In this document: piece after piece, positions 1 to 27,285 of the stretch
Position numbering within the stretch: the stretch's first letter is position 1
Layout of the letters: every line of letters begins with the position of its first letter
NCBI RefSeq assembly: GCF_018854495.1
Contig: NZ_JABBDR010000016.1
Span: 1-27,285, forward strand
Reading direction: 5' to 3'
Length of the DNA: 27,285 bases
From: Acidithiobacillus ferruginosus
Lineage (GTDB): Bacteria; Pseudomonadota; Gammaproteobacteria; Acidithiobacillales; Acidithiobacillaceae
Program-made: the position numbers and the translations under genes
The notes under the pieces: model-generated
Database searches by the model: none
What the model saw: the letters and a program-made list of their open reading frames with translations, nothing else
Told to the model about the DNA's origin: nothing

Positions 1-2
1 GG

Positions 3-41
3 CAACTCGCCGAACAGACCGAATTAACGGCCTGCACTTAA
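3..41 (+). other. possible 3' end of an upstream gene cut by the window edge
   Basis: The first bases hold an open frame ending at TAA 39-41 whose last residues read QLAEQTELTACT. This could be the C-terminus of a gene starting outside the window. A competing frame stays open from base 2 and stops at TGA 83-85, overlapping the ATG at 82. Too little sequence is visible to decide whether either is real. Confidence 0.2.
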
Positions 42-81
42 ACCAAATGGCCTCCACGAAACCCGGGGCGGTTCATTCATC

Positions 82-327
82 ATGAGTAATGAGAAATCCA
101 ACCGACCCGAACTGATCATTGACAACGAGCGCTACGACTGGGATGAGGAGACCATTACCGGCAAACAAATTCGTGTTCTTGCGTCGCTCCCGGACGACGT
201 CCAGATATTTCACAAGGTTCCCGGACATCCCGACGAAGAGGTCAAGGACGACACGGTCGTCGATCTGACTAAACAGAAGGGTCCCGACCGGTTCTCAACG
301 CAGGCAGTCGGCTCGCAGGCGGGGTGA
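82..327 (+). CDS. single-domain ubiquitin-like protein (Multi_ubiq / BilA-like)
   Basis: An 81-residue protein that most resembles the prokaryotic multiubiquitin domain: a beta-grasp opening (LIIDNERYDW), the TITGKQIRVLASLP helix region, and the acidic DDTVVDL stretch followed by DRFST near the end. Many family members carry several tandem domains, while this one has a single copy. It would be the modifier transferred by the E1- and E2-like proteins encoded immediately downstream. The C-terminus ends in AG after a flexible tail (TQAVGSQ), so the last residue is glycine without the eukaryotic diglycine. The next gene starts 6 bases after the stop, so the genes are almost certainly co-transcribed. 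The start is the only ATG that keeps the first beta strand. Family assignment is by motif recall and the very consistent neighbourhood. Confidence 0.82.
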   Translation: MSNEKSNRPELIIDNERYDWDEETITGKQIRVLASLPDDVQIFHKVPGHPDEEVKDDTVVDLTKQKGPDRFSTQAVGSQAG

Positions 328-333
328 TGCACG

Positions 334-738
334 ATGCCGCTGCTCCTCAATTCAGATTATGCGGAACTCGCAGAACGCGGCCTTGACTACGTCGAAGATG
401 AAGAGCAGCGCTTCCTTGTGCTCCAGAATTACCCGTTACCAGATGAGCTCTACCATGAGAAAATCTGCGACGTCCTTGTCATAATTCCGCAGAACTACAA
501 CCAAGGCGGCATCGACATGCTCTGGACACATCCGCATCTAACGCGCATCGATGGCAAGCCCATTCCGAACATGAACCACCCCAGTGGTAGAGATAACCGC
601 ACCTATGGCGACAGGGAGTTCTGCCGGTGGTCGCGGCACTGGAATAACGCGCCAGTCATATGGCGGCCTGGCAAGGACAATGTTGTAACCATCCTGCGCC
701 GTATTGTCTGGGCCCTTGGGAACCCCGACGCAAAATGA
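334..738 (+). CDS. E2-like ubiquitin-conjugating protein, prokaryotic E2 family E type (BilB-like)
   Basis: A 134-residue protein with the layout of prokaryotic E2 family E: an N-terminal helix, a central beta meander with VLVIIPQNY followed by DMLWTHPHL, then REFCRWSRHW, WRPGKDN and a closing helix. In this fold the protein would accept the activated Ubl from the E1-like partner as a thioester and pass it to a target. Two cysteines exist, C45 and C97. C97, inside the conserved-looking FCRWSRHW segment, is the better candidate for the active site (inference). The gene follows the Ubl gene by 6 bases, and its TGA overlaps the ATG of the E1/JAB gene in an ATGA junction, implying translational coupling. 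Confidence 0.8.
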   Translation: MPLLLNSDYAELAERGLDYVEDEEQRFLVLQNYPLPDELYHEKICDVLVIIPQNYNQGGIDMLWTHPHLTRIDGKPIPNMNHPSGRDNRTYGDREFCRWSRHWNNAPVIWRPGKDNVVTILRRIVWALGNPDAK

Positions 739-2183
739 CGGCCGCCCGAATTACCCTGCTTGGCTCGCAGCACGATGCACTCGCGAACCACCTTGGCTCA
801 CATCCTGACTGCCATGAGAAGGCCGCAGTCGTGCTGTTTCGCAGGCTCCACATTCCGGTAGAAGGTCTGCCCGATTCTGACCGCTATATCGCACAGGAGG
901 TGATTCTTTTCGAGGACGCGTGGGTAACTGGCAGCTCCTCAGCACACATCGCGTTTCCCCTTACGCCGCTGCGCGAGCTATTCCGTAGGTGTGAGGAAGA
1001 GGGCCTTGCCTTTGGTTTCGTCCACAATCACCCGGGGGGCCCCGCAGCATTCTCAGCAATCGACGAACAAAACGAGCGCACGTTGCTGACAGCGCTAAGT
1101 AACCGCAACGGCCTTGACGTCACTTTCGTTGCGATGCTGTGGACAGAAGGGCAGTGGCTAGCCCGAACACGCACCGCTTGCTTCCCGAAGATGGCCATAC
1201 CAGTTCGGCACATCCTTGTTCTTGGAGATCGGATTACCTTGTATGGCTACAAAGAAAGCACAGATGAGCACACCGAAGTTCAGGCGCGGCAATCCGCCGC
1301 GTTCGGCAAACCCTTTGTCGACATGCTTCAGTCTCTACGCGTCGGCGTTCCCGGAAACGGCGGTACAGGCAGTCCGTTCGCGACCCTTGGCGCACGCGCC
1401 GGCATCGGTGAGCTCGTATTGATCGACAAGGACCCGCTCGCGGCCAGCAATCTCAATCGGGTCAGGGGTCTGATGAGAAGCGATGTCGGAGAAATCAAGT
1501 CTTACGCCCTCAAGACTTTCATCGAAGGCATCGGTTTATCCGTTAAAGTCGCCGCAATCGCGTCGGATATCGATATCGACCAGGCGGCCGTTGACGCCCT
1601 CGCCAGTTGCGACGTTATTGTCGGCTGTACCGATGATTTTGCTGGCCGTGAACTGATGAACGCGGCACTCTATGCCTACGCGCAACCCCTAATAGATATC
1701 GGACTAGGCGGTAAGGTCGACAATGGGCCCGACGGTCACCCCTACCTTCGTTATCACTTTGGGCGCATAAGCACCATTCTGCCCGAGAGTGGCCAGTGCC
1801 TTTTTTGTCAGGGCGTCATCAAAGACGTCTGGATTCAGGCCCAACTCGCGCGGCGCGAAAATCCCGATATCACCAGCGACGAGCTCAAGGAGCGATATCT
1901 CGAAGATGGCGGGACGGACGCGCCCGGTGTTGGGCCCTTCACCAGCGCCGCTGCGGATTTTGCCCTCGCAACGCTGTTCGATCTGATAAAGCCGTTCCGG
2001 CGATTTCCGCCAGAGCTTCGCCGCGACATGCTCTTCGTCGATTTCGTGAAGATGGAGATCAACAGCCACAAAACAGCGGGGAACTACGACTGTCCGTATT
2101 GTCGTGCGCACGAATTCCTTCTACTGAAAGAGTCTTGCAGACTCAATCGACCATTTCTCGGTAAGCGTGATGAGTTTTATTAG
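735..2183 (+). CDS. JAB/JAMM deubiquitinase fused to ThiF/E1-like adenylase (BilC-BilD fusion-like)
   Basis: A 482-residue two-domain protein. Residues ~1-150 are a JAB/JAMM metalloprotease: the zinc motif H97-N-H99 with S107 and D110 is intact and E28 is the likely catalytic glutamate. Such domains cleave Ubl precursors or conjugates. Residues ~195-460 are a ThiF/E1-type Rossmann domain with GNGGTGS (207-213), LIDKD (230-233), the NLNR adenylate-binding segment (239-242) and a GCTDD loop. C355/C358 and C453/C456 form two CxxC pairs that probably hold a structural zinc. The domain would adenylate the Ubl C-terminus. A longer in-frame opening exists upstream, but the ATG at 735 overlaps the E2 stop (ATGA) and begins directly at the JAB fold. 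The 3' end overlaps the next gene by 14 bases. Confidence 0.87.
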   Translation: MTAARITLLGSQHDALANHLGSHPDCHEKAAVVLFRRLHIPVEGLPDSDRYIAQEVILFEDAWVTGSSSAHIAFPLTPLRELFRRCEEEGLAFGFVHNHPGGPAAFSAIDEQNERTLLTALSNRNGLDVTFVAMLWTEGQWLARTRTACFPKMAIPVRHILVLGDRITLYGYKESTDEHTEVQARQSAAFGKPFVDMLQSLRVGVPGNGGTGSPFATLGARAGIGELVLIDKDPLAASNLNRVRGLMRSDVGEIKSYALKTFIEGIGLSVKVAAIASDIDIDQAAVDALASCDVIVGCTDDFAGRELMNAALYAYAQPLIDIGLGGKVDNGPDGHPYLRYHFGRISTILPESGQCLFCQGVIKDVWIQAQLARRENPDITSDELKERYLEDGGTDAPGVGPFTSAAADFALATLFDLIKPFRRFPPELRRDMLFVDFVKMEINSHKTAGNYDCPYCRAHEFLLLKESCRLNRPFLGKRDEFY

Positions 2184-2604
2184 TAGAGTTGTCGCATGGA
2201 TTAGTGGTCTCTTCGCCCCAGCCCCAGCCCCGGCATCAGGTCAGGTGCCGGAGCAAGCTCTGCCATGCGAGGTGCCTGTCCATTTTCCCTCTGTGTTGTT
2301 TGTCGATAAGCCCCCTCGTAATGAGGACATCGTGGCTGGCTATCTATACTGTGTCATGACCGCAGACAAGCCAAAATGGGCACTGTTCAAATGCCCTTGC
2401 CGGTGCGGTGATGTCGTTACACTCTCGCTCCAACCGGTGCACCGCCCCCATTGGCGCCTAACACGCACGCTCACCGGGCGGCCGACCCTGTACCCGTCGG
2501 TTTGGCGCGATAAGGGTTGTCTTAGCCATTTCTGGCTACGCGACGGTCGCGTTTCATGGTGCGCGGATACTGGAAGCTCCCCCGACCTCCGAATGTCGCG
2601 TTGA
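2170..2604 (+). CDS. DUF6527-like cysteine-rich protein of the Ubl operon
   Basis: A 144-residue protein that I match to DUF6527, a family repeatedly found beside bacterial ubiquitin-like operons. The core shows the cluster CPCRCG (C75, C77, C79), then LYPSVW, GCLSHFWLRDGRVSWC with C117, H120 and C131: a likely zinc-binding fold. Its function is unknown; a substrate-recruiting or E3-like role is inference. The N-terminus (about 20 residues, hydrophobic/amphipathic, then a short Ala-Pro repeat) is unusual and could be a membrane or partner tether. A GTG at 2167 directly precedes the chosen ATG at 2170. The gene overlaps the JAB-E1 gene by 14 bases, so it belongs to the same operon. The 182 bases between its stop and the IS element hold nothing recognisable. 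Confidence 0.7.
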   Translation: MSFISRVVAWISGLFAPAPAPASGQVPEQALPCEVPVHFPSVLFVDKPPRNEDIVAGYLYCVMTADKPKWALFKCPCRCGDVVTLSLQPVHRPHWRLTRTLTGRPTLYPSVWRDKGCLSHFWLRDGRVSWCADTGSSPDLRMSR

Positions 2605-2786
2605 ACCCTGATGTCTTCATGTTCTGAGCCGATTGCTTTCCCAGTCGGTTATTAGTTCATGAAAAGACGTACAGCCGCTTAGATATCGTCGGTGAGAATT
2701 ATCGTGCTCCAGTGCCTGGCTATGGCCGAACACCGGTCACCCCGGACGATACCAATGACAGTCTGTTGCTGGTACAAGGCAGCTTA

Positions 2787-3936
2787 GGGAACCTCTGATC
2801 TGGCGTTTTGGTATACTGGCTGGCATCAGCGATGCGTAGGGGGATGGCATGGCCGGGCAGATGACCTTTGCGGAAGAACAGGATCTTTCCCGTCGGCGGA
2901 AGCCGACCAAGCGGGAGCGCTTTCTGACGGAGATGGATGCCGTCATTCCCTGGGCGCGCCTGGTGGCCTTGATCGAGCCCCATTATCCCCGAGGCGGGAG
3001 CGGCCGCAAGCCGATGCCGTTGGAGCGCATGCTACGCATTCATTTTCTGCAGCAGTGGTATGCCTACTCGGATCCTGGCATGGAAGAAGCCCTCTACGAG
3101 ATCCCGCTGCTGCGGCGCTTTGTGGGGATTGATCTGGGCCGGGATTTCGTTCCCGATGAAACGACCATCCTGAAATTCCGTCGTCTGCTGGAGCGGCACG
3201 ACCTGGCGCGCGCGATCTTCGAGGAAGTGCAGGTCGTCCTGCGGGAGAAAGGCCTGCTGCTCGCCGAAGGCAGGATGGTGGATGCCACCCTGATCCATGC
3301 GCCGAGTTCCACCAAAAACCGGGAACGGAAACGGGACCCGGAGATGAGCTCGACGAAAAAGGGGAATCAGTGGTACTTCGGGATGAAGGCCCATGTGGCG
3401 ACGGATCTGCAAGGGATTGTCGAAGCGGTGGAGGTCACGGCGGCGAAGGTCCCGGACCACAAAGCCCTGGACGCCTTGCTGACGGGAGAAGAACCAGTCG
3501 TCCTGGCGGACCGGGGCTACGACTATCCCTCCGTCCACGAGCGCCTGGCCGCGCAGGGAACCCGGGACGCCGTGGCCTTGCGCCGCACTCCCGGGCAGAG
3601 GAAAGGTCTGGCGGCCCTGAAGCGCTACAACCGGAGTGTGGCCCGGATCCGTGCCTTGAGAGAGCACGCCTTTCGGGTGCTGAAGTGCCAATTCGGGTAC
3701 CGCAGAACCCGCTATCGGGGCCTGGCCAAGAACGGCGCCCAGCTCACCACGCTCTTTGCCCTGGCCAATCTCTACCTGCTGCGGCGTCGCCTGCTGGCTG
3801 CCTGAGGCGTACTGCGCCCCCAAATCCGCCCCCAGGGGCGGAATGGACGGGATCTCGCCCACAAAATCGCTGAATGGGCCTGTTTCGGGCAAATGCGCGG
3901 GGAGAAATCGGCGTTTCATGCCTGATCAGGAGTTCC
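2787..3936 (+). mobile_element. IS5-family insertion sequence, complete
   Basis: About 1.15 kb with imperfect terminal inverted repeats. The left end reads GGGAACCTCTGATC (2787-2800); the right end, read on the minus strand from 3936, gives GGAACTCCTGATC, so the inner arms match apart from two transposed bases. TTA lies directly outside both ends (2784-2786 and 3937-3939) and fits a 3-bp TNA-type target duplication, as in the IS1031 subgroup of IS5. One intact transposase gene occupies most of the element. About 130 non-coding bases lie between its stop and the right repeat. Exact ends are uncertain by 1-2 bases. Confidence 0.8.
2849..3805 (+). CDS. IS5-family DDE transposase
   Basis: A 318-residue cut-and-paste transposase. 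It has the IS5 N-terminal region (RRKPTKRERFLTEMD, LRIHFLQQWYAYSDPGMEEAL, then DETTILKFRRLLE) and the DDE core: first aspartate in MVDATLI, second in LADRGYD, and the glutamate in REHAFRVLK followed by QFGYRRTRYRGLAKN. Length and all catalytic segments are normal, so the enzyme looks functional. The ATG at 2849 lies 62 bases inside the left inverted repeat, with a GGGGGATGG stretch just upstream as ribosome-binding site. Codon use is more GC-rich than in the adjacent replication genes, in line with independent arrival. Confidence 0.93.
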   Translation: MAGQMTFAEEQDLSRRRKPTKRERFLTEMDAVIPWARLVALIEPHYPRGGSGRKPMPLERMLRIHFLQQWYAYSDPGMEEALYEIPLLRRFVGIDLGRDFVPDETTILKFRRLLERHDLARAIFEEVQVVLREKGLLLAEGRMVDATLIHAPSSTKNRERKRDPEMSSTKKGNQWYFGMKAHVATDLQGIVEAVEVTAAKVPDHKALDALLTGEEPVVLADRGYDYPSVHERLAAQGTRDAVALRRTPGQRKGLAALKRYNRSVARIRALREHAFRVLKCQFGYRRTRYRGLAKNGAQLTTLFALANLYLLRRRLLAA

Positions 3937-3956
3937 TTAACTGTTTCGAAGTCGGA

Positions 3957-4062
3957 ATTTGTTCTGGTAGCCTGACAAATGAGGCAGATTCGGCGTGGCA
4001 GGGGACCCCACGTTTCTCCAGGCATGAGCCAGTCTCATTCCCAGAGGCCACGCCAAATCTGC
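3957..4062 (+). repeat. nested inverted repeats upstream of the replication genes
   Basis: Several inverted repeats are packed together. ATTTGT 3957-3962 pairs with ACAAAT 3975-3980. A 16-base arm GCAGATTCGGCGTGGC (3984-3999) pairs with 4047-4062 with one mismatch. Between those arms lie GGGGACCCC and the small hairpin ATGAG/CTCAT (4024-4038). As RNA or single-stranded DNA this folds into a multi-branched structure ending about 30 bases before the ATG at 4095. It sits just outside the IS right end. It may control replication-gene expression (leader or antisense target) or be a DNA site used in replication or mobilisation; the sequence does not decide. Confidence 0.6.
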
Positions 4063-4094
4063 TTCATACCCCCGCGATAATACGGAGCAGCGCC

Positions 4095-4685
4095 ATGCCA
4101 GTAGAGAACCTATCAGCCATTGTCTTTTCCAAGGCCCCACCGCCGCCGAAAGGAAAAACATCACCACGCAGAAAACCAAAAGAAATCGACCAATACGGCT
4201 TGTTGGGTCAGGAAGAGTATGGGGTTCGGCGGGAAATCGAGGGCGATCAGAAAATCCTTCATCACCATCGCGTGCAAGAGATACAGTCTTGCGCAAAGAG
4301 GGCGGCCGCTCAAAAGGCGAAGGCAGCCGCCGCAGGCCAAAAAGCCGTAACGCCCGCCAGACGGCCGCGCAGCCAGCATCGTGGTGCCGCGCCCGCCAAA
4401 GGGGAGGGGGATGGCGACAGTGACCCTGACCCTGACCGACTGGCTGTCCCGCTCGTATTAGATCAACAAGGACTAGCCAACCTACTCCTTCTCAGTAAGA
4501 AAACGGTCCAAAACATTGCGTCCGTCGCACCTCACAAACTACCGAAAGCCACCTATCTACCGTGTTCCAAAGCGCCACGTTATCTGCGCGATGATGTGCT
4601 TGCATGGCTTTATAGCTATCGTCAGGCGGTAGAACCACCTCCCAGAAAAGTCGGCAGACCCCGCATAGCCACCCAGCGTCAATGA
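4095..4685 (+). CDS. helix-turn-helix protein of the plasmid replication module
   Basis: A 196-residue protein whose C-terminal ~65 residues (LVLDQQGLANLLLLSKKTVQN, then DDVLAWLYSYR) resemble a MerR/excisionase-type winged helix. The N-terminal two-thirds is low-complexity, basic and Ala/Pro/Lys-rich (KAPPPPKGK, RRKPK, AAAQKAKAAAA), probably a disordered DNA-binding tail. The frame stays open upstream into the IS, but the ATG at 4095 has GGAG seven bases before it and is the first sensible start. The following rep gene is in the same frame only three codons after this TGA, so the two are probably translationally coupled. Likely role: accessory DNA-binding protein for replication or copy control (inference). 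Confidence 0.62.
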   Translation: MPVENLSAIVFSKAPPPPKGKTSPRRKPKEIDQYGLLGQEEYGVRREIEGDQKILHHHRVQEIQSCAKRAAAQKAKAAAAGQKAVTPARRPRSQHRGAAPAKGEGDGDSDPDPDRLAVPLVLDQQGLANLLLLSKKTVQNIASVAPHKLPKATYLPCSKAPRYLRDDVLAWLYSYRQAVEPPPRKVGRPRIATQRQ

Positions 4686-4694
4686 CCTCGCGTC

Positions 4695-5825
4695 ATGGCC
4701 GGCTACGTTGGATGGGCAGCCATCCTCAAATGCAATCATGCGCTGAGCACCGATAATTTACGGCGGGCGCTCCAAAACAGCACGGACTCACAGGATATTT
4801 CCGAGCTTCAACAGATACTGGACACGAGGACCGCTTATCGCAAGGCGACCAACACAACACCACCAGCTGACCTTCATCCGATTCTACAATTGATGGTGAC
4901 GCGGATGCCGCAAAAGCCCTATTTTTCTGATGATCTGTCGCGAGGTATCAGGATCAGGGAGAAATCAGCGGCGCTTCGTCATCGTGAAATCCAGCCGAAT
5001 CAGCCGTGGGAAAGGCAATGCCTCGCCTTGGATATTGACCATACAGAGCAGCTTGTAGGGTTGCCACCTCCAAACGTAACAGTCACGAATACGGCAAACG
5101 GGCATCGCCATGTCGCCATCGTTTGGAAAAAGCCTGTGCTTGTTGGACCCAATGCAAGTCGCAAGGCAGAGGCATATTACACAGATATTGCTCGTGCTGT
5201 TGGTCAGTGTTGGAAAGCTGATCCCAACTATACGGGTTTGTTGATGCATAATCCGCTGCATTCGCATTGGCGTACGGAGATATACCAGCCAGAACCCTAC
5301 GAATTGAACGACTTTCGTGATGCGTTACGCATCGTACGAGAAATGCCGACAGCCGCGAATCACCCACGATTTAAGGGTGGCGAGTGGGTCGACCGGTACG
5401 CGGCATTGGGGCGCAACTGTGCCACCTGGGAGGCGTGCCGGTGGCCAGCCTATTCTATGGGCCGGGATGCTACTGTTGATGCGGTACTGCGGTTGGTTGA
5501 GAGTTACAACGCCACGCACAACAGTCCCCCTTTAGGACATCGCGAATGCAGGCACATAGCCTTATCCATCAGCAACTACGTCTTGGCAAGCAAACGCAAA
5601 GGTCACAGCATGACGGATACTGACTGGCGTCAATGGGTAGAACATACCCATACGCCAGAGGTGCAGGCCAGACGCGGGAAGGCCAGCGGCGAAGCCAGAC
5701 GCGGTGCCAGCGAACAGGAAAGGGCCACGGCACGGCTGATGCGGGCCGATGGCAGCAGCTATGGGGTCATCTCTCAGGTGCTGGGTATCCCTGAATCCAC
5801 GATTAAGCGGTGGTGCAAAAATTGA
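4695..5825 (+). CDS. ColE2-type plasmid replication initiation protein (Rep, replicase family)
   Basis: A 376-residue protein with the ColE2-type Rep/primase signature: QCLALDIDHTEQ, then PPPNVTVTNTANGHRHVAIVW, a PNYTGLLMHNPLHSHWRT motif, and a PriCT-like segment around GRNCATWEACRWPAY. Rep proteins of this family bind their origin and synthesise a short primer for DNA polymerase I. The last ~60 residues (ERATARLMRADGSSYGVISQ, IPESTIKRWCKN) form an extra helix-turn-helix, plausibly the origin-binding part. No strong ribosome-binding site precedes the ATG, which lies three in-frame codons after the stop of the upstream gene. Length is normal or slightly long and the frame is intact. Codon use is less GC-biased than in the flanking operons, as expected for plasmid DNA. 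Confidence 0.83.
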   Translation: MAGYVGWAAILKCNHALSTDNLRRALQNSTDSQDISELQQILDTRTAYRKATNTTPPADLHPILQLMVTRMPQKPYFSDDLSRGIRIREKSAALRHREIQPNQPWERQCLALDIDHTEQLVGLPPPNVTVTNTANGHRHVAIVWKKPVLVGPNASRKAEAYYTDIARAVGQCWKADPNYTGLLMHNPLHSHWRTEIYQPEPYELNDFRDALRIVREMPTAANHPRFKGGEWVDRYAALGRNCATWEACRWPAYSMGRDATVDAVLRLVESYNATHNSPPLGHRECRHIALSISNYVLASKRKGHSMTDTDWRQWVEHTHTPEVQARRGKASGEARRGASEQERATARLMRADGSSYGVISQVLGIPESTIKRWCKN

Positions 5826-5859
5826 TTTTCACAGGGGTCCACGAACCTATTTCAGGATG

Positions 5860-5920
5860 AAAGCCGGAGCTGCGGCGCAGCGGTGGCATCAGTCCGGCCA
5901 ACCGGCTTTTTAGGTTGGCC
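5860..5920 (+). terminator. branched hairpin region after rep: terminator and/or origin
   Basis: Starting 34 bases after rep, AAGCCGG (5861-5867) pairs with CCGGCTTTTT (5902-5911), enclosing a perfect GCTGC/GCAGC hairpin (5869-5881). An alternative perfect 8-bp stem, GGCCAACC (5896-5903) with GGTTGGCC (5913-5920), competes with the outer stem. The T-run supports rho-independent termination of rep. In ColE2-type replicons the origin also lies just downstream of rep, so this may be the origin. The remaining bases up to 6087 show nothing else I can name. Confidence 0.5.
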
Positions 5921-6087
5921 CCATTCTCCGGGAGACTGAGGGGTACGGGGAAAAGCAGTGGCAATCGATGATGGCAACACCATTTTGTCCCGTTGCGTCG
6001 GGTTACGAGTAGCATTTTGGGCACAAGGCGGTTGATCTACAGACGGGAGAGTGATGTGTGAGCCATTCGCCCTCGACGGGGGCTGAT

Positions 6088-6660
6088 TCATGGGTGAGCA
6101 CGGTCACGCAATTTTTGCATGCACGCTTGCACCGCCCTGGCTTGCCAGATGGCATCATCCAGGGCGTTATGGGCGACCCCTTTTTCTTCGACGGGGATAC
6201 CGCCTTGCGGATAGGCCAAGGAAAAAATGGTACGGCAGTCCCGGTCGACATTATACCGCACCGGCCAGCCCATGCCCGGACCCAATTCTACCCGGAACCG
6301 CGCGTACAGGAGTTGTAGTTGCGCGGAATCGAAAGCGGGTCCGTTGGACCACAGCCGCAACCTTTCCCCTGCAATGCGCTGCAGAAAGCGGGAGAACTTG
6401 CCCAATCCGGCGGCCACTGAATGGGCACAGGGGCCGTGGAAGGCTGCATTACGCGCTTCAAGGGTTTGCTCCATCCACCATTCAATGGTGTCGATGTCCA
6501 CCAGGGCACCTTTGTCGATCTGCTCTTGGGCAGGCAAGCGGATGGCAAAGGTCTGCCCGATCTGGTCAGACTCTGGATCGAAAATGACGGCACCAATGGT
6601 GAGCACTACCGCTCCCAGTTGGGTGGACAGCGCCTCAATATCCAACATCACGTCATGCAT
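6088..6660 (-). CDS. DEDDh 3'-5' exonuclease (Rv2179c / phage DexA-like)
   Basis: A 190-residue protein with the three exonuclease motifs of the DnaQ/RNase T fold: DIEAL near the N-terminus (D7, E9), NGPAFDSAQL in the middle, and AHNALDDAIWQA near the end (H and D of DEDDh). The NGPAFD segment and overall length fit the Rv2179c-like exoribonuclease / phage DexA group better than DNA polymerase epsilon subunits. It is the last gene of the long minus-strand operon and overlaps the preceding phosphoesterase gene by 8 bases. The start at 6660 has GGGAG a suitable distance upstream, and the longer in-frame opening into the neighbouring gene is rejected. Substrate, RNA or DNA, is not evident. Confidence 0.82.
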   Translation of the reverse strand: MHDVMLDIEALSTQLGAVVLTIGAVIFDPESDQIGQTFAIRLPAQEQIDKGALVDIDTIEWWMEQTLEARNAAFHGPCAHSVAAGLGKFSRFLQRIAGERLRLWSNGPAFDSAQLQLLYARFRVELGPGMGWPVRYNVDRDCRTIFSLAYPQGGIPVEEKGVAHNALDDAIWQARAVQACMQKLRDRAHP

Positions 6661-7447
6661 AGCTATCTCCCTTGCTCGTGGCATTCGTTTCCACGATCCG
6701 GTATTCCCGTGCCCGGCCTTCATCGGGATAGCCCCAGGGGTTGCAGAGCACCCGCGTCTTGCCGATGCGGTAATCCATAGGATCATGCACATGACCATGA
6801 ATCCAGACGTCGGGCTTCCAACGCTGAATGCGACGCTCCTGATTGGAGCAGAAGCCACCCGATATGGGGCTCCCGGCGAATCGGGGATGCTGGCTTTTGT
6901 AACTGGGCGCGTGATGGGTAATCACCACCGTCGGCCCCTCGTGAGAATGATGGTTGAACTGGTCCTCCAGCCAAGCGATGCTGTCCTGGTGGACCTTGAG
7001 AATGGTTTCCGGGGTGATGCTGCCGGACACGCCCTTGCAGGGTACAAGCCCATCATGAATCACCTCGAAGTCGGACATCATGTGCCGACAGTTGCGCATC
7101 TGTTTCCCGCTGGCGAAATCCGTCCAGAGGGTGGCGCCCAGGAACCGGGTGCCACCGATCACCACCGACTCGTTTTCCAGCAGAAACGCCTGGTGGTCAT
7201 GGGCGATGGCATCCCGGTACTTTTGCCGGTCATCTGGGAATACGCCATGGTAATATTCGTGGTTCCCCAGCACAAAAATCACGGGACCGGCGTAGGCCAG
7301 ACGCAGCTTGCGCAAAAACTCCGTGTAATACTCCGGCATGGTGTCCACGTCGCCAGCCAGGACCAGCACGTCCACACCGGATAGCCCGGTCAGCGTGATG
7401 GATGAATCGAACTCCAGGTGGAGGTCGGAGGCGTAGGCGATTCTCAT
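6653..7447 (-). CDS. calcineurin-like metallophosphoesterase (operon copy 3)
   Basis: A 264-residue two-metal phosphoesterase. Motifs in order: SDLHLE (metal 1), LAGDVD, LGNHEYY, a central TLWTDF segment, VITHHAPS, and IHGHVH. All metal ligands are present, so it should be catalytic. The substrate cannot be read from sequence; relatives hydrolyse phosphodiesters such as cyclic nucleotides, RNA ends or dinucleoside polyphosphates. It is clearly paralogous to the phosphoesterase at 14663-15466: both share the F-G-x-TLW-x-DF block, a HHAP segment and the HxDYRIG...N.(W/F)GYP ending. The start lies 10 bases after the preceding gene, and the stop overlaps the exonuclease gene. Confidence 0.87.
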   Translation of the reverse strand: MRIAYASDLHLEFDSSITLTGLSGVDVLVLAGDVDTMPEYYTEFLRKLRLAYAGPVIFVLGNHEYYHGVFPDDRQKYRDAIAHDHQAFLLENESVVIGGTRFLGATLWTDFASGKQMRNCRHMMSDFEVIHDGLVPCKGVSGSITPETILKVHQDSIAWLEDQFNHHSHEGPTVVITHHAPSYKSQHPRFAGSPISGGFCSNQERRIQRWKPDVWIHGHVHDPMDYRIGKTRVLCNPWGYPDEGRAREYRIVETNATSKGDSYA

Positions 7448-7457
7448 AGTTCATCAT

Positions 7458-8381
7458 TCAGTGCGTTTTCGGATAGGCCACCGGCTCAACGAGCGCCGGT
7501 TCACCGAACTCCATCAGCCTGCCGTCTGACTTTGCGAAATATTGCCGCCAAAAGTCCTTCAGGTTGATCAGTGCCTGCGGGTCACGGTAGCCATTCCGTG
7601 CAGCCAGTGTCCCGGTTGCTGCCGGCGGCATGACGGCGCCGCCCAGCACATATACGGATGCGCCACCGAAATTACCGATCAGGTGATTCCTTATCGCTTT
7701 GCCCATCTCTACCGCGGGGTTGATGACGCGCACCGTGCCGTTGCCATAGAACGTGGTGACGCTAGAGTTCTCCAGCCCGTCCGTGATAGCAAACAACACC
7801 TTTTGAGCGGCGGGATCCCTTGCAATGGCCGGAGCCACTGTTTTCATCGCTATCATGATGTCCGACTGGTCCAGGCTGCTCGTGCTGCTTTTCATGATGG
7901 ATGCCATGCTGGTGGCCACCATCTTCCTGGCGAATCCGTATTGCATGCCAAGACACACGTTCAGATGCCTTGCTGCGACCATGGATGTTGACCCTATGCG
8001 GGATGGGGCCAGGGGCTTTTCGACGATACCAGTATGCACGACCTGCAGGAAGTGCCCCTGGGAAAATGCGGAGAACTCGGCGATGACGAACTTGGTTCCG
8101 GGCTTCAACATGCGCAATGCGTTGTTCACCGCCGACTGCTCCAACGCGGGAGGCAGTTTGACCGTCTGGTCCATAAGAATATAAATCAGATGGGCATAGG
8201 GCTTTGCTGGTGGAGCGATGTGAGTCGCCGCATAGCAACTCGGCACATCATTGACCAGGCCTGCCCATGCACTTGCCGGGGCAGCCACCAGAAGTACCGC
8301 TACCGTGAGCCGGATCACCCGCAGGACATACTCAACCATGCCGGACCCCAAAAAACCAGAGGCAATATGATGGCCTTTCAT
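7458..8381 (-). CDS. exported vWA-like protein of unknown function
   Basis: A 307-residue protein with an N-terminal signal peptide (hydrophobic core LTVAVLLVAAPASAWA, likely cleavage after AWA) and a domain with von Willebrand A-like features: HLIYILMDQTVKL as a degenerate first metal loop, LDQSDIMIAMKTVAPAIA as a helix, and KVLFAITDGLEN as the strand-plus-D loop. It is probably periplasmic or surface-exposed. The start at 8381 has GGGAG upstream and lies 4 bases after the preceding stop. A second ATG at 8339 would give a more standard signal peptide. vWA proteins often act with AAA+ ATPases, and this operon begins with one, but here the vWA protein is exported while the ATPase should be cytoplasmic. 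I do not recognise a named family. Confidence 0.6.
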   Translation of the reverse strand: MKGHHIASGFLGSGMVEYVLRVIRLTVAVLLVAAPASAWAGLVNDVPSCYAATHIAPPAKPYAHLIYILMDQTVKLPPALEQSAVNNALRMLKPGTKFVIAEFSAFSQGHFLQVVHTGIVEKPLAPSRIGSTSMVAARHLNVCLGMQYGFARKMVATSMASIMKSSTSSLDQSDIMIAMKTVAPAIARDPAAQKVLFAITDGLENSSVTTFYGNGTVRVINPAVEMGKAIRNHLIGNFGGASVYVLGGAVMPPAATGTLAARNGYRDPQALINLKDFWRQYFAKSDGRLMEFGEPALVEPVAYPKTH

Positions 8382-8385
8382 TTCT

Positions 8386-9948
8386 TCAATCTCCCAATGC
8401 GTCGAGAATCTCTTGCGACAGAGCCGCAGGCTCCGCCGCGTTCCGTTTTTCCTTGGCCGCCGTCAAGGCCGACTGGAAACGCTCCAGGTCTTTGCGGGAA
8501 AGATTCTGGCTGGTCACAAACGACGCCCGTTCCTCTCTGGATGGCAAAGACAAGGTTTTTTCTGCCAGGGCGCGCATCTGTTCATCGCTCCACCCGGACG
8601 CTTCATGAGACTGTCCATTCCCGGCAGGCTGGTCGCCAGAGTCGACCGTTTCCCGCGGCGGACGGGCATCGGCCATATACATCTTCATGAAATCGAACGT
8701 ACCGGGTCGATACGATGGGTTCAAGCTGGACAGATTATTTCGCAGGGTCGTCATACGCATAGTCGCCCGTTGCGATACAGGTTTGACAACATGCTTCAAA
8801 AACGTGTCATAGGCAGGATACCCCATGGTCTCCTTGTGCGCCTTCTCTGCGTTCCCACCGAAAAACCCGTATTTGTACCCGGTGACCACCCCCAAAAACT
8901 GGGTGAACACATAGATCACGCCCAACAAAAGGACACCAACATCATTGGCGCTTTTTTTGTCGCTGATGATGGCGTCAGTGGCTTTTTTCTGAGATTGATG
9001 GGCGGCCTGCGCAACGGCTGCAGGCAACGGCGCATCTCCTGCCGCTCCCGTTGTCGATGGCGATGAGAACATGTTCTGAAAACTCTGCGTTCCACCTGCT
9101 GCCGAAGCGGAAGACGGTGCCGACGACATGCCAACAGCTTCACTGTCCAGGTGCTTATTCAGTTCGTCGTGGCGATACCATGTGGACAATACGAACGCCA
9201 AAAGGATAAGTGTTGTCGCGGCAATGATGTTCAAGTATTTCTTTTTCGCGTCGCCAAGCGTGATAATCTCCAGGCGAGCCGCCAAGCGAGTTAACGGAGC
9301 ATTCAATTCATCCTTGTCTTGATCCATGTCCGGGGAAATAACCCCGATGGCTTCGACGGGCTTATCATGTCCGCCCACCACGAATCCGCCACGTTGACGA
9401 AAATTGGCTGCAATATGAGACACCAGCGAATTGTGATACAGATCATGCCCTGCGTTGTGCGTGAAGATCAGCGTAATGACAGCCAGCACGAGCGCTAGCG
9501 CCGCGCCGATAAACAGCGCGCCGTCCGGCGTGATTTCCCGCGAAACCAACGGAGCGATCAAGGCGCCCGTGCCGAATGCTTCGGCAACGGTGAGACCAAA
9601 GAGAGTCGCCCATGTCCAGCGGCTCATGGGTTTACGGTCACTCTGCTTCGCGAGCACCAGATATTTGCGATACTGGTCGAAGCTCTTGCGGGTTATCTCG
9701 GGTACGCCGTTTTTGTAGTAATCATACAGCGCTTTTTCCACAGGAATGAGTGTTTCCGGCGAATCATTGTTCTCGCCTGTACGCTCATCCCCTCGGCTCC
9801 ACTTCGCCATTTTCCCCAAAAAGGGCAACCATACCCAAAAATCTTTACCCAACAGCGAAGTAGTGTAACTGCTCCACACCAGAAATACGGTGGAAAGCAG
9901 CACCACGGCGACCACCACTATTTCAATGACTCGGGACATATCAAACAT
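8386..9948 (-). CDS. polytopic membrane protein, function unknown
   Basis: A 520-residue protein with about five predicted membrane helices: residues ~8-28, two adjacent helices at ~127-175 (FGTGALIAPL; GAALALVLAVITLIF), one at ~243-262 (IIAATTLILLAFVLSTW), and one near ~345-365 (VGVLLLGVIYVFTQFLGVV). A long Ser/Ala-rich linker separates the last two. The C-terminal ~150 residues are soluble and charged, with a helical tail (SDEQMRALAEKTLSLPSREE). The start has AGGAG about ten bases upstream. It lies between the OmpA-like lipoprotein gene (24-base gap) and the vWA-like gene, and the three probably form an envelope assembly. No family recognised. Confidence 0.6.
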   Translation of the reverse strand: MFDMSRVIEIVVVAVVLLSTVFLVWSSYTTSLLGKDFWVWLPFLGKMAKWSRGDERTGENNDSPETLIPVEKALYDYYKNGVPEITRKSFDQYRKYLVLAKQSDRKPMSRWTWATLFGLTVAEAFGTGALIAPLVSREITPDGALFIGAALALVLAVITLIFTHNAGHDLYHNSLVSHIAANFRQRGGFVVGGHDKPVEAIGVISPDMDQDKDELNAPLTRLAARLEIITLGDAKKKYLNIIAATTLILLAFVLSTWYRHDELNKHLDSEAVGMSSAPSSASAAGGTQSFQNMFSSPSTTGAAGDAPLPAAVAQAAHQSQKKATDAIISDKKSANDVGVLLLGVIYVFTQFLGVVTGYKYGFFGGNAEKAHKETMGYPAYDTFLKHVVKPVSQRATMRMTTLRNNLSSLNPSYRPGTFDFMKMYMADARPPRETVDSGDQPAGNGQSHEASGWSDEQMRALAEKTLSLPSREERASFVTSQNLSRKDLERFQSALTAAKEKRNAAEPAALSQEILDALGD

Positions 9949-9972
9949 GACTGTGTTTCTCCTGTTCGGGAA

Positions 9973-11553
9973 TCAATGTTGCAGGCTGAAAATGGGCTGG
10001 GACATGTATTTCTTCCCATTTAAGGTGTAGTACAGTCGAGAGCCTCCCTGATATTCCCCTGTGGGGACCACCATATCGATGCATTTGGCCGGACCATTGA
10101 CGAACACGCGATATAGGGTTTTGTTCTGGCCACGGTAGACATTGACTGGCACCTTGCCGCTAAACACGGGAGCCTGCCGTGTATTCCCATGGTAATCCTT
10201 GTAGATCAGGACGTCGGGACGCGGCACGTAAGTCCCCGCCCCTTTGAGGACGTTGGCGTGGGTGATGGCCACCAGATTTTTTCCAGCATGGGCCACCCAC
10301 ACCGCGTCATAAAAGCCGGAGACGTAATCCCTGGGCGGAAGCGTCTGGCCGCTGGCCAGATTGCGCACAGCGGTCACGGGGTGCGGATGACTGGACAGGC
10401 ACGCCGGGACGATCACCGGAGCATCCGCCTGAGCGGAAGAAATCAGCCCGAACATAGAATGGGACGCCGGAGCGGCACCCAGATCCACCGGGATGCCGTT
10501 CCCGGACAGGGGCGTTCCGCCAAAACCATCACCGGCACCCATACGCGCCCGGGCGTGAACCGCCTTGACCGGCACGGGCGCCGGAATCGGATAACGCACG
10601 GCGGGGCCGACGTTCGCCTCCGGGGTTGGTGCCGACACATTGGGCTGCGGTACAAAATCGCCGGCGTTCACCGTCCGTCGCTGCACATAATCCTGTATAT
10701 CGGATACGGTGGGCACATCCACGATCTGCACCCGGTTGTTTTCCTTTTCGCCACGAGCGGTATGCACCGGAGCGATGGGCAGGGCGTCACCGGCGCCCTG
10801 ATAATAGATGTTGCCCGCAGGAACTCCGTTTTCGGCGAAAACGGTGGCCACCGCGCGGGCGCGCTGCTGTGACAACTTCGCGGCGCTCATGCCGGATATG
10901 GCCTGATCCATCAGGTTGGTATGCCCAACGATCAGTATCTTGTGGTTCACAGCCGCCAGTCGCTGCTCCGGCGTCGCATTGGCGGGGAGATGCTTTTCCA
11001 CCACAGCGGGCGCATATTGCCGCGCGATCTGCGAGAGATAGGCTTGCGCCTGCGGCGTGATCAAAGCCGTCCCGGGGGCAAATTCGCCTCCCTTGTTTTC
11101 CACCTGCACATCCAGGCCGATGGCGGCGGACGGCTTTTGCGCCGGGCTCGTCGGGGCGACGCCTAGCTTGGCGGACGTGATCCTGGCGCTGGCGATCTTT
11201 AGGTCGTTCGCCTTGGCGATTTTGTATAGCTCACAGCGTCGCGCGTCCAGGAAATGCCCTACCAGGAAACCGCCACCGACGCCAACGACTGCGCCGACGA
11301 CCGCACCCTCCACGCCATGGGTAAGCCCGCCTACAAGGGCACCTGTCACTCCGCCCAGAACCATGCCGATGTTCCGGTCGTTGTTGGAGCAGGGACTGGG
11401 GCTGTCGAAGATGCTGGAAAGCGTGTTTTCCCTCTGCGAAGCGCCGCCGGGGCTTCCAGGAGGGGCGGACACCGTGGCACACCCGGTCATGGTGGATACA
11501 ATAAGCCCAATGGCGATCGCCCTGGGAACATGGGAAGTCTTCTTCTTTTTCAA
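9973..11553 (-). CDS. OmpA-domain lipoprotein with glycine zipper
   Basis: A 526-residue protein starting at a TTG codon: GGAG (11561-11564 on the opposite strand) is placed 7 bases before it, and the KKKK / hydrophobic / STMTGC signal follows directly, giving a lipoprotein cysteine at C25. The frame is open further upstream but nothing there fits. After the signal come a glycine-zipper segment (GMVLGGVTGALVGGL, AVVGAVVGVGGGFLVG), an OmpA/MotB-type peptidoglycan-binding domain (ILIVGHTNLMD, LSQQRARAVATVFAENGV, YYQGAGDALPIAP, ENNRVQI), and a ~230-residue C-terminal region with no recognised domain. It probably anchors an outer-membrane assembly to the cell wall. Confidence 0.72.
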   Translation of the reverse strand: MKKKKTSHVPRAIAIGLIVSTMTGCATVSAPPGSPGGASQRENTLSSIFDSPSPCSNNDRNIGMVLGGVTGALVGGLTHGVEGAVVGAVVGVGGGFLVGHFLDARRCELYKIAKANDLKIASARITSAKLGVAPTSPAQKPSAAIGLDVQVENKGGEFAPGTALITPQAQAYLSQIARQYAPAVVEKHLPANATPEQRLAAVNHKILIVGHTNLMDQAISGMSAAKLSQQRARAVATVFAENGVPAGNIYYQGAGDALPIAPVHTARGEKENNRVQIVDVPTVSDIQDYVQRRTVNAGDFVPQPNVSAPTPEANVGPAVRYPIPAPVPVKAVHARARMGAGDGFGGTPLSGNGIPVDLGAAPASHSMFGLISSAQADAPVIVPACLSSHPHPVTAVRNLASGQTLPPRDYVSGFYDAVWVAHAGKNLVAITHANVLKGAGTYVPRPDVLIYKDYHGNTRQAPVFSGKVPVNVYRGQNKTLYRVFVNGPAKCIDMVVPTGEYQGGSRLYYTLNGKKYMSQPIFSLQH

Positions 11554-11801
11554 GGAGCATCTCCTTTGCAGTACTTGTTTTGCGGAATGGAAAGGGACTA
11601 TCCGGTTATTGTTATGGCGAACTTCCCCTATCGTCCGACATAATATGCGCCGCGGGCGCAGCCGACAATATCTCCGCCCGCACGAAGGATTTTCCACCCG
11701 CAGCGTGCAGGGACAACGCTTTCGAGTAGCTGCTATATATGCTCATCAAGCGTTTCTCATCCATATCCATTTCTTTTGCCGTAACTTGCCAATGGAAAAT
11801 A
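11554..11801 (-). other. 248-base gap in the operon with a doubtful small ORF
   Basis: This is the only large gap inside the minus-strand operon. It contains a short open frame, 11770 to 11612, of 52 codons (starting MDMDEKRLMSIYSSYSKALS), with only a weak purine stretch upstream. It could instead hold an internal promoter for the OmpA / membrane / vWA genes, but no convincing -35/-10 pair was found. Confidence 0.25.
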
Positions 11802-12396
11802 CTAATCCCAGTCCCGCAATCGCAAACTTCCACGCTGCTGCTTCTCGAATCCGGCATCAAAAGGCATAACCGCGTTCAAAATATCCCCAATCTGCACCGG
11901 CTTCCCGCCCCAAACATCGGCGCCAACATCCATGGAACCCGGCAATGGATCCATGTTGCCATGAACATGACCATACAAATGCACCGTGCCTTGCCACATG
12001 CCAGGCCATTCCCGCATGGGGTAGTGGCAGAGAAAGACGCTTTGACCATCCACGCTGATTTTGGCCATCTCCCGTATGCTGGCCCAGCCTTGCAGGCGGC
12101 AGCCTGTGACGCCATCCGTCCGATCATGGTTGCCGATGATCAGATGCTTGGTGCCATGCAGCTTTTTGAGCAGCCCGTTGACTGTCTCCACCGGACGCAT
12201 GGAAAAATCCCCCAGGTGATATACCGTATCTCCGGGGCTTACCACACTGTTCCAGGCGTTGATCAACGCACGGTCCATCTGTGCGCCGTCCCGGAAGGGA
12301 TGCTCCTTGCAAGGGATGCTCCCTGCAAGGGCGCTGGCAGTGCCGAATGATATTGTCATGCCCGAAATGGCTGTCGCTGGTAAAAAAGGTGCGCAT
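11802..12396 (-). pseudogene. metallophosphoesterase broken by a 16-bp tandem duplication (operon copy 2)
   Basis: The gene starts at ATG 12396 with AGGA six bases upstream and reads MRTFFTSDSHFGHDNIIRHC, the classic first metal motif of a calcineurin-like phosphoesterase. It then leaves frame inside a tandem repeat and continues, one frame over, as DGAQMDRALINAWN, YHLGDFSM, IIGNHDRTD, LCHYPM and HLYGHVHGNMD to the stop at 11802. Removing one 16-bp repeat unit restores a single uninterrupted frame through the junction (QRPCKEHPFRDG). As it stands, the full-length enzyme cannot be made. An internal ATG in the second frame would give a product lacking the first metal motif. The remaining motifs are well preserved, so the lesion is recent or reversible. 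Confidence 0.85.
12295..12331 (-). repeat. 16-bp imperfect tandem duplication, frame-breaking
   Basis: On the plus strand AAGGGATGCTCCTTGC (12295-12310) is followed directly by AAGGGATGCTCCCTGC (12311-12326) and then by AAGGG of a third partial copy. The two units differ at one base. Sixteen is not a multiple of three, so gain or loss of a unit switches the phosphoesterase frame. Confidence 0.93.
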
Positions 12397-12413
12397 ATTC
12401 ATTCCTGAAATCT

Positions 12414-13745
12414 TCAGCGGTACAGGGCGTCCACATCCACGCCCATGTCTGCCCCCAGAGCCACATCCCGCAGAATCTCCGCCCACCAGGGCAGAGGCTC
12501 CGCGCTTTGCCGGAGGAGGACGCCCCTCTCTATTTCCAGGAGTAAGGGTGGCTGATAGTCGGCCTGCAGGTTCAGGTCCACCGTGGCGCGGTTATCGTAC
12601 ACGCGCAGGCGCCGCGCAAGATGCGCCACCAGCGCGGCGTGGATAAAACCGCCGAACAGATTGCGTTCAATCTGGGCCTCTGGAATCTCTACCCGATCAC
12701 TGCGCAGGGCACGGGATCGCACCCGCTGGACCAGCGTATCCAGATCATGAACACCCACATAATCCAGATCCACTACAGCACCTGCCCGAATGCTTTCGAG
12801 TACCTGATCGAATCGGCCCGCAAGGGAGAACGTGGTTTCCACCAGCAGATTTCGACGGGCATCCAGGCCCCGCCGCCAGTCCGCATTGGAGAGCAGATAG
12901 GCCACCTGCAATTCTGGCATGGGTTCATTGGCGGCGGGAATCAGGCCCATGGCCCGATCTGCGTCATCTTCGTCTGGCAGCCATTGCCGGATGGCCTCAC
13001 GGGCCATCGTGACCAGGCGCGCGTGATCTTTCGGAAGCGACGGCAGATAACGATCCACGTCGACCCATGCGCTTTCCGCAATGCCCAACTGGCGGCGCAG
13101 CGGCGCGGAGAGGAGCGTTTTGCCGGAACCGATACTGCCGGCGAGATAATGCAAAACCGGTGCACTCCCGTCGGCACGATGACAGTAGATCCGCGCTTCA
13201 GCCATTTCTTCCGCATAGTGGGCCAGTCGGATAGCCACGAAACGCCGGTAGGTTAACGCATCCTGTTTGGGATCGGCGGGCAGCCTGCGTGCGGCGAGAG
13301 GTCCTTCCGGTGGCAATCCCTTTTGTTTGAATCTGGCTTCCCGCAACTGTTGAAAGGCAGCAGGCGTCAGTCCGCCGTTGGCGTGCTCGGGACAGGCCAC
13401 ATGCCAGTAGGCGCCACTGACCAATAAGGTGCCCGGCAAACCGCAGTGCTCACAGATCCGACGTGAGCGGTCACCATAATCCTCCACGATCTGAAACAGG
13501 CCGTGTTTCTGCGCGTCCGTCAGTGTCGCGTCGTAGCCATAGTAATAGCGCAGCGTCCCGAATTTCTGTTTGACCTGGGTGACGTGGATACCTATGCCGT
13601 TCTCCTGGCAGAAGGTCTCTACCGCCTGAGACAAGGCGCGGAGTAGTGGATACCAGCCGTCTTCGCACTCAAAATGGTTTTCCCGGCAGCCGCTGTAGAG
13701 TGCCGGATAATCCCGTCGCAAGGCGTGTTCCAGGGCGATGTCCAT
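12414..13745 (-). CDS. zeta-toxin-like P-loop kinase with zinc-binding N-terminal domain
   Basis: A 443-residue protein. Residues 1-125 resemble phage-type hypothetical proteins (GWYPLLRALSQ, VKQKFGTLRYYY) and end in a C98-x2-C101 ... C118-x2-H121 zinc motif. Residues ~195-410 are a P-loop kinase: Walker A GSIGSGKT (203-210), VDVDRYLPSLP, LLVETTFSLAGRFDQVLESI, VDLDYVGVHDLDTLVQRVRSRA, then IPEAQIERNLFGGF and RLRVYDN. That order matches zeta toxin / chloramphenicol phosphotransferase-like kinases. Zeta enzymes phosphorylate UDP-GlcNAc and its relatives; the substrate here is unknown. No epsilon-type antitoxin is adjacent. It follows the PPP phosphatase gene by 21 bases and precedes the broken phosphoesterase by 17. 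Confidence 0.75.
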   Translation of the reverse strand: MDIALEHALRRDYPALYSGCRENHFECEDGWYPLLRALSQAVETFCQENGIGIHVTQVKQKFGTLRYYYGYDATLTDAQKHGLFQIVEDYGDRSRRICEHCGLPGTLLVSGAYWHVACPEHANGGLTPAAFQQLREARFKQKGLPPEGPLAARRLPADPKQDALTYRRFVAIRLAHYAEEMAEARIYCHRADGSAPVLHYLAGSIGSGKTLLSAPLRRQLGIAESAWVDVDRYLPSLPKDHARLVTMAREAIRQWLPDEDDADRAMGLIPAANEPMPELQVAYLLSNADWRRGLDARRNLLVETTFSLAGRFDQVLESIRAGAVVDLDYVGVHDLDTLVQRVRSRALRSDRVEIPEAQIERNLFGGFIHAALVAHLARRLRVYDNRATVDLNLQADYQPPLLLEIERGVLLRQSAEPLPWWAEILRDVALGADMGVDVDALYR

Positions 13746-13766
13746 GTGTTTTCTCCTGTATCTAAT

Positions 13767-14666
13767 TTAGAACGCGGGCGCATTTCCCAGCGCTACGCTC
13801 TCCATGTCGGTTGCGGTGGCCATCCAGCCCTGCTGTTCCTGATGGCAAAACAGGGTCAAGCCCTGATCGCGGTATCGCTCGGCCTGATCCAGATGGGCCG
13901 CACCCGTATCCAAAAACACGTGTCCGGCGACCTGCAACAATGTTCTCCCGCGCGGCGGCGTGATGGTGTGCCCGACATAGGTGCGGGACAGCGCGGCCGG
14001 AACAATGGGCACCTCGTGGGACAGGGCATAACGCAAGCTCCGCCCCCAAAGGATATGCTCCTCCCAAGTACCCACCGCGTCATAGCCGATAATAGGATGC
14101 GGCTCCAGCCAGCGGGGATGCTCTGCATCGTCCAGATCGGCATCATTCCAGAACACCGCCACGCCATCCTCGCATTCTGCCGCCAGTTCCGCGTGCAGTA
14201 CCTGAAATCGCCCTGCAGGAGCCGTATTCCCAGCGTCGACGATGCGTACCAAAGGCACCTGAGACAGCGCCGACCGCCACCGTTCGCACGATTCTTCATC
14301 CATCCGATAAGGACGGAACCAGTCCCAGCCGCCATTGCGGGCAAAGAGATCGGCGTAGGCCGCGGTTCGTTGGGCTTCCTCTCGCCGCATCTCCCGCAAA
14401 TGCCCCAGATTCAACGTGGCCAGCAGCATGGCGTCGTGGTTGCCCAGCACCGGATAAAACCAGGGCGCCTCCAGCAGATCCAGCGCTCCGGCACTGTTCG
14501 GGCCGCGATCCACCAGGTCACCCACACTGAACAGGCGATCCGTATCGTAGTCGAAGGCCACATGATCCATGAGCCCGCGCAGGACATCGGGATGACCGTG
14601 CAGATCCCCGACGATGAAATCCCGGCCCTGAAGATTGGCCGGATGGGCGATGACACGCGGATTCAT
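13767..14666 (-). CDS. PPP-family phosphatase (PrpA / lambda phosphatase-like)
   Basis: A 299-residue protein with the serine/threonine phosphatase signature: GDLHGH, GDLVDRGPNS and GNHD in the first third, then later histidine motifs (VLHAEL, YVGHTITP). These are the metal ligands of the lambda/PrpA-type bacterial PPP enzymes. It could remove phosphate from protein Ser/Thr/His or from small nucleotides. The longer spacing between the GNHD block and the later motifs suggests an insertion of ~60 residues. Its ATG overlaps the stop of the preceding phosphoesterase gene by four bases (ATGA), so the two enzymes are translated together. Confidence 0.87.
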   Translation of the reverse strand: MNPRVIAHPANLQGRDFIVGDLHGHPDVLRGLMDHVAFDYDTDRLFSVGDLVDRGPNSAGALDLLEAPWFYPVLGNHDAMLLATLNLGHLREMRREEAQRTAAYADLFARNGGWDWFRPYRMDEESCERWRSALSQVPLVRIVDAGNTAPAGRFQVLHAELAAECEDGVAVFWNDADLDDAEHPRWLEPHPIIGYDAVGTWEEHILWGRSLRYALSHEVPIVPAALSRTYVGHTITPPRGRTLLQVAGHVFLDTGAAHLDQAERYRDQGLTLFCHQEQQGWMATATDMESVALGNAPAF

Positions 14667-15466
14667 GAAACCTGCTCCTCCAGTTCAGTCACCTGATTCA
14701 ACCGCACGCCGGTACCTTCCCTCGGGTATCCGAAGGCGTTGGACCATATGCGCACCGCACCGATACGGTAATCCACCGCATGATGGGTATGGCCGTGCAT
14801 CCACAGCCGCACCCCCTGATCACCGGTGCGCGCCACCGTTTCCTCCAATCGGCTGGCGTAGGCACCGGACAGATCATCCTGCCGGAAGGATTGGTAAATG
14901 GACTCCCATGCCGGCGCATGGTGGGTGATCACGACCTTGTGTCCGGCCCAGGGCTGGGCGATCGCGTCCTCCAGCCAGACTTTGCTGGCCAGATGCACCT
15001 CCAGGGTATCCCGCGGCAAAAAACGCCGGGCACCCCCATGACACCGTATCCGCTTATGATCCTGCATGGTCTCCTGGGCCGCCCGCATGGCATAGGGGTC
15101 GCCGCCCTCAAAATCGGACCACAGGGTGGTTCCGAAAAAGCGGATATTGCCGATATCCACGCCTTGTCTTTCCAGCAAAGTACACCGCGCCATCAGATCC
15201 TCCGGCAAATGTCTGGCCAGACCTTCCCGCCATTTTTCCGGTGCCCGTTCGACGGATAAACCCCAGTAATCGTGGTTCCCCAACACCGCCACAATCTGTA
15301 GAAAAGGATCGGCCACAATTTTCAGCCAGTCGGCCAGCTTTTTGGGCGTGCCGAAGTCTCCCGCCAGTACGAGAATGCTGTCCCGGTCCGTCGGCAATGA
15401 CGCCAGACGGACGGTGGCGGGTGGATTCACATCCACATGAATGTCGGAAATCAATCGGATGAACAT
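14663..15466 (-). CDS. calcineurin-like metallophosphoesterase (operon copy 1)
   Basis: A 267-residue enzyme with SDIHVD, LAGDFG, LGNHDYWG, VITHHAPA and MHGHTHH, a complete two-metal phosphoesterase set. It is a paralogue of the copy at 6653-7447: both contain the F-G-x-TLW-x-DF block, a helix ahead of HHAP, and the same C-terminal DYRIG...N.(W/F)GYP pattern. The start at 15466 lies 89 bases after the AAA+ gene. The stop overlaps the PPP phosphatase start. Substrate unknown. Confidence 0.87.
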   Translation of the reverse strand: MFIRLISDIHVDVNPPATVRLASLPTDRDSILVLAGDFGTPKKLADWLKIVADPFLQIVAVLGNHDYWGLSVERAPEKWREGLARHLPEDLMARCTLLERQGVDIGNIRFFGTTLWSDFEGGDPYAMRAAQETMQDHKRIRCHGGARRFLPRDTLEVHLASKVWLEDAIAQPWAGHKVVITHHAPAWESIYQSFRQDDLSGAYASRLEETVARTGDQGVRLWMHGHTHHAVDYRIGAVRIWSNAFGYPREGTGVRLNQVTELEEQVS

Positions 15467-15555
15467 GGTATTTTTCTCGTAAAACGTATGGCCATAACGC
15501 CATGCGGGTGATTTTCATCGCGCCGATCCTTATGGGTTGAATACCCTTCCCATAC

Positions 15556-17085
15556 TCACTGCAGACGCCTCAGTGCCCCATCTTCATCCATCTGTGCTTT
15601 GGCCTCCAGTTGCAGCAGAGATCGTGTGATCACGGCCAGCCGCCGCAGTGAACTGGGTTTACGCTGAAATCGCCGTCGCAATGCCCCGGCCACCTGTGGA
15701 TTCAGGGACGGCAACGCCCAGGGTTCCGTGCCCAGATCACGGGCGATATCCTTGAGGATATTCGTCAAAATACGGTCAAAATCCTCTCTTGCGGGTTCCC
15801 CCACCCGAATGATGGTGAAGCGCGATTGCAAGGGTTCGGGCAGATCCTCCACATCATTGGCCGTGGCGGCCCAGTTGACGGACGAATAATCCACCGGCCC
15901 AAGCAAAAATTCGTCCGTGACGCGACTGGCCGTCGCCGGTTCCAGCATCGTCAGCAACGTTTCCCAAAGGCGGCCGTTGTTCCGCCCCGTGCCGATTTTC
16001 TCCATTTCATCCAGACAGACCAGCGGGTTGGCCAGGCGGTTTTCGAGCATGAATTCGACCAGATAACCCGCCCTCGCGGAGCTCCACCCGCGCGCTGTAC
16101 CCTTGAGCATCATGTTATCGTTCATCCCCGCCATCGTCATGAATGCCGTTGGCAACCTCAACGCCTCCCCCAGGCTTTGCACGAAGCGGCTCTTTCCGAG
16201 CCCAGGATTCCCCACCAGCAGGAGAGGGCGGAACTTCAGCACCGGTTGTCCAGTGACGCGATTGAGCGCCCATTCATTCTCCAGCATATCCATGGCCCGC
16301 GACATCCAGGGGTATTCCCTCCGCAAATTCTCCGTCCAGGACAGGGTGCCCGGCCAGGTCTGCAAGGGCAGGGGCCGAAGCAACGGTTTGAAACGCTCCA
16401 ACGCCTGATTTTCCTTGTTGTCATTTCCTGGGGCGATACTGTTCAGTATTTGACGGCTGGGCTCCGAAGCGGGCTTGTTCCGGAGCAGCAACATCTCCGC
16501 CTGCCATTTCAACCCCGTCAATTGCAGATCATCGAAGGACAACGCTCGCATGATGCCCAACACCTCCTCGGCCAGAGCGGCATCTTTCCGCCCCACGGCC
16601 GCCTGCAAACCCAGCCCGAAGGCCACCAGACGCATCATGCTAAAGCGTTGATTCTGGTTTTTCCAAAGGAAATCAGATCGTTCCTCTTCGGCCTGCCATC
16701 TCTGGAAAGCCTGCAACCAACGGGGGTCGTACGCCGTCCTGCCAGCCTCAATATTCATTCGCAACAGCAGCATCTGCCCCATCAAAGAACCCCATTCCGC
16801 GCCGATCGCCAACCACTGTTCGGCAATGTTTCGATCGTTTGGCAGTCGGCTATCCCCTGCGAGATAACAGCGCCCGATATCCACCAACCCTTCGCGCACA
16901 CTCAGATCGACGATGTTTTTGGGTTCGCGGGCGGACACCAGGTCGAAATCTTCATCCAGCAGCCTCAGTTCAATGCTGTCCCAGATCGCAAGAAAGACGT
17001 CTGTGTTCCGTTTGCCGGATTCTTCCACGTCATTCTTCAGTTTTTCGCCCAGAGCGAGCAGTTGGTCGATACATTGTGCGGTCAT
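15556..17085 (-). CDS. AAA+ ATPase with Lon-like ATPase core and Sel1-like N-terminus
   Basis: A 509-residue ATPase, first gene of the minus-strand operon. The start at 17085 is set by a perfect AAGGAGG five bases upstream (17091-17097); a longer in-frame opening upstream crosses the promoter and is rejected. Residues ~1-250 are helical, with a Sel1/TPR-like segment around IGRCYLAGDSRLPNDRNIAEQWLA. Residues ~270-480 form the AAA+ core: Walker A GNPGLGKS (292-299), Walker B LVCLDEMEK, sensor 1 in NWAATAN, and an arginine finger in LQSRF. The order resembles the Lon ATPase domain, but no protease domain follows, so it is probably a remodelling or disassembly motor. Its partners are presumably the downstream enzymes. 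Confidence 0.83.
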   Translation of the reverse strand: MTAQCIDQLLALGEKLKNDVEESGKRNTDVFLAIWDSIELRLLDEDFDLVSAREPKNIVDLSVREGLVDIGRCYLAGDSRLPNDRNIAEQWLAIGAEWGSLMGQMLLLRMNIEAGRTAYDPRWLQAFQRWQAEEERSDFLWKNQNQRFSMMRLVAFGLGLQAAVGRKDAALAEEVLGIMRALSFDDLQLTGLKWQAEMLLLRNKPASEPSRQILNSIAPGNDNKENQALERFKPLLRPLPLQTWPGTLSWTENLRREYPWMSRAMDMLENEWALNRVTGQPVLKFRPLLLVGNPGLGKSRFVQSLGEALRLPTAFMTMAGMNDNMMLKGTARGWSSARAGYLVEFMLENRLANPLVCLDEMEKIGTGRNNGRLWETLLTMLEPATASRVTDEFLLGPVDYSSVNWAATANDVEDLPEPLQSRFTIIRVGEPAREDFDRILTNILKDIARDLGTEPWALPSLNPQVAGALRRRFQRKPSSLRRLAVITRSLLQLEAKAQMDEDGALRRLQ

Positions 17086-17120
17086 GTCAGCCTCCTTTTT
17101 GCGGAATGACAATGGTGCAG

Positions 17121-17149
17121 AGTATAGCGATGTAATACACACAAGTCAA
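17121..17149 (-). promoter_or_regulatory. near-consensus sigma70 promoter of the ten-gene minus operon
   Basis: Read on the minus strand: TTGACT (17149-17144), a 17-base spacer, then TATACT (17126-17121). Transcription would start near 17114, leaving a ~30-base leader with the AAGGAGG site before the AAA+ gene. Each hexamer has five of six consensus bases and the spacing is ideal. Confidence 0.8.
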
Positions 17150-17242
17150 CTATCCTGTCCTGCAGCATGGTTTTGCAGTTTTCCGTTTTTTTATGCATAT
17201 CTGTCAGCACCCGGTTTGCAGGACGGTGGCGGCGGGATACCA

Positions 17243-17248
17243 TATAAT
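17243..17248 (+). promoter_or_regulatory. possible -10 box for the divergent regulator
   Basis: A perfect TATAAT lies 36 bases before the ATG at 17284. No good -35 occurs at 16-18 bases; the nearest TTGCAG (17216-17221) is 21 bases away. Activation by a regulator, or weak expression, would be expected. TGCAG recurs several times in the divergent region and might mark operators. Confidence 0.35.
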
Positions 17249-17283
17249 GCAGATCGTTCAAAAGCGCTGTCCTAGAGGTGTTC

Positions 17284-18408
17284 ATGTCCATCCGTGCCTA
17301 CCCGATCCCGATTGAAGATTTGCGTAACGTGCTGACGCTCTCTCACCTCAGCCTGGTGGAAATGGCGCGCAGATTTGGGGTGAGCAGAAGCAATCTGATG
17401 GGGGTCGTCGGCGGCAGGCGGACGCTCAGTGATGACAGACTCCTGCAGTTGGTGGGCTGGGCGGGGCTGGTGGCGGATATGGATGCTTCGGATACGCTTC
17501 ACCTTGGTTCTGGAATCCATCTTTGGAAGATCGCTTCCGAAACACAAATGGAGGCTTTTTTGCATCTGCCCACGGGGATGTTGCCGGAGAATTTGCGGTG
17601 GAGCGTGGCGCTCGAATTCCCACCCCAGGAGCGGGACTGGATCCACCTCAAGGCCGAAGTTGGCAAGGACTGCTGGTTGCTGCTGTCCGTCCGGCCCGTC
17701 TATTTTGCGTTGCTCCGGGATCGTGTTCCGGGCGTTGGACGCCCCATGGGGATGGTGAGTCTACAAAAGCCGCTGAACCAGATCATCGCCACTACCGGTG
17801 CCAAGGGTTTGTATGTTGCGTGGGCGGAGCAGCCACAAACGCTCTCCTGGGTAGAGCCCGAGATGCGGGAGCGCTATGGAGAGGATTTGTCTGCCTGGAT
17901 GGCTTGGGCGCGTCAAAAGTTGGCTTTGGACACCAGTGAAATGAGTGGCCAGACCAATCCACCGATGGCGGTACCAAATGATGCGCGGGATGATACGGTT
18001 CCTTGTGATCAGGCCTGGGCACTGTTTGCTCACCGGCTGGATGTCGCCGGCGCCGCGCACCAGGATGTGGCGGATATGCCGGTATTCAACATGGAAACGG
18101 TCCACGATTACCCCATAGGCATGCTGCGGTTGGATCGGACATGGCTGGGCGACGCCCTGCTGGAACTCGGGAAAACTGGACGGCTGCGATGCTATGTGCG
18201 GGCAGACGGTGCTGCGGTAGTGGTCATAGTCTCGCCGTCGGCCGCACGCTGTGGATTGCCGCAACCCTGGGTCGCGCCACCAACGGCGGAAGGCTACCTG
18301 ATATGGCATGACCAAATCCTGGAGATATCCGCTCACGTCGGGGCGGATGACCATTGTATCGGGCCGGTGGTTGCATCCTGGAAGCGCGGCGCAAAAATTC
18401 CCTTGTAA
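17284..18408 (+). CDS. helix-turn-helix regulator divergent from the phosphoesterase operon
   Basis: A 374-residue protein with an N-terminal Xre/Cro-like helix-turn-helix (LSLVEMARRFGVSRSNLMGVVG, roughly residues 20-45), followed by ~300 residues without a recognised domain. The HTH is followed by RTLSDDRLLQLVGWAG, as in phage-repressor type regulators. AGAGG lies five bases before the ATG at 17284; a GTG at 17278 is the alternative. It faces the AAA+ gene across ~200 bases containing both promoters, so it is the natural candidate regulator of the operon. A strong terminator follows at 18445. The large C-terminal part could sense a ligand (inference). Confidence 0.65.
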   Translation: MSIRAYPIPIEDLRNVLTLSHLSLVEMARRFGVSRSNLMGVVGGRRTLSDDRLLQLVGWAGLVADMDASDTLHLGSGIHLWKIASETQMEAFLHLPTGMLPENLRWSVALEFPPQERDWIHLKAEVGKDCWLLLSVRPVYFALLRDRVPGVGRPMGMVSLQKPLNQIIATTGAKGLYVAWAEQPQTLSWVEPEMRERYGEDLSAWMAWARQKLALDTSEMSGQTNPPMAVPNDARDDTVPCDQAWALFAHRLDVAGAAHQDVADMPVFNMETVHDYPIGMLRLDRTWLGDALLELGKTGRLRCYVRADGAAVVVIVSPSAARCGLPQPWVAPPTAEGYLIWHDQILEISAHVGADDHCIGPVVASWKRGAKIPL

Positions 18409-18444
18409 ATAGTGCCCCGTCTTCGCGGTAGGTGGACTGCGGGA

Positions 18445-18486
18445 CGTTCATCTTCGATACGGAACCATATCGAAGATGAACGTTTT
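18445..18486 (+). terminator. strong rho-independent terminator, 15-bp perfect stem
   Basis: CGTTCATCTTCGATA (18445-18459) and its exact complement (18468-18482) enclose an 8-base loop and are followed by TTTT. It lies 37 bases after the regulator stop. The arms share the core TCATCTTCG with another hairpin at 18892-18927. Confidence 0.83.
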
Positions 18487-18535
18487 CATAACAGACCGTT
18501 CGATATGGTAGCAGAGTGTATTAGCACTTCCTGTT

Positions 18536-18639
18536 TGTCACCATTTTGGTGTTATTTTGGCGCCATTTTGGTGCCATGCTGGTGAATGGTGACATCTTGT
18601 CGATATATTGGTGACATGATGGCGCCATTTTGGGCGCCC
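18536..18639 (+). repeat. 11-bp phased repeat array with inverted GTCACC/GGTGAC elements
   Basis: Four 11-base units run head to tail: CATTTTGGTGT (18542), TATTTTGGCGC (18553), CATTTTGGTGC (18564) and the degenerate CATGCTGGTGA (18575). A further CATTTTGG occurs at 18626, inside the partial palindrome GGCGCC...GGCGCC. TGTCACC (18536-18542) is the inverse of the two GGTGACA copies (18588, 18610). The 11-base period keeps every unit on the same face of DNA, as expected of protein-binding iterons. No neighbouring gene explains it. Confidence 0.72.
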
Positions 18640-19239
18640 GGTGTATTCTACTGCTGTCGTTGGTCGGTTTTTGGTGCCCGGGGGTCATCGCGGATTCAAT
18701 GGGATTGCGCCATGGGTTGCCCGACGGCAAAACTGCATTGAAGAAAATCTGTAAACGCAGTTTTCGTGGGGCTTTTTCTATCGTTAAAAACATGCGTTCG
18801 ATAAACCTAGCAGGGGGAGTGTTGAGCATGGATCGGATTTTTGTGCGGGATCGTGTCCAGAAGAAGGCGATGGAATTCCGTGCATACCGACTCTCATCTT
18901 CGCGGCTAAATAGCCGCGAAGATGAGACTGCTTAGGCCGTGGCTTCGGCAATCGGTACTGCAGCCCACCATGACCGGATGCCTGCCGTCATTGGCATCTG
19001 GGATTATGACCTTTGGCTGAACAGGACAAGACAGCGCTACAGGCGTTGATGAAACCCCATGCCGAGTAAGTTGCTGGAGGGTTGGCCGGTGAGTAAAGCG
19101 GTCAATAATCCCAAAATGGACGGGCCGGAACTGATGGTACGGTAACTTGCTGACTGACCGCCTGTCCAGCATACTGATCCCATAAGAATACACTGTGATC
19201 GGTACATGGATTGCAGTATTCCGCAGAAAGGGAAACCGC
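18640..19239. other. mostly non-coding stretch before the YbjQ gene
   Basis: No convincing gene. AAAACTGC (18729-18736) pairs with GCAGTTTT (18757-18764), a terminator-like hairpin. A 35-codon frame at 18828-18935 has a good GGGGGAG upstream, but its end is encoded by the hairpin at 18892-18927, so it is probably not real. The stretch from 18936 to 19239 shows nothing recognisable. Confidence 0.4.
18892..18927. repeat. 17-bp perfect palindromic hairpin
   Basis: TCTCATCTTCGCGGCTA (18892-18908), AA, then its exact complement (18911-18927). There is no T-run on the plus strand. The arms share TCATCTTCG with the terminator stem at 18445-18482, so the two inverted repeats are related and bracket the iteron-like array. 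Confidence 0.9.
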
Positions 19240-19590
19240 ATGGCCGCAGAACAAAGTCCTGTCCTCATCCTCACCATCAACGACTGCCCCGGCATGCGTG
19301 TGGTCCGCGTGATCGGGCCGGTCTATGGCACGGGTGTCCGATCCCGCAATATCGTCGGCAATTTCCTTGGTGGTGTCCGCGCCATCTTTGGTGGGAAGCA
19401 GGCTGGGTATCTCAAAATGATTGCCCAGACCCGCGATGATGCCCTGAAACAACTGGCCGAGCATGCCCGGTCCCTCGGCGCCAATGCCGTATTGGGGATG
19501 CGTTTTGATTCCGGTGAATTTGATGCCGGGCAGGGGCAAGCCATGAATGAGGTTACGGCTTATGGGACGGCGGTGGTGGTGGAAGAATGA
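19240..19590 (+). CDS. YbjQ/UPF0145 family protein
   Basis: A 116-residue protein of the YbjQ (DUF74) family: ILTINDCPGMRVVRVIGPVYG near the N-terminus, GNFLGGVRAIFGGKQAGYLKM in the middle, then ALKQLAEHARSLGANAVLGMRFD and a closing beta strand. Family members form small oligomeric rings; some are annotated as heavy-metal binding, but the role is not established. The ATG at 19240 has AAAGGGAAA upstream and is preferred over the in-frame GTG at 19195. It is an isolated single gene. Confidence 0.85.
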   Translation: MAAEQSPVLILTINDCPGMRVVRVIGPVYGTGVRSRNIVGNFLGGVRAIFGGKQAGYLKMIAQTRDDALKQLAEHARSLGANAVLGMRFDSGEFDAGQGQAMNEVTAYGTAVVVEE

Positions 19591-19617
19591 GGATAGCAGG
19601 GCCATGTCAACCTTCCA

Positions 19618-19630
19618 TATAACCTGCTGA
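19618..19630 (+). repeat. direct repeat copy 1 (TATAACCTGCTGA)
   Basis: Identical 13-base sequence to 21378-21390. The pair brackets the decayed DUF4338/ISAs1 region. Copy 1 lies 28 bases after the YbjQ stop. Confidence 0.6.
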
Positions 19631-19689
19631 CGCAGTAGTACAAAGGCCTTTTCTGGACTTCTCAGGATAAATGCGGTAACTTTTGCTGC

Positions 19690-20291
19690 GTGGAAGCCCC
19701 CACACTCTCTCCAGACCAGCAAGTCAGCCTGCACCGTGTTCAGGTGCGTCCCATCCTGCCCACGGAGCGGGAACGTTGGGATACGCTGATGCAAACGCAT
19801 CACTACCGGGTCTTTCGCCCATTGGCGGGCTGTTGTAACCTGCGCTACTAGCCACCCTGGATGACCGCTGGATAGCGTTGCTGGGCTGGCAAGCGGCTGC
19901 TTTTCAATGCCAGGCGCGGGATCGTTGGATCGGCTGGTCCTGGATCCTGCGCCGTCAGCGCTTGCATCTCCTCGCCAATAACGCCCGCTTTCTGATTCTG
20001 CCCGGAGAATCTTTCCCGAACCTGGCGTCCCGTATTCTGGCGCTGAATCTGCACAGACTCTCTGCCGATTGGCAATCCGTCTATGGGCATCCCATCGTGC
20101 TGGCCGAGACCTTTGTCGAATCCCCCCGCTTTACCGGTGCCTGTTACCGGGCCGCCAACTGGGTGGATGTCGGCTGGACCAAGGGCTTCGCCCGTCGCCC
20201 TGGCGGTGGCTATGTCCACCACGGCCAACCCAAACGTCTTCTGCTCTTTCCTCTCCACCCACAGGCGCACATCTGGCTGGCCCAGCCGTAG
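19690..20291 (+). pseudogene. DUF4338 (DruA-like) gene, frameshifted
   Basis: Two frames together encode a DUF4338 protein, the family of the Druantia protein DruA that also occurs beside transposases. The first part reads VEAPTLSPDQQVSLHRV ... HHYRVFRPLAG ... NLRY and hits a stop at TAG near 19848. The rest continues one frame over as LDDRWIALLGWQAAAFQC, RWIGWSWILRRQRLHLLANN, NLASRILALNLHRLSADW, FTGACYRAANWVDVG and GYVHHGQPKRLLLFPL. One missing base around 19847-19850 (LRY-x-ATLDD expected) explains the break. The start is taken as GTG 19690 because no in-frame ATG is present. It ends 27 bases before the ISAs1 transposase, so the two probably travelled together. Confidence 0.75.
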
Positions 20292-20318
20292 CCCCAATCC
20301 GAATGGACCCATACTCCC

Positions 20319-21061
20319 ATGCAAACCGTTACCTTGAGCGACGCGCAAATGGAAGGCTTGCGCCAAATCTTTTTCCGTCTGCCCGATACCCGAAGCAAAC
20401 TGGGCAAGCAGCATCCCCTCCCGGCCATCCTGACGGTGGCCGTGGCCGCCGTCCTGACGCGGGCCGAAAGTTATGTCGCCATCGCCGAATGGGGCGGTCG
20501 CCTGACCCAGACCCAACTGAAGCGCATCCGCGCCCGCTTCAATCCCAGAATTCAACGGTATGTGGCCCCCTCCGAACCGACCATCCGGCGCGCCTTGCAA
20601 GGCGCCGATGTGGAGGCCCTGGATGCGGCGATCGGTGCCTGGCTACTGGGTGCGGCAGGCTTCGAAGCGGTGGCCGTCGATGGCAAAGTCCTCAAAGGCG
20701 CCGTGCGCGCAGAGGGGGCTCAGGTGCATCTGCTCAGCGCGTTCCTGCATGGACAGGGGTCACCATCGCGCAAAAGGAAATCGCCCGGAAAACCAACGAA
20801 ATTCCAGAACTGCGCCATCTGCTTCAGGACGGCGACATCGCGGGCAAGGTCGTCACTGCCGATGCCCTGCATACCCAGCGGGAAACCGCCCGCTTCCTCG
20901 TCGAAGACAAAAAAGCCGATTATCTCTTCACCGCCGTCAAAGGCAATCAACGAAAACTCCGCGACGGTCTGACGGGCCTCCCTTGGGGCGATTGCATCAG
21001 ACAACCCTTTACTGGAGCGGCTGTTCAAATTCGAGTGGATTGGTGTAGAATCAAAAAATAG
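20319..21061 (+). pseudogene. ISAs1-family transposase, frameshifted and 3'-truncated
   Basis: The N-terminal part in one frame (FFRLPDTRSKLGKQHPLPAI, ESYVAIAEWG, PSEPTIRRALQG, VAVDGKVLKGA) is a typical ISAs1 H-repeat transposase. At the GGGG run near 20757 one base is missing, and the protein resumes in the next frame as VTIAQKEIARKTNEIPELRH, VVTADALHTQRETARFLVE and YLFTAVKGNQRKL. Homology stops after GLPWGD (about 20990), roughly 100 residues before the usual end. The remainder to 21061 is unrelated sequence. It is not functional as it stands. Confidence 0.82.
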
Positions 21062-21139
21062 GATGGTTCCCAGATTTTGGCCATGACCATGCATGCTTAT
21101 AACATACTGAGCGGGTGATTAGCCCAACAGGGACTGACT

Positions 21140-21214
21140 ATGGATACCAGCAGCGCTCATAAAACCACCAGCCGCGACCGTAAAAATTGCAATCCAATCG
21201 GAAACACCGGATGA
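21140..21214 (+). CDS. 24-codon mini-ORF, first of a coupled chain
   Basis: An ATG after an AGGGA stretch encodes MDTSSAHKTTSRDRKNC... (24 residues). Its TGA overlaps the ATG at 21211 (ATGA). No homology recognised; possibly a leader peptide or a remnant. Confidence 0.25.
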   Translation: MDTSSAHKTTSRDRKNCNPIGNTG

Positions 21215-21354
21215 AAGTGCCGGTTTCGGATGCCACATGGCGAGCATTGCAGCAATTGAATATCCGCTTTGGAACCGCACTGAATGATACCATTGAGACC
21301 CTGGCGATCGATGCGGAACTCCATAATATTGTTGGAGGAAAGACTAGAATATGA
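21211..21354 (+). CDS. small RHH-antitoxin-like protein
   Basis: A 47-residue protein (MKVPVSDATWRALQQLNIRF ... TLNDTIETLA-like helix region, then ELHNIVGG). The VPVSDATWRALQQL strand-helix pattern resembles ribbon-helix-helix DNA-binding antitoxins. It overlaps the next mini-ORF in ATGA, and a strong GGAGGAA lies near its end (21333-21339). A toxin partner, if any, is not intact. Confidence 0.45.
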   Translation: MKVPVSDATWRALQQLNIRFGTALNDTIETLAIDAELHNIVGGKTRI

Positions 21355-21449
21355 TCTTGCAACAGGGTGATCCTCCCTATAACCTGCTGAGACCCGCTCC
21401 CGATTTCGACTCGGACAGAGTTTGTGACGGCCTCGTCTGCAGCACCTGA
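21351..21449 (+). CDS. 32-codon ORF overlapping the c-di-GMP gene
   Basis: Starts with the ATGA junction at 21351, with GGAGGAA 11 bases upstream, and encodes MILQQGDPPYNLLRPAPDFD... to TGA 21449. It runs 26 bases into the GTG start of the GGDEF/EAL gene, so its translation could deliver ribosomes to that weak start. It might also be the remnant of a toxin gene. It contains direct-repeat copy 2. Confidence 0.3.
   Translation: MILQQGDPPYNLLRPAPDFDSDRVCDGLVCST
21378..21390 (+). repeat. direct repeat copy 2 (TATAACCTGCTGA)
   Basis: Identical to 19618-19630. In both copies one frame reads PYNLL, so the repeats may be fragments of one duplicated coding sequence rather than insertion-site duplications. 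Confidence 0.6.
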
Positions 21450-23670
21450 GTGCGCTCCTCTGGGCACATTCACCGCGCAGGACACCCTGCACCTAAAACG
21501 TTTTGGGGATTCCCTCGGCCCGCGCCTGCCGCATCTGGCTGAAGACTTGTACAGGCAATTACAAAGTCAATCCGACACCAGGAACCTACTCAGCGACGCA
21601 AATCAGGCGGCCCGTCTACAGGCTATGCAAAAAGAGTGGCTGAAGAATCTGTTTACCGGTCAATACAATGCGGCATTTTGGGATACCCAGCGCACCATGG
21701 GGGAGCGGCATATCGAGTTGGCCATCCCCTTGCCACAGATCTGGGCCACCTTCACTTTTCTCCGGACGTCCCTCGTGGGAGAAGCTATTCGAGCCGCCGC
21801 GATGGAACAGACGGACCCTGCAGCAGGGATCAACCCCCTGCTGCATTTGCTGGACACCTGTCAGTATGTGATGAGCACGGCCTATGAACGCAAACGTCTG
21901 CACGATGCCATCCTGGCGCTGCGCCAACTGGCCCGCGTATATGATCTGGAAGAGTTTTTCCATGAAGCGGCCAGACTGGCCATTACCGTAGCTCAGGCCG
22001 ACGGTGCCGGTCTGCTGTGCCAAGGGGACGGACAGCTAAAGTATCGATTTTTTCATGGCCTGCCGATGGCATACCAAGCCTTTGCCAACTGGTCATTTCC
22101 CGATCATTTGGGTACATCGGGTGCCGCCGTACAGCGGGAAGAGGCGATTTATGTCTCAGACTACCCACAGTCCGTTTATGCCATGCCCGAGTTTGTCGAT
22201 GCTGGTCTGCAGGGCAGTCTGGCCATCCCTATTCCCGGTCCAGAGGGCATTCAGGGGGTACTGGCGATTTCCTGGTTTCAAAGCAGGCCGCTGGCACGGA
22301 TTCCGGAAGATCGTTGGGATCACCTGCGCCTTATCACCGACATGCTGGGGGCCAACCTTTACCGTGAGAAGCTTGAAAACCGCATGGAAGAACTGGCCAC
22401 ACGGGATATGTTGACGGGCCTTCCCAACCGCCGCGTTGTCATGGAGTGCATCACGACCGCCATGGCCCGTGCAGAACGCCATCAATTTTTATTTGCCCTG
22501 CTCTTTCTGGATCTGGATGGCTTCAAACCCATCAATGATCGCCTCGGGCATCACACGGGAGATGAAACGCTCCAGCAGGTGGCGCACGATTTGAGCAACG
22601 CCTTGCGCGGTGAAGATAGTATCTTGCGCTATGCGGGCGATGAATTTATGGTGCTCGTCCAAGACATTGCCCACATCAATGAGGTCGAGGCGATTGCCCA
22701 AAGAATGGTGGAAACCGTGCGCCGTGACGTCCAAAAGGGGGACCTTACCCTGCCGCTCAGCGCGAGCATCGGTGTCAGCGTGTATCCTTTTGATGATGGG
22801 GGTGCCGAAGAACTCGTTCACCATGCCGATCTGGCCATGTACGCGGCCAAACAGGCGGGAGGGGATCAATGGCAGTTTTACGATAATGACATTGGCCAGA
22901 CTTTGGCCGAAAGACAACGTCTCGTCCATGATTTGCATCACGCCCTCGACAGAGGGGAATTCGTGTTGCACTGGCAACCCATCGTCACCCTGTCCAAAAG
23001 ACGCATCAGCGGCGCTGAAGCTCTCCTGCGCTGGCAACACCCGACCCGGGGATTGCTGAGTCCCGGGGACTTTCTGGAGATTCTGGAATCCCTGCCCCTG
23101 ATGCAGACCGTAGGACATTGGATCATAGAGACGGCCTTCGCACAGGCAGCGCAATGGCATAGCCAGGGGCACTGCATCGATGTGCATATCAACCTCGCGG
23201 CCACGCAACTCGAAGACATGGAATTACTCGATTTACTGAGAAAAAATCTACGCCGCTATCCCGCCATTCACCATGATCATATCTGGCTGGAGATCGTGGA
23301 AAGGGTCGCTTTGCGCGATATTCCGGCCACAGCGACCATGATCAGGGCCTGTCGTGAACTGGGTCTGCATTTTTCGCTGGATGATTTCGGGACCGGAGCG
23401 GCAGCGCTGCAGTATCTAGTGGAGTTGGAATGCAGTGGGATCAAACTCGACAAAAGCATGGTAGCGCCCATGCGGGATAGCCCCAAGCATCACAACATAG
23501 TCCGCGCCATGGTGGACATGGCAAAGGCTTTGTCGATTCACGTCGTGGCGGAGGGAGTTGAAGATAATCACACCGCAGAGATTCTGGATGCCCTGGGTGT
23601 GCAGCATGCTCAAGGATATTTGTTCGCAAAGCCTATGGATGCCGCTGAAATGACCCGGATTCTGGGTTAA
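21424..23670 (+). CDS. globin-coupled GAF-GGDEF-EAL c-di-GMP enzyme
   Basis: A 748-residue signalling protein. Residues ~15-165 are a globin-coupled sensor with the likely proximal heme ligand H96 in MGERHIELAIPLP, suggesting oxygen, NO or redox sensing. A GAF domain follows (~175-315: ARLAITVAQADGAGLL ... LAIPIPGPEGIQGVLAISW). The GGDEF domain carries AGDEF (404-408), a usable active-site variant, preceded by an RGED inhibitory I-site (R395-D398). The EAL domain begins at E532-A-L and retains LEIVE, DDFGTG, LDKSM and VAEGVE, so both synthesis and breakdown of cyclic-di-GMP are possible. It starts at GTG 21424 with only a weak ribosome-binding site and is probably coupled to the short ORF upstream. 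The nearby PilZ protein is a plausible effector. Confidence 0.9.
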   Translation: MTASSAAPECAPLGTFTAQDTLHLKRFGDSLGPRLPHLAEDLYRQLQSQSDTRNLLSDANQAARLQAMQKEWLKNLFTGQYNAAFWDTQRTMGERHIELAIPLPQIWATFTFLRTSLVGEAIRAAAMEQTDPAAGINPLLHLLDTCQYVMSTAYERKRLHDAILALRQLARVYDLEEFFHEAARLAITVAQADGAGLLCQGDGQLKYRFFHGLPMAYQAFANWSFPDHLGTSGAAVQREEAIYVSDYPQSVYAMPEFVDAGLQGSLAIPIPGPEGIQGVLAISWFQSRPLARIPEDRWDHLRLITDMLGANLYREKLENRMEELATRDMLTGLPNRRVVMECITTAMARAERHQFLFALLFLDLDGFKPINDRLGHHTGDETLQQVAHDLSNALRGEDSILRYAGDEFMVLVQDIAHINEVEAIAQRMVETVRRDVQKGDLTLPLSASIGVSVYPFDDGGAEELVHHADLAMYAAKQAGGDQWQFYDNDIGQTLAERQRLVHDLHHALDRGEFVLHWQPIVTLSKRRISGAEALLRWQHPTRGLLSPGDFLEILESLPLMQTVGHWIIETAFAQAAQWHSQGHCIDVHINLAATQLEDMELLDLLRKNLRRYPAIHHDHIWLEIVERVALRDIPATATMIRACRELGLHFSLDDFGTGAAALQYLVELECSGIKLDKSMVAPMRDSPKHHNIVRAMVDMAKALSIHVVAEGVEDNHTAEILDALGVQHAQGYLFAKPMDAAEMTRILG

Positions 23671-23694
23671 ACCCGGGTTTTATTGTTACGGGGA

Positions 23695-23796
23695 GGAACG
23701 TATCGGTTCATCGATTATGCCGGGCCGACGGACTCGGTGGTGGATCCCGACACGGGAGAGATCCGCTGTGACTTCTATCAATTAATGCTACACTAG
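23695..23796 (+). pseudogene. IS21-family IstA fragment
   Basis: A short frame encodes YRFIDYAGPTDSVVDPDTG then EIRCDFYQL, the conserved beginning of the IstA catalytic domain. It ends at TAG 23796 and has no upstream or downstream continuation. It is a relic of an IS21 element. Confidence 0.65.
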
Positions 23797-23841
23797 GGAC
23801 TATGAAACAACTGTTTACGCCGTTTGATTTACGCCAATTGA

Positions 23842-24123
23842 CGCTACAAGGTTCTCGGTACAACCCGGCGTAGCGTTTCCGGGCTTTACCCGTTTCGCAG
23901 CGTGGAACCGGTAGACTTCGAATCTACGCTGGAACGAGACTTTCTGATTCGCCTGGAAACGGATAGGCGGGTACTGGATGTCGTTTCGCAACCCACGACT
24001 ATTGAATTTGTTGGCCCTCGCGGGCAGGTCTATCCCTATACGCCGGACTATCTGGTGACCTACCGGGCATATCCTGGGCCTGAGCCATCGTCAATTTTGG
24101 TGTATGAGCGTGTTCTAACATAG
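23842..24123 (+). pseudogene. TnsA-like endonuclease fragment (Tn7-type)
   Basis: The open frame from the TGA at 23839-23841 encodes RYKVLGTTRRSVSGLYPFRS, then FESTLERDFLIRLE (with the conserved glutamate), VVSQPTTIEF and YTPDYLVTYR, which carries the usual aspartate. This is the N-terminal nuclease of Tn7-type TnsA. The catalytic lysine strand expected next (LVEVK-like) is lost where the sequence diverges after LVYE. No in-frame ATG is present; GTG 23902 would start inside the fold. It is therefore a non-functional remnant. Confidence 0.62.
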
Positions 24124-24169
24124 CTTGGGCGGCGTCCTGTTGATCATCCGGCAGGGTTTCATTAGCCGG

Positions 24170-24427
24170 TCATCCATCGATGAATTTCATTCCCGCAAAG
24201 AGATCACGCACTTTCTCCGGATGGAAAATGGCGATCCAGTGCTTTTCGGCCTGCTGCAGCATCTTGAAGCCCAATCCAAGGAAGCTGTTGCGCGACACGC
24301 AGTTTTTGGTGCGTGACGTCCGGTGGCGCACGGTGGCAAAGGTCGATTCAATGGCATTGGTGGTGCGGATGTGCCGCCAATGTTCGGCCGGATAGTCATC
24401 CGCCACGTCCGCTAAATTCAATCGCGG
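24170..24427 (-). pseudogene. IS256-family (mutator) transposase C-terminal fragment
   Basis: The minus strand encodes DDYPAEHWRHIRTTNAIEST, FATVRHRTSRTKNC, FLGLGFKMLQQAEKHW and LFAGMKFIDG to a stop at 24170: the last ~85 residues of an IS256-type transposase. The upstream part of the same frame has no homology, so only the 3' end survives. It abuts the TnsA fragment. Confidence 0.82.
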
Positions 24428-24547
24428 AATTTGGGGAGAATGCCTGACGGGACAGGTTGACCGAGTGCTGCTAAGATGACACAAAACAGGGGTCTGACGT
24501 GACACGGAGGACCGGTTAGAGTCCGGCCGGGAGGTAGAGGGGAAACG
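24428..24547 (+). other. short spacer between the IS relics and the flagellar locus
   Basis: About 120 bases ending in AGAGGGG, the ribosome-binding site for 24548. No flagellar sigma28 or sigma54 promoter pattern was seen. The accessory/backbone boundary probably lies here. Confidence 0.4.
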
Positions 24548-25339
24548 ATGACGGAGCAGATTCACGAGGTCCGCCAGCACCTCTTTGCTGACCGCTATCG
24601 GGTCAGTTCTTGGCTGCATGCGACCAACGTCTTGGCGAGACTCATTCGGGATCATATTTTTTGTACCTTGTGGCTGGACGGTCAACCCGAGAGTTTCAAT
24701 ACGCTACTGCTCGATATGCAGGAGGAGCTTCTCTGGGTGGATGTTCCGCTCAATTTTCCGCAGAACGTGCGCCCGGAATGGCCCGTTACGATTATTACCC
24801 GCATGGATGGTCTGGTTAGCGGATTCCGCAGCAGCATAGTTCGGATGGAAAAAGAGGCAGTCGTGGTCCGTTACCCGGATGCCCTTTATCAACTGCAGCG
24901 CCGGCAGTTATACCGGGTCCCGCCGACCGTGCAGGATCCGGATCAGGTAGCGGCATATCGGCAGGGCGCGCAGATGATTACAGGACGGATGCAGGATATC
25001 AGTGCAGGTGGCTTGCGCATGCTTAGCCGTTGTCCAAAAGATTTTCCCTTTCAGCCGGGAGAGCAGATACCACAACTCATCTTCGGTATTCGTGACAGTG
25101 CGCCACTGCGTATGCCAGCTATCGTACGTTTTGTGGATGCTTATGCGACTGGTGCCTCCGGTGTTATTCTGGGGCTCGCGTTTCTGGATCCGCCCGCCGC
25201 AGATCAGGAAAAAGTCGCGCAATATGTGCAGGCCCGTGACCGGGAAATCGTACGTTTATTGAGCATTGGTTTACGCAGTTCTGCCAAGGCAGAGCCTACG
25301 TCCTGGAAAGGCCGGATCAAGCGCTGGTGGAAAACATGA
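24548..25339 (+). CDS. YcgR-like PilZ protein, c-di-GMP receptor
   Basis: A 263-residue protein with an N-terminal YcgR-type domain (~20-115) and a C-terminal PilZ domain. The c-di-GMP binding motifs are intact: RRQLYR (118-123; RxxxR) and DISAGG (150-155; DxSxxG). YcgR proteins bind cyclic-di-GMP and slow the flagellar motor. AGAGGGG lies just before the ATG. It is the first of four closely spaced genes, the others being DUF2802, FliK and an FlhB-like gene, which supports a flagellar role. Ends 13 bases before the next start. Confidence 0.87.
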   Translation: MTEQIHEVRQHLFADRYRVSSWLHATNVLARLIRDHIFCTLWLDGQPESFNTLLLDMQEELLWVDVPLNFPQNVRPEWPVTIITRMDGLVSGFRSSIVRMEKEAVVVRYPDALYQLQRRQLYRVPPTVQDPDQVAAYRQGAQMITGRMQDISAGGLRMLSRCPKDFPFQPGEQIPQLIFGIRDSAPLRMPAIVRFVDAYATGASGVILGLAFLDPPAADQEKVAQYVQARDREIVRLLSIGLRSSAKAEPTSWKGRIKRWWKT

Positions 25340-25352
25340 TCACCGAGGATGA

Positions 25353-25742
25353 ATGCTGATGTGGTTTCTTTTGCTGGTTCTCGCGCTGATTATTATTGCT
25401 GCCCAAGCGATGTTGTGGCGTTTGCAGCGTCGCTTGCTGACGAATCTGCAGATTTCTCAAGAGCGTGTGCAGGCGCTGGAGGAGACTGTGAGACGCCTTA
25501 CCGTCGGCCACACGACAAAAGAAACGAATGCTTCCCACGCCGCGCGCGACACGCATGGCGGAGGTCTCAAGGTCCAGTCACGGCCGACGGAGGAGAGCGA
25601 GGAGAAAGGAAACCGTTATCGGCGCGCCCGCATGCTGGCCGAGTCGGGGCGTAACGCCTGCTATATTGCGAGCGCCTGCCAGATCGGTGAAGAAGAGGCG
25701 GAACTCCTGATCCGCCTGAACAATCGGCCGCCGCAAAAATGA
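25353..25742 (+). CDS. DUF2802 membrane-anchored protein of the flagellar locus
   Basis: A 129-residue protein with one N-terminal membrane helix (FLLLVLALIIIAAQAMLW), a coiled-coil stretch (QERVQALEETVRRL), a polar linker, and a C-terminal motif typical of DUF2802 (ARMLAESGRNACYIASACQ, GEEEAELLIRLN) that looks like a small helix-turn-helix. DUF2802 genes commonly lie in gammaproteobacterial flagellar/chemotaxis loci; the function is unknown. The ATG at 25353 has GAGG nearby; MWF at 25359 is an alternative. The stop overlaps the FliK start (ATGA). Confidence 0.75.
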   Translation: MLMWFLLLVLALIIIAAQAMLWRLQRRLLTNLQISQERVQALEETVRRLTVGHTTKETNASHAARDTHGGGLKVQSRPTEESEEKGNRYRRARMLAESGRNACYIASACQIGEEEAELLIRLNNRPPQK

Positions 25743-26800
25743 CGCCTTCCGCCAGCGCCCTGGCGCCCATGCGCGTTGTTGGCGCGGTACTTATTCCAAA
25801 TGCGGCACCAGCGCTTGCGAAAACCATAACACCCGGCACCCTCCTGGAGGGGCGGGTGTTACAAAGCGCCAATGCGCAGACGCTCATAGCGGTAGCGGGG
25901 AAGACGCTGGCCTTTCAGTTGCCCGGCCAGTGGGCAGCGGAAGACCGCTTGCAGTTGCTCTATTTGGGAGGCCGTTCCCATCCCGCCTTTTTGCTCACGA
26001 CCTCGGCAGCAGCGTCGTTGCCGGATCGTGTGGGCTTGTCGAGTACGGCGCAGTCTCTTCTGGGTTTGTCTCCAGCCGAGAGTGGCAGCGGGCTCCGCAG
26101 CTTACAGCCATTGCTGCCGCAGCCACCCTCAGCAAGTGCCCCGCTCGCGCAGTTGCTGCAGCAGTCCATAACGCAGAGTGGGCTCTTTTATGAAAGCCAT
26201 CTGGCGGCTTGGGTGCAAGGCCAGCTGTCGCTGCAAAACCTGCGCGCAGAGCCACAGAATGCGTCCTTATTGCCGGTGCCAGAAGGCCCTTTACCGCAGA
26301 CGACACTGGCGGTCAGCCAGACCCCGGAACGTGTCTTACCCGATCGTGTCGCGGGGGCGATGACGTACACGCAGATTGCCGATTTGGGAAAGCCGGCTAT
26401 CCGCTATGCGTCTGCATCGATGACCGGAGATCTTGCCGGCCTTGTGGGCCGCCAGATTCAGGTGCTGAACCAGCAGCAGATCATCTGGAGCGGCCCGGTT
26501 TGGCCGGGGCAGTTTGTGCAATGGATGGTCAGCCGACGCGAGGAGCGTGTGGGAGAGAATGCCCGCTCACCGGTGACGAGGTCGGAGACAGCGCCGCATT
26601 GGGATAGCACATTGACGCTGCAAATGCCCCATTTGGGGAATATTCAGGCGAAGCTGCATTTGCATCGCGACACGCTGAGCCTGGCCATCACTGCGGATCA
26701 GGCGGCAGCTTTAAGAAATCATTGGGGGGATTTGAAGGCGGCTTTGCGGGCGCTGGGCCTGCGTGTAACGCAGCATGAGATTCGCGCATTTGATGGATAA
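25739..26800 (+). CDS. fliK: flagellar hook-length control protein FliK
   Basis: A 353-residue, Gln/Ala/Pro-rich protein with a variable N-terminal ruler region and a C-terminal Flg_hook domain: TLTLQMPHLGNIQAKLHLHR, ITADQAAALRNHWGDLKAAL, and the terminal ALGLRVTQHEIRAFDG. FliK is exported and switches the flagellar export gate from hook to filament substrates. The N-terminal segment MRVVGAVLIP... ATLLEGRVLQSANAQT looks like a distinct conserved opening. The start overlaps DUF2802 by four bases, and the stop overlaps the next gene by eight. Confidence 0.78.
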   Translation: MTPSASALAPMRVVGAVLIPNAAPALAKTITPGTLLEGRVLQSANAQTLIAVAGKTLAFQLPGQWAAEDRLQLLYLGGRSHPAFLLTTSAAASLPDRVGLSSTAQSLLGLSPAESGSGLRSLQPLLPQPPSASAPLAQLLQQSITQSGLFYESHLAAWVQGQLSLQNLRAEPQNASLLPVPEGPLPQTTLAVSQTPERVLPDRVAGAMTYTQIADLGKPAIRYASASMTGDLAGLVGRQIQVLNQQQIIWSGPVWPGQFVQWMVSRREERVGENARSPVTRSETAPHWDSTLTLQMPHLGNIQAKLHLHRDTLSLAITADQAAALRNHWGDLKAALRALGLRVTQHEIRAFDG

Positions 26801-27089
26801 CCAGCCAGAAAACCCACCCAACGCCGTGGCCTTGCGCTATAGTGGCAAGGATTCGGCGCCCATTGTCGTGGCGAAGGGGCGGGGATTGGTTGCTGAACAA
26901 ATTATCGCGAAAGCCCATGAGGCAGGGGTTTTCGTGCATGAATCCAAGGAACTGGTGAGCTTGCTGATGCAGGTTGATCTCGACCAGCAGATTCCGCCAC
27001 AACTCTATCAGGCCGTCGCAGAAGTTCTGGCATGGGTTTATCGCATAGAACAGAACGGGGCCAAGAGTCCCCAAGATCCTCTGAAATAA
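26793..27089 (+). CDS. stand-alone FlhB C-terminal domain protein (FlhX-like)
   Basis: A 98-residue protein matching only the cytoplasmic tail of FlhB/EscU: AVALRYSGKDSAPIVVAKGR, LVAEQIIAKAHEAGVFVHES, LDQQIPPQLYQAVAEVLAWV. The membrane part of FlhB is absent, and the NPTH autocleavage site is not present. Such FlhB-like proteins can partly replace the FlhB tail in the export switch, which fits overlap with fliK. An in-frame start further upstream lies inside fliK; the ATG at 26793 is preferred. Confidence 0.85.
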   Translation: MDNQPENPPNAVALRYSGKDSAPIVVAKGRGLVAEQIIAKAHEAGVFVHESKELVSLLMQVDLDQQIPPQLYQAVAEVLAWVYRIEQNGAKSPQDPLK

Positions 27090-27285
27090 GGGCTATCTGT
27101 GTCCATTGGACAAGTAGAGTATCGTCCCGCCGCGAGATACACCAAAATACGGGCACCTTATATGGACGCCTCTATGTGAGCAAGTGATGTTTGGCGTGTT
27201 GCACGGTAGATTTGTCCTAAGAATAATTCGGATATAAACCAGAGCAATACTCCTCGATGCTGGACACCGATCCCGATTTCAGATA
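27090..27285 (+). other. downstream end of the window, no gene seen
   Basis: About 200 bases after the FlhB-like gene. I see no convincing coding frame, terminator or RNA. Confidence 0.4.

Follow-up and report, generated by a model that had tools for sequence, protein, structure and literature searches.

A Bub-related ubiquitin-like conjugation operon with a cysteine-bearing E2, adjoining an IS3-family end in Acidithiobacillus ferruginosus

The closest described relatives of the locus analyzed here are the operons of type 6e, which according to Iyer 2006 (PMC1779556) combine one to three ubiquitin-like (Ubl) repeats, an E2/RWD-like protein without a catalytic cysteine, a JAB-E1 protein and a metal-binding protein, Y, with the motif C-x3-C-x(35-38)-H-x2-C. 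That paper already notes a solo Ubl in one species (Amac), and a 2024 review repeats the statement that the E2 is inactive (PMC11354881). For the related Bub operons, an article in EMBO J 2026 (PMC13373217) reports that 219 of 544 lie beside CapW or CapH+CapP genes and 59 beside CapK+CapS, and it describes protection against phage by Bub as not demonstrated. In Bil systems, the E2 protein BilB carries a CEHH motif, which consists of a Cys followed by Glu at +6, His at +8 and His at +13 (PMC11354881).

We analyzed a stretch of 27,285 nucleotides from Acidithiobacillus ferruginosus, here called the window, in which positions 82-2604 hold four overlapping or closely spaced genes in the order Ubl, E2, JAB-E1 and DUF6527 (Table 1). 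The Ubl stop and the E2 start are 6 bp apart, the E2 stop and the JAB-E1 ATG overlap as ATGA, and the DUF6527 start, which has an alternative in-frame GTG 3 bp upstream, overlaps the end of JAB-E1 by 14 bp. All four proteins match Pfam families above cut-off, namely Multi_ubiq (PF14452, 4e-9), Prok-E2_E (PF14462, 3e-32), ThiF (PF00899, 1.5e-30) and DUF6527 (PF20137, 3e-23). A preliminary description had proposed an operon of the Ubl-conjugation type, related to Bil yet distinct from it, with a single-domain Ubl, an E2-like protein and a JAB-ThiF fusion in one polypeptide; the open reading frames, the Pfam families, the homology to Multi_ubiq and E2 proteins and the single Multi_ubiq domain all bear this out. 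The residues that it named are also present (JAMM H97/H99/S107/D110, GNGGTGS at 207-213 and C97 of the E2). Sequence comparison confirmed a bacterial ubiquitin-like protein-tagging operon that is a relative of the Bub type and belongs to a variant clade whose E2 carries a Cys.

Table 1. Positions in the window of the operon genes and of the element end upstream
Feature	Position	Strand	Length	Basis
IS3-family element end	1-75			repeats at other contig ends of genome
Ubl	82-327	+	81 aa	ORF, Pfam
E2, Prok-E2_E	334-738	+	134 aa	ORF, Pfam, predicted fold
JAB(JAMM)-E1(ThiF) fusion, BubCD-like	735-2183	+	482 aa	ORF, Pfam, alignment
DUF6527	2170-2604	+	144 aa	ORF, Pfam

The Prok-JAB match of the fusion protein stays under its Pfam cut-off (20.4 bits vs 25). 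The JAB assignment holds despite this score because all of the 16 sequences aligned share the metal-site residues E28, H97, H99, S107 and D110 and because the best PDB match is Citrobacter BubCD, a DUB-E1 protein that aligns over residues 5-427 (E 1.5e-25). The protein also has a CxxC...CxxC pattern, which is a predicted zinc site, and other sequence data contain a JAB-E1 with 96% identity to it. Of the 31 PADLOC models that match it, the 25 listed are E1-E2 models, and these match the ThiF part only. Type II CBASS, which pairs a Cap2 E2-E1 fusion with a nucleotidyltransferase, was considered and rejected, as no nucleotidyltransferase match was found among the four genes.

When one genome per species was searched with the JAB-E1 alignment, 141 relatives were found and the 80 best retained. 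At 75 of these 80 loci, all four genes follow in order on a single strand (17 of 18 close-clade and 58 of 62 wide-clade loci), although the presence of JAB-E1 is by construction because it served to select the loci. In three Sphingomonas relatives (L064, L073 and L087), all five JAMM-site residues are replaced (GRQTI or SRQTE), and to judge by these residues the protease is probably dead. Among plasmid records, 131 of 72,556 matched JAB-E1; none of the 131 reached 60% identity, and the 20 matches listed, all at 36% identity or less, include no close-clade member (at least 44% identity).

The Ubl of the window ends in ...VGSQAG, its last residue being the conserved Gly, and it matches multi-ubiquitin proteins, BilA among them. 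Close-clade Ubls are all encoded by separate genes of 77-140 aa, taken as longest ORFs. At the 62 wide-clade loci, the Ubl is fused to the E2 in 18, short (76-113 aa) in 11, longer in 32 and not found in one. A single Ubl is therefore no exclusive feature of the Cys-E2 clade.

The two clades are set apart by their E2 proteins. The E2 of the window has a predicted E2 fold closest to BubB, which is its best PDB match (7e-7 as a single sequence and 6e-13 as a 16-sequence profile), and it carries the motif CRWSRHW, which begins with Cys97. Position 97 is Cys in 19 of 19 E2s from the window and loci L009-L026, with the motif C-RWSRH, and Gln in 62 of 62 from L027-L088; in an alignment, Citrobacter BubB carries Gln at the same position. 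The preliminary description was right that C97 is present but had listed it as a routine key residue, whereas it separates the clade of the window from the other relatives examined. A mixed-profile search of a large protein set gave 1719 E2 matches, and among the 120 listed, 105 have Gln, 15 have Cys and none has anything else; one of the 15 is the protein of the window itself, and some of the rest presumably duplicate genes already counted at the loci. Among the same 120, the Cys proteins are all at least 132 aa long and the Gln proteins are all shorter. A phylum sample of 398 genomes contributed six Prok-E2_E proteins above cut-off, of which that of the window has Cys, three have Gln and two are without the motif by the pattern used.

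The JAB-E1 proteins follow the same division. In a midpoint-rooted tree of 78 rows, which holds 18 of the 19 Cys members, the Cys and Gln groups lie on either side of one branch with support 100/100 and a length of 1.47. The tree carried a warning on the long L068 row; it leaves out L017, whose broken JAB-E1 frame yields a 274-aa piece, while L076 and L079 have no whole JAB-E1 ORF. In collecting the gene sets, ORFs containing X were dropped. The close, Cys-bearing clade spans several phyla, mostly as metagenome-assembled genomes (MAGs), with members in the Gammaproteobacteria, a betaproteobacterial MAG, a Geobacter MAG, Bacteroidota, Balneolota, a Rhodothermota MAG and a Bacillota MAG. Outside the papers that reportedly define Bub, by Ye et al. 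and, in 2025, by Gong et al., no publication title listed in a literature search addresses the Cys/Gln split. The operon type itself is already in print, and the split is the part that appears new.

The fourth protein combines an N-terminal basic amphipathic helix with a beta domain that has the predicted metal motif C75-x3-C79-x37-C117-x2-H120, and the CCCH ligand set is found in 70 of 78 aligned DUF6527 rows. Its coupling to the operon, as first described, stands, but its status as an added fourth gene is rejected, because DUF6527 is a core member of the operon type, found in 78 of the 81 gene sets (those of the 80 loci plus that of the window), and stands beside a DUF6791-ThiF gene in all seven E2-less loci examined. 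In the phylum sample, DUF6527 is above cut-off in 18 genomes and Prok-E2_E in 6, and each of the latter 6 encodes a DUF6527 protein on the contig of its E2, at a distance of no more than about 3 kb. Within this sample DUF6527 therefore accompanies these E1s; besides the examined seven, and outside the window's genome, the sample holds six E2-less rows above the DUF6527 cut-off (G403, G219, G113, G116, G331 and a second one in G308) and G401 below it. At L021, DUF6527 is fused to the C-terminus of JAB-E1, and this fused form, read by eye, is without the basic amphipathic N-terminal helix; the helix moment is in the top 10% of shuffles for 19 of 30 proteins and not for the other 11. The helix may dock on the E1, a membrane role being the alternative. 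The DUF6527 proteins of six wide-clade loci with short single Ubls (L054, L058, L071, L072, L085 and L086) are without predicted ligands 2 and 3 and keep the histidine. The window's genome also encodes a second DUF6527 protein near a contig start (L123:264-671, G000:C273).

We favor, with a probability of roughly 0.6, the reading that this is a Bub-type (Iyer 6e) Ubl-conjugation operon of a separate Cys-E2 clade, which works as proposed here and whose copy in the window was cut off by an IS3 element. The JAB half would trim Ubl precursors to the conserved Gly and could also take the Ubl off again, and the ThiF half would adenylate the Ubl C-terminus. The Ubl would then go directly from the adenylate to Cys97 of the E2 and from there to a target amine; direct transfer is proposed because the E1 is without a conserved crossover-loop cysteine. 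DUF6527 would serve these enzymes as their own partner protein, which zinc may stabilize and which may be attached to the E1. The operons of the relatives would probably be switched on by DNA damage, and the IS3 insertion would have separated the window operon from its native promoter and Shine-Dalgarno sequence, so that this copy may be silent or IS-driven. What the sequences show directly are the genes, their homology, the residue patterns, the division into clades, the neighboring genes and the IS end, whereas all catalytic steps, the target, the induction and the silencing are inferred.

The IS3-family end, which the preliminary description overlooked, reaches to within 6 bp of the Ubl start codon. 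The contig starts inside the element, whose end recurs at seven other contig ends of the genome (75-79 bp). It stands in place of the native 5' region, including the Shine-Dalgarno sequence aaaggagg that is found before the start at L009. The window copy may therefore be poorly expressed, and it could even be a relic in which the genes are intact but unexpressed after the insertion and have no present function in the organism, a reading that we regard as plausible if somewhat short of an even chance. It is favored by the missing Shine-Dalgarno sequence and by a crude scan of 1-2900 that found no sigma-70-like promoter (1.5 expected in shuffles). The sporadic distribution points the same way, because a full JAB-E1 was found in one of 57 genomes, that of the window, while the 16 further genomes of the genus and 40 of the same family, order and class gave only partial matches around the ThiF region. 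On the other side, none of the four reading frames is interrupted and the JAB-E1 has a 96%-identical counterpart elsewhere, which argues against visible decay, and IS ends can supply promoters, the window starting at base 1 inside such an end. Clade members L021-L024 and L026 also show no clear Shine-Dalgarno sequence by eye, which indicates that its absence alone is no proof of silence.

Directly downstream, at 2849-3805, lies a transposase with DDE_Tnp_1 and DUF772 domains, which together with the IS3 end places the operon between two insertion elements. Further along, 4695-5825 encodes a Replicase-family (PF03090) protein with a C-terminal HTH, a plasmid-type replication gene, so that the contig may in part derive from a plasmid. 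Compared with plasmids, 2600-27285 gave a single match, of 93 bp at 85% to one from Acidithiobacillus. The window also holds a calcineurin-like phosphoesterase (6653-7447). At 8386-11697 (-), an OmpA/Gly-zipper protein, whose resemblance to ZorB is weak (7e-6), adjoins a protein of 520 aa for which neither Pfam nor PADLOC gave a match. The gene at 12414-13745 (-) encodes a Zeta_toxin-like protein that barely reaches its Pfam cut-off, that at 15556-17142 (-) encodes an AAA ATPase, and 20319-20972 (+) has a DDE_Tnp_1-associated transposase fragment with overlapping frames, probably a broken IS.

Upstream of the close-clade relatives, 12 of 18 operons lie beside CapK+CapS-, CapH+CapP- or CapW-like genes, a count that includes near-copies (L010/L011 and L015/L016/L017), so that independent cases are fewer. 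CapK+CapS-like pairs occur at L010, L011, L012, L014 and L018, and the CapS-like protein of L012 matches the CapS structures 9z72 (5e-53) and 9z71 (5e-49). HTH+M78 pairs of the CapH+CapP kind occur at L013, L015, L016 and L017, with a match of L015 to CapP 7t5t at 5e-11, and CapW-like WYL proteins occur at L020, L024 and L025, one gene lying between WYL and operon in L024. L009 has an M78 gene in a different arrangement and is outside the count, and none of the three regulator types was identified among the upstream genes scanned at L019, L021, L022, L023 and L026. These neighbors make a DNA-damage-inducible role of the clade likely, and they link it to DNA-damage-controlled immune-type loci. 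A modification pathway that responds to DNA damage or general stress and plays no part against phage is a real possibility too, although we lean against it. PMC13373217 describes such regulators as DNA-damage sensors, yet it also places them next to immune operons, CBASS, Bil and Thoeris among them, and the sporadic distribution likewise speaks against a general stress pathway. The anti-phage expectation of the preliminary description was overstated or wrong, given that such protection is reportedly undemonstrated even for known Bub operons.

The Cys-E2 clade could run a cascade of two enzymes, its E1 having no catalytic Cys and handing the Ubl from the adenylate to the E2 Cys directly, while the sister Bub clade, with Gln, would conjugate without an E2 cysteine; we hold this pairing to be on balance unlikely, but if true, the two clades are a natural experiment on the gain or loss of E2 thioester chemistry. 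Somewhat doubtful as well is the alternative that C97 is structural or a lineage marker and that both clades share an E2-Cys-free chemistry centered on the RWSRH motif or on the E1. The motif itself fits this alternative, with W99, S100, R101 and H102 in 81 of 81 E2s and R98 in 79 of 81, as does the E1, because no conserved crossover-loop Cys was found at the usual catalytic place in the aligned sequences of either clade, and BubB was solved in complex with BubCD although it has Gln. Against it, motif-bearing E2s have C or Q only, both in the 81 of the loci set and in the 120 matches listed, while C45, another E2 cysteine, varies within the Cys clade (13 of 19). Eukaryotic E2s show the feature order YP, Cys, WxP, helix and NPD, and C97 sits where this order would put the catalytic Cys, to which it may be equivalent in position.

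Against the known systems, the locus compares as follows. BilABCD likewise unites Ubl, E2, JAB and E1 in one operon, and the Ubl is related to BilA and other multi-ubiquitin proteins, but identity with Bil is highly improbable and was rejected, because Bil has separate JAB (BilC) and E1 (BilD) genes and a two-domain BilA where the window has one JAB-E1 ORF, because the CEHH spacing is absent from its E2 (counted from C97, the three offsets fall on W103, N105 and W110), and because its best E1 and E2 matches are Bub. The seven DUF6791-ThiF operons share a ThiF E1 and DUF6527, and one (L111) also has a Multi_ubiq Ubl; they differ in having DUF6791 in the place of JAB, which may be comparable to domain X of Iyer 2006, and their genomes gave no Prok-E2_E match. 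The architecture first taken as distinct is already described as row 6e of Iyer 2006, and structures of Citrobacter BubCD/BubB are solved (PDB 9ea4, 9ea5, 9eae and 9eav). With type 6e the window shares the four parts in the same setting, with JAB N-terminal to a ThiF-type E1, a Multi_ubiq-type Ubl and a Prok-E2_E partner. Its metal motif has the spacing printed for type 6e with the last pair reversed, C-x2-H in place of H-x2-C. It departs from type 6e in its E2: the E2s of that type are said to be without a catalytic Cys, whereas that of the window has Cys97, which its clade shares. Cys in 19 of 19 and Gln in 62 of 62, set against the no-Cys criterion of type 6e, is the reason that we file the window as a variant sister clade. 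With Citrobacter Bub it shares a DUB-E1 fusion that has its two parts in the same order and is of similar length, an E2 of the same fold and family, and related operons with the same kinds of regulators. It differs in having Cys97 where BubB has Gln, in the CxxC...CxxC of its E1 (Citrobacter is without the first CxxC, the second being outside the alignment) and in a single Ubl with a tail of the SQAG, SSAG or STPG type. Bub pathways resemble ubiquitination although the E2s of this operon type are called inactive, and the Cys sister clade provides matched pairs for asking whether an E2 thioester is used.
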